Shown here: positions 1 through 64,000 of the stretch, piece by piece
Layout of the letters: each line of letters opens with the position of its first letter
Numbering within the stretch: position 1 is the stretch's first letter
NCBI RefSeq assembly: GCF_900094805.1
Contig: NZ_FMAT01000003.1
Span: 186,001-250,000, forward strand
Length of the DNA stretch: 64,000 nucleotides
DNA from: Arthrobacter sp. NIO-1057
GTDB taxonomy: Bacteria > Actinomycetota > Actinomycetes > Actinomycetales > Micrococcaceae
Direction: 5' to 3'
Made by a program: the position numbers and the translations under genes
The notes under the pieces: model-generated
What the model was told of the DNA's origin: nothing
The model's database searches: none
What the model saw: the letters and a program-made list of their open reading frames with translations, nothing else

Positions 1-2
1 GC

Positions 3-119
3 ATGTCAGCCACCAACCCCTATATGCCTGATGAACGGATGAAGGCACTCAAATCAGTCATGGGCTCTACCGCTGCCCAGATCTCCCGAAAGCTAGGTTA
101 CTCGGGCAAGACATTCTAA
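3..119 (+). CDS. 3' end of an unidentified ORF running in from the left edge
   Basis: An open frame runs from the window edge to a TAA at 117-119. The visible part encodes 38 residues, with an in-frame ATG at position 3, and ends in a basic segment (AQISRKLGYSGKTF). I do not recognise the family. Its stop codon overlaps by four bases the stop of the convergent kdpE-like gene at 116-118, so the two genes would meet tail to tail with no intergenic space. It may be the C-terminus of a longer protein or a chance ORF. Confidence 0.3.
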   Translation: MSATNPYMPDERMKALKSVMGSTAAQISRKLGYSGKTF

Positions 120-817
120 AGATTTCTTACTGACTCCGGCGTAAAGCGATACCCCATGCCTAACTCGGTCAAAAAGTATCGCGGGTTAGAAGGTTCTGGT
201 TCTAACTTGTTGCGTAGCTGCGACATGTATACCCTCAGGTAATTCGCCTCTTCCCCATATTCCGGGCCCCACACCGTGGTCAGTAACTCGCTACCGCCAA
301 TCAGCCGATGAGGGTTGCTGGCCAGAACTTCCAACACACGCCATTCCAGCTTGGTCAACCGCACTGCCTCACCATTAACGCTGACCGAGTGACTGGCAAG
401 GTCAATGCGCAACCGCCCATCAGAGGTTTCCACAACTGCATGGCGTGGGTCTGGCAGTGCGCGGCGTAGTGCAGCACGTAACCGGGCCAGTAATTCATCC
501 ATGGCAAATGGTTTGGTGACAAAGTCATCAGCGCCGCGATCCAACGCATCCACTTTGCTATGTGAGTCATGGCGGGCAGAGACAACAATTATCGGCATCG
601 TTGACCACCCACGAATCCCGTCAATCACTTCCCCACCTTCAAGGTCGGGCAACCCCAAATCAAGTAAGACCACATCCGGATGTTCATCAGCCGCCAGCTG
701 CAGGCATTGCACTCCGGTGGCAGCATGGAGCGTGCGGTAACCGCGTGCCCTCAAGTTCACCAGCAGGGCACGGGCTATCTGAACGTCGTCTTCAACGATT
801 AGTACCGTAGCGCTCAT
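116..817 (-). CDS. kdpE: KdpE-like OmpR-family response regulator
   Basis: A 233-residue response regulator expected to take phosphate from the adjacent KdpD-like kinase and control potassium-uptake genes. The receiver domain spans about residues 1-120, with acidic residues D10/D11, phospho-acceptor D53 (in VVLLDLGLPD), S80 and K102. A winged-helix DNA-binding domain follows at about residues 135-230 (LTKLEWRVLEVL, LRVYMSQLRNKLE, GMGYRF). The start overlaps the kdpD stop by four bases (ATGA), so translation is coupled. A partial, nearly identical copy of the first ~130 codons lies at 39256-39667. Family assignment is firm; control of a Kdp ATPase is not shown, as kdpFABC is not in the window. 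Confidence 0.9.
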   Translation of the reverse strand: MSATVLIVEDDVQIARALLVNLRARGYRTLHAATGVQCLQLAADEHPDVVLLDLGLPDLEGGEVIDGIRGWSTMPIIVVSARHDSHSKVDALDRGADDFVTKPFAMDELLARLRAALRRALPDPRHAVVETSDGRLRIDLASHSVSVNGEAVRLTKLEWRVLEVLASNPHRLIGGSELLTTVWGPEYGEEANYLRVYMSQLRNKLEPEPSNPRYFLTELGMGYRFTPESVRNL

Positions 818-2682
818 AGTTCTTCCTCGAATATCGGCAGGGTAAAGACCATCGTGGCCCCACCACCGGGGGTGTCTTCCACATTCACGTGACCGTCCAT
901 GCCCTGGGCCAGGCCACGAGCTACGGCTAATCCCAGTCCCAGCCCGCTGGTATTGTCCCGGTCTCCGTTCCGTTGGAAAGGACGGAAGATTCGGTCTTTC
1001 TCTGCTCGCGGGACACCCGCACCGTGGTCAATGACCAGGATCTTTACCTCGGAGTCGGCGGAACCTGCCTGCAATTGCACGGTACCGTTCCCGCCATGAC
1101 GCACCGCATTTTCCATGAGGTTGGCCAGCACTCTAACGGCCAACCCGTAGTCTGCGCGCACCCGCGGGCAGTCCTCTGGAAGCTGGATTTGCAGGCGGTC
1201 CGGGTTCACCTGTCCAGCCACATCTCGCACTGCCGAGGCCACCAAGTCTTCAACCTGGATGGGGCTACGGTGCACCACCAATTCACCGGCCTGAATTCGA
1301 CTCATATTCAGCAAATCCTCTATTCGTTCACTGAGCTGATCCGTTGATTCCTCAATGGTGGCGAGCAACGCTGAGGTATCTTCCTCACTGAGCACCACAT
1401 CTTCCATTCGAAGGCTAGAGACCGAAGCTTTGATCCCAGATAGTGGGGTGCGTAGGTCATGGGATACCGCAGCAAGTAAGGCCGTACGCATCGCATTTCC
1501 GGCGGATAATTCTTGGGCTTTCAAGCGCGTTTCAGCAAGCGCCCGTTGCTGTAACACCGCAGCGATTCGCCCAGCAAAAGCCTCAAAGATCCCCTGATCC
1601 GAGTCCTCTCGCGGAGTCCCCTCAATGAGCAGTACATGCTCAGCATCCACCGTGATTACATAATCGCTATCCTCATGACTGCTAGGCGGTTCTCCCGCCA
1701 AAGCCACCGTAGACCCGGTGCTTTGGTGAACCAACGCAGCCCCGCGTAATGCGTAGGACCGGCAAAGCCACTCCAAGAGGGCTGGTACGCTCAAGCCCTC
1801 ACGGATCACTCCGCCGGATAGTTCAAAGAGGGTGTCCGCTTGGTGTCGGGCTTGCCCGGCTTCGGTGGTGCGTCTGACTTCCACGTCAACAACCCGGGCC
1901 ACACCAGCAGCGACCATTAAGAAGAGCAGCAGAGCCACCACGTTGAGTGGCTCATGGATATGCCACTGTCCGGTAGGTGGGGTGAAATACCAGTTCAGAA
2001 TGCCCGTTCCTAGCAGGGCAGCAGTCACTGCAGGCCACCAGCCACCCAAAAGTGCCACAAAGACCACTAGGGTCAGCTGACCTAAGAAGTTTAGGGTGAG
2101 CAGTTCGCCTTCGTCGCTTCCTTGCAAGAAGCCAATGCCTATTAGCGGCGGTCCGATGAGGGCCAGAATCCATCCGAATATCCACCGGGGTCCACGGGGA
2201 CGGTGCACTGGCCGAGAGTTTTGGGGTGTGAGGCGGGCAGTCTTCTTCGCTTCTTGATGTCCAGTAATGATTAGGATTTGTGGATCTGTTGGCGCAGTGG
2301 TCCGCTGCAATAGTTGTAGGGATATCTGCTGAGCTAGTTGGCGGTTGCTCTTTCCTGCGAGCGCTCCAGCAACTACGAGGTGAGTGGCCTGTGTGCTTCG
2401 AGCAAATCCGAGCAGTGCCTGACTGATGTCTTGGCCAAGGACCATATGCCACGTGGCGCCAGAACCTTCTACGAGTTCACGCAAGCGAGTTAGTGCAGCG
2501 TCTTTGTCGCCTCGCGCTGTCTCTGTTCCCCGTTCAAGGACATGGACTGCCATCACTTCTGCGTCAGGCATCCGCGCGGCTTGCGCTAGTGCTTGGCGAA
2601 ACAATTCTTCTGAACCCGCATGCCCCGAGAGCGCCACAACTATGAGCGGGTGATCTGACGGCGGGGTAATCGACACATCCAT
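814..2682 (-). CDS. kdpD: KdpD-like sensor histidine kinase without the N-terminal KdpD domain
   Basis: A 622-residue kinase. The start at 2682 is chosen because GGAG precedes it; the frame stays open upstream to 2775 without a good start. Order of parts: universal-stress-protein-like domain (about 10-140), four membrane helices of the DUF4118 type (about 167-187, 198-215, 217-235, 246-268), a GAF-like linker, HisKA with H408 in AVSHDLRTPL, and an ATPase domain with N box (NLMENAVRHG), G1 (DHGAGVP) and G2 (GLGLGLAVARG). Full-length KdpD proteins are near 850-900 residues and begin with a ~200-residue domain carrying a Walker A motif; that part is absent here. It forms an operon with kdpE and diverges from the KimA-like permease, which suggests potassium or turgor control of that permease. 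Confidence 0.88.
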   Translation of the reverse strand: MDVSITPPSDHPLIVVALSGHAGSEELFRQALAQAARMPDAEVMAVHVLERGTETARGDKDAALTRLRELVEGSGATWHMVLGQDISQALLGFARSTQATHLVVAGALAGKSNRQLAQQISLQLLQRTTAPTDPQILIITGHQEAKKTARLTPQNSRPVHRPRGPRWIFGWILALIGPPLIGIGFLQGSDEGELLTLNFLGQLTLVVFVALLGGWWPAVTAALLGTGILNWYFTPPTGQWHIHEPLNVVALLLFLMVAAGVARVVDVEVRRTTEAGQARHQADTLFELSGGVIREGLSVPALLEWLCRSYALRGAALVHQSTGSTVALAGEPPSSHEDSDYVITVDAEHVLLIEGTPREDSDQGIFEAFAGRIAAVLQQRALAETRLKAQELSAGNAMRTALLAAVSHDLRTPLSGIKASVSSLRMEDVVLSEEDTSALLATIEESTDQLSERIEDLLNMSRIQAGELVVHRSPIQVEDLVASAVRDVAGQVNPDRLQIQLPEDCPRVRADYGLAVRVLANLMENAVRHGGNGTVQLQAGSADSEVKILVIDHGAGVPRAEKDRIFRPFQRNGDRDNTSGLGLGLAVARGLAQGMDGHVNVEDTPGGGATMVFTLPIFEEEL

Positions 2683-3263
2683 AGCGCTCCTTGGCGTTCG
2701 AGTTCCTTGGCCGGTATGAAGTGATCGTACCGGAATACAGCGGGGGTTCCCCGCGAGACGAATCAAGGCCACCAAGAAACCCGATGACGCGATATCGGGT
2801 TAGGTGTTAGGCAAAGACCTACATTGACGTCTTGACTACGTGAACATAGCCAACGCGTGACTCTGTTTCCTTTCTATTGCACCCCGGACAGACGGACCGC
2901 AGACCACCTCTTAACGCCCTCTTAATGCGATGGCTAAAAATCTTGATACGGGCTTTATGCCTCGGTTTTTATGTGCTGCAAGACACAGTGTTTTTTGCAT
3001 AAATTTTTGCGTTTCTCCAAGCTTGAACGCTCCCCCGTTCACGAGAAGTGGAGCTCACTTCTAGTCATCGAATGTTATTTAAAGACTCATGTCAAACCGT
3101 GTATTCAAAGAAAATAGAGCAGAAACTACCGCTACCTCTTGCCCTTAGAAAACCCCGTGAAGTAGGCACTGAAGACCCGCTATTTCCGGAGTCACTCGGC
3201 AAGCAAAAAATTTTTACTCTTCGGTGGTTCTTTATCTCGTATTCAGGCGTACTGTTCATCTTC
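2683..3263. other. Divergent intergenic/leader region between kdpD and the KimA-like gene
   Basis: About 580 bases separate the kdpD start from the preferred start of the permease. The stretch is AT-richer than its flanks (T-runs around 2966-3012) and must hold promoters in both directions. The frame of the permease stays open back to a GTG at 3048, but the extra 72 codons have poor coding character. I looked for a c-di-AMP (ydaO) riboswitch, which precedes some K+ permease genes, and could not identify one by eye. Confidence 0.45.
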
Positions 3264-5225
3264 GTGAACAAAACAATTGAGTCGACCCAAGGGTCGGAAC
3301 AGGCACCACAAGCCACGGTGCACTCACGGTTGCGGCGCTGGCTGACCGACAGTTCTGTAGGTCAGGAAGACCCCAACAACTCCAGCAAGCATGGTGCCAA
3401 ATGGTGGCAGGTCATGTGCCTCTCGGGCTTGGACTACTTTTCCACGCTCGGCTACCAGCCGGCCATTGCTGCGCTGGCCGCAGGTGCACTAGCTCCTTTT
3501 GCTACTTTGATTCTTGTTGCCGTCACGCTGTTCGCGGCCCTGCCCGTGTACCGCAGGGTTGCCACCGAATCACCACATGGCCAAGGCTCCATCGCCATGT
3601 TGGAAAGGCTCATGCCTCACTGGAAGGGCAAGGTCTTTGTCCTAGTGCTCCTTGGCTTCGCAGCAACCGACTTCATGATCACCGCGACGCTCTCCGCGGC
3701 TGACGCTTCGGCTCACCTGATTGAAAACCCCTTCACACCCAGCTGGTTCACCGGCAAAGAAGTACCCATCACCTTAGTGTTGCTGATCCTGCTCGGCGCT
3801 CTCTTCCTACGTGGCTTCACCGAGGTCATTTGGATTGCCGTCACCTTGGTTTTCTCCTTCTTAGCCTTGAACCTCGTGATCATTGCCGTATCAGCAGTCA
3901 ACATCATCGGGCACCCAGTCTCCGTCACCAATTGGCTAGATTCCCTGTTCACCGCACATGGGGATCCCATGATGATGCTTCTGGTCTGCCTGATTGTCTT
4001 CCCCAAGCTGGCACTGGGACTATCTGGTTTTGAGACCGGTGTCGCCGTGATGCCTCAGATCTCTAAGGCACCCGGCGATACCGAAGCCAATCCTGCAGGA
4101 CGTATTAGAGGCGCAAAGAAGTTACTGACCACAGCTGCTCTGATCATGAGTGGCTTCCTGGTACTTTCCTCCATCGTGACTACGGTGCTGATCCCTGCCG
4201 CTGAGTTCCAGCCCGGTGGCTCTGCCAACGGCCGAGCCCTGTCCTGGCTGGCTCATCACCTGATGGGTGACGGATTTGGCACCGTCTACGACGTATCAAC
4301 CATCTTGATTTTGTGGTTTGCTGGCGCTTCTGCGCTCGCCGGACTACTCAACCTCATCCCCCGCTACCTGCCACGTTTTGGTATGGCTCCGGCGTGGGCC
4401 AGTGCCGTGCGCCCGTTGGTTCTGGTGGTCTTGTTGGTAGCTATCGGCATCACCGTTCACTTCAAGGCCAGCGTTGACGCTCAGGGTGCCGCCTATGCCA
4501 CCGGTGTCTTGGTGTTGATGAGCTCTGCGGCCATCGCGGTCACCATTTCGGCACGACGTCGAGGCGAAAAGGGTAAGGCACTGCTTTTCGGGGCAACCAG
4601 TCTGGTCTTCATTTACACGACGGTGGTCAACTGTGTTGAGCGTCCAGATGGTCTAAAGATTGCTGCGTTCTTCATCGCAGCGGTGCTTGTCGTGTCGCTG
4701 CTCTCCCGCTTCCGTCGCTCCACCGAACTTCGAGCCACCTCAGTGATGTTTGATGACTGCGCGGTAGAAATCATTCGCAAGGCTAGTAGTGCAGGGTTGC
4801 TACGACTCATTGCCCATGAGCCGGTCAAGATTTCCAAGCGGCGCTATCTGCATAAGCATCAGCATGCCATCTTGGCTAGCCATATCCCCCAGCGGGCCCC
4901 GGTGGTGTTCTTGGAAATCAAGGTCAGCGACTATTCGGACTTCGCTCAAGATATTGAGGTACGCGGTATTACCCGTCATGGCCAGTGGATCCTTGAAGCA
5001 ACAGCACCGTCAGTGTCCACCTCCATTGCGGCCATTGCCATGGCTATCCGAGATAACTACGAGGTAATGCCACACATCTACTTCCGTTGGACCGAAGGCA
5101 ACCCGCTGCTCAACCTCGCCAAGTTCATCTTCCTTGGACAGGGTGAGATTGCACCGCTGACCCGTGAAGTCCTACGTGAAGCAGAGCCGAATCTGCAACG
5201 GCGCCCATGGGTCCACGTGGGTTAG
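3264..5225 (+). CDS. kimA: KimA-like APC-superfamily potassium permease
   Basis: A membrane protein of about 650 residues with some twelve hydrophobic segments and a soluble C-terminal region of ~170 residues. The first helix begins with SGLDYFSTLGYQPAIAALAA, like the KimA/YdaO group, in which B. subtilis KimA (607 aa) is a K+/H+ symporter. The start is uncertain: GTG 3264 is given; GTG 3318 (VHSRLRRWL) matches the usual KimA N-terminus even better; the frame is open to 3048. No good ribosome site decides. The gene is divergent from kdpDE, which fits potassium uptake, and is followed by a strong hairpin. Potassium specificity is inferred from family and context. Confidence 0.75.
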   Translation: MNKTIESTQGSEQAPQATVHSRLRRWLTDSSVGQEDPNNSSKHGAKWWQVMCLSGLDYFSTLGYQPAIAALAAGALAPFATLILVAVTLFAALPVYRRVATESPHGQGSIAMLERLMPHWKGKVFVLVLLGFAATDFMITATLSAADASAHLIENPFTPSWFTGKEVPITLVLLILLGALFLRGFTEVIWIAVTLVFSFLALNLVIIAVSAVNIIGHPVSVTNWLDSLFTAHGDPMMMLLVCLIVFPKLALGLSGFETGVAVMPQISKAPGDTEANPAGRIRGAKKLLTTAALIMSGFLVLSSIVTTVLIPAAEFQPGGSANGRALSWLAHHLMGDGFGTVYDVSTILILWFAGASALAGLLNLIPRYLPRFGMAPAWASAVRPLVLVVLLVAIGITVHFKASVDAQGAAYATGVLVLMSSAAIAVTISARRRGEKGKALLFGATSLVFIYTTVVNCVERPDGLKIAAFFIAAVLVVSLLSRFRRSTELRATSVMFDDCAVEIIRKASSAGLLRLIAHEPVKISKRRYLHKHQHAILASHIPQRAPVVFLEIKVSDYSDFAQDIEVRGITRHGQWILEATAPSVSTSIAAIAMAIRDNYEVMPHIYFRWTEGNPLLNLAKFIFLGQGEIAPLTREVLREAEPNLQRRPWVHVG

Positions 5226-5248
5226 ATCTTGTTTCATCCGGATACTCC

Positions 5249-5290
5249 AAACAGCCGATGCCAACTTTCGTAAGTGGGCATCGGCTGTTT
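5249..5290 (+). terminator. Hairpin terminator after the KimA-like gene
   Basis: A perfect 14-bp stem (5249-5262 pairing with 5277-5290, arm AAACAGCCGATGCC) with a 14-base loop lies 24 bases after the permease stop. The trailing sequence is only moderately T-rich. Confidence 0.8.
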
Positions 5291-5690
5291 GTGTCTCTTC
5301 ATGTGCTTACGAACAAGCTCATTCGACTTTGTCGCTTACATTTCACCACGGGTCTAAGCAACCCCGAGCTGGCTTATTTCAACTCTGGATTATGCGTAAG
5401 TGCAAGATATCTGAAAGCACTCGATCCGGATGACGATCGCTTCTCCAGTCCGACCGACAAGGGCCACCCAAATCTGAGATCAGTAGTTCGACGTCTGGGT
5501 ACACGACTAAGCGCCCCGTCCGTCGTCGTAGTATCCACTGATCACCGCTAAGCGTAAGTGTGCACCCGTGAGCGAGACACTGTTTAAACTCTGACAACAG
5601 TCGTCGCTTGAGTTGAAACTTGTTCAGTTCAGCGGTAGTCGTTGAAACTCGAATGCCGCCTGGGCAAGCTCCACACATATTGGACTAGTC
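5291..5690. other. Intergenic stretch with no recognised gene
   Basis: About 400 bases between the terminator and the SDR gene. A 99-codon open frame on the minus strand (5379-5678) has no recognisable motif, no ribosome site and unconvincing composition. I see no repeat or IS end here. Confidence 0.5.
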
Positions 5691-5693
5691 CCC

Positions 5694-6443
5694 CTACGGC
5701 ATTACATCGCCGCTGTTGGGCCCCAGCGTCTGGCCAACATATATGTCGCCGCCAGGAGACGAAGCAAGCAACAAAGCGGTAGGAGCAATTTCCGCCGGAG
5801 TACCAAATCGGCCCAGTGGTAATTCCTTCTGTTTCGCCTTTTTCCATTCCTCAGTGACCCCGTTGAGCAAAGGCGTTTCAATAGGTCCAGGAGCGATGGC
5901 ATTTACCAGTATGTTCTCACCGGCAAGCTCCAAGGCCATCGCCTTGGTCATACCAATGACCCCAGCCTTGGCCGCCACATAATGCACTAATCCAGTACCA
6001 CCCTTGATTCCCAACTGTGAGGCGATATTGATGATGCGGCCGCCTCCACGTTGTTTCATGTGATCAACAGCCCAGCGCCCTGCCAGAAATACACCTTTTA
6101 GGTCGATATCGATGGTCCGGTCAAAATCGTGCTCGGTCATGTCAACGAATGGCTTCTCATCAAGGATTCCGGCAGCCGTCACCAAAATATCAATGCCACC
6201 TAGCTCATCAACAATAGAGTCAAACGCGATGCGCATCGACTCCGAGCTAGTCACATCAACCGCTCTGAATATCGCAACAGTTCCCGTAGCTTGGAGCCGA
6301 CCAACCACACCATCCCCCGCCGCAGCATCGCGATCTAGGATGGCAATCTTGGCACCATGCTGTGCGAAGAGTCGGGCAATCTCTGCTCCAATTCCACTGC
6401 CGCCGCCGGTGATGACTGCGACCTTATTGTCTAGCGTCTTCAT
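5694..6443 (-). CDS. Short-chain dehydrogenase/reductase (SDR), last gene of the LacI-controlled operon
   Basis: A 249-residue classical SDR. The nucleotide-binding motif GGGSGIGAEIA is near residue 14. The acidic end of strand 2 (ILDRD) favours NAD(H). The catalytic Ser...Tyr-x3-Lys is visible as IASQLG and HYVAAKAG. Usual length is about 250 residues. GAGGAC precedes the ATG. It lies 25 bases after the preceding SDR gene, so the two are probably co-transcribed. Substrate unknown; two SDRs in one catabolic operon suggest successive oxidations of an alcohol or a redox interconversion. Confidence 0.87.
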   Translation of the reverse strand: MKTLDNKVAVITGGGSGIGAEIARLFAQHGAKIAILDRDAAAGDGVVGRLQATGTVAIFRAVDVTSSESMRIAFDSIVDELGGIDILVTAAGILDEKPFVDMTEHDFDRTIDIDLKGVFLAGRWAVDHMKQRGGGRIINIASQLGIKGGTGLVHYVAAKAGVIGMTKAMALELAGENILVNAIAPGPIETPLLNGVTEEWKKAKQKELPLGRFGTPAEIAPTALLLASSPGGDIYVGQTLGPNSGDVMP

Positions 6444-6468
6444 TCTTGTCCTCGTTTCTTTGACCGGC

Positions 6469-7254
6469 TCAGCTTGGCCAGCGAACAGTTAGCCCGCCAT
6501 CAACAATTAATTGTTGTCCAGTCATATATGCTGAATCATCGCTAGTGAGGAAGCGAATGGTTCGGGCTGCCTCATCAACAGTTCCGACTCTTCCCCACGG
6601 AATGATGTTGCCGGCCGCGTCCAGTCCCGCGTCGCCAAGCGAATTCTTTGCGTCCATGGATTGTGGGCTACGGATGAGACCCGGGATTACTGAATTGACT
6701 CGAATCTTCCGTGGAGCAAGCTCGACTGCTAGCGAGCGACAAAGTCCGAGAACTCCGGATTTTGCTGCGGCGTAATGAGCATGTTCTTCCCATCCATAAA
6801 CCCCACCAGCGATGGATGATGTTGCAACCATCGCACCGCCATCAGTCATCTTGGAAGAAGCAGCTCTGAACACGCGCATTACCCCAGTAAGATCCACATC
6901 TAGCATGTCTGACCAAGCTTTATCTTCCATCTGTCCCAGTGGATCCCGTCGGAGAATGCCAGCAGCCGCTACTGCAATATCAAGGCGTCCAAAGTGCTTG
7001 ATAGCGGCGTCGGCGAGTCCATTGCAATCTTCTGTACTTCGCACATCGGCGGCAACAGCAATGCACTCGCCACCTATATCCGCTACTGCCTTTACCGTTT
7101 CCTGAGCATCATGCGGATCTTGTGGAAAATAGTTGACCACGCTGCGTGCACCTGCTCTGGCATAAGCAATTGCTAAGGCCTGTCCAATCCCGCTTGCTCC
7201 TCCGGAAATTAGCGCAACTTTACCTTCTAGGCCGTCGTCACGTTGTACCGTCAT
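6469..7254 (-). CDS. Short-chain dehydrogenase/reductase (SDR)
   Basis: A 261-residue classical SDR with cofactor motif GGASGIGQALA. The strand-2 end reads VVNYFP and lacks the usual acidic residue, which leans towards NADP(H). The catalytic site is SSIAGG then HYAAAKSG (Ser, Tyr, Lys). The start codon overlaps the stop of the upstream MFS transporter (TAATG), so the two are translationally coupled. The protein shares the SDR core with its downstream neighbour but is not a recent duplicate. Substrate unknown. Confidence 0.87.
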   Translation of the reverse strand: MTVQRDDGLEGKVALISGGASGIGQALAIAYARAGARSVVNYFPQDPHDAQETVKAVADIGGECIAVAADVRSTEDCNGLADAAIKHFGRLDIAVAAAGILRRDPLGQMEDKAWSDMLDVDLTGVMRVFRAASSKMTDGGAMVATSSIAGGVYGWEEHAHYAAAKSGVLGLCRSLAVELAPRKIRVNSVIPGLIRSPQSMDAKNSLGDAGLDAAGNIIPWGRVGTVDEAARTIRFLTSDDSAYMTGQQLIVDGGLTVRWPS

Positions 7255-8609
7255 TATGCCGTTACTCCTTCATTTACGAGGTCCGAGGAATCCCTGTCCT
7301 CGGATTCAACTTTCTTGGTTCCAAGCATGCATAGGGCTGAGAAGAGCAGTCCCAGTGTTCCACTACAGATCGCGGCGGCAGTCATGCTAAATCCTGAATA
7401 GAGAACGAGGCTAAGTACGCCTGAACCCGCGATTGCACCTACCGGGGCCATTACGTGAGCAACGTTCGCGCCAGTACCTCGAATGTGAGCTGGGAACGAC
7501 TCTCCCATGTAATAAAGCAACGCTGAATAAGGTCCCGTCAGGAAGAACAAGGTTAGACCATACATTGCGATAACGAACCATGTACTGCCAGGAATAAGCA
7601 GCATGCACAGACTTGAAGCGGCACCCGCAAACCAGCCGAATATCACTGTGGATCGACGACCGATCCGGTCTCCCAGCCAGCCATGGAAAAGGTAGCCTAT
7701 GAACCCGACAGCGTTGGCACCAATGAGAATTACGAGCGCATTTTCAAACGAAACGCCCTTGGCCCCCACCAATACGGTGGTACCCAGAACCGAAAAAACC
7801 TGAATGCCGATCCAGTTAAAGAACCAGGCAAGGGAAAGGAAAATCGTATGTCTACGTAGCCCCTTGGAAAATACTTCTTTGAGGCCACCTTTAGATTTTT
7901 CGCCTAGCTCTAGTCCATGTTCGTCGACAAGCGCCTTGGCCCCATCCAGGTCCCCAACAGCTTGTCGTCGTTTCGCCTCTTTGATGGCCGCGAAGGTTGG
8001 CGATTCTGGCAGGCGCGTGGCCCACAGCGCGACAGCTACAGCCGCGGTTCCAGCCACCACAAAGCTCCAGCGCCACCCTATAACGGGCAACAGGAGCGCT
8101 GACATGGTAGCTGCGACGAGAGCCCCGATCGGATATCCAGCTTGAACAACAGAAAAGAAGAACCCTTTGTTCTTAACATCCTTGTAGATCTCGCTGAGAT
8201 AAACGGCGTTCACCACTTCCTCTGACAGGGATAAACCCGTCACGGAACGAATGATCACAAATGCCACGGCTCCGCCGGCTAATCCGGTCACACCCGAAGC
8301 TATGCCGCCACCGATCATAAGAATGACCAAGGCATTTCGACGGCCCAACTTATCGATGATGGGGCCAACGGCGAGAGAAACAAGAAATACGCCTGCCTGA
8401 GCAATGGTGTTTATCGTCGTGGATTGCGCTGTGCTCCAACCGAAGTCCTCCGCAATCAGTGGCAGCAAAGTGCCAAAAAGCGTGAAGTCATAGACTGAAG
8501 CTACCCAGGCCACGAAACAGACAATCGAAACGTTACGGATCATTTTCGGTGTCACGGCAACGTCCCATGGGGCGACAGGACCGCGAACGTTGGTACTGGA
8601 ATCGGACAT
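7254..8609 (-). CDS. MFS transporter, metabolite:H+ symporter type
   Basis: A 451-residue major facilitator with about twelve membrane helices. The start at 8609 is preferred because AAGGAA lies just upstream and longer versions would run into the preceding gene. The first helix reads VASVYDFTLFGTLLPLIA, followed by the loop motif GPIIDKLGRRNALV between helices 2 and 3, typical of the metabolite symporter families for organic acids and aromatic compounds. It sits between hydrolases and dehydrogenases in one operon, so it is the likely uptake step for the compound degraded. Substrate not determinable from sequence. Confidence 0.85.
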   Translation of the reverse strand: MSDSSTNVRGPVAPWDVAVTPKMIRNVSIVCFVAWVASVYDFTLFGTLLPLIAEDFGWSTAQSTTINTIAQAGVFLVSLAVGPIIDKLGRRNALVILMIGGGIASGVTGLAGGAVAFVIIRSVTGLSLSEEVVNAVYLSEIYKDVKNKGFFFSVVQAGYPIGALVAATMSALLLPVIGWRWSFVVAGTAAVAVALWATRLPESPTFAAIKEAKRRQAVGDLDGAKALVDEHGLELGEKSKGGLKEVFSKGLRRHTIFLSLAWFFNWIGIQVFSVLGTTVLVGAKGVSFENALVILIGANAVGFIGYLFHGWLGDRIGRRSTVIFGWFAGAASSLCMLLIPGSTWFVIAMYGLTLFFLTGPYSALLYYMGESFPAHIRGTGANVAHVMAPVGAIAGSGVLSLVLYSGFSMTAAAICSGTLGLLFSALCMLGTKKVESEDRDSSDLVNEGVTA

Positions 8610-8637
8610 GATTTTCCTTAGGTCTAGATGCGAAGGG

Positions 8638-9525
8638 TTATCCCGCGGAGCGCGGTGATCGTTTTGCGAAGTCGCGTGCAACATCTTCCATGAAGGAGAA
8701 TTCGACACCATCGTGGCTTTGCATGTGATCAAATAGCCGTTCTAGCATCAGCAAGTTCTGTGGTCGCCCAGAAACATCTGGATGGATGGTAATCGGGAAT
8801 ACCGCGTAATCCTTTTCCCGGTAGACCCAGTCAAATTGGTCTTTCCACAACTGTTCAACGTCACGGGGCGAGACGAATCCGTGGCTATTTGGGCTCGACT
8901 TGATGAACATCATGGGAGGAAGGTCATCCAAGTACCAGGACGCCGGAATCTCAATGAGATCGGTTTCTTCCCCACGCACCAATGGCTTCATCCAGTCTCT
9001 GGCTGAGGCGGCGTCGTAATCGATCTTCGTCCACGAATCACCCACACGTACGTAATACGGAGTGTGATCATCGTGCATCAGAGAATGGTCGTAAAGAAAA
9101 CCACGTTCCAACAGGATCTCGTTAGTCACCTTTGAAAATTCCCACCACGGTGCGACATATCCAACTGGCTTCTTACCTGAACGGCGCTCGATGAGATCAG
9201 TGCAGTAGTCGAGAATCTCAGTTTCCTGAGTCCGGGTCATCGCAATCGGATTTTCGTGCGAATATCCGTGGACACCGATTTCATGCCCAGCGGCTACAAC
9301 CTGCTCAAACTGCTCTGGAAAGGTTTCAATTGAGTGTCCTGGCCAAAACCAAGTCACTGGAATGTCGCGTCGTTGCGCCAGTTGAAGCAGGCGTGGGACG
9401 CCGACTTCTCCCGCGAACATGCCGCGTGAAATGTCGCCTGGCGAGTCTTCGCCACCGTAGGAGCCGAGCCATCCTCCTACTGCGTCAACATCGATACCGA
9501 CAGATACATAGATCTTCTTGGACAT
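8638..9525 (-). CDS. Polysaccharide-deacetylase-fold hydrolase of the HpPgdA / PuuE group
   Basis: A 295-residue NodB-fold metal hydrolase. D14 (GIDVDAV) and H86, H90 (HGYSH) sit where Helicobacter pylori PgdA (HP0310) has its metal ligands. Several blocks also recall that protein, including [24 protein letters not shown] and [10 protein letters not shown]. The subgroup also contains allantoinase-like PuuE and bacterial cyclic-imide hydrolases and acts on ring amides rather than classic polysaccharides. It has no signal peptide, so a cytoplasmic small-molecule substrate is likely. The start is fixed by AAAGGAAAG before ATG 9525. It lies downstream of an asparaginase; together they could open a ring amide and release ammonia (inference). 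Confidence 0.85.
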
Positions 9526-9542
9526 TTTCTTTCCTTTCTTAT

Positions 9543-10547
9543 TCAGCGATAGCTGCTGAATAGTTCCTTGAATTCGAAAACCGAAACTTCTTGAGTAATG
9601 AGGCAAGCCGCCAATATTCGCGCTTGGAACGGGCTAAGAACTCCAGCGCTTACTGCTCCTGCGGCAATCAAATCCACACCACCGCCATTGCCATAGATTG
9701 GAACCACTGGTCCAGATGGTGCCCTGCTAGCTAAAACAACTGGCACTCCCATGTCAGTCAGGTGCATGACCGCTTCAACATAACCAGGACCTGCGTTCCC
9801 AACGCCTGTACCCGCCAAGACGACTGCATTCGCACCGCCACGTGCAGCTTTGATCAATTCACCAGAATCAGAACCGGGATAGGCGAAATGGACGTCAATT
9901 CGGACTGAACCAAAGCCATTGGCAGGTAAGGCCAAAGTCGAGCGTCGGTCAGGATTAGCGACCATCTCCAGTTTGTTGTCATGGAACGTTGCCACCGTTG
10001 CTCCGCCTGAGAACGGCTGACTAGCTGTGGTGTGAGACTTTCGTACGCCTCTTGCCGACTGAACTACACCGTCAAAGCACACCAGCGCGCCCATACTGCT
10101 CACCCTTGGATCGGTTGCTGCCAAGATCGCCTGTCTGAGATTTCGCGGACCATCTGTATCCGCATGCTCTGCTGAACGCTGCGCACCAGTAAAAATAACT
10201 GCTTTAGAACCGTCGTTGACAAGCTCACTTAGAAACGCCGTTTCTTCCATGGTGTCAGTGCCATGAGTTACTACCACCGCGTTGATGTGCGGATCCTTGA
10301 TCCGGTTCTGTATTTGATCGACGATCATCAAGATCTGACTCATGTCCAAGGCGTAGCTACCGGTTAGCAGGAGGTCCTCCGACGAGACTTCCAGGTCACC
10401 CTCTACGGATGTCACCCCAATGATGTCCGCGATGCCAACCGAAGCGACAGCCCCGGAAGTCGAATCGTCGAGATCATTTGAACGACTCGCACTTTCAGGC
10501 TTAGAGGCAATCGTCCCTCCGGTACCGATGATGTGAACTCTCGTCAA
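9543..10547 (-). CDS. Asparaginase-family amidohydrolase
   Basis: A 334-residue type I/II asparaginase. The start is a TTG at 10547, supported by AGGGA eight bases upstream and by the immediate N-terminal motif [10 protein letters not shown] (nucleophile T12). The second active-site block is [13 protein letters not shown] (T97, D98) and a Lys follows at about 115. The family hydrolyses L-asparagine and sometimes related half-amides such as succinamate. It is the first gene of a minus-strand operon and lies next to a palindromic operator and the divergent LacI-type regulator. In this setting it may be a specialised amidase rather than housekeeping asparaginase. Confidence 0.88.
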
Positions 10548-10585
10548 TTCGTTTTCCCTCAATTTCTTTGCTTTGTCGACAACTA

Positions 10586-10612
10586 CACAAACGATTGCCA
10601 CAAACGTTTGTG
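10586..10612. promoter_or_regulatory. LacI-family operator between the asparaginase operon and its regulator
   Basis: A perfect 14-bp palindrome with a central CG, CACAAACGTTTGTG, occupies 10599-10612. A matching left half-site, CACAAACG, lies at 10586-10593. The central CG and dyad are the hallmark of LacI/GalR-family operators. The site is about 50 bases from the asparaginase start and 130 from the regulator start, so one bound repressor could control both directions. Confidence 0.75.
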
Positions 10613-10739
10613 TTGTGTCGTAGAACACCATAAGTGACGGGGCTTACTTGGCGCAAGGGAAAATTTTCATAAAGTAGACTGGCAACGCAATGACACAAAG
10701 ACCAAAGTCGTCTTTGACCGCAGGAAAGGCGGTGAGCAC

Positions 10740-11744
10740 GTGGCCAGACGAAGCGCAGTAACACTCAAGGAGTTAGCTCAGGCGCTAGAACTGAGCCCTT
10801 CGACGGTCTCCCGCGTACTCAATGATCCATCTGGTATCGACTCTCGCTGGGCTTCGCCCGAAACGAACCAAAAGATTTATGACCTCGCTACTGAGCTGGG
10901 ATACGTCAAGAATCAGTACGCCGCTTCATTAAGAACTGCTAAATCTCTCCTGATCGGCGTCGTGGTTCCAAGACTTCAGGACTACGTGCTCGCCACCATG
11001 TATGAAGGAATTGACGAAGCTGCACTCGAACACGGTTACGCCGCGGTCGTCGCAAATTCTCTAGACCAACCCGCCACCCACGACCTGCGTGTCCGTAAAT
11101 TCTTGGATCGCAGAATCGACGGACTCATCCTTGGCGACACTCCATTTGATGGGGCGACGTTGAAGTCTCTAGATAAAGAAAAAGTACCATTTGTCCTGGT
11201 CAACCGCAGATCTCCAGGACATTTATCTGTCACGTGCAACGACCAAATGGGCGGGCGTCTCGTGGGTGAACACTTCGCGGAGTTTGGTTCAAAGAAAATT
11301 TTTCTACTCGCTGGTGATCACCGAATGTCCACGTCGATTGATCGCACAACAGGCTTCATCGAAGCTCTAGCAGAACAGGGAATTCATCTTCCTGTCAGCC
11401 ACATCGCTTACGGTGGATTCGATACGTCTAGTGGCGAAAAAGCCACTCGTGATCTGCTCGATGCACACGGCATTCCGGAAGCAATATTCGCTGTCAACGA
11501 TTTCGCCGCCATTGGCGCTTTAGGTGTTCTACGCGAGCGCGGTCTTAAGGTTCCGGAAGATGTGAAGGTAGTTGGATATAACGACACTCCCCTTGCCAGC
11601 GGAGTTGGCCTGACTTCCGTGCATTCGCCGATGCATGAGATTGGGCGCAGGGGGTTTGACCTACTTTTGAAGAACATTCAAGGCGAAGAATGCGAGAGCG
11701 TCCAGCTTGATACAAATCTCGTGATTCGTTCAACGTCGCGGTAA
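10740..11744 (+). CDS. LacI/GalR-family transcriptional regulator
   Basis: A 334-residue regulator. The N-terminal HTH (VTLKELAQALELSPSTVSRVLN, about residues 7-28) and hinge region are followed by a periplasmic-binding-protein-like effector domain (about 65-330), with a conserved segment VKVVGYNDTPLASG. The start is GTG at 10740 behind a GGAAAGGCGG stretch. It diverges from the asparaginase-to-SDR operon with a palindromic operator between them, so it is the probable local repressor, induced by the substrate or an intermediate. Confidence 0.92.
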   Translation: MARRSAVTLKELAQALELSPSTVSRVLNDPSGIDSRWASPETNQKIYDLATELGYVKNQYAASLRTAKSLLIGVVVPRLQDYVLATMYEGIDEAALEHGYAAVVANSLDQPATHDLRVRKFLDRRIDGLILGDTPFDGATLKSLDKEKVPFVLVNRRSPGHLSVTCNDQMGGRLVGEHFAEFGSKKIFLLAGDHRMSTSIDRTTGFIEALAEQGIHLPVSHIAYGGFDTSSGEKATRDLLDAHGIPEAIFAVNDFAAIGALGVLRERGLKVPEDVKVVGYNDTPLASGVGLTSVHSPMHEIGRRGFDLLLKNIQGEECESVQLDTNLVIRSTSR

Positions 11745-11934
11745 CTTCTTTGGTCATTGACCGCAGTGGCACACTTTGCTGTCTGTCGCTGTTGGTCTAC
11801 TACTGAAATTTTTGGATAACTTCAATCGCTCAGCCGGCATGTTAAATGATCAAATGACGCAAGGTGGGAACTGTCCTTGCTTGTTCAGTTCCCGCCCAGC
11901 CGCGCCCTGCAGGGCGTTCTTTGGCTCTCTTGGC

Positions 11935-12024
11935 TTAGTACGCGATACGGCGAACCAAACGGTAAGTGAACGCTGCGGTTCCTGAAAGGGCTACAGCGAC
12001 GACTGCCTTACGAATGCTCACCAC
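11935..12024 (-). CDS. Possible 28-29 residue membrane-associated small protein
   Basis: An open frame starting at GTG 12024 or 12021, preceded by GGAAAG, encodes a basic N-terminus (VSIRKAVVAVAL), a hydrophobic stretch and a basic tail (YRLVRRIAY). It lies downstream of the PAP2-kinase gene on the same strand. Composition and ribosome site are compatible with a real membrane microprotein, but the size makes this weak. Confidence 0.3.
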   Translation of the reverse strand: MVSIRKAVVAVALSGTAAFTYRLVRRIAY

Positions 12025-12142
12025 TTTCCTTTCCCAGAAACGGGTTGTTCCCGATATACATCCAGTCTCGCGGTGATCTAAGTTCGCACCGTCGTCTTTT
12101 TGGACCCCCTTTGACTTCTGCATTCGCAGTACCTCGACTGAG

Positions 12143-13744
12143 TTACTTCTGCCACGGGCGAGGCCCGTCAGCATCAAGCATGATCGATAGTGCCTGCGGC
12201 ATGACCTCAGCCCGGAAGAATGTGGATTCTCCGGCGTAGTCACCATCCAACTGACAGGCCACCGGCTGATCTGCTCGAATCTCAATGACCTGACCTTGCT
12301 GATAGCTCAGCGACTTCGCGTCGGTGCCTAGGACAATTCCCCTGGCTAAGGAAGCTAGTTCGCGAGCTCCTGTGGGAGAAGCAATCATGGCGTCAATCTT
12401 TCCATCCGTAGGGATGGCGGAAGGGATCAAATTGATTCCTCCCATCAAGCGGCCGACATTGCCAATAAGTGTCATGATCGAAGAATGATGTTGAACCGGT
12501 TGGTCATCGATGGTGAGCGTACATTCAAAGGGCGTGAGACTGAATTGTTGAGCTGCAGCCACCACATAAGCGCCGGCTTTGATGGTCTTTTTCAACTCTG
12601 GATTGGTGTTGCCCATAATCTTGGCATCAAAGCCTAAACCACCCATGACAGCACAGACCGACTCACCTGCGTCTGTGCTGCAACGAATCAGGTCAATGGG
12701 TACCGGCTGCCCAGCCAACGCCGCACGGATGGCTTCACTCTCATCAAGCGAAGCCCCCAAGTTTCTCGCGAGCAGGTTACCGGTTCCTGCTGGAATGAGC
12801 GCCACGGGTATCCCCCGGTCTGCCAATTCCTGGCACACAACGCGCACCGTGCCGTCACCACCGGCCACAATGACTACGTCCACCTTGGCATCGATTGCCT
12901 GGTGCGACATCTTGACCCCGGGGTCTTCACGTTCGGTTTCTAACCACAAAGGCGGCTTCCACCCTGCAGCTTGTAACTCGTACTCCACACGTCGTCTGAA
13001 CAGCGCAAAGTCCAATACCTTGGTGGGGTTGTAAATTACCGCAGCACGCTTGTCGCTTTGTTCAACGGGTAGGCCCAGCCCGGCCCACCCTTGAAGTATC
13101 GGACCTACCCCAGTAACCACAAGGACGCCGCTGGCCCACGTGATTCCCAACAGGACTCCGCCAATGAGCTGGCCTGTTGTTTGGGTACGCATGATCCATT
13201 GATCGGCTAAGACCATGAGAATCAATAAGGCAGCAACAAGTCGCGAACGCAACGCTGAACTAGTTGTTAGTCGTTGTGCATGGCCCAGGGTCGCCAACAC
13301 CCAGGCAAGTACAGACACCGCCACCATATGGGCCGAGGGATAGCCGGAGATTTGATAGGCCAGCGAATCTTCAAAGGGCGAAGCTGGACGCGGCTGATTG
13401 GTAATGAACTGAATCCCAGCGGTTACCGGAATAACGAAGGCTACCGCTCCCAGTGCTCCGGCCAACCGTCGCATCCGGCGCCGCAAGGTCCACAATGCCA
13501 TCGCCAGAATGAAAGCAAATACCAGCGCCGGATGAGTCAGCAGCGCAAACGCTTCGGCAATCTGTCCTGCGAAGCTCCGCGCATTTATCCACGGCGCCAG
13601 CGTCAGTTCATCAAGATCTTCTAATCCCCAGACTGTAGAGAGCAGAGTCCATCCAGTGAACAAGAAGATGAACGTCGTGAAGAATCGGCCCTGCGCCAGT
13701 GACGCCAAATCAAAACGACCGAGAGGTTTCAAGATTCGCGTCAT
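12143..13744 (-). CDS. PAP2-like membrane domain fused to a diacylglycerol kinase catalytic domain
   Basis: A 533-residue two-domain protein. Residues ~20-215 form a PAP2-like membrane unit with NQPRP (116-120) and GYPSAH (134-139). Residues ~230-530 form a DAGK/LCB5-type lipid kinase with GGDGT at 295-299, ALIPAGTGNLLARNLG, and a C-terminal GDYAGES segment. The third PAP2 motif is degenerate: six residues after R186, where the catalytic His is expected, there is Q192, and the following Asp is Gly. The Lys of the first motif is also replaced (Q112). The kinase half looks intact. Lipid phosphorylation is likely; lipid-phosphate phosphatase activity is doubtful. Confidence 0.85.
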   Translation of the reverse strand: MTRILKPLGRFDLASLAQGRFFTTFIFLFTGWTLLSTVWGLEDLDELTLAPWINARSFAGQIAEAFALLTHPALVFAFILAMALWTLRRRMRRLAGALGAVAFVIPVTAGIQFITNQPRPASPFEDSLAYQISGYPSAHMVAVSVLAWVLATLGHAQRLTTSSALRSRLVAALLILMVLADQWIMRTQTTGQLIGGVLLGITWASGVLVVTGVGPILQGWAGLGLPVEQSDKRAAVIYNPTKVLDFALFRRRVEYELQAAGWKPPLWLETEREDPGVKMSHQAIDAKVDVVIVAGGDGTVRVVCQELADRGIPVALIPAGTGNLLARNLGASLDESEAIRAALAGQPVPIDLIRCSTDAGESVCAVMGGLGFDAKIMGNTNPELKKTIKAGAYVVAAAQQFSLTPFECTLTIDDQPVQHHSSIMTLIGNVGRLMGGINLIPSAIPTDGKIDAMIASPTGARELASLARGIVLGTDAKSLSYQQGQVIEIRADQPVACQLDGDYAGESTFFRAEVMPQALSIMLDADGPRPWQK

Positions 13745-13807
13745 ACCTTGATTCTCACTGTGTCAGGGCAATCAGTCAATTGACCAAAACCCGGCGCTTA
13801 CATGGCT

Positions 13808-15220
13808 TTATCCCAGACGGATCTCATCAATACCGTCAAGATCCCACTGCCCGTCATCCCATTTCAAATTTTTGGCCAGTGGCAATTGATGAGAGGCACT
13901 TTCAATAATGTGCATCAGGTATCCCCCGGTATTTGGGAACGCCACGATGTCGCCCTTGGCTACGCCTTGCGGGAATTCAAAGCGGCGGCGCAAGATGAGT
14001 TCTTCTTCAATGCAATAAGCACCTACGAGGAAGCCGCTGTACGGGGCGAGCTGTCTTGAATGTCTACCCGCCGTCTTGACCAGCAGTGGGTCAACCAGGA
14101 AATCTGCAGCCGTTGAACGGCACTGGGTGCGATTCATATGAAGACCCACAAGGCTTACGCCATCACTGCGTTCCTTGGTGAACGCCACCTGGGACAGCGT
14201 GAGCCCACAGCCATCGAGCAGTGAGCGCCCCGGTTCACACCTCAGCTGAATCCCGCGTTCATTGAGCATCTCGGCTACGCTTTGAGATCCATCAGCTCCC
14301 TTCGTAGTCAGGATCTGTTCTAGCCACGGACCACGAATCAACCGCTGGTGATACGGATATAGGGCCTTGCTGGCCTGCGGGCCTGTGGCACCAAGCCGGT
14401 CAGCTTTCCAGGTCAAAGATTCGTCCCCCTCGGGCAGCTCGGCGAGCGCCTCCCAGAATCCTCTCCACTGGATTGAATCATCAAGATAAGACATGGGAAT
14501 ACCGCCGCCCATATCTACAAACTTCACCGAATGACCTTGCTGACGCAGCGCATCAACTAATTCCAGTGACTCCTGCAGCACTGCTGCGCGCTGCCCACCG
14601 TCGTAGCCGTTGAGGTGGAAGTGCACACCGATGACTTCGAGCGCCTTTTGATTGGTGACGCCACCCAAAAACTCCAGCCAACGCTCTGCGCTCAGTCCGA
14701 ATCTGGTGGGTGGGATCTGCGGATCAGCTGAAGCCAGTCGCAGGGCAACCCGGGCTGGAGTGTTCGTAGCGTTAGCGATCTGAAGTAGATCATCTACTTC
14801 ATCTTCATTGTCTAGACTCAGCACCACATTGTTCTGGACTGCCAGCTCAAGTAGGGCTTGGGACTTCACCGCAGCGGTGACAATCAATGAATCGGAGCTG
14901 ATTCCACGCTTCAGACACTGATCTAATTCGTGGAAGCTTGCTACATCCACTCCGCAGCCTTCGGCAAAAGCTTTGTCGATAGCACCAAGGGTCTTATTGG
15001 CCTTGCGCGCTAGATAGATTTGGAAGTCAACCTCATATTCAGCCGCTGCCTCACGTAGCTCGGTGATGTTCCGTGCCATCGATGAGAAGTTGTGAACGTT
15101 TAGTGGTGACCCATACTTGGTGAGTAGTTCTTGGCAGAGTTTAGGATTCTCAACAAGTTCTGTCATCCATGGTTCCAGACGGGCCGTCAGAGGTAGGGTT
15201 CCGTGCATCAGCGGTGGCAT
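13808..15220 (-). CDS. Y4yA-type fold-III PLP-dependent decarboxylase
   Basis: A 470-residue enzyme of the alanine-racemase-fold decarboxylase group (ornithine, diaminopimelate and siderophore-pathway decarboxylases such as SbnH). The PLP lysine is K73 in ARKANKT. Other signs are GVHFHLNGYDGG, DMGGGIPMSY (phosphate-binding glycines) and RCEPGRSLLDGCG. The start at 15220 overlaps the stop of the flavoprotein gene by one base (TGATG). It is the last gene of a three-gene operon with an SbnA-like synthase and a flavoprotein. The expected role is decarboxylation of an amino-acid-derived intermediate; the substrate is unknown. Confidence 0.8.
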   Translation of the reverse strand: MPPLMHGTLPLTARLEPWMTELVENPKLCQELLTKYGSPLNVHNFSSMARNITELREAAAEYEVDFQIYLARKANKTLGAIDKAFAEGCGVDVASFHELDQCLKRGISSDSLIVTAAVKSQALLELAVQNNVVLSLDNEDEVDDLLQIANATNTPARVALRLASADPQIPPTRFGLSAERWLEFLGGVTNQKALEVIGVHFHLNGYDGGQRAAVLQESLELVDALRQQGHSVKFVDMGGGIPMSYLDDSIQWRGFWEALAELPEGDESLTWKADRLGATGPQASKALYPYHQRLIRGPWLEQILTTKGADGSQSVAEMLNERGIQLRCEPGRSLLDGCGLTLSQVAFTKERSDGVSLVGLHMNRTQCRSTAADFLVDPLLVKTAGRHSRQLAPYSGFLVGAYCIEEELILRRRFEFPQGVAKGDIVAFPNTGGYLMHIIESASHQLPLAKNLKWDDGQWDLDGIDEIRLG

Positions 15221-16842
15221 CAATAAGCTACTTTCTGGCTTTGAACGGTCACTTGCGTTGCAATGCGCTTGACCCATTCTCGGTACTCGGTATGCAAAGT
15301 TCGGTTCAAGGTGTCATGACCCAAGGTAGGGTCCTCCGTCGGACGCCCCAGAGCGCTCAACGACTCATTGCGTTGGCCCTGTGAATCGATGCAGGTTCCG
15401 TCAGTGTCGGTGAGCAGTCCGCGCTCGCCGGACCTAATCATGATTTCTCCTGCCACCAACAGGCCATCAATGAGGGAGTTCGCTGGTTTGCCGTGAGGAG
15501 CTGCGGCGGTGAGCACGCCCGCCGCGGCAGTCACAGAGTCTATTTCAACGGTGTCTGTTCTTTGATCTTCGCCTTGATCAGTACTAGCTGTACTTGCTAC
15601 GGATTGTTGGTGACGCAGGATCCCCGCGTCGTGCAGGGCTAGCAGTTTTTGTGCTGTGGGCTCTGGTGGGCCAAAGGCCATACGTTCAAGGTTGCTTGCT
15701 GCTAGGTTAAATTCTCCTCGCTCGGTGTGGCTCCAGTTATATCTAGAGAGCGCACGGACCAGTTCTGAATATAGCTTTGACCAAGTTACCGCCCACACCC
15801 ATTCATGGGTTCCGCTTACTAGTCCACGGTTAGCTTCGAGGCTATAGCGTAATTGTTCAAAAGGTCGCTCATATTCTGAGAATTGTGCGGATCTACCAGT
15901 ACATACGGTGTCCCAGAGCGATTCCTTGGTGGCCGGTACGCCGCTGAAATCAGCGATGTGCTTCGCGCAGTCCAGCAGGATGCTCCACATTTTCCTAGTA
16001 TTAGGCGTTGAAGAGCCCGCCCAGGCACGCAGTTGAGTTTGGTAAATGCCCAGAACGCTGTGCAGGTCTTCGCCAATGTCTCTTGGCTTTGGTGTCATCG
16101 CAATACCCTGGCGAGAAACCATCGTGATCAGCGCGGGCTCGTTTCCGCTGGGCAAATATCGCAGCGCACCCCCCGCATCATCGGCAACAGGTTCCCAACG
16201 GCCACCGCGCCCTTCGGTCAAGACCATGACCACGTCATAGGCTGTCAGTGCGGCACCGCGAATCTTGACCCTACTTCCAGCTGGTACTTGCGCGATGGCT
16301 TCAGGGGCTTGTTCCACGCTCAGCGCTGCTGCGGGAATTGTTGAAACCGGTTGCTCTTCATTCTTGTAGCCTGCCAACCCGTGGCCGGTAGCAAGGACAA
16401 CTTCATCATAGAGTTCAGCACCAGAAGTCGTTGATACTGCCCACTGTTCGCCTTGCCTTTGAACCCGCTGAACCACCAGCGGTCGATGGGATACCGATAG
16501 CTCACCGTGTTTGGTCAACAGTTCAAATTGCTCGCTGAGGTATGCGCCGACCTCGGCCCGTGGTGCAAAGACGTCTTGGATTTTATCCGAAGCATGCGGC
16601 TGTCCGTATTGATCAAACGTCTTTTCGCACAGACTAGAAGACGCGTCGATTATGCGCGAGTTGACGTTCAGCCTCAGTTCTTTGGGCTGCATGGTATTCC
16701 ATACCCGTCCGGCTCCCGGCGGGAAGGGGTCATAAACATCAACCTGAACAGTTTGGCCTTCGTTGTCGCTGAGCACATCGTTGAGTTCCAACAGAGCAAA
16801 CAGGCACTTTGGGCCGCCACCGACCATCGCCATGCGGATCAT
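15220..16842 (-). CDS. FAD/NAD(P)-binding protein of the middle position in an SbnA-Y4yA operon
   Basis: A 540-residue protein with an N-terminal dinucleotide-binding motif (MVGGGPKCLFALLEL), a second segment VVLATGHGLAGY typical of FAD/NAD(P)-binding_9 family proteins, and RVKIRGAALTAYDVVMVLTE. The start at 16842 gives an ATGA overlap with the upstream synthase gene. No close functional homologue is recognised. By position it could oxidise the condensation product of the SbnA-like enzyme, doing the job SbnB does in staphyloferrin B synthesis, but it is unrelated to SbnB, so this is only a hypothesis. Confidence 0.7.
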   Translation of the reverse strand: MIRMAMVGGGPKCLFALLELNDVLSDNEGQTVQVDVYDPFPPGAGRVWNTMQPKELRLNVNSRIIDASSSLCEKTFDQYGQPHASDKIQDVFAPRAEVGAYLSEQFELLTKHGELSVSHRPLVVQRVQRQGEQWAVSTTSGAELYDEVVLATGHGLAGYKNEEQPVSTIPAAALSVEQAPEAIAQVPAGSRVKIRGAALTAYDVVMVLTEGRGGRWEPVADDAGGALRYLPSGNEPALITMVSRQGIAMTPKPRDIGEDLHSVLGIYQTQLRAWAGSSTPNTRKMWSILLDCAKHIADFSGVPATKESLWDTVCTGRSAQFSEYERPFEQLRYSLEANRGLVSGTHEWVWAVTWSKLYSELVRALSRYNWSHTERGEFNLAASNLERMAFGPPEPTAQKLLALHDAGILRHQQSVASTASTDQGEDQRTDTVEIDSVTAAAGVLTAAAPHGKPANSLIDGLLVAGEIMIRSGERGLLTDTDGTCIDSQGQRNESLSALGRPTEDPTLGHDTLNRTLHTEYREWVKRIATQVTVQSQKVAY

Positions 16843-17837
16843 CGTCCAGCGCAAACTTCTAACTCAGACAAGTTCGCAGACTGAGGTGACTCACCAAGAG
16901 TTTTTTGCACCCATTCATCGTTGTAAACGGTGTGTAGATAGGGAACCCCGGAATCGTGCACCAAGAAGGCAACCCGTGAGCCTTGGGGAATGTCTGGGAG
17001 CATTTTCCCCATGGCCGCGACAATTGCTCCGGTAGAGGCTCCGGCCAAGATGCCTTCCCGCTTGGCCAGTAACCGGCAGCCACGAACCATCTCAATTTCA
17101 GGGATACGGAAAACTTCGTCGGGCTGCACTTCTAGGGAAAGATCAGGGACGATTCCTGCGCCCAGACCGGGCAGGCGCCGTTCTGCCGATTGGCCACCAA
17201 AGAGCACTGAGCCAAGTGCATCCACCGCAATCAGTTTTGTTTTGAGCTGATGTTCTCGCACGTACTTTTGGCATCCGAGAATCGTGCCCGTGGTACTGGT
17301 GGCGACAAAGAGCATATCTAGATCTCCTCCCATCGCCTCCATAATTTCTGGCATGGTCGTAGAGTAGTGAGCCTCAGGGTTGCGCGCGGATCCATACTGG
17401 TTGGTGGTCACCGCACCAGGGTTTTCGGACAGCAGTTGCGCGACCCGTTTGCGGCGCGCGGCTAGCCTGTTGCCATCGGGTGGATCCATGACAAGATCTA
17501 CGGTTGCTCCGTAGGCGCGCATGATGTCTAGCGCTGATTTGTTGGCGTTTTCATCAACCACGGCAACAAAGTTGATATCTCGCACGATGCATTGCCGGGC
17601 CAGGGAAATCCCCAAGTTACCTGAGGTTGATTCCACCACCATTCCGCCAGGCTTGAGCTCACCTGTTTCTAAGAACGCAGTGATCAGAGATTCAGCAGTG
17701 CGTTCCTTGGTGCTGCCAGAAAGTTGCAGTGAATCCAGCTTGGCGAAAAGCTCGATTTCACTTGAATCGAATAGCCTCTCAAGTTTCACAATCGGTGAAT
17801 TGAAGGGTGTTAAAGCACCGGTAACTTCCATAGTCAC
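16839..17837 (-). CDS. SbnA-like PLP-dependent synthase (cysteine synthase family)
   Basis: A 332-residue fold-II PLP enzyme. The PLP lysine is K44 in SGSTKERTA and the phosphate/substrate loop is ESTSGNLGISLA (N74). It resembles Staphylococcus SbnA more than CysK in blocks such as VDALGSVLFGG, LPGLGAGIVPD and FAxGST-like LAGASTGAI. SbnA joins O-phosphoserine and glutamate on the way to 2,3-diaminopropionate. It is the first gene of the operon, with flavoprotein and Y4yA-type decarboxylase genes overlapping downstream. A beta-replacement reaction is firmly expected; the SbnA reaction itself is inferred. Confidence 0.8.
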   Translation of the reverse strand: MTMEVTGALTPFNSPIVKLERLFDSSEIELFAKLDSLQLSGSTKERTAESLITAFLETGELKPGGMVVESTSGNLGISLARQCIVRDINFVAVVDENANKSALDIMRAYGATVDLVMDPPDGNRLAARRKRVAQLLSENPGAVTTNQYGSARNPEAHYSTTMPEIMEAMGGDLDMLFVATSTTGTILGCQKYVREHQLKTKLIAVDALGSVLFGGQSAERRLPGLGAGIVPDLSLEVQPDEVFRIPEIEMVRGCRLLAKREGILAGASTGAIVAAMGKMLPDIPQGSRVAFLVHDSGVPYLHTVYNDEWVQKTLGESPQSANLSELEVCAGR

Positions 17838-18000
17838 TACTCACATTCTTACGACGGATAACACTGCTGACGGTCATTTCCAGGTCAGTAGCTATGAGCT
17901 TGACTCGTCCCGTTTTTCGCAAGTCTATGTGTAGAAGTGAAGCGTTGGCTACCGGTGCCGCGAATTCAGATGTAAGCCCCAGACCGCGCCCTCTTGCCGC

Positions 18001-19383
18001 TCAGCTGACGTTCTGAGATTCCTCACTTACCAGGTGCCCAGACGGTGCAGTGTGGCCCTGAACTCGGTTTTTCCATGACAGAGCCAGGTAGAGCAGGAAG
18101 CTGACAAAGAAGCATGGAACCGTGGCGCCAATTGGGCTGGGGAAGATATAGGTCAGCAGGTAGGCGACAACCGCACCGGCCACCCACACGCCAACGGCAA
18201 TCGGGTTCGCTCCGTTGCGGTACCAGTAGGCACCACCGCTGTGGCGCAGGATGTCACGCGTGTAGCGCGAACGCTTAAGCAGGTAGTAGTCCACAATCAT
18301 GATGGCGAAGACCGGAACGAAAAATGCACCGATGAGTGTCAAGAAATCAGTGAACTGATCCAGTAGTGCTAGCCAGGTAGCTCCGAGGATAGATATTGCA
18401 CCAACTACCAAAGCTGTGGCCAAGAACGGCAACTTACGTTCGGGACGGGAGTTGACCACCGAGGTGATCATTCCGTAGACGGCCATTGTATTGGTAGCCA
18501 TTACGGACAAGAAGATGGCAATAGCCAGTGGGGCACCAAAGGCTGCAACAAGAATTGTTGGGTCAAACTCTGTTGCTTGGCCACCGGAGAGGATGACGTA
18601 CCCAATAGCAGTGGCGCCAAGGATCATGGCCAAGACGGTAGAAAGCGTATAGCCAATGCCTGAACCGACAATGCTGGCACGAGTATTGCGAGCCATACGG
18701 TTGATATCCGCCGAAAGCACGGTCCATGAAATCGCCGTGGCAATCACGATATCCAGAACGATGAACGGTGTGTATCCAAGGGAGGCATCAACCGGAATCG
18801 CAGCAAACTCTGCAGGATTATATTCACCGAAGGCCATGGCAAAGACGTAGGCCATGATGGCCAAGATCAAGACAGCAAGCCAGGGTTCAACTTTCGAAAT
18901 TCCTTCATGCCCAAACAGTGCCAGAGTCACGACAAAGACTTGGCAGATCACGGAGAATAGGACCGGATTGCTGAACCCGGTCAGCGAATCAACGAGGTAG
19001 TTGACGGTGACGCCTGCCAGCATGGCCTGCACCCAGCTCCAGCCCATCAGCACGATGACATTGGCTGCCACCGGCAGCAAGCTACCGCGAGCACCAAAGG
19101 CGCCACGTGTGATGGCCATGGTGGGCAGCCCGGTACGAGTGCCGATGTTTCCTACCAGAGCCAAGATGACGGCACCGATTAGCGTGCCGACAACAATCAT
19201 CACCAGTGCAAGTGAGAAGTTCAGTCCGGGCACAAAGAATGTGCCGGTCAAGAGCGTGGTCACCACGAGGTTGGCTGCTAGCCAGATCATGCCAATACGG
19301 CCGGTGCCCAGCTGTCCGCGAATCGGGCCGGAGCTTTCGGCACCGGCTTCTAGCTTCTGTTCAAATTTGCGGTACAGATTCAT
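18001..19383 (-). CDS. NCS1-family purine/pyrimidine-type permease (CodB-like)
   Basis: A 460-residue transporter with about twelve membrane helices of the cytosine/purine/allantoin/hydantoin permease family. Landmarks include the early glycine-rich GTLIGAVILALVGNIGTRTG, WSWVQAMLAGVTVNY and DINRMARNTR. It is coupled by an ATGA overlap to an upstream NTF2-like gene. No cytosine deaminase lies next to it, so the substrate could be another nucleobase-like ring or thiamine precursor. It belongs to a minus-strand pair divergent from the XRE-cupin operon. Confidence 0.85.
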   Translation of the reverse strand: MNLYRKFEQKLEAGAESSGPIRGQLGTGRIGMIWLAANLVVTTLLTGTFFVPGLNFSLALVMIVVGTLIGAVILALVGNIGTRTGLPTMAITRGAFGARGSLLPVAANVIVLMGWSWVQAMLAGVTVNYLVDSLTGFSNPVLFSVICQVFVVTLALFGHEGISKVEPWLAVLILAIMAYVFAMAFGEYNPAEFAAIPVDASLGYTPFIVLDIVIATAISWTVLSADINRMARNTRASIVGSGIGYTLSTVLAMILGATAIGYVILSGGQATEFDPTILVAAFGAPLAIAIFLSVMATNTMAVYGMITSVVNSRPERKLPFLATALVVGAISILGATWLALLDQFTDFLTLIGAFFVPVFAIMIVDYYLLKRSRYTRDILRHSGGAYWYRNGANPIAVGVWVAGAVVAYLLTYIFPSPIGATVPCFFVSFLLYLALSWKNRVQGHTAPSGHLVSEESQNVS

Positions 19384-19829
19384 GCGGTCTCACCGGTGGC
19401 TTCAGTTGCCGCTTGCTCCGGCACGGTTGAAAGGTGCTCGTGGATTGCAATGAGTGAACCGTCTGCTTCGAGGCGGAAAACGATAGTTTCACGTTCTACG
19501 TAAGAGTCAATGGTGTAGTTCTCTGGATCATTTCCACTGCGCGTTTGTGTTGCCACGGTGTGGCTGAAGACTGCACCGCCAGCGAAAACATGAACGAGTT
19601 GGTCAGTGGACTGGCAACCGGTAACCTGCCATCCATCAGCTAGCCAGCTGCCCCAAAGCTTTTCGTAGCTAGCGCGATCATCTAAGCGGGATGCTTCGGG
19701 ATGAAAAATGAAGGATGCGTCTGGTGCGAAGTGTGAAAAGTATTCTTCAGTGTTTGTCGTGCCAAATGCTTCTACGATCTTGGCGGCGGCGGCCAGTACG
19801 TCGCTTTCGGTAGGTGCAACTGTGCTCAA
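19380..19829 (-). CDS. NTF2-like (SnoaL/DUF4440-type) small protein coupled to the NCS1 permease
   Basis: A 149-residue protein with a cone-shaped NTF2-like fold signature: AAAKIVEAFGTTNTEEYFSHF near the N-terminus, FHPEASRLDDRASYEKLW, and a C-terminal strand ending IAIHEHLSTVPE. The TTG start at 19829 is chosen because GGGAG lies five bases upstream; the frame stays open further but without a ribosome site. It is the first gene of a two-gene unit with the permease (ATGA overlap). Related proteins sit beside amidases and ring-cleavage genes, so a helper or enzyme role in use of the imported compound is plausible but unproven. Confidence 0.7.
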   Translation of the reverse strand: MSTVAPTESDVLAAAAKIVEAFGTTNTEEYFSHFAPDASFIFHPEASRLDDRASYEKLWGSWLADGWQVTGCQSTDQLVHVFAGGAVFSHTVATQTRSGNDPENYTIDSYVERETIVFRLEADGSLIAIHEHLSTVPEQAATEATGETA

Positions 19830-20017
19830 CGGTTCTCCCAAGGCTGAGGTCCGGATTCGGACGCTTCTAGGTAGGCATATGGCGTGAGGTGGATTACCTA
19901 TATGCATTTTTTGTTTACCCTAAGTGATCAATTGGTACCGGTCAATGAATTTCGCTCATATGACAGGTGCCCTATTACCCCGAAGTTACGGTCATTCCGG
20001 ACACTAAATATGGGCTT

Positions 20018-20044
20018 TGCACTTTTAGTGCAGTATGATGCACT
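20018..20044. promoter_or_regulatory. Overlapping TGCACT/AGTGCA inverted repeats over a likely leaderless promoter
   Basis: Three TGCACT half-sites in alternating orientation occur at 20018-20023, 20027-20032 (as AGTGCA) and 20039-20044, forming two overlapping inverted repeats (3-base and 6-base spacers). A TATGAT -10-like box at 20034-20039 lies inside the second repeat and places transcription start almost on the ATG at 20046. A leaderless mRNA repressed by its own product is the simple reading. Confidence 0.55.
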
Positions 20045-20045
20045 C

Positions 20046-20654
20046 ATGGAGATCAACGCCGAACGGCTTGCGCAAACCATCGGTACGCGAGTAAAAAACG
20101 AACGCAAAAAGCACGAATGGACGCTGGATCAGCTCGCTGAGCATGCCGGGGTCAGCCGCCGCATGCTCATCAACGTTGAGCAAGGAACAGCCAACCCCAG
20201 CGTCAGCATTCTGCTCAAGATTTCTGATGCGCTGGGGCTAGGACTGCCCGCCTTGGTCGAACCACCGGAAGCACGCCATTCTAATGTGACGCGGGCAGGC
20301 GAAGGCGCCGTCTTGTGGAACGGTGAGAATGGCGGCCGAGGAATTCTGGTGGCTGGCACCCAAGCCCCTGAAGTACTTGAGCTATGGGACTGGAATTTAG
20401 CTTCCGGCGAGCGCCACGAGAGCAAAGCCCACGCTGCAGGAACCCGCGAACTTCTGCACCTCCTTAAAGGCTCTATCACCGTAGTAGTTGATGGTGAATC
20501 CCATGAGCTCAAAGCCGGTGATGCCATGTCCTTTGACGGGGACACCATCCACTCTTACTCAAATATTCACAAGACCACCGCCACATTCAGCCTGTGCGTA
20601 TTCGAACCAGGTGTGGGCCACACACATAAGACGGAGAACAGCAATGACGAATAG
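20046..20654 (+). CDS. XRE-family regulator with C-terminal cupin domain
   Basis: A 202-residue regulator. The HTH_XRE domain is at about residues 8-65 (LDQLAEHAGVSRRMLINVEQG, PSVSILLKISDALG) and the cupin effector domain at about 110-195 (TRELLHLLKGSITVVVDGE, AGDAMSFDGDTIHSY). The start at 20046 fits the family N-terminus; no Shine-Dalgarno sequence is visible, and a -10-like box sits just upstream. It overlaps the downstream B3/B4 gene by 11 bases. Proteins of this design usually sense a small ligand and control the adjoining transporter genes, here the EamA exporter. Confidence 0.88.
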   Translation: MEINAERLAQTIGTRVKNERKKHEWTLDQLAEHAGVSRRMLINVEQGTANPSVSILLKISDALGLGLPALVEPPEARHSNVTRAGEGAVLWNGENGGRGILVAGTQAPEVLELWDWNLASGERHESKAHAAGTRELLHLLKGSITVVVDGESHELKAGDAMSFDGDTIHSYSNIHKTTATFSLCVFEPGVGHTHKTENSNDE

Positions 20655-21363
20655 GCTGACCCCCACCGAATTCCTCTACGGCTGCTCTATTGACCCGTCA
20701 GTTCTAGAACTACGCCCGGACTACCGCGCACTGTTGCTGGTGGTTGAAGGTATCGACCCACGGGCGAACTCTGAGATTGCTCATGAATTGATCAACAAGG
20801 CAGAAGCCCACGCTAATGAGCTGCTGGCCGCGACCCCAGTGGACCAGCTGCCACAGATCAGCGCCTGGCGCGAGGCCTACCGCGGTTTTGGTGCCAAGCC
20901 TCAGCGCACGCGCAATAGCCTCGAAGCACTCACTCGTCGCGCGGGTGCAGGGTTACCGCATGTGAATGCATTGACTGATATTTACAACGCCATTTCTGTA
21001 CTACATCAAATTCCGCTTGGTGGTGAAGACTTTGATCTCTACGACGGACCGGCCACGCTCACCCGTGCTACCGGGGATGAATCCTTTGATACGACCGCTG
21101 GCGGCGAAGTGGTGCTTGAAAACCCTGAAACAGGCGAAGTGATTTGGCGAGATAACACCGGGGTGACCTGCCGCCGCTGGAACTGGCGCCAAGGTAAGCG
21201 CACCGCACTGTCCCAAGACACCACTAATGCTTTCTTCATCTTGGATGCTTTGGCACCCATGAGCGATGAAGAGCTGGAAGCGACCGGCGAAGCCTTGAGC
21301 CAAGCCTTGGAGTCTTTGGGCACCGCAGTACAAGTTTCCAAGCGGATGGTAGGTGCCCATTGA
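20644..21363 (+). CDS. B3/B4 tRNA-binding domain protein
   Basis: A 239-residue protein made of the B3/B4 domain known from the editing part of phenylalanyl-tRNA synthetase beta subunits (ISAWREAYRGFGAKPQRTRN, PHVNALTDIYNAISV, GEVIWRDNTGVTCRRWNWRQ). The ATG at 20644 has GGAGAA upstream and overlaps the end of the regulator gene. Stand-alone members occur next to RhtA-like exporters; some may act on mischarged or free amino acids. The downstream exporter gene starts inside the stop codon. Function unknown beyond family. Confidence 0.82.
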   Translation: MTNRLTPTEFLYGCSIDPSVLELRPDYRALLLVVEGIDPRANSEIAHELINKAEAHANELLAATPVDQLPQISAWREAYRGFGAKPQRTRNSLEALTRRAGAGLPHVNALTDIYNAISVLHQIPLGGEDFDLYDGPATLTRATGDESFDTTAGGEVVLENPETGEVIWRDNTGVTCRRWNWRQGKRTALSQDTTNAFFILDALAPMSDEELEATGEALSQALESLGTAVQVSKRMVGAH

Positions 21364-22259
21364 GCCCTCGCTCCACACTGAACGGTCTGCCGCCGTGGAC
21401 TTTGGCAGTTACCGCGATGCTGGCAGTCCAGCTATCCAACGCCACGTCCGTCTTTGTCATCGGGCAGGTTGGCGCCGGCGGCACAGCATGGCTACGTATG
21501 TGCTTTGGTGTTGTTTTCCTTTGGATCATCGCGCGCCCAAAGTTCCGCTCTATTCGCAAGCAAGACATCCCAGCGCTGATCGGGCTAGGCGTGGTCACCG
21601 GTTTCATGACCGCGTTGTTCCTCGAAGCCGTTGACCGCATCCCTCTGGGCACTGCCGTATCCATCGAGTTCCTCGGTCCGCTCACTGTTGCGGGGATCAT
21701 GAGCAAAAACCGCAAGGCGTTGATATGGCCAATTTTGGCCGTTCTAGGCGTTGTACTGCTCACCGAACCATGGCACGGGAAAATCGACGGCGTGGGTGTG
21801 CTGTTCGCATTGGGTGCCGGAACCTGTTGGGGTTTGTACAACATACTCACTCAACACGTTGGTGATCGCTTCTCGGGAATCAGCGGCTTGTCGCTGACCA
21901 TTCCCGTGGCGGCCATCGCAACGATGCCGGTGGGTTTGCCACAAGTTATCAGCCGCGATTTTGCGTGGTGGACCCTACCAGCTGTCGCAGGCATTGCCCT
22001 CATCACCCCGGTCATCGCTTTTGGTTTGGAGATGCTGGCCCTGAAGCGAATGACGCACACCGCTTTTGGTACATTGCTTTCCATCGAACCGGCCTTTGGC
22101 ATTCTTATCGGCTTGCTCGTTTTGGCCCAGACCCCAACCTGGCTCCAGGCCCTTGGCATCATTATCGTGATCGCTGCCGGAGCCGGGGCACAGCGAGGGG
22201 GCCGGCGTAAGAGTCAGGATCTTGCGTTCACTGATTTACCCTTAGAAACTCGAAAATAG
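21360..22259 (+). CDS. EamA/DMT-family exporter (RhtA-like)
   Basis: A 299-residue protein with ten predicted membrane helices arranged as two EamA repeats (for example GVVTGFMTALFLEAVDRIPLG and MTHTAFGTLLSIEPAFG), matching the RhtA group that exports threonine, homoserine and other amino acids. The TTG start at 21360 overlaps the TGA of the B3/B4 gene (TTGA), so translation is coupled. It is the last gene of the XRE-cupin operon, suggesting ligand-induced export. Confidence 0.85.
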   Translation: MSPRSTLNGLPPWTLAVTAMLAVQLSNATSVFVIGQVGAGGTAWLRMCFGVVFLWIIARPKFRSIRKQDIPALIGLGVVTGFMTALFLEAVDRIPLGTAVSIEFLGPLTVAGIMSKNRKALIWPILAVLGVVLLTEPWHGKIDGVGVLFALGAGTCWGLYNILTQHVGDRFSGISGLSLTIPVAAIATMPVGLPQVISRDFAWWTLPAVAGIALITPVIAFGLEMLALKRMTHTAFGTLLSIEPAFGILIGLLVLAQTPTWLQALGIIIVIAAGAGAQRGGRRKSQDLAFTDLPLETRK

Positions 22260-22609
22260 TTGGTAGCACGCCTTTAATATTCATAAATGTATTTGGGGTT
22301 CCCCTCAATTAGCCCGGTGGTTTCATGGCAGGCGCGTCATTAACAGTCATTAAAACGAAAAAGTGATCCGGACTTGGGATAATAGGAGTGTCGAGCTTCT
22401 ATTCCACCGAAATCAAGGATCATCTTTTCTTTAACCCGGGTATTTCATGAAGAGTGTCATGTCTAGCGACATCGGTGGCAAAACTGCATGAAGACATCGA
22501 TGACACTCAATTGGTTGGGTCCCCGGAAAGTAGTCCAGTGACTATGTGAGTAGGGGGTTCTGATGTTCTACACCATCTGGTAACTCAGGAAACTCTCGTC
22601 AAACGACCG
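22260..22609. other. Intergenic stretch with an inverted repeat, no gene
   Basis: About 350 bases with no convincing ORF. An imperfect inverted repeat, AGTGTCAT at 22453-22460 against ATGACACT at 22500-22507 with GTCT/AGAC continuing inward, may be the end of a vanished mobile element. A 17-codon frame starting ATGAAGACATCG lies just inside it. Nothing else recognised. Confidence 0.4.
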
Positions 22610-23161
22610 TCACTCGCAGCTTTGAGCTCTCCACTCATAACGGATATTTCCGACAACGGAGAAGCTTTTCGATGATCTCAAATCCTTCTTATAAACAACG
22701 CGAAGCTGTGAAACTTCAGCATTCTCAGCACCATCATTTATGGCACCTTCGAGCCCTACCTGCGCAGTCTCACCGGCAGGGACTTCGATGGGATCCCCTA
22801 ATGGCGTCAGCCTCTTCGCGGTTTCGTTGGAGTCTGGGTCTTTGAGGCTCTCGTTTGTCCACCCCATCAAGCTAACTTCGCCTTTGGGTAGCAGTCCTGC
22901 CAAAGAACGCTTTGAATCCCAGTTCTCGACTTCAACGGCCTGCACATCTGTGATCCAGAGCGGATCCTCTGAAGTATTGGATGCTACATCTCCGACAAAG
23001 TTCTGCTGGTGAAAAATTCCGCACAAAGTGTTTTCGACAACTCCGTCAGGAGCACCGAGGGCCAGCGCCCCAGTCTGCGCAGTTTGAACTCCGCCACAGG
23101 CCGAAAGAGAAAGGATAGCTGCTAGCGCAAGGCAAGCAGAGTAGATCTTACGTATCATCAT
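22610..23161 (-). CDS. Putative lipoprotein
   Basis: A 183-residue protein with a lipoprotein signal peptide (MMIRKIYSACLALAAILSL then lipobox SAC). The mature part has no family I recognise; it contains two further cysteines, one near the middle and one close to the C-terminus. The start (ATG 23161 or 23158) overlaps the stop of an upstream truncated gene (TGATG type). GC is lower than in the neighbouring metabolic genes. With the pair at 24000-25092 it suggests a former array of alternating lipoprotein and secreted-protein genes. Confidence 0.65.
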   Translation of the reverse strand: MMIRKIYSACLALAAILSLSACGGVQTAQTGALALGAPDGVVENTLCGIFHQQNFVGDVASNTSEDPLWITDVQAVEVENWDSKRSLAGLLPKGEVSLMGWTNESLKDPDSNETAKRLTPLGDPIEVPAGETAQVGLEGAINDGAENAEVSQLRVVYKKDLRSSKSFSVVGNIRYEWRAQSCE

Positions 23162-23335
23162 TTGAGCTTAATGCTAACGGGATGTAGCGCCGGCCAGTCT
23201 CGATGACCGCACACTTGCCTCTTCTTATTGCCACCCTTGTAAATCACCTTCGTTTTAGTGCTGAACCCTGACTGTGAGGACACAGTAACTCCTGCGATCG
23301 ATGGAAGTGTTAGACCTTGGCTCCAAGTAATCGCA
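23158..23335 (-). pseudogene. 3' fragment of a secreted-protein gene cut by IS1380 remnant
   Basis: The last ~58 codons of a gene remain, ending SGFSTKTKVIYKGG then a basic His-rich tail and a stop overlapping the lipoprotein start. Upstream the frame runs straight into IS1380 transposase sequence in the opposite strand, so the 5' part has been lost. Residue texture (Ser/Thr-rich, KTK, lone Cys) is like the secreted protein at 24000-24520, which may be a paralogue. Confidence 0.45.
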
Positions 23336-23337
23336 CG

Positions 23338-23628
23338 AGTTCTATCCTTGCCGCGAATCAGGCGTGGGCGGACCTGGCGATGCTTGCACTGAATCTGGTG
23401 GCCTGGTTGCAGCTGGCCGTGCCGCCCAGCGGGCATGAGGCAAGTTGCTGGGATTTGAAACGGTGGCGGTACCGACTGTTTTCCACGGCGGGGAAGATCG
23501 TTTCTGGCGGTAGGCAGCGCCGGCTACTGATCCATGAAAGTGCACCAGAAGCGCAACTGCTATTCCTGCTTCAACAGAGTATCGGCTTGCTGTTCCATCG
23601 GTGGCGGCATGGTGAGCTGGCCGCCTGA
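23338..23628 (+). pseudogene. IS1380-family transposase, C-terminal remnant
   Basis: An open frame encodes the conserved C-terminal part of IS1380-type transposases: AANQAWADLAMLALNLVAW, then KRWRYRLFSTAGKIV and the Arg-rich GGRQRRLL, ending HRWRHGELAA before TGA at 23626-23628. Everything upstream (about 370 residues with the DDE core) is missing. The left junction at about 23337 coincides with the truncation of the minus-strand secreted-protein gene. Confidence 0.75.
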
Positions 23629-23999
23629 ACTGGCAGTTGTCCTATTGTTCCTTGTTTTTGAAAGGTCTTTTCAGTCCAAGATGGTGGAGCCTGGCACCCT
23701 GCGCTGGTGGTTCAGGCGCTTTTTGTCGAGGGTGGAATCGACGACGGCCACCGGGAATCCTTTGGTACTGGATTCCGGTGGCCGTCAGCGGCCTCATGAA
23801 AAATTTGGGCTAGATCAAACAATGCAGGTTCTGTTGTTGGTCGTGACGCTTCAATTTTGACTGGCGTTCGTTCTCGGTCAATGCGCTGCGTGCGTGCACG
23901 AAAAATGCTCCCCCGGAAGTAGTTCTGATTTCTCAGTCCAACTTCCAGGGGAGCATTCTATGACCTTGCCACTCTTCTGAAACTCACTTCACAAATGAT
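23629..23999 (+). mobile_element. Rearranged IS1380 ends: 3' flank followed by a 5' end and aborted start
   Basis: After the transposase tail there is an inverted repeat arm GACGGCCACCGG near 23732 matched near 23784, of the kind found at the 3' end of IS1380-type elements. Then comes the typical 5' leader hairpin, GCTCCCCCGGAAGT (23907-23920) pairing with ACTTCCAGGGGAGC (23941-23954), and an ATG at 23960. That frame reads MTLPLF and stops at 23978-23980. So an IS 3' end is followed, in the same orientation, by a decapitated IS 5' end. Confidence 0.6.
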
Positions 24000-24520
24000 T
24001 TAGTTGTGCCTAAACCACTCTTGAAACGTTGGGATTGTGGCGCTTCCAGACTTAGAATTAACGATCTTGCACGGTGCCACAACTGAGTAGCTCGACCAAT
24101 TAAACTTATAGCCTCGGGCACCTAACTGTAGCCATTTAGTGGTCTTTGATGTATTTTTCCAAGAGTAAGAATCAGTCGCAGTAATTTTTGTGCTGCTGCT
24201 CATGCTGGTCTCATACTTGAGGTTAGCAACTTCGTACACTTCGAGTGAGGCACCTCCTGTTGTTGTTCGGCCAACAGTTGTGCTTGAGCCTTTGGTGATT
24301 TTGTAGGATACGCCCGGATCGAGCCATTTCTTTGGGAGGAGCCAGTCATGAAGACTGCCTTGCCTTTTGAAACGCTTGCATGCTTTCCTACATCGCTACA
24401 CGCCGCGGGGGATGCGATGTCGAGGTGACTTTTGTTATCCGCAGCTGCTGCTGGAAAAGCAATTCCTGATACCAGCAGAGCTGAAGCCCCTAGTGCCAGA
24501 ATTCTGTGTAGTGGCTTCAT
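24000..24520 (-). pseudogene. Frameshifted small secreted protein
   Basis: The ATG at 24520 starts a clear signal peptide (MKPLHRILALGASALLVSG, cleavage after AAA) and overlaps the stop of the upstream lipoprotein gene (ATGA). That frame ends at 24200. The Ser/Thr/Lys-rich continuation (LLPKKWLDPGVSYKI, KITATDSYSWKNTSKTTKW) is in another frame and ends at 24000, so one indel around 24330-24400 separates the two halves. The product is unrecognised. The frame change could be a sequencing error; if real the gene is dead. Confidence 0.6.
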
Positions 24521-25092
24521 TTTGTTTCCTCAATTTCGAAAATAGACACAGCAAGCTCAACTCTCCCCGTAACGTCCAGAGCGTCGGGTAACTCTGTTGG
24601 GCTTAGTACTCTTGTGGTGAACATTTCAACTGAATTCTCTATACAAGAATCCGATTGAATACCTGATTTCAATGGTTCAGAATCTGCGCTGAAGTCAACA
24701 CGCCAAGGATCTCCTTTTTCATCGGGAGTACGGCACATGTAAGAAACAAGTAGCGACTTCTTGTTCTTCCCGGAGATCGTCGGGATGCTCAACTCACCGT
24801 CTGGCTCAATTAATCCTTGAGTGACAAATATCAGTTCAGGATCAGACGATTCGTCGTTGCGCTTCTTAGTGAGTTCAGTGAGACGCGCAGGGTCAAATGA
24901 TTCATAGACTGATTGAACTTCCTTGATTTCGGCTGACTTCTCGGGGCTTTCCTGCGTTGCACTTGCAGCAGAGGGGTTGGCTGATGGTTCAGCTGGAGCT
25001 TCCGTGCATGCTGTGAAAAGTAGCGGCGAGACAAGCACTAAAGCCGCTACCCCCGCTTTAGAGCGAGTGCCAAGTGAATTATTTGGTTTCAT
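24517..25092 (-). CDS. Putative lipoprotein
   Basis: A 191-residue protein with signal peptide and lipobox (LLFTAC), followed by an Ala/Pro/Ser/Glu-rich linker (about residues 30-60) and a folded domain of ~130 residues with two cysteines (SYMCRTPDEKGDP, IQSDSCIENS) that could form a disulfide. No family recognised. It is the first gene of a unit with the frameshifted secreted protein (ATGA overlap). An AT-rich promoter region lies at 25093-25200. Confidence 0.65.
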   Translation of the reverse strand: MKPNNSLGTRSKAGVAALVLVSPLLFTACTEAPAEPSANPSAASATQESPEKSAEIKEVQSVYESFDPARLTELTKKRNDESSDPELIFVTQGLIEPDGELSIPTISGKNKKSLLVSYMCRTPDEKGDPWRVDFSADSEPLKSGIQSDSCIENSVEMFTTRVLSPTELPDALDVTGRVELAVSIFEIEETK

Positions 25093-25254
25093 AACTTATC
25101 TCTAACTCAGATTTACGAACAACAACCATAAAGTTACAACGTAAATGCTGCTCTGACTAAAATTTATGTGAATCTTGTAACTTTTAAGATTAAATGACAA
25201 CTTGCTTTGCTCTTTGGACTAAATGACTCCAAAGTGTTCAACGCTCTACTCTTG

Positions 25255-25637
25255 CTAGGCGATGACTCGGTAGCCGTTGCCGTTGGCTTCTTGGGTGGCC
25301 AGGTAGAAAATTCCGAGGATGCCCAGGGGCACGGCCATGAAGTTGAGCAGCACGAAGACCGTAATTCGCAGTGCCAGGGCTATGAGGAAGAGTGGCCCCC
25401 AGAGCACGATTCCGTCTAGTCCGTCGCGGATTGGGCCGGTGAGGCGGAAGTATGTTTCCCGTGCCAGGGGAAGAAGAGCACGTTTGCGGCGGCAAAGATC
25501 CAGATGCTCAGGTCTGCGGGGTTTTCCATGCCGTAGTTGAAGGCCATGAAGCTGCCCCAGAAGACGAGTGCCAGGATGAAGCTTGAGACCGGGCGGGTGC
25601 ATTTGGTGTTGACCTAGGCTCCGATGACATAATTCAT
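25255..25637 (-). pseudogene. Broken small membrane protein (nonsense plus frameshift)
   Basis: An excellent ribosome site (GTAGGAGG) precedes ATG 25637. The frame reads MNYVIGA then TAG at codon 8, then continues in frame with RPVSSFILALVFWGSFMAF and IWIFAAANVLFFP. It then switches frame in a C-run (CCCC) near 25460 to PLARETYFRLTGPI, GPLFLIALALRITVFVLL and ends GNGYRVIA. Restoring one C and reading through the TAG gives a 127-residue protein with three or four membrane helices. Family unknown. Confidence 0.65.
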
Positions 25638-25837
25638 GGGTTCCTCCTACGGTCTTTGCTCAGTCTAATGGGGTTATGCGAGAGTTTGGATCTCAGTAGC
25701 CGGTTTGTGCTCGGCGTGCTGCGCGGAGGGCGGCGCGTACTGCGGCTGCACCCGTGGTGGCCTTGCTACTGCGCGCCTGGGAGCTGGTGGAGCATCCGCG
25801 CATTGATTCCTGGTCTGTGCAAAATGGCCATTAAATG

Positions 25838-25882
25838 CTGAAAGGCCAGCTGCATTAGCTGGCCTTTCAGTGATATTTTTTG
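25838..25882 (+). terminator. Strong Rho-independent terminator
   Basis: A perfect 14-bp stem (CTGAAAGGCCAGCT at 25838-25851 with its complement at 25857-25870) and a T-run at 25875-25881. It follows a plus-strand frame ending TAA at 25832-25834 (about 40 Ala/Arg-rich codons) that may be the tail of a lost gene. Confidence 0.8.
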
Positions 25883-25884
25883 TG

Positions 25885-26856
25885 TTCAGGCAACGGATGG
25901 CAACAAGATTGGATTCCTCGGCTGGATACTTGCACTGGCGGGCATCATGGTGGCGGTCGCCTTTCTCGGCGATACCTGGTTTCAACTTGCCGTAGCGATA
26001 TTGGCAGGCGTCGTTTTGACGCAACTTGGGTTCCTGACCCACGAAGCACACACCGTTCGATCTTTGCCTCACGAGCATGGAACGAATGGACTCGCGCTGC
26101 ATTTCTGCACTGCTGATGGGCCTGCGCTACAGCTGGTGGATGGCAAAACACAATTCGCATCACGCCAACCCGAATAAGGAAGATGCAGACCCGGATGTTC
26201 ATTCAACGGTGCTGGTTCTCACCCCTGGAGCCACCATCCGCCGAAAAGGAATTCCTGCTGAGATATCTCGTTTTCAAGGATGGTTCTTACTTCCTTTGCT
26301 GTGTTTTGAAGGATTGAACTTGCACGTGGCTTCGCTGAAGATGTTGCTCTTCGCCTCTGGAGTCAGACATCGGATAGCCGAACTGCTGATGATCATTGCC
26401 AGGCATAGCGCTCTTGCGGTGTTCCTATTGGCACACCTACCTCCTGGAAAGGCCCTTGCGTTCCTGGGTGTTCAGCTAGTCGTCTTCGGGGTCATGTTGG
26501 GCGGTGCTTTCGCACTCGATCACATCGGGATGCCAACAGTTCCCCGGGGAGTTCATCTTGACTTCTAAAGACGTCAAGTTCTCATGTCCCGAAATATCAG
26601 CGACGGTCCCCTGATTCGATTTCTGATGGGCGGATTACAATACCAGATTGAACACCATCTGCTTCCGATCATCCCGCGCCCACAACTGCCTGAAACGCAA
26701 GGCCTAGTCCGTCAGCGTTGCAAGGAACTCGGCATTAGATACACCGAGAAGAGCTTGTCCGAAGCGTTGTTCCATGTCATTTCGTACCTGAATCAGGTGG
26801 GATTGCGGACTCAAGATCCCTACGCAAGTCCCTTGGTCCAGAGATACCGTGGCTGA
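25885..26856 (+). pseudogene. Degenerate fatty acid desaturase
   Basis: Membrane fatty-acid-desaturase sequence is spread over three frames. The order is: helix segment GFLGWILALAGIMVAVAF and FLTHEAHT; then FASRAWNEW in another frame; then ALLMGLRYSWWMAKHNSHHA with the HxxHH box; then after an in-frame TAA at 26566-26568, GGLQYQIEHHLLPIIPR with the third His box. The N-terminal ~70 residues are also missing. At least two frameshifts and one nonsense codon make it non-functional. It is followed by a ferredoxin gene, a common partner. Confidence 0.8.
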
Positions 26857-26885
26857 CGCTAGAGAACGACAAAGTGGAGCTGACA

Positions 26886-27134
26886 ATGAAGATTAGAGTT
26901 CACGGTGCCATGTGTGTAGCCTCGGGCAATTTCGGGTTCACTGCTCCGCGGATATTTCAGAATCGCCCAGAAAATGGCGGTTTTGCAGAGCTGCTGCAGG
27001 ATGAACCTAGTGCGGAGGATCAAAAGGCCGCCCTGGAGGCAGAATATCTGTGCCCTTCTGGCGCGATCCAGATTGATAATCATCAAATTCCGGTTCAAAA
27101 ATTGAGAAACGGTACACCCAGGTCCGAAGCCTAG
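26886..27134 (+). CDS. Small ferredoxin lacking one cluster cysteine
   Basis: An 82-residue protein of the 3Fe-4S ferredoxin type that serves P450s and desaturases. The family pattern is Cys-x5-Cys...Cys-Pro; here C10 and C56 (EYLCPSGAI) remain but residue 16 is Phe (CVASGNF), so a normal cluster cannot be held. The frame is otherwise intact. The start at 26886 follows GGAGCTGAC. With the ruined desaturase 30 bases upstream, this is best read as a partner gene drifting after loss of its enzyme. Confidence 0.6.
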   Translation: MKIRVHGAMCVASGNFGFTAPRIFQNRPENGGFAELLQDEPSAEDQKAALEAEYLCPSGAIQIDNHQIPVQKLRNGTPRSEA

Positions 27135-27320
27135 GCAGTGGCATCTACGAAGCAGTGCGTCCAGCGAACAGCGAACCAGGTCTTACTGATCGTTGATCAC
27201 AAGAATCTATAGCCGGCGCATCGTTGCCCGTATTGACCCCAGCGTTGCTTCGGTCCATGCCCGGTCTTCGCGGGTAGGCGTTCCTCGCGGCGTCTTCCAA
27301 AGCTCCTGGCCAGGACGGCA

Positions 27321-27356
27321 AACGCCCCCAGCCATAATCAATGGCTGAGGGCGCTT
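27321..27356 (-). terminator. Hairpin terminator of the amino-acid permease gene
   Basis: A ~14-bp stem with one G-T type mismatch, ACGCCCCCAGCCAT at 27322-27335 against ATGGCTGAGGGCGC from 27341, lies about 20 bases beyond the permease stop. Confidence 0.65.
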
Positions 27357-27375
27357 GTCACCTGATCGACGATCC

Positions 27376-28839
27376 CTAGTGCTCGCTGATGCGCTCACTA
27401 TTGGTGTCGTCGTGAATTGCTGTGGCATCTTGCGGTGTTCCGCGCTTCTTCAGGTTCTTGCGCACCAGTGGCCAGAAGGCAACGAGCACCACGGTGGCCA
27501 GCAAGCTGGTCCACACCTGGGTTCGACCGCTCTCGGAGCTGAGCATGACTCCCAGCACGCCGGCGATAGCGACAAACAGCAGGATGTTCAGCCACGGGTG
27601 CAGCCACATCTTCAGCTTCAAGCTTGCAACCTCTTCGGGGGTCATCTTCTGGCGCAAGCGCATCTGGGTCAGCGAAATGAAGACGTAGACGAACAATGCC
27701 ACCAGGCCGGCAGAGTTCATGATGAAGTCGAAGACTCCCGAATCGGGAGCAGCGAAGTTCACGATGGTTGCGATTACCGCACCGGAAGTGGATGCCACCA
27801 GCGCCCACAGCGGGACGCCGTTCTTGGAACGGCGGGCCACGAACTTGGGGGCGAAGCCCTGGTCAGCCAGCGCGGCGAACATGCGCGAGGCCGAATACAG
27901 ACCGGAGTTGAGCACGGAAATCACCGCGGTGAAGATGACCAGCTGCATGATGATCGCAGCTCCAGGCAAGCCGAGCAGCTCGAAGACCTTGGTGAATGGC
28001 GCGGCGGCCACGTTCACTGGTTCAGGCAGCTCATCCCAAGGAATCACCATGGTGATGATCAATACGGCGCCGACGAAGAACAGCAGGATACGCCAGATCA
28101 CGGTGCTGGTCGCCTGCTTGATTCCCTTGGCTGGGTCTTCCGACTCGGCCGCTGCCATCACCGCGATCTCAGTGCCGAAGTAGGAGAAGATCACCAGTGC
28201 CACACCGGTCAGCGCCACACCGAAGCCATTCGGGGCAAAGCCTCCGTGATCCCACAGGTTGCTGACCAAGATTTCGGCATCAGGCCATAGGCCCAAGGCG
28301 AAGAGCAGACCGGCTCCGAGGAAGACCACGATGGCCAGGACCTTGATGCTCGCCAGCCAGAATTCGACCTCTCCGAAGGTGCGCACCGAGATGGCGTTGG
28401 TCCCGATGAAAATCAGGATCAGCACCAGTGACCAGGCCCAGGCGGGGAGGAAGGCAAACCAGGAGTTCAGGGTTTCACCGCCAAGCACCGCTTCGTAGGC
28501 GAGCACACCCACCCAGAAGTACCAGTACAGCCAGCCCACCAGGTAGGCGGCCCAATTGCCCAAACCTACGCGGGCATATTCCATGAAGGAACCAATCGAA
28601 GGGCGTGCTGCGGCCATTTCACCGAGCATCCGCATGGCAAGGAACACCAGCAGGCCACCGATGAGGTAGGAGATGATTGCCGCTGGTCCCACCGAGCGGA
28701 TGACGTTGCCCGAACCGACGAACAAGCTTGCGCCGATGATTCCGCCGAGGGTAATCATCATGACGTGGCGCGAGCGCAGCCGCTTGGGCTCCGCCGTTCT
28801 TCCGGTTGGGGTGCTGGAGGGATCTTGTGTTCCTGCCAT
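27376..28839 (-). CDS. APC-family amino acid permease (AAT/GABA permease type)
   Basis: A 487-residue permease with twelve helices. The N-terminal LRSRHVMMITLGGIIGASLF and GPAAIISYLIGG are hallmarks of the amino-acid transporter family that includes GabP, AnsP and CycA. Later blocks VIFSYFGTEIAVMAAAESEDP and LNSGLYSASRMFAALADQG agree. It is GC-richer than the surrounding decayed genes and shows no damage, so it is probably under selection. Substrate not determinable. It stands alone, with a terminator downstream. Confidence 0.88.
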   Translation of the reverse strand: MAGTQDPSSTPTGRTAEPKRLRSRHVMMITLGGIIGASLFVGSGNVIRSVGPAAIISYLIGGLLVFLAMRMLGEMAAARPSIGSFMEYARVGLGNWAAYLVGWLYWYFWVGVLAYEAVLGGETLNSWFAFLPAWAWSLVLILIFIGTNAISVRTFGEVEFWLASIKVLAIVVFLGAGLLFALGLWPDAEILVSNLWDHGGFAPNGFGVALTGVALVIFSYFGTEIAVMAAAESEDPAKGIKQATSTVIWRILLFFVGAVLIITMVIPWDELPEPVNVAAAPFTKVFELLGLPGAAIIMQLVIFTAVISVLNSGLYSASRMFAALADQGFAPKFVARRSKNGVPLWALVASTSGAVIATIVNFAAPDSGVFDFIMNSAGLVALFVYVFISLTQMRLRQKMTPEEVASLKLKMWLHPWLNILLFVAIAGVLGVMLSSESGRTQVWTSLLATVVLVAFWPLVRKNLKKRGTPQDATAIHDDTNSERISEH

Positions 28840-29368
28840 GGTGCCTCACTAGAGAAAAGTTCAATCTGCACGCGTTGCTGCAATGATTTTTCGTACGGTT
28901 CAGCATAAACGCCACGCTGTAAGCGAAGAAATCGTGTGTCTGCGCTTCCAGAGCCGGTGATGGAGAACTGGATCGCTCAATGAACCAAGCGTGCGCGTCA
29001 CCTGAACACCTCCATCGACAACCCAACATAACCCCGGATGTATCTGCGAATCCACGCGGAATCCGGTGGCATATCACCACTGCAAACATCAAACTCCGGT
29101 CAAAGAAGTTCTCCAGGCATGCCCGCCTGGAGAAGGATCCACGAAGCGTTCCCGGTTGAGAAGCAACGCGGATCATGGGCATCAGAAACCCGGTAGGAAT
29201 CACTTTTTAACAAGGCAGTACCTGCTTTTAGCTAGATGACGCAACCGCGGGGGATAACGGATGCTCCATTTTGAAGCGCCGCTTCATCCACGGCAGATCC
29301 TAGACGCTGGTCAATTCACTAACTGAGGCAGACTCAGCGTCAGCCCGCTTGCGGCCGCGAATATGCTT
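28840..29368. other. Intergenic region upstream of the permease, no gene seen
   Basis: About 530 bases. Open frames here lack ribosome sites and recognisable motifs. The permease promoter must lie near 28850-28950. Nothing else identified. Confidence 0.4.
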
Positions 29369-29554
29369 TCACTCTTTGAAGGCCACGGTGATCACCTGGA
29401 TCGTGTACAACACGATGGTGGTCGGACTGAAAACCAGGATTCCCATATCTCCTTCGGAAACGGTCAGCGCGCGACGCAGTTCGGTTTCCGCCAGCGGGCC
29501 AAGGATCACGGCAATCAGCACCGGTGCCAATGGGATCTCGTAGCGGCGCATCAC
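29369..29554 (-). pseudogene. C-terminal remnant of a TctA-type tricarboxylate transporter subunit
   Basis: About 60 codons ending in TGA at 29369 encode the conserved end of TctA proteins: RRYEIPLAPVLIAVILGPLAE, then ELRRALTVSEGDMGILVFSP and a final helix. The preceding ~440 residues of the family are absent, as are tctB and tctC. It is a relic. Confidence 0.65.
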
Positions 29555-29693
29555 AATAATTAAGCCGATCTGCGATTATTCACAGATCGCCCGGAGAAGA
29601 CCATCGGAAGGCAAGACCCACGGAAACTTCTCCTAGCGGAAAACTCGACTTTCCGATTGTGAGCATTATTCCCGGAGGCAACGAAGGGGCAGT

Positions 29694-30026
29694 CACGACG
29701 AAGGGGATTGGATCCTTGAGTACCGGGAAGATGCATCGGGCCGCTCACCTTTCAGAAAATGGTATGAACGGCTTGGCACATACGATCAAATGGTCGTCGA
29801 CGCCGTCTTTCAAGAGGTCGTGAAACCGCTCGGCATCAATATTTGCAATACGCAGTGGGGAAAGCCGCTCAAAAATGGTCTGTATGAAATCAGAATTCGC
29901 CACCTGCTGCCCACTTTGCATTTGTCCAAGGATGCAAAACGCCAAAGACGTGAAATCGAGAGAGCTCGCCGATACTTTCAATCCTGGACAAGGAAGCTTG
30001 ATGATGCTATGTGCTTTAGCACGTAA
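29694..30026 (+). pseudogene. RelE/HigB-type toxin, N-terminus damaged
   Basis: A frame gives DWILEYREDASGRSPFRKWY, VVKPLGINI, GKPLKNGLYEIRIRHLLPT and ends with a Lys/Arg-rich helix, a good match to RelE/HigB-type toxins (start strand, G-x-SP, KPL, LxELR). No ATG lies before residue ~27 (ATG 29790) and no alternative start is convincing, so the native start seems lost. An XRE-type antitoxin frame follows directly. An active toxin is unlikely. Confidence 0.55.
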
Positions 30027-30056
30027 TCAGGTATAGATTTTATTTTCGAGGATCCC

Positions 30057-30379
30057 GTGCCCCACAAAAATACGAAGATCTAGTTGCCCCCATCCGCGAC
30101 TCCTGGAAGCCAGAAGTAGTTGAGCTGTCTAGGCGTCTGGGTTCACAACTCAATGCAGAACGCGAAGAGCAAATCGCGTTTGGCCGGCGCATTGCTGATG
30201 CCCTCGAATCAGCGCAGTTGAGCCAGCCTCAGTTAGCCACCCGATCCGGTGTTCAACAAGCAGATATCAGTCGCATTGAACGAGGACTGGGTAACCCGAC
30301 GCGCGACACATTGCTCAAGCTGGCCGACGCCCTGGAAATGCGTCTTGTCCTGCAGCCGGAAAAGGCATCAAGGAATTAA
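30057..30379 (+). pseudogene. XRE-type antitoxin, probably frameshifted near its start
   Basis: The frame ending TAA at 30377-30379 encodes RRIADALESAQLSQPQLATR, SGVQQADISRIERGLGNP and DTLLKLADALEMRLVL, a classic HTH_XRE antitoxin domain, about 105 residues with the upstream KYEDLVAPIRDSW. No start codon exists in this frame upstream. GTG 30057 would be in frame if the A-run at 30066-30070 had one more A. Together with the damaged toxin this is a dead or dying toxin-antitoxin pair. Confidence 0.6.
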
Positions 30380-30706
30380 TCGCCACCTCAACACCTTTTC
30401 CACGTGCGGCAATGCCGTCGGCAACGCGGCCAACCCAAAACAATGGACCCATCAAATCCGGGCGGTCACCTACGGATTTGATGGGTCCGCGTTGTGGGAC
30501 CACGCATTGCCTGAGAGAGCGAGAAACAAGAGTCAGAACCTTCAGTCGTTGACGCAGTCCTGGCTGATTGAAACACAATCGATAGTGGTCGTGCTCAGTG
30601 ACAAGTCCGCCGCGGGCAGTACACCGACCAATGGCGCCGACCGCAGCAGAACAATGAAGCGCGAGGCGTCTGTGTTCTCGGCAATGCCTGGCCCAAGCGT
30701 TGGCCC
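30380..30706. other. Intergenic region with a hairpin, no gene
   Basis: A perfect 16-bp inverted repeat (GGACCCATCAAATCCG at 30445-30460, complement at 30473-30488) lies 65 bases after the antitoxin frame; it has no T-run. It could terminate either direction. No coding sequence recognised in the remainder. Confidence 0.5.
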
Positions 30707-32116
30707 CTAGTTCAGCTTGTCGCCGGCCAATTGCGCATTTCCATGCATGGTTCCGGTCGGTATCCCTAACGCCACCGGCTGCGGACCGCTGCTGCAGCAA
30801 GAAGACTCCGCCTGTGCCGGAGCATCGCACGAACCACCCAGATCCGTGGAGCAAACTCCGGTTTCCGGCAGATCCAGCTCCACCCTCTCAGCTGCTTGGG
30901 CATCCCCGGAGAGCGCTGCGGCGATCGAGCGGACCTGTTCGTAGCCGGTGGCCATCAAGAAGGTCGGAGCGCGGCCGTAGCTCTTCATGCCGACGATGTA
31001 GAAGTTCTTCTCCGGGTGTGCCAGAACCTTCTCCCCGTGGGCGCTGACCGTGCCACAACTATGGAATTCTGGATCGATCAATGGTCCCAATTGCCGTGGC
31101 GCTTCAACGCTTTCATCCAGATCCAGACGCAGCTCAGAAAGCATCTGCAGATCCGGGCGGAAACCGGTCGCGGCAATAATGCGGTCCACCACCAACTCTC
31201 GCTCGTCGGCCAAGACAACCGTCAGCTGCTCTTCAGGCTTCATCGATGCCACCGAGACGTTCTCCAGCAGTTGCACGTTGCCGTTCTCCACCAGCCGGCG
31301 CAGGCTTGTGCCTAGTTGCCCTCGCGCGGGTAATTGGTCAGCGGCTCCTCCTCCGTAGAGGCGAATCGGGTTGGCCACCCCACGCAAACCCCATTGGATC
31401 TTCGTATCTGGGTACTGCTTCTGCAAGCGGCCTAGGGCGATGATCGTATTGGCCGCCGAATGCCCCGCTCCGAGCACCAGCAAGGATTTTCCTGCTAGTT
31501 CCTGCCCGTCGGCGCCCAGCGGGTCAGGAAGTCCACCGAGGATGAATCCGAGTTCGCGAGCTTCGGCTTCACCGATGGCGTCGATACCCGCTCGGCCGAC
31601 CGGGCTTGGCTGGTTCCACGTGCCGCTGGCATCCACCACGGCCCGGCCGATCAGGTCCACCGGTCCATCCGCGGTTTCCGTACGTACCAGGAATGCTGAC
31701 TCGTCGCGCCCTGCGGTGCGCGCCTTATCAGCTCCGCGGCCATCCTCCAGCAAACGACTCACCTTCACCACGCGGTGGCCATACCGGATACGCGGCTGCA
31801 TTTCGGGGTGGGCAGCCAGAGGTTCCAGATACTCGCGTACCAGTTCTCCACCGGTGGGTAGCTTGGTGATCCGAGGCGCTTCCCAGTCCCCCGCATATCC
31901 TTCGCATGGGGTTTCCAGCAGGCGCCTGGCTGCGGCGTCGATGTTGAATCGCCAAGGAGAGAAGAGCTTAATGTGCGCCCACTGTTGCATGGCGGCGCCC
32001 GCGTGCTCCCCCGATTCCAGAACCAGGACTTCCTGTCCGCGTTCGCGCAGGTGTGCGGCGGTGGCCAGGCCGATAGGCCCGGCACCGATGACAATCACTG
32101 GATACGGCTGGCTCAT
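30707..32116 (-). CDS. Flavoprotein oxidoreductase of the ars operon with Cys-rich tail (ArsO-like)
   Basis: A 469-residue FAD/NAD(P)-dependent oxidoreductase. FAD motif GAGPIGLATAAHL is at residues ~11-23, NAD(P) motif LGAGHSAANTI is near 225, and ATGFRPD closes the FAD site. The last ~60 residues carry four cysteines (GVCSTDLGGSCDA, SSCCSSG) absent from ordinary monooxygenases of this fold; such a cluster could bind As(III). It is the last gene of acr3-arsC-flavoprotein. ArsO-type proteins are known companions of Acr3 operons, but their reaction is unsettled. Confidence 0.8.
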   Translation of the reverse strand: MSQPYPVIVIGAGPIGLATAAHLRERGQEVLVLESGEHAGAAMQQWAHIKLFSPWRFNIDAAARRLLETPCEGYAGDWEAPRITKLPTGGELVREYLEPLAAHPEMQPRIRYGHRVVKVSRLLEDGRGADKARTAGRDESAFLVRTETADGPVDLIGRAVVDASGTWNQPSPVGRAGIDAIGEAEARELGFILGGLPDPLGADGQELAGKSLLVLGAGHSAANTIIALGRLQKQYPDTKIQWGLRGVANPIRLYGGGAADQLPARGQLGTSLRRLVENGNVQLLENVSVASMKPEEQLTVVLADERELVVDRIIAATGFRPDLQMLSELRLDLDESVEAPRQLGPLIDPEFHSCGTVSAHGEKVLAHPEKNFYIVGMKSYGRAPTFLMATGYEQVRSIAAALSGDAQAAERVELDLPETGVCSTDLGGSCDAPAQAESSCCSSGPQPVALGIPTGTMHGNAQLAGDKLN

Positions 32117-32151
32117 GGATTTCTCCTTACCTTGCTGACAACGGTAGGTGA

Positions 32152-32565
32152 TTAGTTGGCTGGAAGTAACTCGGAAATCAGGGTTTCAATCCGCCCGCGG
32201 ATCTCATCGCGAATCGGGCGAACAGCCTCCACGCCCTGGCCTGCTGGATCATCGAGCTTCCAGTCTTCGTAGCGCTTGCCTGGGAAGATCGGGCAGGTGT
32301 CCCCGCAGCCCATGGTGATCACGACATCGGATTCCTTGACCGCTTCGGTGGTGAGGATCTTCGGGGTTTCTGCCGACATGTCGAGGCCTTCTTCGGCCAT
32401 CGCCTGCACGGCTGCGGGGTTGACTGAATCGGCCGGGGCTGAACCTGCCGAGCGGACCTCGATCTTCCCTTGGGCCAGATGCGAAAGGTAGGCGGCGGCC
32501 ATTTGCGAGCGGCCTGCATTGTGGATGCATACGAAGAGCACGGAGGGCTTGATGCTATCAGTCAT
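32152..32565 (-). CDS. arsC: Arsenate reductase, low-molecular-weight phosphatase fold
   Basis: A 137-residue ArsC that reduces arsenate to arsenite. The P-loop is VCIHNAGRSQ (C13, R19); a second cysteine pair is in MGCGDTCP. The start at 32565 has AAGGAA upstream; the longer open frame lacks support. In actinobacteria such enzymes use mycothiol or thioredoxin. It lies between acr3 and the flavoprotein gene, 14 bases after acr3. Confidence 0.92.
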   Translation of the reverse strand: MTDSIKPSVLFVCIHNAGRSQMAAAYLSHLAQGKIEVRSAGSAPADSVNPAAVQAMAEEGLDMSAETPKILTTEAVKESDVVITMGCGDTCPIFPGKRYEDWKLDDPAGQGVEAVRPIRDEIRGRIETLISELLPAN

Positions 32566-32579
32566 GATGGTGTTGTTCC

Positions 32580-33668
32580 TTAGGCTGAAGTGGTGGCGAG
32601 TTGAGTGGAGGGATAGAACTTGCGTGACCATAGGGCCACGTAAACCAGGGCTACCAGGATGGGCACCTCGATCAGCGGGCCAACTACGCCGGCCAAAGCT
32701 TGGCCACTGGTTGCACCAAAGGTGGCGATGGCTACTGCGATGGCCAGTTCGAAGTTGTTTCCCGCTGCAGTGAAGGCCAGCGTTGTGGTGCGCGGGTAGC
32801 CAAGATTCAGGGCCCTGCCAATGATCATGCCAGCGCCAAAAACGACTACAAAGTAGGTCAGCAGCGGGATCGCCATGCGCAGTACATCCAATGGCTTGGA
32901 GGTGATGTTATCTCCCTGCAGTGCGAAGAGCAGGACGATGGTGAACAGCAAACCGTAGAGCGCCCACGGCCCGATTTTCGGGAGGAATTTGTCTTCGTAC
33001 CATTCGCGTCCCTTGGCTTTTTCGCCAAGGATGCGAGTCAAGAATCCAGCCACCAATGGAATGCCGAGGAACACCAGGACCGAGGCGGTGATTGCTGCGA
33101 TGGAGAATTCTGCGCTGGTGGTTTCCAGTCCTAGCCAAGATGGCAGCAGCTGGAGGTAGAACCAGCCCAGCGCGCCGAAGGCGATGACTTGGAAGACCGA
33201 GTTAATGGCTACCAGGACGGCCGCGGCTTCGCGGTCCCCGCAAGCCAGGTCGTTCCAGATGAATACCATGGCGATGCAGCGGGCCAGGCCGACAATGATC
33301 AACCCGGTGCGGTACTCGGGCAAGTCAGCAAGGAAGATCCAGGCCAGCACGAACATGAAGGCTGGTGCGAGCACCCAGTTGATCACCAGCGAGGTGATCA
33401 TCAGCTTCTTATCGGCCAGCACCTTGCCGGTTTCGTTGTAGCGGACCTTGGCCAAAACGGGGTACATCATCACCAGCAAACCGATGGCAATCGGAACCGA
33501 GACTCCGGCAACGGTGAACTGGTCAAGCAATTCCCCGAGCTTCGGGAAGGCACGGCCCAATCCCAGGCCTACGGCCATAGCAAGCAGGATCCACAGCGCG
33601 AGATATCGGTCGAGGAAAGAAAGCTTTTGCACCACTGGGGCGGTGTCTGGCGCGGGCGCGGCTGTCAC
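32580..33668 (-). CDS. acr3: Acr3-type arsenite efflux permease
   Basis: A 362-residue membrane protein with ten helices of the ACR3/BASS family. Characteristic segments include RCIAMVFIWNDLACGD (with the functional Cys), NSVFQVIAFGALGWFYL and AAGNNFELAIAVAIATFG. A GTG start at 33668 is used. It exports arsenite made by ArsC and is the first gene of the operon, divergent from arsR with a 109-base control region between them. Confidence 0.93.
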   Translation of the reverse strand: MTAAPAPDTAPVVQKLSFLDRYLALWILLAMAVGLGLGRAFPKLGELLDQFTVAGVSVPIAIGLLVMMYPVLAKVRYNETGKVLADKKLMITSLVINWVLAPAFMFVLAWIFLADLPEYRTGLIIVGLARCIAMVFIWNDLACGDREAAAVLVAINSVFQVIAFGALGWFYLQLLPSWLGLETTSAEFSIAAITASVLVFLGIPLVAGFLTRILGEKAKGREWYEDKFLPKIGPWALYGLLFTIVLLFALQGDNITSKPLDVLRMAIPLLTYFVVVFGAGMIIGRALNLGYPRTTTLAFTAAGNNFELAIAVAIATFGATSGQALAGVVGPLIEVPILVALVYVALWSRKFYPSTQLATTSA

Positions 33669-33692
33669 TGAGTCATCACTCCAAGATTAGAC

Positions 33693-33708
33693 ATCGACGA
33701 TTATCGAT
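33693..33708. promoter_or_regulatory. Probable ArsR operator
   Basis: An inverted repeat ATCGA-N6-TCGAT lies between acr3 and arsR. A second AT-rich element (TTGTCAATATATGG, 33738-33751) sits closer to arsR. Either could bind the divergent repressor. Confidence 0.4.
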
Positions 33709-33777
33709 ATCTTGAGTATGATGAAATATATAGATGTTTGTCAATATATGGCAGGATCAACAGGAAAGCACGAAAAT

Positions 33778-34152
33778 ATGAGCGCGAACGCAGTGAATTC
33801 AACGGAACTCGAAGCCGATATCCTTGATACCCCGTGCTGCGTAGCGACCCAAGGCGACAACGTCTTGCAGGCCGAAGAAGCAGAGCAGCTGGCTGCACGA
33901 TTCAAGGCGCTGAGCGACCCCAACCGCCTGCGTATTCTCTCGATTGTTGCCGCGAACGACAGCGAAGAGACCTGCGTTTGCGACTTGCCCGAACCGCTAG
34001 GGCTCAAGCAGCCCACGGTCTCGCACCATCTGAAAATCTTGGTGGATGCCGGCATCCTGCATCGCGAAAAGCGCGGAGTCTGGGCCTACTTTTCCCTCGT
34101 GCCGGGAGCTCTGGAATCGCTGAGTTCCACCCTCGTGACACCCAAGAAGTAA
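33778..34152 (+). CDS. arsR: ArsR/SmtB-family arsenic-responsive repressor
   Basis: A 124-residue winged-helix repressor. The start at 33778 has AGGAAAG upstream. FKALSDPNRLRILSIV begins the DNA-binding domain; the recognition helix is LKQPTVSHHLKILVDAG. The metal-site motif CVCDL is present, with an additional CC pair near residue 19. It should release DNA on binding As(III)/Sb(III). Divergent from acr3-arsC-flavoprotein. Confidence 0.92.
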   Translation: MSANAVNSTELEADILDTPCCVATQGDNVLQAEEAEQLAARFKALSDPNRLRILSIVAANDSEETCVCDLPEPLGLKQPTVSHHLKILVDAGILHREKRGVWAYFSLVPGALESLSSTLVTPKK

Positions 34153-34162
34153 TCGAGAGACT

Positions 34163-34684
34163 CTAGATCCTCAACTCATAGAGGTAAGTATCCAGCCACT
34201 GTCCGGCCACCTCGCCCCGAGCGCCCTGCGCGATGCGCTCGCGCCGGCCCACCTCGCGGAACCCGGCTTTCAGATGCAGGGAACGGCTCGCCTTGTTCTG
34301 GGCGATAATCGAGGACTGAATGGTCCAATAGCCAAGCTCCCTGGCGCGGCTGACGAGTTCGTTCAGCAATGCCTGCCCGACTCCCCGGCCGGAACTTTTC
34401 GGATCAACATACACCGAATGCTCAATGACCCCACGGTAGGCAGGCCGCTCAGAAATCGGCCCGGCGGCTGCCCAGCCAAGCACTTCATCCGATGGTGACA
34501 GGGCCACGATGTTCAGAGCAGCGATTTTGCTCCGCAAGAATTTCTCCCGGGCCGGTGGCTCGGATTCGAAGGTCGCCAGGCCGCTGGAAATTCCAGCCGC
34601 ATAAATCCGGGCTAATTCATCCCAGTGCTTTTCGGCCATATCGATGATTTGGAAGCCGAGTTCCTTGTTGATCGCCACACCCAC
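34163..34684 (-). CDS. GNAT acetyltransferase of the phosphinothricin/ArsN type
   Basis: A 173-residue GNAT enzyme. ARIYAAGISSGLATFESEPP corresponds to the IYN..-TATFETEP block of phosphinothricin acetyltransferases; VDPKSSGRGVGQALL is the acetyl-CoA loop and HLKAGFREVG the C-terminal motif. ArsN1 proteins of this family detoxify the arsenic antibiotic arsinothricin and are often linked to ars genes. The gene is convergent with arsR, 10 bases apart, supporting an ArsN-like role, though phosphinothricin or another amine is possible. Confidence 0.78.
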   Translation of the reverse strand: MGVAINKELGFQIIDMAEKHWDELARIYAAGISSGLATFESEPPAREKFLRSKIAALNIVALSPSDEVLGWAAAGPISERPAYRGVIEHSVYVDPKSSGRGVGQALLNELVSRARELGYWTIQSSIIAQNKASRSLHLKAGFREVGRRERIAQGARGEVAGQWLDTYLYELRI

Positions 34685-34775
34685 ATCCTATAACCGTCGT
34701 TGAATTCCGCATGCAGGCGAGCAGAAAACAAGCGGTGCGAGCATCCCCATCTGCTCGCGCCGCTTGCCAGCTCTC

Positions 34776-35921
34776 TTACTTGGCCATCGAAACGAACCGA
34801 TCGATTTCCAGCTCACCCGAAGTGGCATCATCAGCGTCATCGCCCAGGCCCATGGCACCGATTGTCCCGGTGGCCGTCAAGGCTCGTGTATCAGTCGAAT
34901 AATTTTCGACAACAATCTGGCCATCCTCATGGATCCGCTGGCGATACTCAAATTTCTCGACTTCGCCTTGGCCCACGGCTGTGATATCAACCGGCACTTC
35001 CTTGAAGGTGCCAGACTCCCAATCCAGTTGCACCATGGCGCCAACTGCTGTGGCCCCCGTTAGCCGGGTGTCCATTGAGACTTCCAGCGGCTCTTCAACG
35101 TACAGATCCCGGGTCCCGTTCTCGACGCAATTCGAGTCTGCACCACCGTTGGATTGCGTTAGAGGAACTTCGTCCTCGGGACAGGTCCAATCGGTGATCG
35201 CCCCGTAACCACTCCCGTCCTCCCACAGGCCCACATATCCGGTGTGCGCATTTCCCGCGACACCCTCCAGCTCACCGATTTCGGTCCAGAACAGCTTCAT
35301 CATCTGATCATGATTCTGCAAGTGCTCCACCGGTGGCACAATGGCCCGGCCTTCCGAACGCTCCAGCACCGCAGTGGCGGACGAGAAATCGATAGAACCG
35401 AACGTTCCGGACACCGTGGCTTCGCGGGTGCTGTAGCTGTTCGTGGAACTGTGGTGCCGCCACGAATCAGTGATTACTTCACCAACTCCGGTCACCACAA
35501 GATCAACCGGATATTCGCCGCCGACCTCGAATTCTCCTGACTCATCGTTGTAGATGTAGTTGATGAAGGTTCCCGAGATCGATGCCGATGCCAATTCCGG
35601 GGCGATATTCGCCACGGTATTCTCTCCGCTGACTTCATGCGCGGAGAGCAGGTCGCAAGCGCCTTCCCGATCGATCGATTCTCCCGGTTCACAGTTATAG
35701 GATTCGATGGACGCAGGAGAATAACCATCAGGATATCCGCTGATCAAAATCGCATGGACATTACCCTCCAGCCCGTCCAACGAGCCTTCATGAACCATTT
35801 TCACGGAGAACCCGTAGTATTCCTCTTCAACAACCGGGCTCGCTTGGGCGGCACCGGCTCCCGACTTTGCCAAAGCCACCGCGCTCAGGCCCAGAGTTGT
35901 TCTATACAAGATCTTTCGCAT
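34776..35921 (-). CDS. Secreted protein made of two related halves
   Basis: A 381-residue exported protein. MRKILYRTTLGLSAVALA and ASA-type cleavage near residue 28 form a signal peptide. Two ~165-residue halves share the order L-x-G(L/V)xGNxH, a Y-x-x-(I/W) then Cys, a second Cys ~20 residues later, a strand ending T(A/G)VG(Q/E)GEV, an RxREATVSGTFG / TRALTATGTIG block and a final G. Each half thus has a cysteine pair that could form a disulfide. Family unknown. Start at 35921 chosen for the signal peptide. No operon partners. Confidence 0.7.
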   Translation of the reverse strand: MRKILYRTTLGLSAVALAKSGAGAAQASPVVEEEYYGFSVKMVHEGSLDGLEGNVHAILISGYPDGYSPASIESYNCEPGESIDREGACDLLSAHEVSGENTVANIAPELASASISGTFINYIYNDESGEFEVGGEYPVDLVVTGVGEVITDSWRHHSSTNSYSTREATVSGTFGSIDFSSATAVLERSEGRAIVPPVEHLQNHDQMMKLFWTEIGELEGVAGNAHTGYVGLWEDGSGYGAITDWTCPEDEVPLTQSNGGADSNCVENGTRDLYVEEPLEVSMDTRLTGATAVGAMVQLDWESGTFKEVPVDITAVGQGEVEKFEYRQRIHEDGQIVVENYSTDTRALTATGTIGAMGLGDDADDATSGELEIDRFVSMAK

Positions 35922-36438
35922 AGTTTTGTCTCCCCATTGAGGCGAAAGGAATGCGGCCAGGATCCCGACCACCGGTTAGTCATGCATCTAGACAAAAGGG
36001 GTGGCAAGGCAGTTCACCATACCGTGCTCTTACCGTTACCATCGACATGCCTCAGATGACACCACCACCCACCGTCGACTGAACAGATTCAAACTCGACC
36101 CCTCAGGTCGACCCGCCATAAGCTATGAGCGCGTCCCATCCTGTCTATAGTCAGTCCTACCAACTCGTTATCAAATGGCTGCGTCTTCCGTGACACCAGC
36201 AGCTCTTCAATATCGGCAATTTTTACGGGACCGATGCTGCTGGCCGCGATGGCTTCATGGACCGGAGGCTGGAATTCAACATGGTGGCTGACGGTGTTCT
36301 TCGCTGCACTCGGCTCGCTGCTCATCTTCCAGCTTTCGCTCAAGAATTGGCCATTCGCCAGTTCCCGATGACAGCACAGCAACGGCCACGGTGGGTGGCT
36401 GCGCCGCCCCGCCCTGGCCGTTAGCCGATGCTCCACCG
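35922..36438. other. Intergenic region with a transporter relic
   Basis: About 500 bases. Apart from the fragment listed at 36234-36371, no gene is supported. A 115-codon minus frame at 36089-36436 lacks motifs and a ribosome site. Confidence 0.4.
36234..36371 (+). pseudogene. Possible C-terminal tail of an MFS transporter
   Basis: The frame ending TGA at 36369-36371 reads MLLAAMASWTGGW then WWLTVFFAALGSLLIFQLSL, one membrane helix with the look of the last helix of a major facilitator. No upstream part survives. Weakly supported. Confidence 0.3.
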
Positions 36439-37485
36439 CTATGGGGTGCTGCGGTGCTCGTTCCTGATCTGCCCCACTAGCTCGGCAAGCATGTCCTCCA
36501 AGGTCACCATGCCGGTCACTTGTTCTCCCTCGGCATCGCGCACCAGCGCCAGGTGCGCGCCGGAAAGCTGCATCTCCTGCAGCGCCGCGCGCACGCTTTG
36601 CTTGCCACTGAATGAGGGCAAGTCTCGGATCAAGCTACCTGGCAGCGGTTGCAGGCGAGCATGCGCGTCTGCACCCAAGACGTCTTTGACGTGGACATAC
36701 CCTATAGCAGTTCCGTCGGGTTGTACCAGCGGGAATCGCGAGAAGCCATCAGCGGCAGCCATTTCGACGTCCTCCACGGTGCAATCCACAGGAAGCGTCT
36801 GGACTTCTTCGAAACTGATGGCCACCGAATCGATGCGCCGGGCATCAAAGTGTAGCGCGCCCATCAACAGCTGCTCGTCGTGCTCGTCCAAGACGCCTCC
36901 TTCGCGGGATTCGGCGACCATGGAAGAAACCTCGTCACGCGTGAAGGTACTGGCCACTTCGTTCTTGGGGGCCACCTTGAAGATGCGCAACACCACGTTG
37001 CCCATTGCGTTCATCAGCCACAGCACCGGCCGCAGGATCTTCACCAGGATGACCATGCTCGGTCCCAGGATCAGCGCCATGCGTTCCGGGCCAGCCAGGG
37101 CCATGTTCTTCGGCACCATCTCCGCGAGCACCACGTGCAGGTAAGTCACTGCGATCAGCGCGATCGCGTAGGACAGCGCGTCGATCATGCCCGCCGGGAT
37201 GCCAATGGCCTCGAAAGGCCCGGCCACCGCGTACTTCACCAGCGGCTTGGTGACATAGCCCAGCGCCAACGAACACACGGTGATGCCCAGCTGCGCCCCG
37301 GCCATGACCAGCGATACGTTTTCAATGGCCCAGAGGGTCATCTTCGCGCTGCGGCTGCCTTCGATAGCCTTGGGCTCGATAATGCTCCGGCGTGCCGAGA
37401 TCAGCGCGAATTCAGCGCCGACAAAGTAGAAGTTCGCAGCAAGCAACAGGATCGTGACAAGAATTCCGAGAAGATCGCTCATCAC
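36439..37485 (-). CDS. CNNM/CorC-type membrane protein (DUF21 + CBS pair)
   Basis: A 348-residue protein: DUF21 membrane domain (about residues 1-185, with FVGAEFALISARRS, GITVCSLALGYVTKP and VVLAEMVPKNMALAGPERMA) and two CBS domains (about 200-335, VHVKDVLG, VTLEDMLAELVGQIRNEH). The family is linked to Mg2+/Co2+ homeostasis and efflux. It lacks the C-terminal CorC domain present in its operon partner, from which it starts with an ATGA overlap. The two probably form a heteromeric unit. Confidence 0.88.
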   Translation of the reverse strand: MMSDLLGILVTILLLAANFYFVGAEFALISARRSIIEPKAIEGSRSAKMTLWAIENVSLVMAGAQLGITVCSLALGYVTKPLVKYAVAGPFEAIGIPAGMIDALSYAIALIAVTYLHVVLAEMVPKNMALAGPERMALILGPSMVILVKILRPVLWLMNAMGNVVLRIFKVAPKNEVASTFTRDEVSSMVAESREGGVLDEHDEQLLMGALHFDARRIDSVAISFEEVQTLPVDCTVEDVEMAAADGFSRFPLVQPDGTAIGYVHVKDVLGADAHARLQPLPGSLIRDLPSFSGKQSVRAALQEMQLSGAHLALVRDAEGEQVTGMVTLEDMLAELVGQIRNEHRSTP

Positions 37486-38825
37486 TTCGTCTCCCCTCCT
37501 GGCTGCTCGCTCACCTTCACATCAACGGTGGCGATCCGCTGCTCATCCATGGCGTGAATCGTGAACTGCAGCTCTTTGGGCCCACTGCCTGGCTCGCCGG
37601 GCACAACTAGGTCAACGACATCGCCCACCTCGCCGAATCTGCCTAGCTGAACCGTGAGCAATCCTGCGAGGGTCTCGTAGTCCGCGTCGTGCGGGATGCG
37701 GCAGCCCAGCAGCTCATTGGCCTCGTCCGGGCGAAGTGCCGCGTCAAGCCGCCAGGTATCTTCCGAAAGCACCTGCACGGTGAAATCTTCAGGGTCATGC
37801 TCGTCGCGCACTTCACCGACGATTTCTTCCACAAGATCCTCCAAGGTCAGCATGCCAGCAACGTCGCCGGTCTCGTCAATCAGCACTGCCATCTGCAACC
37901 CGTCGCTGCGCAGCTGGTCCATCAGGTCATCAAGCTCGATGGTGTCAGGGACCAGCCGGGCTTCTTCGGCAAAGCCACCCACCGGCGTCTGCTGGCGTTC
38001 TTCATAGGGGACAGCGAGCAGGGCACGGATATGCACGAGCCCTAGAATCCGGTGCCCGCCCTCGCCGGCCAGCGGGAATCGGGAGTGCCCGGTGCGCGCC
38101 GCCAGCTGGAGCACCTCGTGCACCGATTGCTCAGCGCCCACGGTGACCATCCGGGAACGGGCTGTCATCACGTCATGGCCGCGGCGGTTGCCGAAAGCCA
38201 CGGTCCGGCGAAGCATCTCCGCGGTTTCCGAAGGCAGGACGCCTTCGCGGGCCGAGTGCCCCACCAGCGCCACGAGCTCCTCGGCAGAACGGGTGGAGGC
38301 CAATTCCTCCTGAGGCTCGATGCCGAAACGGCGGACAATCCAGTTCGCGTTGCCATTGAAGAACGCCAGGAATGGCTTGGTCACGGTGCTGAAGCCGCGC
38401 TGGAATCCCACCACGGCCTTGGCCGTCTCGAAGGGCTTGGCAATGGCCAGGTTCTTAGGCACCAGCTCGCCGAACACCATGGTCAAGACGGTGGCCAGCA
38501 CCAGCGCGAGGGCTATGGAGGCCGACCTGGCCAGCGCCTCGTTGAGTCCGAGGTCCTGTAGCGGCCCTACGACAAGGGCCGCGATGGCGGGCTCGGCCAA
38601 AAAGCCGATGCCCAAGTTGGTGAGGGTGATCCCCAGCTGCGCACCCGAAAGCTGGGTGGACAAGGTTTCCATGCCCTTCAGGACACCCGAGGCGCGGCGG
38701 TCGCCAGCTTCGGCGGCTTGCTTCACCCGGTTTCGATTGACCGTGATCAGTGAGAATTCAGCGGCTACGAACAAACCGCATCCGAGAATGAGGAGCATTG
38801 CTATGAGCAGCGAGATCCATTCCAT
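37482..38825 (-). CDS. CNNM/CorC-type membrane protein (DUF21 + CBS + CorC)
   Basis: A 447-residue paralogue of the downstream gene. DUF21 membrane part (about 1-195; FVAAEFSLITVNRNR, GITLTNLGIGFLAEP, VFGELVPKNLAIAKP), CBS pair (about 210-340; LVHIRALLAVPY, LTLEDLVEEIVGEVRDEHD) and a C-terminal CorC domain (about 350-430). ATG 38825 is preferred because AGGGGG lies eight bases upstream. The two-gene arrangement, long form first and short form second, is common in actinobacteria. Confidence 0.9.
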   Translation of the reverse strand: MEWISLLIAMLLILGCGLFVAAEFSLITVNRNRVKQAAEAGDRRASGVLKGMETLSTQLSGAQLGITLTNLGIGFLAEPAIAALVVGPLQDLGLNEALARSASIALALVLATVLTMVFGELVPKNLAIAKPFETAKAVVGFQRGFSTVTKPFLAFFNGNANWIVRRFGIEPQEELASTRSAEELVALVGHSAREGVLPSETAEMLRRTVAFGNRRGHDVMTARSRMVTVGAEQSVHEVLQLAARTGHSRFPLAGEGGHRILGLVHIRALLAVPYEERQQTPVGGFAEEARLVPDTIELDDLMDQLRSDGLQMAVLIDETGDVAGMLTLEDLVEEIVGEVRDEHDPEDFTVQVLSEDTWRLDAALRPDEANELLGCRIPHDADYETLAGLLTVQLGRFGEVGDVVDLVVPGEPGSGPKELQFTIHAMDEQRIATVDVKVSEQPGGETK

Positions 38826-39202
38826 TATTTGCACCCCCTGTCCTTCGAAGCCTGTGCGGCAATCCTGCCGGGCAGAGGGCTGGAACTATGAGATCTACTG
38901 TCGCCTGAAGCGTCCATCATTCCCTTCCGGCCACAGTATCTTCCTGTGGCCTGATGTGTTCTCACCATTATCCGGCACGCGGCAGGGCAATTTGCTTGAA
39001 CCGTACATCTGTTTGCCGGATTCCCCACTTCTGCACAGCAATTTCATAGAAGAACCAGCTGGAAGCTTCCATGAAGATGTCGGCGGCTTAGTCAATCACG
39101 TGACCATTAACCACTCTTCTCCAAACATGAGGTCATTGCCACGCATCCGAAACAAATTGTTAGGGTGAGGGATGCTGTGGTTTTCGTCTGATCGCCAAAC
39201 CT
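38826..39202. other. Intergenic region, no gene seen
   Basis: About 375 bases of moderate GC without a convincing frame, repeat or hairpin. It ends at the truncated kdpE copy, so it may contain the deletion scar of a former kdp region. Confidence 0.4.
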
Positions 39203-39700
39203 CTAATCCGCTCTAGGCTGTGACTGAAATCGTCGGACAATACCCTGCGGAATAACGCGCAACCGCCCATCGGAGGTTTCCACAACTGCATGGCGTGGGT
39301 CTGGCAGTGCGCGACGTAGTGCTGCCCGTAACCGGGCCAGTAATTCATCCATGGCAAATGGTTTGGTAACAAAGTCATCGGCGCCACGGTCCAATGCATC
39401 CACTTTGCTATGTGAATCATGGCGGGCAGAGACAACAATTATCGGCATCGTTGACCACCCACGAATCCCGTCAATCACTTCCCCACCTTCAAGGTCGGGC
39501 AACCCCAAATCGAGTAAAACCACATCAGGATGTTCATCGGCCGCCAACTGCAAGCATTGCACTCCGGTAGCAGCATGGAGCGTGCGGTAACCGCGTGCCC
39601 TCAGGTTCACCAGCAGGGCACGCGCTATCTGAACGTCATCTTCAACGATTAGTACCGAAGCGCTCATAGTTCTTTCTCGTATACCGGTAGAGTGAAGACT
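39203..39700 (-). pseudogene. Truncated near-identical copy of kdpE with the end of kdpD
   Basis: From 39258 to 39667 the DNA matches 408-817 closely; the encoded first ~130 residues differ from KdpE only by T4S, and the base changes are almost all at silent positions. Similarity continues ~35 bases into the kdpD stop region (to about 39700). The copy diverges abruptly after GRLR; a 20-codon unrelated tail follows and stops at 39203. It thus keeps the receiver domain (D53, K102) but has lost the DNA-binding domain. A free receiver protein of 154 residues could still be made; more likely it is the scar of a second kdpDE locus. Confidence 0.85.
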
Positions 39701-39908
39701 GAACCGTCCCGGAAATCAGGCTAAGCCAAGGCAGTCAACTGGATGACGAGTTAAGACCTACGCATCTACCGCGATGCCGTGGGTGGCTGGTTTCCAGCAC
39801 ATGGTTGCCGTGGGAACCTACTCGTACGGATTCACCAGCCGGCCCCTTATCTAATACTCAGAGAAAGGCATCAGGGTATCACAAATCAGCTGGCGCATAA
39901 CGTTCCAA

Positions 39909-40160
39909 TCACGATAGCTGAGAGGTTTGCGGAAGAGGATTACTCCGCGCGGTGTACTGCGCTGTTTCGACGAAGGAACGTGCTGCCCAGTGTTCATTGT
40001 CCTGCCTCCAAGCGATGCTGACAACGGAGGGAGCAAGTCCCGTAACGGGGATGAAAGACAGGCCAGGCCGGCTGTAGAAACGCTGTGTGGATGCTTGGGT
40101 GAAAGCGATGCCTTTTTGGCTGAGGATCGCCTCGAAACACTCGGTGACACTAATCGCCGA
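39909..40160 (-). pseudogene. C-terminal fragment of a LysR-family regulator
   Basis: The frame ending TGA at 39909-39911 encodes TECFEAILSQKGIAFTQAS, RFYSRPGLSFIPVTGLAPS and VVSIAWRQDNE, the last strands of a LysR effector domain. It is cut at about 40160. In an adjoining frame a separate unassigned C-terminal piece (TYTLIWEEPVSRQGEL ... FRNGSLGD) ends at 40150. Both are relics next to an IS junction. Confidence 0.5.
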
Positions 40161-40320
40161 GTGAACCGTTCCGGAATTTCACTAACGCGTGCTTCAAACC
40201 CAGATACTTCAGCCCCGGATCAAAGGGATACGCATACTTTGCGACCAGTTCACCCTGCCGTGAAACCGGCTCTTCCCAGATGAGGGTGTAGGTCGGCCGG
40301 GCGCGTCGGTCCGCAGATAG

Positions 40321-40456
40321 ACGTCGAGGTCTCCCGACGACGGAGGTTCCTACGCCATCCATCCGAAAGACCTCGACGTGACCGACGCTACCCCGCCGGC
40401 CGGCTTCGGCCGCCCTGACCTGACGGCCTTCGCGTCTCATCCCAATCGACCCTGAT
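40321..40456 (+). mobile_element. 5' stub of an ISL3-family transposase with its upstream inverted repeat
   Basis: GTG 40378 opens VTDATPPAGFGRPDLTAF, the characteristic N-terminus of actinobacterial ISL3 transposases, but after 19 codons it runs into unrelated ASHPNRP and a stop at 40456. Just upstream a perfect 12-bp inverted repeat (ACGTCGAGGTCT at 40321-40332, complement at 40368-40379) matches the leader of such elements. GC is well above the flanking DNA. Only the 5' end remains. Confidence 0.65.
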
Positions 40457-40637
40457 CGGGTCTGCTGATCCTCTCTACGAGAACGCAGCGACATCATAGC
40501 CATCCAACCCCGACCGTCCGGGAAGCCGGGGCACGTCGCATGGCCTGTGCTGCGGACGTGTCGAGTGGGGCGTCCAGAGGCGACGCAGGAGCGTCGACGC
40601 GACGTGCTGAGAGGTGGTTCTAAGGCATGGCGATAGG

Positions 40638-41579
40638 TCAGGAACGGCGTCGCTCCCTGCGCAGGAGGGAGCGCAGAGTCTCGGCGTTCGCGTAGCCGAC
40701 CCGTAGCGCGATCTCGGCGGAGGTGAGGTCCGTGGTTGCTGAGAGGTGCCGAGCTCGTTCGATGCGCAGCCGTTGGACGAAGCCGAGCGGAGTGAGGTTG
40801 AGCGCCGCACGGACTCGTCGTTCGAGGGTGCGCCGGCTGGTGCCGAGCGACTGCGCGACGAAGGCGACGTTGAACGGTTCGTCCAGGCGGGCGCGCACGA
40901 AGCGTTCGAACTCGACGACGATCGGGTCCTCGTGCCGGAGATGTTCGTAGGCGACGAAGGCCGCCTGCGACGGGCGCTCGTCGATGATGAGGAGCTTGGC
41001 GACATGTTGGGCCAGGTCGGGGCTGATCGATCGCACGAGTGAGAGCGCGAGGTCGATGTGGGCGAAGGCGGCGCCGGCGGTGACGAGGTTCCCGTCGGCC
41101 ACGACCATGGTGTCGAGATCGAGGGCGACGGTCGGATAGCGCTTCAGGAACTCCGGCCCCAGGAACCAGCTGGTCGTCGCCCGCCGATGATTCATCCGTC
41201 CGGTCTCGGCGACGGCGAACACGCCGGTGCACGCCGCGGCGATCCGGGTGGTCGCCTCGTCGAGGCGCCCGAGCGAGGCGATGACCGAACGAGCATCTCG
41301 GCTCTCGAGGGCGTCGTTGGTAGCGGCGGCCGTAAGGGTTCCAAGCGCAGGGACGACGACCACGTCGAACTCTCCGGACTCCGACAGCGGGTGGTCCACC
41401 GACAGGGTCATCGATGCCGTCGTGGTCACTCGCCGTTTCGGTCCGAGGATGGCGAGATCGATCGGGTCGATCCGCGGGTCGACATCGCCGCGGGCTCCGT
41501 CGGCCACCCGCAAGATGTCGATGATGGACGCGATAGCCGAACCGAAGCAGCCGTCGATCGCGATCAGTCCTATACGCAT
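40638..41579 (-). CDS. GlxA-family AraC-type transcriptional regulator
   Basis: A 313-residue regulator with an N-terminal DJ-1/PfpI-like domain (about 1-180; LIAIDGCFGSAIASIIDIL, VVVPALGTL, AACTGVFAVAETG) and a C-terminal AraC HTH pair (about 215-310; FVAQSLGTSRRTLERRVRAA, ALRVGYANAETLRSLLRRE). ATG 41579 fits the domain start. The gene is markedly GC-rich with strong third-position GC, unlike neighbours, so it looks imported. It diverges from a small monooxygenase gene that it probably controls. Confidence 0.85.
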   Translation of the reverse strand: MRIGLIAIDGCFGSAIASIIDILRVADGARGDVDPRIDPIDLAILGPKRRVTTTASMTLSVDHPLSESGEFDVVVVPALGTLTAAATNDALESRDARSVIASLGRLDEATTRIAAACTGVFAVAETGRMNHRRATTSWFLGPEFLKRYPTVALDLDTMVVADGNLVTAGAAFAHIDLALSLVRSISPDLAQHVAKLLIIDERPSQAAFVAYEHLRHEDPIVVEFERFVRARLDEPFNVAFVAQSLGTSRRTLERRVRAALNLTPLGFVQRLRIERARHLSATTDLTSAEIALRVGYANAETLRSLLRRERRRS

Positions 41580-41686
41580 GACGTAAACAATAGCAATACT
41601 GCTGTATACGCCACTACCCACCGGCCCTCGCGCGTCATAAGCTGAACACGTACCACGAAGAACCACGACTTCAAGGAGAGTCCCTC

Positions 41687-41998
41687 ATGTCAACACCCAC
41701 ATCACTTCCGTATGCCTTCGTCGCCAAGATCGTCGCGGCCGATGGACAGCACGACGCGCTCGCCGATCTGCTCGCCGGCGCTGTCGCACTCGCCAACAAA
41801 GAAGTAGGAACGATTGTCTGGTTCGCGGTCAGGACCCACGCCGACACCTTCTGGATCTTCGATGCATTCCCCGACGAGGTCGCTCGCGACGCCCACGCCA
41901 ACGGCGCCATCGTCGCAGCCCTGATGGACAACCAGCACCTCCTCAGCGCAGCACCCGAGATCCTGGCGGCCGACGTCCTCGCGTCCAAGCTCCCGTAG
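41687..41998 (+). CDS. Antibiotic-biosynthesis-monooxygenase (ABM) domain protein
   Basis: A 103-residue ferredoxin-like-fold protein of the ABM/YgiN type (YAFVAKIVAADGQHDALADL, EVGTIVWFAVRTHADTFWIF, DEVARDAHANGAIVAALM). AAGGAG precedes the ATG well. Members include cofactor-free quinone or polyketide monooxygenases and stress proteins. GC-rich like the divergent GlxA-type gene, forming a two-gene imported unit. Confidence 0.8.
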   Translation: MSTPTSLPYAFVAKIVAADGQHDALADLLAGAVALANKEVGTIVWFAVRTHADTFWIFDAFPDEVARDAHANGAIVAALMDNQHLLSAAPEILAADVLASKLP

Positions 41999-42083
41999 TC
42001 CGCCAACGCACGAGACCATCGCGCCCCGCCGAGCCGTCGCCAGGTCGCGACGCAACGCCACGCTGCGTTGCCGCGCCTGTGGA

Positions 42084-42257
42084 ATGCACGTCATGGTTGC
42101 TGGGATCGAAGCTGAAAATATCGGATCTATCAAACTCCACGAAAAGCTTGGATTCGATGACGTAGGAACACTCAAGCAAGTCGGCGAGAAATTCGGTTCC
42201 TGGCTTGATCTCACCTTCCTGCAACTACACTTGGACGATAAGAACACCCCCGCCTAA
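42084..42257 (+). pseudogene. C-terminal fragment of a GNAT acetyltransferase
   Basis: 57 codons from ATG 42084: VAGIEAENIGSIKLHEKLGF, then VGTLKQVGEKFGSWLDLTF, the conserved end of phosphinothricin-type acetyltransferases. The acetyl-CoA binding loop and N-terminal half are missing, replaced by GC-rich sequence, so 42080 or so marks the right edge of the imported patch. Confidence 0.65.
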
Positions 42258-42319
42258 GGCCGATTCATGGATCTTTTTGAGTCAGTAGCCTGATGGACAT
42301 TGTGAGCATTTGAAGCGTA

Positions 42320-42363
42320 AAAGGTAGGCCACCGATTCACTCATAAATCGGTGGCCTACCTTT
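42320..42363. terminator. Bidirectional terminator between GNAT fragment and modA
   Basis: A perfect 18-bp stem (AAAGGTAGGCCACCGATT at 42320-42337, complement at 42346-42363) with an 8-base loop, A-rich on one side and T-rich on the other. It lies 20 bases beyond the modA stop. Confidence 0.9.
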
Positions 42364-42383
42364 ATCTTGCGTGGAGGATTCTT

Positions 42384-43163
42384 TTACTCAGGCTTGCCGA
42401 AACCGTGTTCTGCAAGAACAGCTTGGCCTTCCTCAGACTGAACAAAGTCAACGAATTCCTGCGCACCTGGCGTTTCAGTCAATGCGGTGATTGGGTACAG
42501 ATTCACTACCTCGTCGGCACCTTCGGGAACAATCGACTTCACATCGGGATCGCCTGCGACATCTGTGGCATAAACCAATCCGGCATCGGCTTCGCCGGCT
42601 GCAACTTTCTGAAGCACAGAAGTGACGTTCTGCTCAAGGCTCGAAGGGTTTACCGTTACTCCCTGATTGGCCAGCAGCTTCTTCGACGCCGCTCCACAAG
42701 GCACCTGCTCAGCACAGAGGACCGTGTCCACCTTGGACAGGTCTTCAAGGCTCTTCACGTCCCCCGGATTATCGGCCGGAACCGCAATCACCAGAGTGTT
42801 GGTGGCGAAGATTTTAGGATCCTTGCCCAGACCAGCATCGGTCACGGTTTTCATGTTCTTTTCGTCTGCGGAAGCGAAAACATCAACTTTCGCTCCTTCG
42901 ACAATCTGAGTAGCCAACGTCGATGAACCGTCGTATGAAATGTTGTTGATCTTAGTGTCCGGATGAGCCGCTTGGAACTTCTCAGCGATTTCATCAAATG
43001 ATCGCTGCAGGGACGCTGCTGCGGAAATAGTAATCGTGCTCTGTGTCGATTCTGCGCTAGCGGTAGCAGAGCCACTGGACGAACCCGAGCATCCTGCTAA
43101 AGCTAAAGTCAAAGCTGCGATACCAGCAATTGAGGTGGCAAGGTGTGTCCGGCAGATCTTCAT
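42384..43163 (-). CDS. modA: ModA-type molybdate-binding lipoprotein
   Basis: A 259-residue extracytoplasmic binding protein. The signal peptide ends at lipobox ALAGC, followed by a Ser/Ala linker. The binding-fold blocks are ISAAASLQRSFDEIAEKF, SYDGSSTLATQIVEGAK, DVFASADEKNM and AGEADAGLVYATDV, typical of ModA. AGGAGAG precedes the ATG. modB and modC, normally downstream, are not there: a terminator follows directly. Either the permease is encoded elsewhere or it was lost in the adjacent rearrangements. Confidence 0.88.
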   Translation of the reverse strand: MKICRTHLATSIAGIAALTLALAGCSGSSSGSATASAESTQSTITISAAASLQRSFDEIAEKFQAAHPDTKINNISYDGSSTLATQIVEGAKVDVFASADEKNMKTVTDAGLGKDPKIFATNTLVIAVPADNPGDVKSLEDLSKVDTVLCAEQVPCGAASKKLLANQGVTVNPSSLEQNVTSVLQKVAAGEADAGLVYATDVAGDPDVKSIVPEGADEVVNLYPITALTETPGAQEFVDFVQSEEGQAVLAEHGFGKPE

Positions 43164-43377
43164 TAGCTCTCCTGAGTGTGACTGGGGTCTACAAAAATCC
43201 TAGTAGAACCGATGTTAAGCAAACGATCAATCGTGCAATTCAGACCCAAAAACACGTTCTATGACGCATCGCTCTTGCCTGAAACGTGCCCTCTGATAGT
43301 TGCGGCAAAAATATTCGAAACTGCTAAGCCGAGGCTAATGCCCAACCAGTCTGCAAACGAGACCACCAAAAAATATG

Positions 43378-43409
43378 GCTACCGCCCTATTAGTTACAAG
43401 GGCGGTAGC
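43378..43409 (-). terminator. Rho-independent terminator of purU
   Basis: An 11-bp GC-rich stem (GCTACCGCCCT at 43378-43388 with AGGGCGGTAGC at 43399-43409), followed on the minus strand by a T-run (complement of 43367-43375), 13 bases after the purU stop. Confidence 0.85.
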
Positions 43410-43421
43410 GAGAACTGCGAC

Positions 43422-44294
43422 CTAGCGCAGCACTACCGTGCGCGCTCCATCAAGGAAAACTCGATCTTCGCAATGCCACTGCACTGCATCAGACAATGCT
43501 TTGCACTCGGTATCGCGGCCGGCCGCGACCAGGTGTTCTGGTTCGAAGCTGTGGTCTACTTCCTGAACACGCTGGGTGATGATTGGACCCTCATCCAGTT
43601 CGCTATTCACGTAGTGCGCGGTAGCACCCACGGTCTTAACACCGCGTTCAAAAGCCTGGTGGTACGGCTTGGCGCCCTTGAAGGATGGGAGGAACGAATG
43701 GTGAATGTTGATGGCTCGTCCACTGAGCTGGCGGGTCAGTTCATCAGAGAGGATCTGCATGTAGCGAGCTAGCACCACTAGATCAACATCAAAGCGGTCC
43801 ACCAGTTCCATCAGCTTATCCTCGGCTTCCGGCTTGGTTGCCGCCGTTACTGGTACGTGGAAGAACGGAATGCCGTTCCATTCAACCTGCTGTCGGTGAT
43901 CTGGGTGGTTGGAGACCACCGCAGCGATTTCTACCGGCAGTTCGCCGATACGTGCGCGGAACAAGAGGTCGTGCAGGCAGTGGCCAAACTTGGAAACCAT
44001 GATCAGTACGCGCTTCTTTTGGCCGGCTGGGCGCAGTCCCCAACTTGCGCTGTGTTCCTCAGCTAACTTTTTGAGGCTGGATTTCAGATCAGCAATATCC
44101 AATGTCTTGCCGTCTTCAGCGGAAATCTCAAATTCGATGCGCAGGAAGAAGGTGTGGGAGCGCTGATCATCATGCTGTTTGAGCTCTCGGATGTCTCCAT
44201 GGTGCTTGAGCAGCAAACCGGTGACCGCATGTACGATGCCTGGGCGTTCGGCGCAGGTGAAGGTCAGGACGTATTTATTGTTCGGTTCGGTCAT
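43422..44294 (-). CDS. purU: Formyltetrahydrofolate deformylase
   Basis: A 290-residue enzyme that hydrolyses 10-formyl-THF to formate and THF. An N-terminal ACT domain (about 7-85; YVLTFTCAERPGIVHAVTGLL) precedes a formyltransferase-fold catalytic domain with IHHSFLPSFKGAKPYHQA (His and Asn/Asp active-site region) and VNSELDEGPIITQ. Length matches the family. In Arthrobacter purU accompanies dimethylglycine and sarcosine oxidation genes, where it keeps free folate available; the same setting is seen here. Confidence 0.93.
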   Translation of the reverse strand: MTEPNNKYVLTFTCAERPGIVHAVTGLLLKHHGDIRELKQHDDQRSHTFFLRIEFEISAEDGKTLDIADLKSSLKKLAEEHSASWGLRPAGQKKRVLIMVSKFGHCLHDLLFRARIGELPVEIAAVVSNHPDHRQQVEWNGIPFFHVPVTAATKPEAEDKLMELVDRFDVDLVVLARYMQILSDELTRQLSGRAINIHHSFLPSFKGAKPYHQAFERGVKTVGATAHYVNSELDEGPIITQRVQEVDHSFEPEHLVAAGRDTECKALSDAVQWHCEDRVFLDGARTVVLR

Positions 44295-44718
44295 CGTGCC
44301 GCTCCTTGCGTTCGCCGAGTTAGCGTTAGCTTCGCCATGACTCGTGGTGATAGTTAAGAACTAATGTGTTGAAGTGGTGTGGTTTTGCAGTGCGAACCAA
44401 TGCTGAGAGATTTCTTGCTTCACAGCCGCTTGCACCCGGTCCACCCCAGAGGATTTTCGACTTTACTCGGGTCGAAATTCCTAACCGAAGGACTGATATA
44501 TCAATAGCTGATCACAATACTATGTGTCCCTCAGCACAGCGTCAACAGAATTTCCCTCGCGATTTTTAACTTCTTTCCATCCCCGGACTTTCAGCGCAAA
44601 CTAACGCAACGAGAAGCCGAACACGAAAGAAAAAATCCATCAAAGCGCCGTGAAGCGATAATCTTTGACTATTGCAAAAGAGTTTTTGAACAGTGAAGAG
44701 AGCGGGCTTTCGGTGACG
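44295..44718. other. Divergent control region between purU and a GntR regulator
   Basis: About 420 bases, AT-richer than the genes, holding promoters for both directions. No hairpin or convincing small ORF seen. A GntR-type operator is expected here but no clear dyad was picked out by eye. Confidence 0.4.
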
Positions 44719-45375
44719 ATGGAATTCTCAAGCACCATTTCAGAGCAGGGATCAATGGCTGACCGCGCCTATGCGGCGCTGCGTGACCGTTTGATGCTCC
44801 TTGAGATCGCACCGACTCATCCCATTCATGAACCTCAGTTGGCTGAAGAGCTAGGCGTCGGACGCACTCCGATGCGCGAAGCTCTTAAGCGCCTGGAAAC
44901 TGATCACCTTGTAGTTTCCTATCCTCGCCGCGGAACTTTCGCTACAGCAGTGGATTTCCATGAACTCAACTATATTTCTGAGATGCGTCAGGTGCTTGAG
45001 CCCTTAGCTGCCCGCAATGCAGCAGCCAATAAAGATCCAGAAGTCAGGGCACAACTTACCAGCTGTCTAGAACGTATCGACGCCCTAGATCCTACGCTGG
45101 ATCAGCGCTCACTGCTCTTACTAGATATTCATACTCACCGGTTGATCTACAAGGCGGCCGCCAATAAGCACTTGGAAGAAACCCTAGTGCGCTTGGATAA
45201 CTTGGTGACCCGCATCTGGTGCCTGGTGATTGACCAGATGCCACCGATTGCCGAACATATCAAAGAGCACTCGGCCTTGTTGCGTGCGATCTTGGATGCC
45301 GATGGCGAGTTGGCAGCACAGCTGGTCACCGATCACGTCACGCACTTTGAACAGGCACTGCGTAGCGCCCCATAG
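44719..45375 (+). CDS. GntR-family regulator (FadR/FCD type)
   Basis: A 218-residue regulator. N-terminal winged helix (about 12-75; AYAALRDRLMLLEIAPTHPI, LAEELGVGRTPMREALKRLE) and helical FCD effector domain (about 85-210; EMRQVLEPLAARNAA, LLLDIHTHRLIYKAA, EHIKEHSALLRAIL) whose His/Asp residues usually bind a metal and a carboxylate ligand. Start ATG 44719 is taken; GTG 44713 or TTG 44665 are possible. It is divergent from purU and convergent with the BCCT gene, so it may sense a betaine-pathway acid. Confidence 0.87.
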   Translation: MEFSSTISEQGSMADRAYAALRDRLMLLEIAPTHPIHEPQLAEELGVGRTPMREALKRLETDHLVVSYPRRGTFATAVDFHELNYISEMRQVLEPLAARNAAANKDPEVRAQLTSCLERIDALDPTLDQRSLLLLDIHTHRLIYKAAANKHLEETLVRLDNLVTRIWCLVIDQMPPIAEHIKEHSALLRAILDADGELAAQLVTDHVTHFEQALRSAP

Positions 45376-45409
45376 CCCAACGGCCACAGGGCGCTACGCA
45401 TAGTTTTCA

Positions 45410-47287
45410 TTACTTTGCGGCATCTTCCGGTTCAAGATCTGTATCTAGATCTGTGTGCTGCTCCAGATCCGGCTTGCCTTCGGCAACCGGCGATGACTCA
45501 ACGGATGGCAAGATCACGGGATCATCTCCATTGACCTGAACAATCGGTTGTTCAGAAGTCATCAAGGAGAAATGTTCGCCGGCATGGCGGTCAATTCCCT
45601 CATCGACCGCCTGCTCCAAAACCTCTTGAGCCACCTTTCCACGCAGAACCAGCGGGTCACGGCTCAGGTCTTTCCAAATGGCTACGCAAAGTAGCAACAT
45701 CACCAGTACAAAGGGCAGAGCCGAGACAATAGTGATGTTCTTCAGCCCGTTGAGCGCTTCGGCCGGGTGATCACCGCCGGCCAGCAACATCACCGCGGCC
45801 ACGGCACCTACCGATACGCCCCAGAAAATCACGGACTTTTTGGTCGGCTCTTCGGCACCTCGTTCACTCAAAGCACCCATCACAATGGAGGCAGAATCAG
45901 CTCCGGTAACAAAGAAGATGGCGATCAACACAACGGTCAGTATCATCAATCCGGTGGAGATCCAGCCGGGGAGCTTCAACGCCTCCAGGAGGCTAAAGAG
46001 TACAGAGTCAAAGTTGATATCTGGCGCACCATCCACCATTCTTGTCAGCGCTTGGCCCATATCGCCTGCGCGTTCGGCGCGCTCCTGGATGCCGATGGCA
46101 CCGCCGCCGAAGATGGCGAACCACAGCAGGGTGACCGTTGATGGAACGAGCAGGACACCTGTAACGAACTGACGGATGGTGCGGCCACGCGAAATGCGTG
46201 CAATAAACAGACCCACAAATGGGGTCCATGAAACCCACCAAGCCCAGTAGAAGATGGTCCACGAGGACAACCAGCTGGCAGTATCACTGTCTCCGGAAGA
46301 TGCAGTGCGTGATGCCATCTGCGGCAGGTCAGCGATGAAGGATCCCACTGCGTTTGGAATGACGTTCAGGATGAACAGCGTCGGTCCACCAATGAAAACC
46401 ACCAAGGCCAATGCCACCGCCAACACCATGTTGATATTGGACAGCCACTGAATTCCTCGCTCAATACCGGAGACCGCCGAGGCGACAAACATTGCGGAGA
46501 GAATGGCAATGATCAATACCAGCACACCGGATCCTACCGATGACATGATGCCGGCGGACTGAACGCCACCGCCAATTTGCAGCGCCCCCAACCCCAGTGA
46601 ACAAGCCGAGCCGAAAAGCGTTGCCAGGATGGCCAAGATGTTGATGGTTTTTCCGCCCCAACCGTTCACCGCGCGGTGTCCAAAAATGGAAGAGAACATG
46701 GAGGAGAAAAGCTGTGGCCGTCCCAGACGGAAACTTCCGTAGGCCATTCCGAGGCCAACGATGGCGTACATCGCCCAAGGAAACAGTGTCCAGTGAAAGA
46801 GTGTGGTGCCCATGGCGGTTCCTACGGCAGCCGCGGTTTGTCCACCAACAGTTTCCGGTGGTGGAACCATGTAGAAGTACAGTGGTTCGCCAACCCCATA
46901 GAACACCAGGCCGATGCCCATGCCGGTCGCAAACATCATGGAGATCCAAGAGACCGTGCTGAATTGTGGTTTTTCACCGTCTTTGCCCAGCGGAATACGG
47001 CCGAAACTTCGGGCGGCCACCACAAGAACAAAAATAGTGAATACTGTGGCTGCAATAACAAAAACCCAGCCGGTGTTGGTGATGACCCAGTCAAGTGCGG
47101 TGGAGGCGGCACTTCCCAAACCTTCCGGTGAGGCAAAGCCCCACAAGATAAAAGCGAGGGTCAATATTCCAGCGATACCAAACACCCAATAGTCGGTGCC
47201 ACTGGAGAGGTATCTTCGTGGTTTGCGTTTTCGTGCTGAATGCAGTTCGCTAACGAGGTCTTTAACAGATTGCTCGGTGCTCTTCAT
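45410..47287 (-). CDS. BCCT-family transporter (glycine betaine/choline type)
   Basis: A 625-residue transporter with twelve helices. Landmarks: GMGIGLVFYGVGEPLYFY, the family segment FYWAWWVSWTPFVGLFIARI (helix 8 with the Trp cluster) and RTIRQFVTGVLLVPS. A hydrophilic C-terminal tail of ~85 residues is rich in Asp/Glu, as in osmo-regulated BetP-like carriers. The start at 47287 has AAGGAC upstream. It lies next to formaldehyde dehydrogenase and gbcAB genes, so uptake of betaine as a nutrient is likely. Confidence 0.9.
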   Translation of the reverse strand: MKSTEQSVKDLVSELHSARKRKPRRYLSSGTDYWVFGIAGILTLAFILWGFASPEGLGSAASTALDWVITNTGWVFVIAATVFTIFVLVVAARSFGRIPLGKDGEKPQFSTVSWISMMFATGMGIGLVFYGVGEPLYFYMVPPPETVGGQTAAAVGTAMGTTLFHWTLFPWAMYAIVGLGMAYGSFRLGRPQLFSSMFSSIFGHRAVNGWGGKTINILAILATLFGSACSLGLGALQIGGGVQSAGIMSSVGSGVLVLIIAILSAMFVASAVSGIERGIQWLSNINMVLAVALALVVFIGGPTLFILNVIPNAVGSFIADLPQMASRTASSGDSDTASWLSSWTIFYWAWWVSWTPFVGLFIARISRGRTIRQFVTGVLLVPSTVTLLWFAIFGGGAIGIQERAERAGDMGQALTRMVDGAPDINFDSVLFSLLEALKLPGWISTGLMILTVVLIAIFFVTGADSASIVMGALSERGAEEPTKKSVIFWGVSVGAVAAVMLLAGGDHPAEALNGLKNITIVSALPFVLVMLLLCVAIWKDLSRDPLVLRGKVAQEVLEQAVDEGIDRHAGEHFSLMTSEQPIVQVNGDDPVILPSVESSPVAEGKPDLEQHTDLDTDLEPEDAAK

Positions 47288-47461
47288 TGTTTGTCCTTCA
47301 AAGAGGGAAGGCACAACGCCGGTTGGGTGTGGTCCTCGACGAATGGCCTACGGGGAAATCACGAAGAGAATCGTGATGTAGGGAATCGGGAAGGAGCTGT
47401 GCCCCTCACCCGGGCTTGTCCTGGCAGGCAACCGGCTCCATTGACGGGCATACCGCTATAA

Positions 47462-47497
47462 CTGCGGGGCTTCGGCATCAGTACCATGGCCCCGCAG
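47462..47497 (-). terminator. Hairpin after the formaldehyde dehydrogenase gene
   Basis: A 9-bp GC-rich stem (CTGCGGGGC at 47462-47470, complement 47489-47497) with an 18-base loop, 27 bases beyond the dehydrogenase stop. No T-run. Confidence 0.45.
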
Positions 47498-47523
47498 CTA
47501 CGGCCGGCGTAATTGGCGCGTAC

Positions 47524-48738
47524 TCAGGCGCCGATCAGACCGTGTGGGTCTAGTACAAACTTCTGGGCTGCACCCTCATCAAACGCGGCGTAACCCCGCG
47601 GTGCATCTTTCAATGAGATGGCGGTGGCGTTCACGTTCTTGGCAATCGAAACCTTGTCAGAAAGGATGGCCTGCATGAGACCGCGATGGTACTTCATGAC
47701 CGGACACTGACCGGTGACAAAGGTGTGCGACTTAGCGAAACCAAGACCGAAGCGCATGGACAATGATCCAACCTTAGCTGCTTCGTCACTAGCTCCTGGG
47801 TCCCCGGTGACGTAGAGTCCTGGGATGCCCAAGCTACCGCCGGCGCGGGTGATTTCCATCAGTGAATTCAGCACGGTGGCCGGCTGCTCCTTGCCGGCGT
47901 CATGTCCATGACCACGCGCTTCGAAGCCCACGGCGTCAATGCCGCAGTCCACTTCTGGAATCCCGAGGATCTGCTCAATCTGCTCGGCTGGATCCCCCTT
48001 GGACACGTCAACGGTTTCACAGCCGAAGCTACGTGCCTGAGCCAGTCGATCCGCATTCAAATCCCCCACGATGACCGTGGCAGCACCCAGCAACTGGGCC
48101 GAAGTTGCTGCCGCCAAACCTACGGGACCTGCACCTGCCACGTAGACGGTGGAACCTACGGTGACACCGGCGCCGATGGCACCGTGGTAGCCGGTAGGGA
48201 AGATATCCGAGAGCATGGTCAGGTCAAGAATTTTTTCCATGGCCTGCTCGCGGTCCGGGAACTTCAGGGCATTCCAGTCCGCGTACGGGACCAGCACGTA
48301 CTCTGCCTGGCCGCCGACCCAGCCACCCATGTCCACGTAACCATAAGCTGACCCCGGGCGATCAGGGTTCACGTTCAGGCAGATTCCGGTCTGCCCGGTC
48401 TTACAGTTGCGGCAGCGTCCACAGGAGATGTTGAAAGGTACCGAAACGACGTCACCAACCTTCAGAAATTCGACGTCTCGACCAACTTCGACGACCTCGC
48501 CGGTGATTTCGTGGCCGAGTACCAGGCCTTCCGGTGCGGTGGTGCGACCACGGACCATGTGCTGGTCGGAACCACAAATGTTGGTGGCAATGGTCTTGAG
48601 AATGACACCGTGCTCGACCTTGCGCCCAATGTTGGCCGGGTGAACTCCCGGTCCGTCTTTTAGTTCAAATTCCGGGTAGGGGGTGTCGATCAATTCGACT
48701 TTACCCGCTCCTGCATAACTGACTGCCAAGTTTCCCAT
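47524..48738 (-). CDS. fdhA: Glutathione-independent formaldehyde dehydrogenase
   Basis: A 404-residue zinc-dependent medium-chain dehydrogenase. Catalytic zinc region ICGSDQHMVRGR and GHEITGEVVEVG; structural zinc cysteines CGRCRNCKTGQTGIC; cofactor motif AGAGPVGLAAATSAQLLGA; signature GIDAVGFEARGHG as in Pseudomonas FdhA. It oxidises formaldehyde to formate with NAD+. It would remove the formaldehyde released by betaine monooxygenase encoded 1.2 kb away. Confidence 0.93.
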   Translation of the reverse strand: MGNLAVSYAGAGKVELIDTPYPEFELKDGPGVHPANIGRKVEHGVILKTIATNICGSDQHMVRGRTTAPEGLVLGHEITGEVVEVGRDVEFLKVGDVVSVPFNISCGRCRNCKTGQTGICLNVNPDRPGSAYGYVDMGGWVGGQAEYVLVPYADWNALKFPDREQAMEKILDLTMLSDIFPTGYHGAIGAGVTVGSTVYVAGAGPVGLAAATSAQLLGAATVIVGDLNADRLAQARSFGCETVDVSKGDPAEQIEQILGIPEVDCGIDAVGFEARGHGHDAGKEQPATVLNSLMEITRAGGSLGIPGLYVTGDPGASDEAAKVGSLSMRFGLGFAKSHTFVTGQCPVMKYHRGLMQAILSDKVSIAKNVNATAISLKDAPRGYAAFDEGAAQKFVLDPHGLIGA

Positions 48739-48867
48739 GCCAGACCTTTCGCATGAAATATTAGTTGGATACTAATCGGATGTAGGAAAGTCTGCTCATG
48801 AGTGTGACGTATGTCAATACCCCAAGTTGAAAATTGCTTGGACGCTCGGCAGTGAGCAAACTGAGGC

Positions 48868-49803
48868 TTAGTCAAGCTCCTCAGCAGCACGCTGCGCGAT
48901 AATTCCCTTGGCGGTCTCCTGCAAAATTTCCAAAGATTCCTCGATCATCGGCGAGCCCAAAGAGCCCTTACGTACCACCGCCACGATGCGCCGTGAGGGC
49001 CGAGCTACCCCGGTGATGCGACGACGCACCACGTTATCCACATTGCCCAAGGTGGCCAGCCGCGGCAGCAGCCCGACCCCGAGCCCGGCGCCGATGAAGG
49101 CGATCATGGTTTCCCACTCCACCGCCTCGTGGGCGATATGCGGGGTCACTCCCAGCGAGGTGAAGGCGGCGACAAACAGCGCGCGGTACACCGACTGCTC
49201 GGATTCGGTGATCCACGGGTCCTCGGCCAGCTGCTCCAGGGACACCGACTTGTTCATCGCCAGGCGATGGTCGGCCGGCAGCACCACATCCAGCGGATCA
49301 TCAAGCAGCACCGTCTGCTCGAAGCGGGCCTGCACCAAGGACCCAGTTTGCGACTGGCTCGCCACGATCACCGCGAGGTCAATGCGCTCGGAAAGCAACA
49401 GATCCAGGCAGCGTTGCGGCTGAGCTTCCACCAGTCGAACTTCCATGTCCGGCCGGGTGGCGCGCAACTTCGCGGCCAGCGGAGCGAGCAGTTCAGCAGC
49501 CGCGGTAGAGAATCCCCCAAGGCCGAAGCTGGCCTGCAGCTGACCCGAAGCAGTCCGCGAGGAAGCCATCAACAGTTCCCACTGCGTCACAATCGCGTCC
49601 AGGCCCGCCACAAAATGTCGGCCGGTGGCGCTCAGGCGTACCCCACGACCTTCCTTGACCAGAAGCTCCATGCCCAGCCCACGCTGCAGTTCACGCAGCT
49701 GGGCTGAAACGGCGGAGGGTGAATACCCGGTCAATTCCGCGGTACGCGCGACATTGCCGGTGGAAGAGAAAACCCTGAGGGTGCTCAAGCGAGGATCAAT
49801 CAT
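48868..49803 (-). CDS. LysR-family regulator beside gbcA
   Basis: A 311-residue LysR regulator. HTH at about residues 4-60 (LRVFSSTGNVARTAELTGYS, SAVSAQLRELQRGLG) and an effector domain to the end (VRLVEAQPQRCLDLLLSERI, ETMIAFIGAGLGVGLLPRLA). The start at 49803 fits LysR N-termini (MIDPRLSTLRVF). A 10-bp inverted repeat covers this start. Divergent from gbcA and a natural candidate for controlling betaine use. Confidence 0.87.
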   Translation of the reverse strand: MIDPRLSTLRVFSSTGNVARTAELTGYSPSAVSAQLRELQRGLGMELLVKEGRGVRLSATGRHFVAGLDAIVTQWELLMASSRTASGQLQASFGLGGFSTAAAELLAPLAAKLRATRPDMEVRLVEAQPQRCLDLLLSERIDLAVIVASQSQTGSLVQARFEQTVLLDDPLDVVLPADHRLAMNKSVSLEQLAEDPWITESEQSVYRALFVAAFTSLGVTPHIAHEAVEWETMIAFIGAGLGVGLLPRLATLGNVDNVVRRRITGVARPSRRIVAVVRKGSLGSPMIEESLEILQETAKGIIAQRAAEELD

Positions 49804-49822
49804 GCACTCATTGTGCATGATT
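49798..49822. promoter_or_regulatory. Inverted repeat over the LysR start, possible auto-operator
   Basis: Perfect 10-bp arms AATCATGCAC (49798-49807) and GTGCATGATT (49813-49822) with a 5-base spacer include the ATG of the LysR gene. This could be a repressor site or an mRNA hairpin hiding the start. Confidence 0.45.
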
Positions 49823-49960
49823 TCATTCAAAATCTTGCGCTTTTCATGGACACTATTTCTTCCTAGTCTCGTTGCATGCGGATGATCCATTTAGTGATCT
49901 GGCCCACCGCGCAACCACAACACTAGGGCGCACGGCGCCCTGCTTTTCTAGGAGTAACAG

Positions 49961-51261
49961 ATGACTGCTTCGGTAAGCACGGCGCGCAGCACGCGCGGCA
50001 AACTCGCTTCAACCTTAGAGACTGATCAGCTCAACGAGATTACCGAACTCTTCACCAATCGGCGCAAGGGCTACTCACTGGACGCCCCGTTCTACACCGA
50101 CCCAGCCATCTTCAAGCTCGAGATGGAAGCCATCTTCGGCACCCACTGGCTCTTCGCCGCCAGCGTCGCAGAAATTCCTGAACCCGGAGACTACGTCACC
50201 CTCGACTACGGACCGCACTCATTGATCGTGCTGCGCACCGATGACGGCGGAGTCAACGTCCTGCACAATGTCTGCCGCCACCGTGGCGCCCGCGTCTTGA
50301 CCGAAGCATCGGGCAGCACCGGCAATCTGGTGTGCGGGTATCACTCCTGGACCTACTCCCCCGAAGGCGATCTGATCCACGCCTCGGCCCCAGGCGAAAT
50401 CGACTTCGACAAAAACTGCTTCGCCCTCAAGCGTGCCCACGGCCGTATCCACGCCGGACTGATCTTCGTGTCCATCGCCCAAGATCCACCCACGGACTTT
50501 GACGCCGTGTCACAGATCTTCGAACCCTACATGGCACCCCATGATCTGGGCAGCGCCAAGGTCGCCTACCAGCAGGACATCATCGAAGAAGGCAACTGGA
50601 AACTGGTGATGGAAAACAACCGCGAGTGCTACCACTGCGATGGCCACCCAGAACTCGCCTGCTCGCTGTTCCCCACCTGGGGGTTGACCGACGGCATCGT
50701 CCCACCGCATCTGGAAGAAGTCTGGCAGCGCAATAAGGATGCGCAAGCTGCGCTGGAAGAACGCTGCCGCCGCTACGGACTGCCCTACGAGGTGGTGGAA
50801 GAACTCGACACCCGCGTGGCCGGTATCCGCATCTCCCGCGAATCCCTGGATGGGGACGGTGAATCCTTCTCCCCCGACGGGCACCGCCTGTCCAAGAAAC
50901 TGCTCGGCGATCTACGCGACTTCCGCCTGGGCCGGTGCTCCATGCACCTGCAGCCCAACTCCTGGTTCCACTTCCAGTCCGACCACGTGATCACCTTCGG
51001 CGCCTACCCCATCAACGAACACCAGACCCTGGTGCGCACCACCTGGCTGGTGGCCGATGACGCGGTGGAAGGCCAGGACTACGATCTGGAAAAGCTGACC
51101 TACACCTGGAAGCAGACCAACCTGCAGGACAAGGCCTTTGTCGAACTGTGCCAAACCGGCGCCGGCAGCCCTGCCTACCAGCCAGGTCCCTACATGAAGA
51201 GCGAATACCAGGTCGAGGCCTTCATCAACTGGTACACCCAGCGCGTGCTGGAGCACCTGGC

Positions 51262-51265
<4 letters not shown>
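49961..51265 (+). CDS. gbcA: Glycine betaine monooxygenase, Rieske oxygenase subunit
   Basis: A 434-residue Rieske non-heme iron oxygenase that demethylates glycine betaine to dimethylglycine, releasing formaldehyde. The [2Fe-2S] ligands are C105, H107, C125 and H128 (NVCRHRGA, LVCGYHSWTY). The mononuclear iron region is NNRECYHCDGHPEL. Length is as expected. AGGAGTAACAG precedes ATG 49961. It overlaps gbcB by four bases (ATGA). Choline or carnitine oxygenases are related, but the gbcB-DMGO neighbours favour betaine. Confidence 0.9.
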
Positions 51266-55207
<3,942 letters not shown>

Positions 55208-55252
55208 AGATGAGCGATAGGTTTTAGCGACAAATATTAGCGACACCTATTA

Positions 55253-55289
55253 AAGGTCGGGTACCGCTTTTTGGACGGTACCCGACCTT
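55253..55289 (+). terminator. Terminator of the gbcA-gbcB-dmg operon
   Basis: A perfect 13-bp stem (AAGGTCGGGTACC at 55253-55265, complement at 55277-55289) with an 11-base loop, 45 bases after the dmg stop. The complement side also ends in A-rich sequence, so it may serve both strands. Confidence 0.85.
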
Positions 55290-55350
55290 CTCCTATATAC
55301 AGGTATAAAAATTCCGAGTTCGAAGCCGCTGGCAGCTTCATGAATGGCCG

Positions 55351-57270
55351 TTAGAGATTCCGCACAGCATCCGCCAGCAGTTGTCCATAGGCTGCGCCAC
55401 CGTGGGGTCCGGGATGGATGTCATCGCGGGCCATGTCATCAACAGTGGGAGCAGTGTGTGCCCAATCAATAAGGTGAGTCTTAGAATCCGACTCGGCAGC
55501 AGCGCGCAGGCTGTCATTAACATGGCTAATCCACTGCCGCGGCGCAAAGGTAGTGATCAGCAACAGCTCGCGCTTGGCTCCGATCACTGACCGGATCTGC
55601 TCTAGTGTTCCAGCTGGTATGTCGCCATTGGTACCCAGACCCACCACAACCACCTTGCGCAGTTCACCCGCGCTTTTCAGCTCGCTTAACCGTGCCGGAG
55701 CATCCCAAATCTGCGCCCCGACCGAGGCATGAATCGAAATACCTGGCAGCTTTTTGAGCATCTGGGGCGATGAGGCCAACATGACCGAATCCCCCAACGC
55801 CGTCACGTCTTGACCGGTAAATTTTTTTCGCGCAGTTTCGTTTTTCGACGGCTTCTTTGTCGAGTTGTCGCGCTGTGCATCATCTGTTGTCAGCGGCTGA
55901 TGTTCTTCAACCACCGGAGCCTTCGATTCTTCCTCCAAAGCATTCTGGGCCAGGGTCAGTTGTTGTTCCAACTGGCTCTGAGCAGGTGAAGCCATCAGTA
56001 CGGAAGTAGCGCACAGCGGTACGAGCACCAAGGCTAAGAGCATGGCCACCGCGCCGAAGCTACTGGTGGCACCGTTCCATACCTGCAGGATTCTGCCGGC
56101 AATGTTCTTGGCCCACCCGCTCAGGGTGAGTATGAAACCATATTGCAAGATGGGCTGCTCAACAAACTGCCACGACAGTTGGGCCGCCAGAAAAATCAAC
56201 GGGATGACACACAGGACCGCTGCCGTCTGCGCTTGAGGTGGAAAGATCGTCTGAGCCAAGACCAGTAGTGGCCAATGCCAAAGATATAACCCATAGCTGC
56301 GCTGACCTAACCACCGCAGGTATTTATGGCTGAGTAAGGTATATCCCCAAGTTCCAGAATTTCTCAGGGTCATCATCAACACCGTGGCCGCGACGCAGAA
56401 CAGGGCCATTCCGCCTTGGTAGGCGGCAACTGAGGTGTCGGGAAGCACAGCAAAGGCCACCAACAGGCAACCTAAAATGAGGATCTGCAATAACTGAATC
56501 AGCATTCGGGACCGCTGCGATCCACCGCGACGAACCACCTGTCCGTTCGCGCACGCCACCGCACCGGACGAGCCCAAAAGCAGTCCAAAACCGTGAGTCC
56601 ACGTCCCGAAGTACAGCACACTAGAGTCTGTCGAAGCATCGAATCCCCAAGCCATACTCGCCGCCGAGGCAGCAGCCACCACAAGGATTCCGCACATCAG
56701 TGCGCCCCTCTTGCGCAAGACTCCGGCTAAGAGAACCAACACTAACGGCCACAACACATAAAACTGTTCCTCGACCGCCAGGGACCAAAAATGTTGGAAA
56801 TAGAGTGGTTCCACGGAGGAAAAATAGCTGTTGCCGTGGGCAATCTGCATCCAGTTGCTGGTGTAGGTCAACGCACCGGCCCATTGCCATCGAAGCCCTG
56901 CCGGAAGTTGTCCCACAGCCAGCAGGGCCAACGCGGTACACAGAACGAGCACCAGAATCATGGCGGGAACTAGTCGTCGGGCCCGGCGTAGCCAGAAGCC
57001 GCGCAGGTCCGGGAATCGCCTGCCCTCCATGGACCTGAGCAATCCACCGGTGATCAAGAAACCGCTCAGGGTGAAAAACAGGTCCACCCCGAGAAACCCG
57101 CCGGGTAAAAAGCTCGGCCAGAAGTGATACGTCATGACAGCCAACACGGCGATGCCGCGCAGGCCGTCAAGGCCAAGATTGCGACTAGTTGGTTGAGGAT
57201 TATCTGTCGCAAACTGCGGCTGGGCTGCGGAAAGGGTCACTGGCTGAATCACATAACTGATACTTCCCAT
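55351..57270 (-). CDS. OatA/OafA-like membrane O-acyltransferase with SGNH domain
   Basis: A 639-residue two-domain enzyme. The N-terminal acyltransferase_3 domain (about 30-400, ten or more helices) contains GLDGLRGIAVLAVMTYHFWP and GVDLFFTLSGFLITG; a charged linker follows at ~430-490. The C-terminal extracellular SGNH domain has TALGDSVMLAS (Ser), VVGLGTNGD (Gly/Asn) and DDIHPGPHG (Asp-His). Such enzymes acetylate peptidoglycan or surface glycans. It stands alone, divergent from a lipoprotein/two-component operon that may sense the envelope. Confidence 0.88.
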   Translation of the reverse strand: MGSISYVIQPVTLSAAQPQFATDNPQPTSRNLGLDGLRGIAVLAVMTYHFWPSFLPGGFLGVDLFFTLSGFLITGGLLRSMEGRRFPDLRGFWLRRARRLVPAMILVLVLCTALALLAVGQLPAGLRWQWAGALTYTSNWMQIAHGNSYFSSVEPLYFQHFWSLAVEEQFYVLWPLVLVLLAGVLRKRGALMCGILVVAAASAASMAWGFDASTDSSVLYFGTWTHGFGLLLGSSGAVACANGQVVRRGGSQRSRMLIQLLQILILGCLLVAFAVLPDTSVAAYQGGMALFCVAATVLMMTLRNSGTWGYTLLSHKYLRWLGQRSYGLYLWHWPLLVLAQTIFPPQAQTAAVLCVIPLIFLAAQLSWQFVEQPILQYGFILTLSGWAKNIAGRILQVWNGATSSFGAVAMLLALVLVPLCATSVLMASPAQSQLEQQLTLAQNALEEESKAPVVEEHQPLTTDDAQRDNSTKKPSKNETARKKFTGQDVTALGDSVMLASSPQMLKKLPGISIHASVGAQIWDAPARLSELKSAGELRKVVVVGLGTNGDIPAGTLEQIRSVIGAKRELLLITTFAPRQWISHVNDSLRAAAESDSKTHLIDWAHTAPTVDDMARDDIHPGPHGGAAYGQLLADAVRNL

Positions 57271-57449
57271 TCGCCACGACGAACGGCTCTCAGTCAGCTA
57301 TCGCCCCTGCATCAATTTTGTTACGCAATCGACGGATTCAGCTCCGGCAGTTTCGCGCATTTTCACCGGTGATCCCGGGCATAATTGGCAGTGTCGCACT
57401 ATGGTTTGTGTCGGCAGTAAATCGACAGTAAAAGTGAGAAAGGATCCTT

Positions 57450-58073
57450 GTGAGTGTACGGCGGGCTATCTCAATGCTCTACGTTCTGTTGCTGATTTTG
57501 GGAACGAGCGCTTGCAGCACCACCGATGCCTTAAGGGTCGAATCACCCACCGCGTCCTCAATGCCGGCAGTCACAGCGAGCGGCCCAACAGACGGTGACG
57601 CGAAAGAGTGGGAGGCACCGTTTGCGCCCTCCGAGGTTCGATCGGCGTTGCTGAAGACTGATCTCAGTCTTGTCGCCACCGATCAGAACTCTGAGTCAGA
57701 TATCCGCGAATACTTGACCGATTGCGATAAATGCCTACTCGCCTTGCCAAGCTTTGAAATTGCTGGCGAGAAGTTCCAAAACTATTCCGTGAGCACCGCT
57801 GGCGATGCCTACAGTTTTGCGTCCTTTGCCATCCGAGACGATCACGGAAAACCATCGATCGCGTTGGCAGTGGGTGGAAGCGACGTGTATTTGAGTGCAG
57901 GCAAGGAAGGTAGCCTGGTGGCCCAGGAAGCGGTCTACCAACCAGATGACCCCATGTGTTGTCCCTCGGGATGGTCCGTGCGAATGTTCCGCTATCAAGA
58001 TGGACATTTTATTCAGGCCGATTCCTTCGAAAGCTCGGTAGAGCCCACCGAAAATCAGGAGGTCACCCCATGA
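57450..58073 (+). CDS. Putative lipoprotein coupled to a two-component system
   Basis: A 207-residue lipoprotein: signal peptide MLYVLLLILGTSACS with the lipobox cysteine near residue 22, then a Ser/Pro/Thr-rich linker and a domain with paired cysteines (DCDKCLLALPSF, PMCCPSGWSVR). GTG 57450 follows AAAGGATCC. Its stop overlaps the response-regulator start (ATGA). No family recognised. By position it may be an extracellular sensor or modulator for the downstream kinase. Confidence 0.72.
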   Translation: MSVRRAISMLYVLLLILGTSACSTTDALRVESPTASSMPAVTASGPTDGDAKEWEAPFAPSEVRSALLKTDLSLVATDQNSESDIREYLTDCDKCLLALPSFEIAGEKFQNYSVSTAGDAYSFASFAIRDDHGKPSIALAVGGSDVYLSAGKEGSLVAQEAVYQPDDPMCCPSGWSVRMFRYQDGHFIQADSFESSVEPTENQEVTP

Positions 58074-58780
58074 GGCCCACTGGTATTCGGATTTTGATGA
58101 TTGAGGATGATGCGGTCATCTTCGAAGCTACCGCCATCGGGCTTGAACGGTTGGGCTACCAGGTTCTCGGAGCCGACGACGGTTTGGAAGGACTCGAACT
58201 CTTCCGCAGGTTAGAACAAGATGGACCGGTGGACGTGGTCCTGCTGGATGTCATGTTGCCGACCTTGAACGGTACCCAGGTTTGCCGGGAGTTGCGCAGC
58301 TTCAGCACTGTTCCGGTGATCATGCTGTCGGCACGCGGCGAAGGCCTGGATATGGTCACCGGTCTAGATGCCGGAGCCGACGACTACCTGGCCAAGCCCT
58401 TCGACCTCCAGGTCCTTGATGCCCGGTTGCGCGCGGTCTTGCGGCGCGCGGACCGGCCAGCGCCCGCCACCCCGGTCCCAGCAACTTCCGCGCCAAAAAC
58501 GCAGCGCCTGAATATCGACTCGCACCGATTGGTGGTGTTACTGGATGAGCAGGAAGTTCATCTGACCCCAACCGAGATGAAAATCTTGTTAATGCTCAGC
58601 GAAGCACCCGGCACGGTGGTCTCGCGCAGCGACATCCTGGCCGAGGTCTGGGGATACACCTGGGAAGCTGATCACCGCGTCATCGACGTCCATGTGCAGC
58701 GCCTGCGCAGAAAAATCGGTGCAGACCGGATCGAAACCGTGCGCGGATTCGGCTACCGACTGCAGGATGAGCTCGGATGA
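58070..58780 (+). CDS. OmpR-family response regulator
   Basis: A 236-residue regulator. Receiver domain residues 1-125 with phospho-acceptor D60 (VVLLDVMLPTLNG) and K109 (DYLAKPF); winged helix about 140-235 (LTPTEMKILLMLSE, VIDVHVQRLRRKIG, VRGFGYRL). AGGAGG lies before the ATG. It overlaps the lipoprotein upstream and the kinase downstream by four bases each, so the three are one translational unit. Unrelated in detail to the kdpE-like pair. Confidence 0.92.
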   Translation: MRPTGIRILMIEDDAVIFEATAIGLERLGYQVLGADDGLEGLELFRRLEQDGPVDVVLLDVMLPTLNGTQVCRELRSFSTVPVIMLSARGEGLDMVTGLDAGADDYLAKPFDLQVLDARLRAVLRRADRPAPATPVPATSAPKTQRLNIDSHRLVVLLDEQEVHLTPTEMKILLMLSEAPGTVVSRSDILAEVWGYTWEADHRVIDVHVQRLRRKIGADRIETVRGFGYRLQDELG

Positions 58781-60027
58781 GCCTGCGCTGGAAAATCACC
58801 GGGATGACCATTCTTTCGGTGCTGCTGACCTTGCTGGTTTCGGCCATGTTGGTCCGCCAGATGATCAATCTCAGCGAGGAACAGCGGCTTCGTGAGGAAG
58901 CCACCACTTCGTTGCAGCAAGCGGTGCGGATCTTAGATGAGACTGGAATTAGCATCCTCGGCGCCAAGGTCAATGATCCGCAGCTACCCGATGAGGCGCG
59001 GGACGCGGCCAAGGCTGGACAATACATTACTTATCGCGCTCTGATTGATGGTCAGGAAGTCATTTATGCGGCAGCCCCAGTCAGCTTGGGAACCCAACCG
59101 GCGGTCTTATCACTCTCGGTATCCTGGGCCAGTAGCCAGCAGATGCGTCAAAGTGTTGACACGGCCCTGCTGTGGGCCGGGATCACCACCCTCGTCTTGG
59201 TTTCAGCCATCGGCATTGTGGTTGTTTCGCGGCTAGTTATGAGGCTGACCAAGGGCTCCCATGCGGCTCGGGCCATCGCTTCCGGCGAGCGCCGGGTGCT
59301 GGTGGAAGACTCCATCGGTAAGCCTTTCGGAGGAAAAGATGAAGTCGATGAGTTCGCCGGGGCCGTTGATGCGATGGCCCGTGAGCTCAATGCCAAAATT
59401 GCTGCCGAGCAACGGTTCTCTGCAGATTTAGCCCATGAGCTACGCACCCCATTGACAGGTTTGGTGACGGCCGCGAGTTTGCTTCCCGACTCCCGCCCCA
59501 CCCAATTAGTCCAGGATCGGGTGGCCAAGTTGCGGAACCTCGTTGAAGATCTGCTGGAAGTCTCCCGGTTGGAGTCCCGCATCGAGTCGGCCGATTTGGC
59601 CACCGTGCAGTTGGATCTTTGTGTTGCCGAGACCATTGGGCGCATCCGTGGACGGCGCCCTGAACAGTGCGCCGAACTAGAACTTCACTTGAACGCCGAA
59701 GGTAGCGAAGTGCGTGTTGAACCGCGAAGAGTAGAGCGCATCCTAGAAAACTTGATCAGCAATGCCTGGGCCCACGGTGAAGCTCCGATCACGATCAGTA
59801 CTCGGGGCCGGAGCATCAGCATCCATGATCAGGGTCCGGGATTCCCGGGCAGTGTCTTGGACAATGGCCCGGAACGCTTTGTGTCCAAGGGTGGTGGGAT
59901 CGGACTGGGATTGACCATCGCTAGCGGACAGGCACAAGCCCTGGGCGCAACGATGAAATTATCCAATGACAACGGCGCATTGGTTCACCTTGAATTGCAG
60001 CCACCGGCGGAATCCGAACTTCGCTAG
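58777..60027 (+). CDS. Membrane sensor histidine kinase
   Basis: A 416-residue kinase: helix 1 (about 8-30), extracytoplasmic loop (31-128), helix 2 (about 131-152), HAMP-like segment, HisKA with H220 in ADLAHELRTPLTG, and an HATPase domain with N box NLISNAWAHGE, G1 DQGPGFPG and G2 GGGIGLGLTIA. Partner of the response regulator upstream. The extracytoplasmic loop of ~98 residues has no domain I recognise. Confidence 0.92.
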   Translation: MSLRWKITGMTILSVLLTLLVSAMLVRQMINLSEEQRLREEATTSLQQAVRILDETGISILGAKVNDPQLPDEARDAAKAGQYITYRALIDGQEVIYAAAPVSLGTQPAVLSLSVSWASSQQMRQSVDTALLWAGITTLVLVSAIGIVVVSRLVMRLTKGSHAARAIASGERRVLVEDSIGKPFGGKDEVDEFAGAVDAMARELNAKIAAEQRFSADLAHELRTPLTGLVTAASLLPDSRPTQLVQDRVAKLRNLVEDLLEVSRLESRIESADLATVQLDLCVAETIGRIRGRRPEQCAELELHLNAEGSEVRVEPRRVERILENLISNAWAHGEAPITISTRGRSISIHDQGPGFPGSVLDNGPERFVSKGGGIGLGLTIASGQAQALGATMKLSNDNGALVHLELQPPAESELR

Positions 60028-60053
60028 CTGGTTAGTACTCCAAACGCACGAGC

Positions 60054-60087
60054 GCTGCATCATCGATCTCCACATCGATGATGCAGC
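60054..60087 (+). terminator. Hairpin after the histidine kinase gene
   Basis: A perfect 14-bp stem (GCTGCATCATCGAT at 60054-60067, complement at 60074-60087) with a 6-base loop, 27 bases after the kinase stop; no T-run follows. Confidence 0.65.
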
Positions 60088-60247
60088 GAATCACAGGCCA
60101 CCTCCGGTCGACAGATCCCACTTCGTCGAAACACCGGAAGTAGCCCATCTCGTTTCTTTGCTCCGCCTGGCAGCGGCCGTTCCAGCATGCTTCGCGATCC
60201 TGCGAGCTGGATTGCCGCAATGACCGAGCCCGAATGCTGGCGTACAG

Positions 60248-61135
60248 TTACCGGCGTAGGGCCATGGGCTCTCCCTTCCTGCCGGTTAACGCATGAACTT
60301 CGGTTGCAGCCTGTACCGCGTGCAGGATCAACAGTGCGGTGGTCACAGTTCCCACACCGCCTGGTACTGGGCTCAGGGCGCGGACCTTTGGTTCAACCGA
60401 GGCCGCATGAACATCGCCCACCAACTGGCCGTCGCCATCCACATTGGTTCCCACGTCAATGACTACAGAGGATTCGGCGACATCATCTCCGGTGAGCAGG
60501 TTGGCCCGCCCGGCTGCCATGACGGTCACTGAGGCAGCAGTGGTGAAGTGGGCCAAGTTGCTGGTCCGCGAATGACAGATGCTCACGGTTGCATTGCGCT
60601 GCAACAACAACTGCGCCAAAGGTTTTCCAACCACTGCAGAGCGTCCCACAACCGCCACATGCTCCCCGGCCAGTGGGATCTCATAGTGCTCCAGAATTTC
60701 AATCACTGACCGTGCAGTGGCTGGAGCAAACGCCGGTTGCCCAACGCTCAGGCGGCCCAAACTCAGCGGGTTGGCTCCGTCAATGTCCTTGGCTGGATCA
60801 ATCAGCTCTACCAGTTTCGCCGCATCAACGCCGTCAGGTAGTGGGGTCTGAAGAATGATCCCGTGCACTGTTTCGTCGTTATTTAGTGCGGTGATGGTCT
60901 CTGCCAATTGTTCTTGACCAGCGTCGGGGATTCGCAGAACTTGGCATTCAACACCCTGCACTCCGGCGGCCTTCTCAATGGAGCGAACGTACCATGCGGT
61001 TGCTTCATTCTTGGTGGCGACTACGACCGAAATCTTGGCGGTGAAGTCTTGCTCGCGTAGGGCCTGTACCAGTTGCGCGCTTTGTGCCCGGATCTTTTCT
61101 GCCACGGGCTTGCCGGTCAGGCGTTGAGCCGTCAT
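60248..61135 (-). CDS. folD: Bifunctional methylene-THF dehydrogenase / methenyl-THF cyclohydrolase
   Basis: A 295-residue FolD that converts 5,10-methylene-THF to 10-formyl-THF. Catalytic blocks: VVATKNEATAWYVRSIEKAA, GIILQTPLPDGVDAAKL, and the cofactor region VVGRSAVVGKPLAQLLLQRNATV with ICHSRT; final GGVGTVTTALLI. The Lys of the usual YxxxK catalytic pair appears in the segment WYVRSIEKAA. Start overlaps the fchA stop (ATGA). It processes folate-bound carbon from dimethylglycine oxidation. Confidence 0.92.
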   Translation of the reverse strand: MTAQRLTGKPVAEKIRAQSAQLVQALREQDFTAKISVVVATKNEATAWYVRSIEKAAGVQGVECQVLRIPDAGQEQLAETITALNNDETVHGIILQTPLPDGVDAAKLVELIDPAKDIDGANPLSLGRLSVGQPAFAPATARSVIEILEHYEIPLAGEHVAVVGRSAVVGKPLAQLLLQRNATVSICHSRTSNLAHFTTAASVTVMAAGRANLLTGDDVAESSVVIDVGTNVDGDGQLVGDVHAASVEPKVRALSPVPGGVGTVTTALLILHAVQAATEVHALTGRKGEPMALRR

Positions 61136-61755
61136 GCCGATACCGCCGAACGTACCGCAGAGCTGATTTCTTCAGCTTGGCTGATCATCTGGCTCGCTTG
61201 GGTCGTGGCGCGAGTCAGTTGTGCTCGCTGTGTTTCATCCTTGATGGCGGCAATGTTCATTTCCAAGGTGACCAGCGCGGTCCCTAAAGCTGCCCGGGCG
61301 GCTTCGGCGGCAGCGGCCACATCACTGGATACTGAGCGATTGCCAATGAGCAACAGTTCACTGGCCAATTCGATAACCGCGGAGGCAACATTGACGGTGG
61401 AAACTAGCGGTGTGGCCGCTTCGATAGTGGCATGCTGAATTGCGTCGCGACGTTCCGCTTTCTGTTCTTCGGTGTCTTTGCGCAAGCCGTAGGCGGTGCT
61501 GAGAGCCCTGAAGACTCGCTCATCTTCTTCGGCCGCAAACAGTGCGCTGCGCATTTGTTCCTTAGCGTTCTCAGCGATGCGTTGGGCTTGCTCTTGGACG
61601 TCGGCATAGCGTGGGCCGGAGGTAAATTCAGCCACCATGGACACCAGTGCGGCCCCCTGGGCTGCGTGTAATGCCACTGCTGCACCCCCGCCAGGAGTTG
61701 GTGCTCCGGATGCGAGCCGCTCAAGATAGTTGCTGACAGTTTCGGTAGAGATCAT
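61132..61755 (-). CDS. fchA: Formiminotransferase-cyclodeaminase-like protein (cyclodeaminase/cyclohydrolase domain)
   Basis: A 207-residue helical protein of the FTCD_C/FchA family: SNYLERLASGAPTPGGGAAVA near the N-terminus and a run of amphipathic helices with LIGNRSVSSDVAAAAEAARA. The family closes formimino-THF to methenyl-THF, or acts as methenyl-THF cyclohydrolase. ATG 61755 has GAGGGG upstream. It is coupled to folD (ATGA overlap). With a bifunctional FolD beside it, this may raise cyclohydrolase capacity; no histidine-degradation genes are near. Confidence 0.85.
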   Translation of the reverse strand: MISTETVSNYLERLASGAPTPGGGAAVALHAAQGAALVSMVAEFTSGPRYADVQEQAQRIAENAKEQMRSALFAAEEDERVFRALSTAYGLRKDTEEQKAERRDAIQHATIEAATPLVSTVNVASAVIELASELLLIGNRSVSSDVAAAAEAARAALGTALVTLEMNIAAIKDETQRAQLTRATTQASQMISQAEEISSAVRSAVSA

Positions 61756-62298
61756 GGGATGTGCCCCTCGCTCAGGGAATACGGCAAGACAGTCCTGACC
61801 CAACAGATACGGCATTTTCATGATGACGAAGGGCGCCCACTATCGGTAGCGCACAGCGGTTCCATGTAGCTCATCGCACTTAGTATCCACTTGGTATATC
61901 AGTTTATACTGAAGCCTAAAACACCACACTTGGCTGGTCAAGACTTTTCTTCCCCGCCACCGCACTCCTGGATTCGGAGCAAGAACGATTTCACCGTATA
62001 GTCGCGGCACTACTCTAGGCAGAAGCAAATGCAATACCAAAACTACGCCACGTCAAAAGGGAAAGCCTGCGGGCATCTGCACACCCACAGGCTTTTTAGC
62101 TTTTAATGATTTCCCCAGATCACTAAACCAAACATTTCACCCCGGTGGCTCATCTCACCGGCTACGGAAACTGCTCGAATAACGTCAAACCTTGGTTAGA
62201 TCAGCAGCGAAGAAAGCCCATTGTGACCACCTCATACCTACCCAGGCATGGCGTCAGACCAAGCTCAGCTACGACTGCTCGGCGTAACTTCGAAGATG
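61756..62298. other. Intergenic region with a plus-strand terminator and possible small RNA
   Basis: About 540 bases. A hairpin AAAGCCTGCGGG (62062-62073) / CCCACAGGCTTT (62084-62095) with T-run at 62093-62097 terminates something on the plus strand, yet no plus-strand gene ends here. A TATACT box at 61905-61910 within a TCAGT/ACTGA dyad could start a ~180-nt RNA. No protein frame is convincing. Confidence 0.35.
62062..62097 (+). terminator. Rho-independent terminator without an obvious gene
   Basis: A 12-bp imperfect GC-rich stem with a ~10-base loop followed by TTTTT. It is the 3' end of the possible small RNA described for this interval. Confidence 0.65.
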
Positions 62299-62559
62299 TC
62301 AATTGACGTAGATAATCGACTGATACTGAGGTCGATACCCGATGTACTGTTCACCTTTGCAATAGCGCTGAACGCTAACCGTATAACCCTTCAAACGGTA
62401 ATGCTTTACCCGGTTATCGGTATCCATTCGACAAATCCGCAGGTCATTGTACCATCGAGTTTGCGTGTCCGCCTGCGCGGCAGGCGCTGCCACCAGCATC
62501 CCCGCGGTCAGGCCGATCGCTGTTGCTCCAACCGCCAGGGTCTTTTTGAAATTGAACAT
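62299..62559 (-). CDS. Small secreted protein
   Basis: An 86-residue protein. MFNFKKTLAVGATAIGLTAG and the cleavage site AQA-D give a classic signal peptide; the mature ~55 residues are basic and tyrosine-rich with two cysteines (RICRMDTDNR, VQRYCKGEQY) likely joined in a disulfide. AAAGGAGC lies before the ATG. No family recognised. Small exported cysteine-paired proteins of this look occur across Micrococcaceae; function unknown. Confidence 0.72.
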   Translation of the reverse strand: MFNFKKTLAVGATAIGLTAGMLVAAPAAQADTQTRWYNDLRICRMDTDNRVKHYRLKGYTVSVQRYCKGEQYIGYRPQYQSIIYVN

Positions 62560-62786
62560 ACTTCAAGCTCCTTTGCGTGTATCGACTTCCACTTTTACAC
62601 CCTAATCACGAGCTACTCCTCGTCAATAGCTAGGCAAGAATTTCCAGACTTCCCTACGCGCAAGTATTCGATGAAGAGCGAACTTCCTGAGCGCCATCAC
62701 CATCACGCCCCTCATTGACAGATACCTCTAGCCCGGCCTGCCGGGTCCAGTGGCCGTGATACTTATGAAGCTCAACAAGAATTTTG

Positions 62787-62801
62787 TACAAGTTAATTGT
62801 A
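62787..62801. promoter_or_regulatory. Probable MarR operator
   Basis: TACAA-N5-TTGTA, a dyad of MarR-box type, lies 10 bases before the marR ATG, in the likely promoter. Autorepression of the marR-MFS operon is expected. Confidence 0.55.
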
Positions 62802-62811
62802 TTCTATAGCT

Positions 62812-63246
62812 ATGCAATCTAATTCGGAGGACTCTGATTTGCCTCAGCTACTCTTCGACGCGCTTTCTCCCCTACTTGGAATCGTGCACTCAGCGCGAAC
62901 TATTTCACCGGGAAAAATTGGTGTCTTGCGGACGCTAGCCAATGAAGAAAACGTCAGCGCCACTCGGCTGAGCCAATCCATCGGAGTGAGTCAACAGGCC
63001 ATCTCGTTGACCACCAAAGAACTAGAATCCCTGGGACTGATCGAACGCCATAAGGATGAAACCGATCGCCGCAAACTCTGGTTCCGCCTCACCGAGGCAG
63101 GTCGCAAGAAGTTGGAAGCCGAAGTCGCTCTTGGTCGTCAGGCGCTCAAAGATGCCATCGGCAATGATCTGAACTGCGAAGAACTACAACTCGTCCGCGA
63201 CGCCATTCCGGCGCTGGCAAAAATCAGGAAGGCGGGTAACGAGTGA
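62812..63246 (+). CDS. MarR-family transcriptional regulator
   Basis: A 144-residue winged-helix regulator: ISPGKIGVLRTLANEENVSA, recognition region LSQSIGVSQQAISLTTKELE and wing LGLIERHKDETDRRKLWFRL. ATG 62812 is preferred (TTG 62797 in frame). It overlaps the downstream MFS gene by four bases (GTGA), so it is the co-transcribed repressor of that pump. Confidence 0.9.
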   Translation: MQSNSEDSDLPQLLFDALSPLLGIVHSARTISPGKIGVLRTLANEENVSATRLSQSIGVSQQAISLTTKELESLGLIERHKDETDRRKLWFRLTEAGRKKLEAEVALGRQALKDAIGNDLNCEELQLVRDAIPALAKIRKAGNE

Positions 63247-64000
63247 AGACAGTAACTCCAAACAAAGCATTGCTTCCGGCCCTCGTTTTTGCCGCGTTGG
63301 CCACGGCCATCGTTTCCTCGTTGGGCATGCTGCTCGTCCCCTCAATTTCTGAACAGTTTAATGTCGACATCGCCACGGCTCAGTGGATGCTCACCGTGAA
63401 TCTCCTCGCTGGCGCGGTTGCAACGCCAATCCTGGGACGACTGAGCGACGGCCCGCATAAGAAGCGACTACTGCTGGTATCACTGAGCATCATGTTCATT
63501 GGATCGGTATTGGCTGCCGCTGCACCGAATTTCTCGTTGTTCCTGACCGGCCGCGCGCTACAGGGCCTGTCCTACGGACTCGTCCCCATCACCATCTCCA
63601 TTGCTCGCCGCTATGTAGAACAAAACAAGGTGCAGCCAGCGATCTCCTCGCTGTCCGTGACAGTTTCCTCCGGAATCGGCATTGGCTACCCGCTGACCGG
63701 AATCATCGCCGGACTCTTTGACTACAGTTTCGCGTTCTGGTTTGGTGCCGCCTTTGTCTTGGCCACCATCATCGTTGTGTGGAAAGTTGTCCCTGCGGGA
63801 CCGGACACCCAAGCAGCCTCCCGCCCCTTTGATTATCTGGGGACAACGCTTTTGACCTTCGGTCTTGGATCCTTGTTGCTCGCCATTTCGGAAGGTCCTA
63901 AATGGGGTTGGGGATCTCTACCGATCTTGGTGCTGCTGGTCTTTGCAGTCGTGATCTTGACGGTATGGGTACTGGTTGAAAATAAGCTGGATCATCCACT
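63243..64000 (+). CDS. MFS drug-efflux-type transporter, truncated by the window edge
   Basis: GTG 63243 overlaps the marR stop. The frame is open to the end of the window (about 252 codons). Features are ATAIVSSLGMLLVPSISEQF, AQWMLTVNLLAGAVATPILG and GRLSDGPHKKRLLL (loop 2-3 motif), then GRALQGLSYGLVPITISIAR. This is a DHA2/EmrB-like pump of probably fourteen helices. The marR partner indicates induction by the exported compound. The C-terminal part lies outside. Confidence 0.88.
   Translation, partial: MKTVTPNKALLPALVFAALATAIVSSLGMLLVPSISEQFNVDIATAQWMLTVNLLAGAVATPILGRLSDGPHKKRLLLVSLSIMFIGSVLAAAAPNFSLFLTGRALQGLSYGLVPITISIARRYVEQNKVQPAISSLSVTVSSGIGIGYPLTGIIAGLFDYSFAFWFGAAFVLATIIVVWKVVPAGPDTQAASRPFDYLGTTLLTFGLGSLLLAISEGPKWGWGSLPILVLLVFAVVILTVWVLVENKLDHP

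Follow-up and report, generated by a model that had tools for sequence, protein, structure and literature searches.

The minus strand of a 64,000-nucleotide stretch of Arthrobacter sp. NIO-1057 DNA (the window, meaning the whole stretch that was analysed) carries three closely joined genes, for an SbnA-like synthase, a flavoprotein and a Y4yA-type decarboxylase, with a candidate promoter upstream:

17919..17951, minus strand: candidate operon promoter, TAGCCA-18-TAGACTTGC, from the upstream alignment of the genus
16839..17831, minus strand: SbnA-like PLP beta-replacement synthase, 330 aa from ATG 17831 (PF00291; longest ORF from GTG 17837)
15220..16842, minus strand: FzmM-like class B flavin N-monooxygenase homologue, 540 aa from ATG 16842 (PF13454; longest ORF from TTG 16854)
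13808..15220, minus strand: Y4yA-family fold-III PLP decarboxylase, 470 aa from ATG 15220 (PF02784; longest ORF from ATG 15277)

ATG 17831 is the more likely start of the synthase than GTG 17837, while ATG 16842 and ATG 15220 are the starts used by relatives of the flavoprotein and the decarboxylase; in L026, a near-identical relative, a stop codon lies two codons 5′ of the ATG equivalent to that at 16842. With the relatives' starts the genes overlap by 4 bases (synthase/flavoprotein, ATGA) and by 1 base (flavoprotein/decarboxylase, TAATG), in agreement with the place (13808-17837) and the overlaps of 1-4 bases given in the original prediction, which had been made from the DNA alone. The AGCCA and TAG..T.GC of the candidate promoter are invariant in 9/9 aligned upstream regions of the genus, and the pattern has one match in the whole 3.54 Mb genome.

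By its sequence, the window synthase is well supported as belonging to the SbnA-like class and not as an ordinary cysteine synthase. It scores 345.1 bits against the SbnA equivalog model TIGR03945, just under the curated cut-off of 349.95, which the synthase of the Sulfitobacter module passes with 358.0 bits, whereas the CysK and CysKM models give the window protein a far lower 177-190 bits. Its best PDB match is SbnA (5d84), and an O-ureidoserine synthase is also among its matches. The ESTSGNLG motif and the lysine originally named are both present, the lysine being K44 when counted from GTG 17837 and K42 from ATG 17831. K42 and the equivalents of SbnA R132, Y152 and S185 are invariant in 68/68 module synthases, namely that of the window and those of 67 of the 71 module loci described below, three fusions and L074 being left out. 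The covered part of PMC12414870 gives R132, Y152 and S185 as the residues of SbnA that select O-phosphoserine, and the retention of this triad in all 68 proteins argues against an ordinary cysteine synthase and for the SbnA likeness originally named; the genome's synthase paralogue L137, unlike the module enzymes, has Phe and Gly where the triad has Tyr and Ser, and further synthase paralogues exist in the genome. The predicted lack of an SbnB relative was borne out, a Pfam scan of seven neighbouring genes having turned up no OCD-family partner; the genome's sole PF02423 match lies on a different contig, near ammonium-transporter-like ORFs (read by eye).

The middle protein is, by sequence and by structure model, a homologue of the N-hydroxylase FzmM. 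PF13454 is present in 58/58 module flavoproteins, and the model of the window protein (pLDDT 91.9) matches FzmM 8cp2 with Z 29.5 over 495 aligned residues (rmsd 3.2), the FAD, NADP and helical substrate domains lying in one chain, in agreement with the FAD/NAD(P)-binding protein of 540 residues foreseen originally. In sequence, the A4 profile matches 8cp2 at E 3.6e-61 across chain residues 3-568, and the fold match to the Bdr reductase is lower (Z 21.2, 298 residues covered). The catalytic Asn62 of FzmM, over the flavin, corresponds to N59 and is kept in 58/58, and the position of Trp51, which stacks on the isoalloxazine, holds Trp in 23/58, the window protein included, and Tyr in 35/58. Among the residues with which FzmM contacts aspartate, N413 is not kept (Pro 30, Ala 10, Arg 8, Ser 5, others; Asn 0; n = 58) and nor is R416 (Val 38, Arg 2; n = 58), R276 falls in an unalignable stretch, the R13 position is basic in 51/58 (Lys 36, Arg 15; gap 4, other 3), and the R577 position is Arg in 55/58, assuming no gap past the aligned end. 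The R266 position is Lys or Arg in 58/58; at two further anion-binding arginine positions of FzmM, Tyr replaces R412 in 54/58 and Arg is present at R409 in only 23/58. The Pfam scan of seven neighbouring genes showed no nitrosuccinate lyase (CreD/FzmL) partner. The original prediction was of a set that condenses, oxidises and decarboxylates; the enzyme classes fit this, and since the middle protein is an FzmM homologue, the oxidation is probably an N-oxygenation, a reading drawn from kinship at about 21% identity.

That the last protein is a Y4yA-family fold-III PLP decarboxylase, 'Y4yA' being the name of its relatives in annotated plasmids, is well supported as a class assignment by both sequence and model. 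It had been likened to SbnH/Y4yA, of which the fold-III class and the Y4yA kinship stand, but the fold-III matches are many and SbnH is not the best of them, the DAP and ornithine decarboxylases being at least as close. K73, G238-G240, E329-R332 and C403, which we take to be the PLP lysine, the GGG loop, the EPGR motif and the catalytic Cys, are invariant in all 43 rows of decarboxylase alignment A5, C403 being aligned with a Cys of DAP decarboxylase.

Synthase, flavoprotein and decarboxylase keep their order and strand in 71 of the 80 loci of the closest decarboxylase relatives in GTDB genomes, in four phyla, a fraction valid for these relatives and not for Y4yA at large because the loci were retrieved with motifs derived from module members. 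The neighbourhood search for the three families thus found a recurring module, as had been suggested, and not genes that rarely co-occur. Intergenic gaps in the 71 loci run from -17 to 176 bases, with script-chosen start codons and the three fusions excluded; in a set of 15 loci, order and strand are kept in 15/15 and the gaps are -19 to +14 bases in 14/15, a count that excludes L026, where the script-assigned start was wrong and the matches overlap. Flavoprotein and decarboxylase form one fused gene in three loci from three genera, which suggests successive steps. The module is present in 10/18 genomes of its own genus, this one included, and is also plasmid-borne in Sulfitobacter and Tsukamurella. 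An MFS-like gene lies near the module in 8/10 Demequina loci. Among 296 genomes sampled evenly across the phylum, the flavoprotein was found at E 1e-60 or better in 4, in 3 of which it adjoins the highest-scoring Y4yA, and in none of the 8 sampled genomes that have only a lower-scoring Y4yA. Lone Y4yA relatives make up 4/80 (L107, L110, L116, L122); the genome of L107 and L110 has a synthase-flavoprotein pair at another place, and a search of the genomes of L116 and L122 found no flavoprotein. Full-length flavoprotein relatives also occur with the other two genes not nearby (L035, L036, L147).

A fourth gene family was sought in the 80 module loci and none was present in more than 18, the commonest being a generic ABC ATPase; exporter, receptor or uptake genes were neither widely recurrent in these loci nor prominent among the flanking ORFs. 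When up to 87 upstream regions were scanned, no Fur-, Zur- or IdeR-like match surpassed the best of the shuffles. The best IdeR/DmdR- and Fur-like matches had 7 and 6 mismatches as against 5 and 5 in the best shuffles, and two Zur words averaged 6.63 mismatches upstream versus 6.91 in shuffles and 6.59 versus 6.81, with 5 and 4 of 15 in the window. The genome's single NIS synthetase (PF04183) lies, consistent with its predicted absence from the vicinity, on another contig, beside DesA-, DesB- and DesC/D-like ORFs (read by eye), and its locus reads as one of the desferrioxamine type.

A cysteine-synthase-like gene stands beside or near Y4yA in 15/15 other readable Y4yA clusters, and the original statement that a rhizobial Y4yA locus carries such a gene is true of the three Bradyrhizobium and Sinorhizobium loci read. 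In 10/15 a different oxidoreductase, OCD-like or opine dehydrogenase, takes the flavoprotein's place, and these operons mostly come with exporter, uptake or NIS genes that are missing here. Four plasmid loci combine OCD, Y4yA and cysteine synthase, with a MATE gene in three and an iron ABC transporter in two. An OCD-like gene and a MATE exporter accompany synthase and decarboxylase in L044, L045, L144, L150, L152 and L153, a layout likened here to the EDDS/aes type and absent among the seven neighbouring genes scanned.

From the kinship to an N-hydroxylase, the O-phosphoserine triad, and the lack of transport genes, NIS genes and a clear metal box, we infer a self-contained three-step pathway of condensation, N-oxygenation and decarboxylation, which we regard as reasonably probable in outline and rather doubtful in its exact chemistry. 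The genes with their conservation and fusions, the predicted folds and the active-site residues were observed, and the enzyme classes are well supported; the substrates, the order of steps and the product are inferred. The SbnA-like synthase would convert O-phosphoserine to aminoacrylate and then add an amino acid, most likely glutamate, to give an ACEGA-type conjugate of 2,3-diaminopropionate. Using NADPH and O2, the FzmM-like flavoenzyme would N-oxygenate this conjugate; in the SbnB position this reaction may also cleave the C-N bond oxidatively via a nitrone, releasing N-hydroxylated diaminopropionate. The Y4yA decarboxylase would then take off the alpha-carboxylate of the diaminopropionate part and leave an N-oxygenated ethylenediamine derivative, so that the module probably builds a small nitrogen-oxidised diamine. 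More tentatively, as a possible case, we put forward a transporter-free three-enzyme route to N-oxygenated ethylenediamine (hydroxylamine, oxime or nitro), found in at least four phyla, in which the N-hydroxylase would replace SbnB and cut the diaminopropionate conjugate by iterative N-oxidation, the product being intracellular or freely diffusing and not metal-capturing. We found no published description of this enzyme combination.

It is unlikely that the flavoenzyme acts first, oxidising an amino acid in free form, and that the synthase then joins the N-oxygenated product, or nitrite or hydroxylamine derived from that product, as nucleophile to the aminoacrylate made from O-phosphoserine, giving a beta-N-oxygenated alanine for decarboxylation. 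FzmM itself N-hydroxylates the free amino acid aspartate, according to the covered part of PMC10404684, and two of its five aspartate contacts (R13 and R577), together with R266, fall at positions that are basic in most or all module flavoproteins, which would still allow a carboxylate to be bound; SbnA relatives, furthermore, can take other nucleophiles, as in the O-ureidoserine synthase. The contacts N413 and R416 are lost, however, nearby R412 is Tyr, neither an FzmL/CreD-type lyase among the seven scanned neighbours nor any widely recurring further family accompanies the module, and gene order and fusions place the flavoenzyme next to the decarboxylase. The metallophore part of the original prediction found no support, and we consider it quite improbable that the product leaves the cell, binds iron or zinc and is re-imported in the manner of staphyloferrin B or an EDDS-type zincophore. 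Although other Y4yA operons look metallophore-like (MATE, iron ABC; three with opine dehydrogenase, NIS and TonB receptor), an N-hydroxylated diamine could bind metal, and the mean fit of the two Zur words is slightly better upstream than in shuffles, no further gene family reaches beyond 18/80 loci, the commonest being the generic ABC ATPase, no iron or zinc operator is clear upstream, and the NIS synthetase belongs to a separate, DesABCD-like locus. Very improbable is a flavoprotein that stands in for SbnB by dehydrogenating ACEGA to diaminopropionate and 2-oxoglutarate, no oxygen being added, before ethylenediamine is made or the conjugate is decarboxylated: it does hold the oxidoreductase place of the 10/15 other clusters, but its whole-chain match to an N-hydroxylating monooxygenase is well above those to reductases and the catalytic Asn is invariant. 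Finally, it is hardly credible that an ordinary cysteine synthase became the chance neighbour of a housekeeping flavoprotein and a lysine-type decarboxylase, since, broad as the Pfam families are, the recurrence of order and strand across four phyla is more than chance, the fusions, the triad and the other synthase paralogues in the genome also speak against it, and the co-occurrence of the three genes refutes it.

If the outline of condensation, N-oxygenation and decarboxylation is true, three genes would be enough for an N-oxygenated diamine, in a pathway that could be rebuilt whole in a single test tube. The analysis provides a likely function class for a branch of FzmM/CreE-like flavoenzymes and a branch of Y4yA decarboxylases, and shows a cysteine-synthase-like gene plus Y4yA to be a reusable core to which evolution attaches varying oxidoreductases, be they OCD-like enzymes, opine dehydrogenases or, as here, a homologue of flavin N-hydroxylases. 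The persistence of so small a module as a unit in four phyla, in some cases on plasmids, suggests that its product matters to its hosts.

The module flavoprotein shares with the aspartate N-hydroxylases FzmM/CreE the whole-chain fold with a helical substrate domain, Asn62 and, in most or all members, basic residues at R13/R266/R577, but its partners are a synthase and a decarboxylase rather than a nitrosuccinate lyase. The L-alanosine pathway of Streptomyces alanosinicus shares the theme of diaminopropionate N-hydroxylation and a CreE-type enzyme with the module: in the covered parts of PMC7347517 the diaminopropionate unit is thought to be N-hydroxylated while carrier-bound, the enzyme discussed is AlnG, an acyl-CoA-dehydrogenase-like flavoprotein, the CreE-type AlnM makes nitrite, and a Y4yA decarboxylase is not mentioned. 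Staphyloferrin B biosynthesis in Staphylococcus aureus likewise has a triad-bearing synthase (SbnA), a fold-III PLP decarboxylase (SbnH) and, between them in pathway logic, an oxidoreductase, but this is the NAD-dependent SbnB where the module has a flavin N-hydroxylase homologue, and the module, unlike that type, has no recurring NIS synthetase or transport gene. In the rhizobial y4x-like clusters of Bradyrhizobium and Sinorhizobium, Y4yA adjoins a cysteine-synthase-like gene as in the module, but an opine-dehydrogenase-like enzyme, an IucA/IucC synthetase and a TonB receptor are present in 3/3, with an MFS gene listed in 2/3. The OCD-like clusters (M. avium, Agrobacterium, Aureimonas and three further genomes of the phylum), which we liken to the aes gene set of the [S,S]-EDDS zincophore, have the same combination of cysteine-synthase-like gene, Y4yA and one oxidoreductase, and as in the module neither NIS nor NRPS was seen beside them; they differ in having an OCD-like enzyme for the flavoprotein and a MATE gene in 6/7, and their aligned synthases (L044, L045, L143), unlike those of the module, lack the full O-phosphoserine triad. 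The Y4yA tree groups by partner gene, with the decarboxylases of the OCD-like clusters (100/99) and of the rhizobial clusters (100/100) each forming a separate clade.

On the minus strand of the window a synthase gene (syn) is followed by a flavoprotein gene (fad) and then a decarboxylase gene (dec). Syn and fad overlap by 4 bases (ATGA), fad and dec by 1 base (TAATG), sizes that hold with start codons chosen by comparison to relatives.

16839..17831, minus strand: syn, SbnA-like synthase (PF00291)
15220..16842, minus strand: fad, FzmM-like flavoprotein (PF13454)
13808..15220, minus strand: dec, Y4yA-family decarboxylase (PF02784)

The overlapping SbnA-like/flavoprotein/Y4yA set of the original prediction is real, and better founded than its author could know. 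The genome-neighbourhood check proposed with that prediction was run as a scan of GTDB genomes with motifs from the decarboxylase alignment, which found 165 relatives; syn-fad-dec stands on one strand and in the same order at 71 of the best 80 of these 165, a scan biased by motifs that were themselves taken from module members. The 71 include three fad-dec fusions and one locus with the end of fad in another frame (L074), and comprise 56 Actinomycetota, 9 Planctomycetota, 3 Sulfitobacter and 3 Bacteroidota. A contig end falls inside fad in L055, L095 and L098 and at dec itself in L076, fad is split over two frames in L092, and dec stands alone in four planctomycete loci (L107, L110, L116 and L122). 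The planctomycete K23_9 carries a syn-fad pair (L140) and two dec copies (L107, L110) at three separate places on one chromosome; the L116 and L122 genomes yielded no fad hit. The module also occurs on Tsukamurella and Sulfitobacter plasmids, and a Pseudosulfitobacter hit (28% identity) is not in the syn-fad-dec arrangement. A query with the flavoprotein alone gave no match against genome contigs, whereas the more conserved decarboxylase alignment succeeded.

The motif bias does not apply to a set of 296 genomes drawn evenly from the phylum, in which fad appears at E 1e-60 or better in four: our own, G317, G162 and G167, with syn and dec beside it in the first three and absent beside it in G167. 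Y4yA hits occur in 11 of the 296, the highest in the same three genomes (727.6 bits in our own, 582.4 in G317, and 343.8 plus 223 in two pieces in G162), while the lower-scoring hits (326.7 bits at most) belong to eight genomes, all without fad at E 1e-60. By these counts the module is uncommon but tightly linked. Of 18 genomes of our own genus, 10 carry it, ours among them, and its genomic surroundings are not the same in all of these.

Downstream of the module lies a lipid-kinase gene (12143-13744; DAGK_cat and YegS_C, its N-terminal half also matching PAP2 weakly and below the cut-off), which adjoins it in only part of the genus. Upstream, at 18001-20654, are an NCS1-type permease, a SnoaL-like protein and a divergent regulator-like ORF (HTH by eye), a block that keeps this place in only some members of the genus. 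The 169 bases between permease and module hold a promoter-like element with a core invariant in all nine aligned upstream regions of the genus and a single match in the whole 3.54 Mb genome; a generic promoter and terminator scan gave matches not above shuffles. Since the element is kept in L029, L031 and L032, where permease and kinase hits beside the module are absent, the operon seems to be an independent unit. Farther along the minus strand, at 7254-11744, asparaginase, PuuE-like polysaccharide deacetylase family protein and MFS transporter genes stand in a row with a divergent LacI-type regulator, which looks like a catabolic operon.

Fusions and co-variation are further signs that the parts of the module work together. 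In three genera fad and dec form a single ORF (Brachybacterium L081, Kocuria L088 and Propioniciclava L093, with 1082, 1086 and 941 codons from script-chosen starts). Across 68 module sets (the window and 67 of the 71 loci) the pairwise distances of the three proteins correlate with r 0.87 to 0.90, partly because of the common descent of their hosts, and fad evolves fastest, with a median identity of 0.33 (syn 0.46, dec 0.51). A fourth conserved gene was sought among the best 80 loci by all-against-all comparison (blastp E 1e-12) and a list of same-strand flanking ORFs, and none was prominent: the most recurrent extra family, a generic ABC ATPase, reaches 18 of 80, and the larger clusters of the all-against-all comparison, which run antisense to the three genes, are taken for shadow ORFs. 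In three of the 80 loci a catalase-like gene, recognised by eye, directly adjoins the module, following it in one Sulfitobacter and preceding it in two Bacteroidota.

L120:11450-13507, same strand as module: catalase-like gene
L123:4961-7078, same strand as module: catalase-like gene
L127:4964-7078, same strand as module: catalase-like gene

Such a neighbour might remove peroxide that escapes from the flavoenzyme; as a module partner we set it aside as too rare.

With the SbnA model the window synthase reaches 345.1 bits, falling 4.9 short of the curated cut-off; CysK models give it 177 to 190 bits. All 15 members of the synthase family alignment match the SbnA model (best E 1.3e-107 versus 2.8e-66 for the best cysteine-synthase model), and a Sulfitobacter module synthase passes the cut-off at 358.0. 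SbnA selects O-phosphoserine through R132, Y152 and S185, as described in PMC12414870; the equivalents of all three are aligned and invariant in 68 of 68 module synthases. A paralogue in the same genome (L137) has Phe and Gly where module synthases have Tyr and Ser, and the full triad is likewise absent, among the alignments examined, from the synthases of L044, L045, L141 and L143. In the synthase tree the module members all fall on one side of a branch (92/84), and the synthases of clusters with an ornithine-cyclodeaminase-like (OCD) gene split into two groups. From the model scores and the invariant O-phosphoserine residues we predict that syn works like SbnA; because its score is under the curated cut-off, we do not file it as proven SbnA.

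For fad, a single-sequence search of solved structures gave a significant score with the aspartate N-hydroxylase FzmM only (8cp2, E 1.5e-12, residues 7-253), a match that the family profile stretches to residues 3-568 of the chain (E 3.6e-61). The AlphaFold2 model, built from 58 sequences with a mean pLDDT of 91.9, superposes 495 residues on 8cp2 at Z 29.5 (rmsd 3.2, 21% identity); the matches ranked next reach Z about 21 over roughly 300 residues, and PvdA and similar N-hydroxylases Z 19 over 360. Asn62, over the FzmM flavin, is Asn in 58 of 58 sequences, and at the Trp51 position 23 carry Trp and 35 Tyr. Fold and alignment together make it likely that fad works like an FzmM-type N-oxygenase. 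According to PMC10404684, FzmM holds aspartate by R13, R276, N413, R416 and R577, and sulfate additionally by R266, R409 and R412. In fad the R13 position is Lys or Arg in 51/58, R577 is Arg in 55/58 (assuming no gap) and R266 is Lys in 56/58 and Arg in 2/58; R409 is Arg in 23/58, R412 is Tyr in 54/58, and R276 could not be placed in the alignment. N413 is Asn in 0/58 and R416 is Arg in 2/58, and with two of five aspartate contacts lost aspartate is an unlikely substrate and fad is not filed as an aspartate N-hydroxylase. Near full-length relatives of fad (~26-31% identity) exist outside the module at L035:8276-9913, L147:6880-8670 and L036:8214-9800, with synthase and decarboxylase hits absent nearby; these are perhaps other N-oxygenases.

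The decarboxylase was originally likened to SbnH/Y4yA of fold III. Fold III holds, with 4xg1 matched at Z 31.9, and the PLP lysine, the GGG loop, EPGR and a Cys that aligns with the Cys of DAP decarboxylase are invariant in the 43 rows of the decarboxylase alignment. The fold search does not set SbnH (6kni, Z 28.7) apart from other fold-III decarboxylases, so it is silent on the Y4yA substrate.

We propose a pathway in which syn would join O-phosphoserine and an amino acid into a diaminopropionate conjugate, the flavoenzyme would N-oxygenate this conjugate, and dec would take the carboxylate off its diaminopropionate part, an order suggested by the gene order and the fad-dec fusions. The SbnA triad, the FzmM-like fold and the fold-III decarboxylase lend support to the predicted outline of conjugation, oxidation and decarboxylation. 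The metallophore label attached to it, our initial idea, is unsupported: neither recurring transport genes nor clear iron/zinc boxes were seen, which speaks against it, and with no NIS (IucA/IucC-type synthetase) gene either it was set aside. The closest iron- and zinc-word hits upstream of the module did not surpass the best shuffles, and two Zur words fit the upstream regions slightly better than shuffles on average. Export could be unlinked, which would leave room for a metallophore. Separately, the genome holds a desferrioxamine-type locus (L134:5306-10535) with DesC- and DesD-like parts, by eye, apparently fused in a 782-codon ORF.

The suggestion that Y4yA recurs with a cysteine-synthase-like gene is borne out in 15 of 15 other Y4yA clusters, Bradyrhizobium and Sinorhizobium included. 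These are eight annotated plasmid regions (M. avium, M. intracellulare, A. vitis, A. tumefaciens, Aureimonas, Bradyrhizobium and two Sinorhizobium) and seven regions from part of the draw's hits, probed with reference proteins; an unannotated Streptomyces plasmid hit was left out of the count. On the M. intracellulare plasmid the gene lies about 2.7 kb from Y4yA on the other strand. An OCD-like gene is present in 7/15, opine-dehydrogenase and IucA/IucC genes in 3/15, and the cysteine-synthase-like gene without a recognised oxidoreductase in 5/15. In a tree of 53 Y4yA proteins the module forms one clade with the four solo planctomycetes nested inside (100/99), and the OCD clusters (100/99), the opine-dehydrogenase/NIS clusters (100/100) and the clusters with only cysteine synthase (92/92) form one each, so the partner follows the decarboxylase clade. 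A further variant occurs at L148:7591-9818, L149:6265-8687, L151:6696-9051 and L154:7295-9606: Y4yA adjoins a cysteine-synthase-like gene that is only distantly related, and OCD, opine dehydrogenase and the module flavoprotein were not found there with the probes used. Another cysteine-synthase-like gene, with an MFS gene, lies on the M. avium plasmid (L044:17568-20128), about 3-4 kb past the OCD-Y4yA-MATE set there.

No description of such a three-enzyme module was found among the open-access papers listed for these enzymes. The Y4yA sets with OCD and MATE genes presumably resemble the aes genes for the zincophore EDDS. As far as the EDDS passages of PMC4993170 and PMC9252823 go, its route is unlike NRPS or NIS and is Zur-controlled. 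For alanosine, N-hydroxylation of a diaminopropionate unit is a discussed precedent, although the flavoprotein considered in that part of PMC7347517 differs from ours. Set beside these systems, the module joins SbnA-like and Y4yA chemistry to a third enzyme, a homologue of flavin N-hydroxylases.
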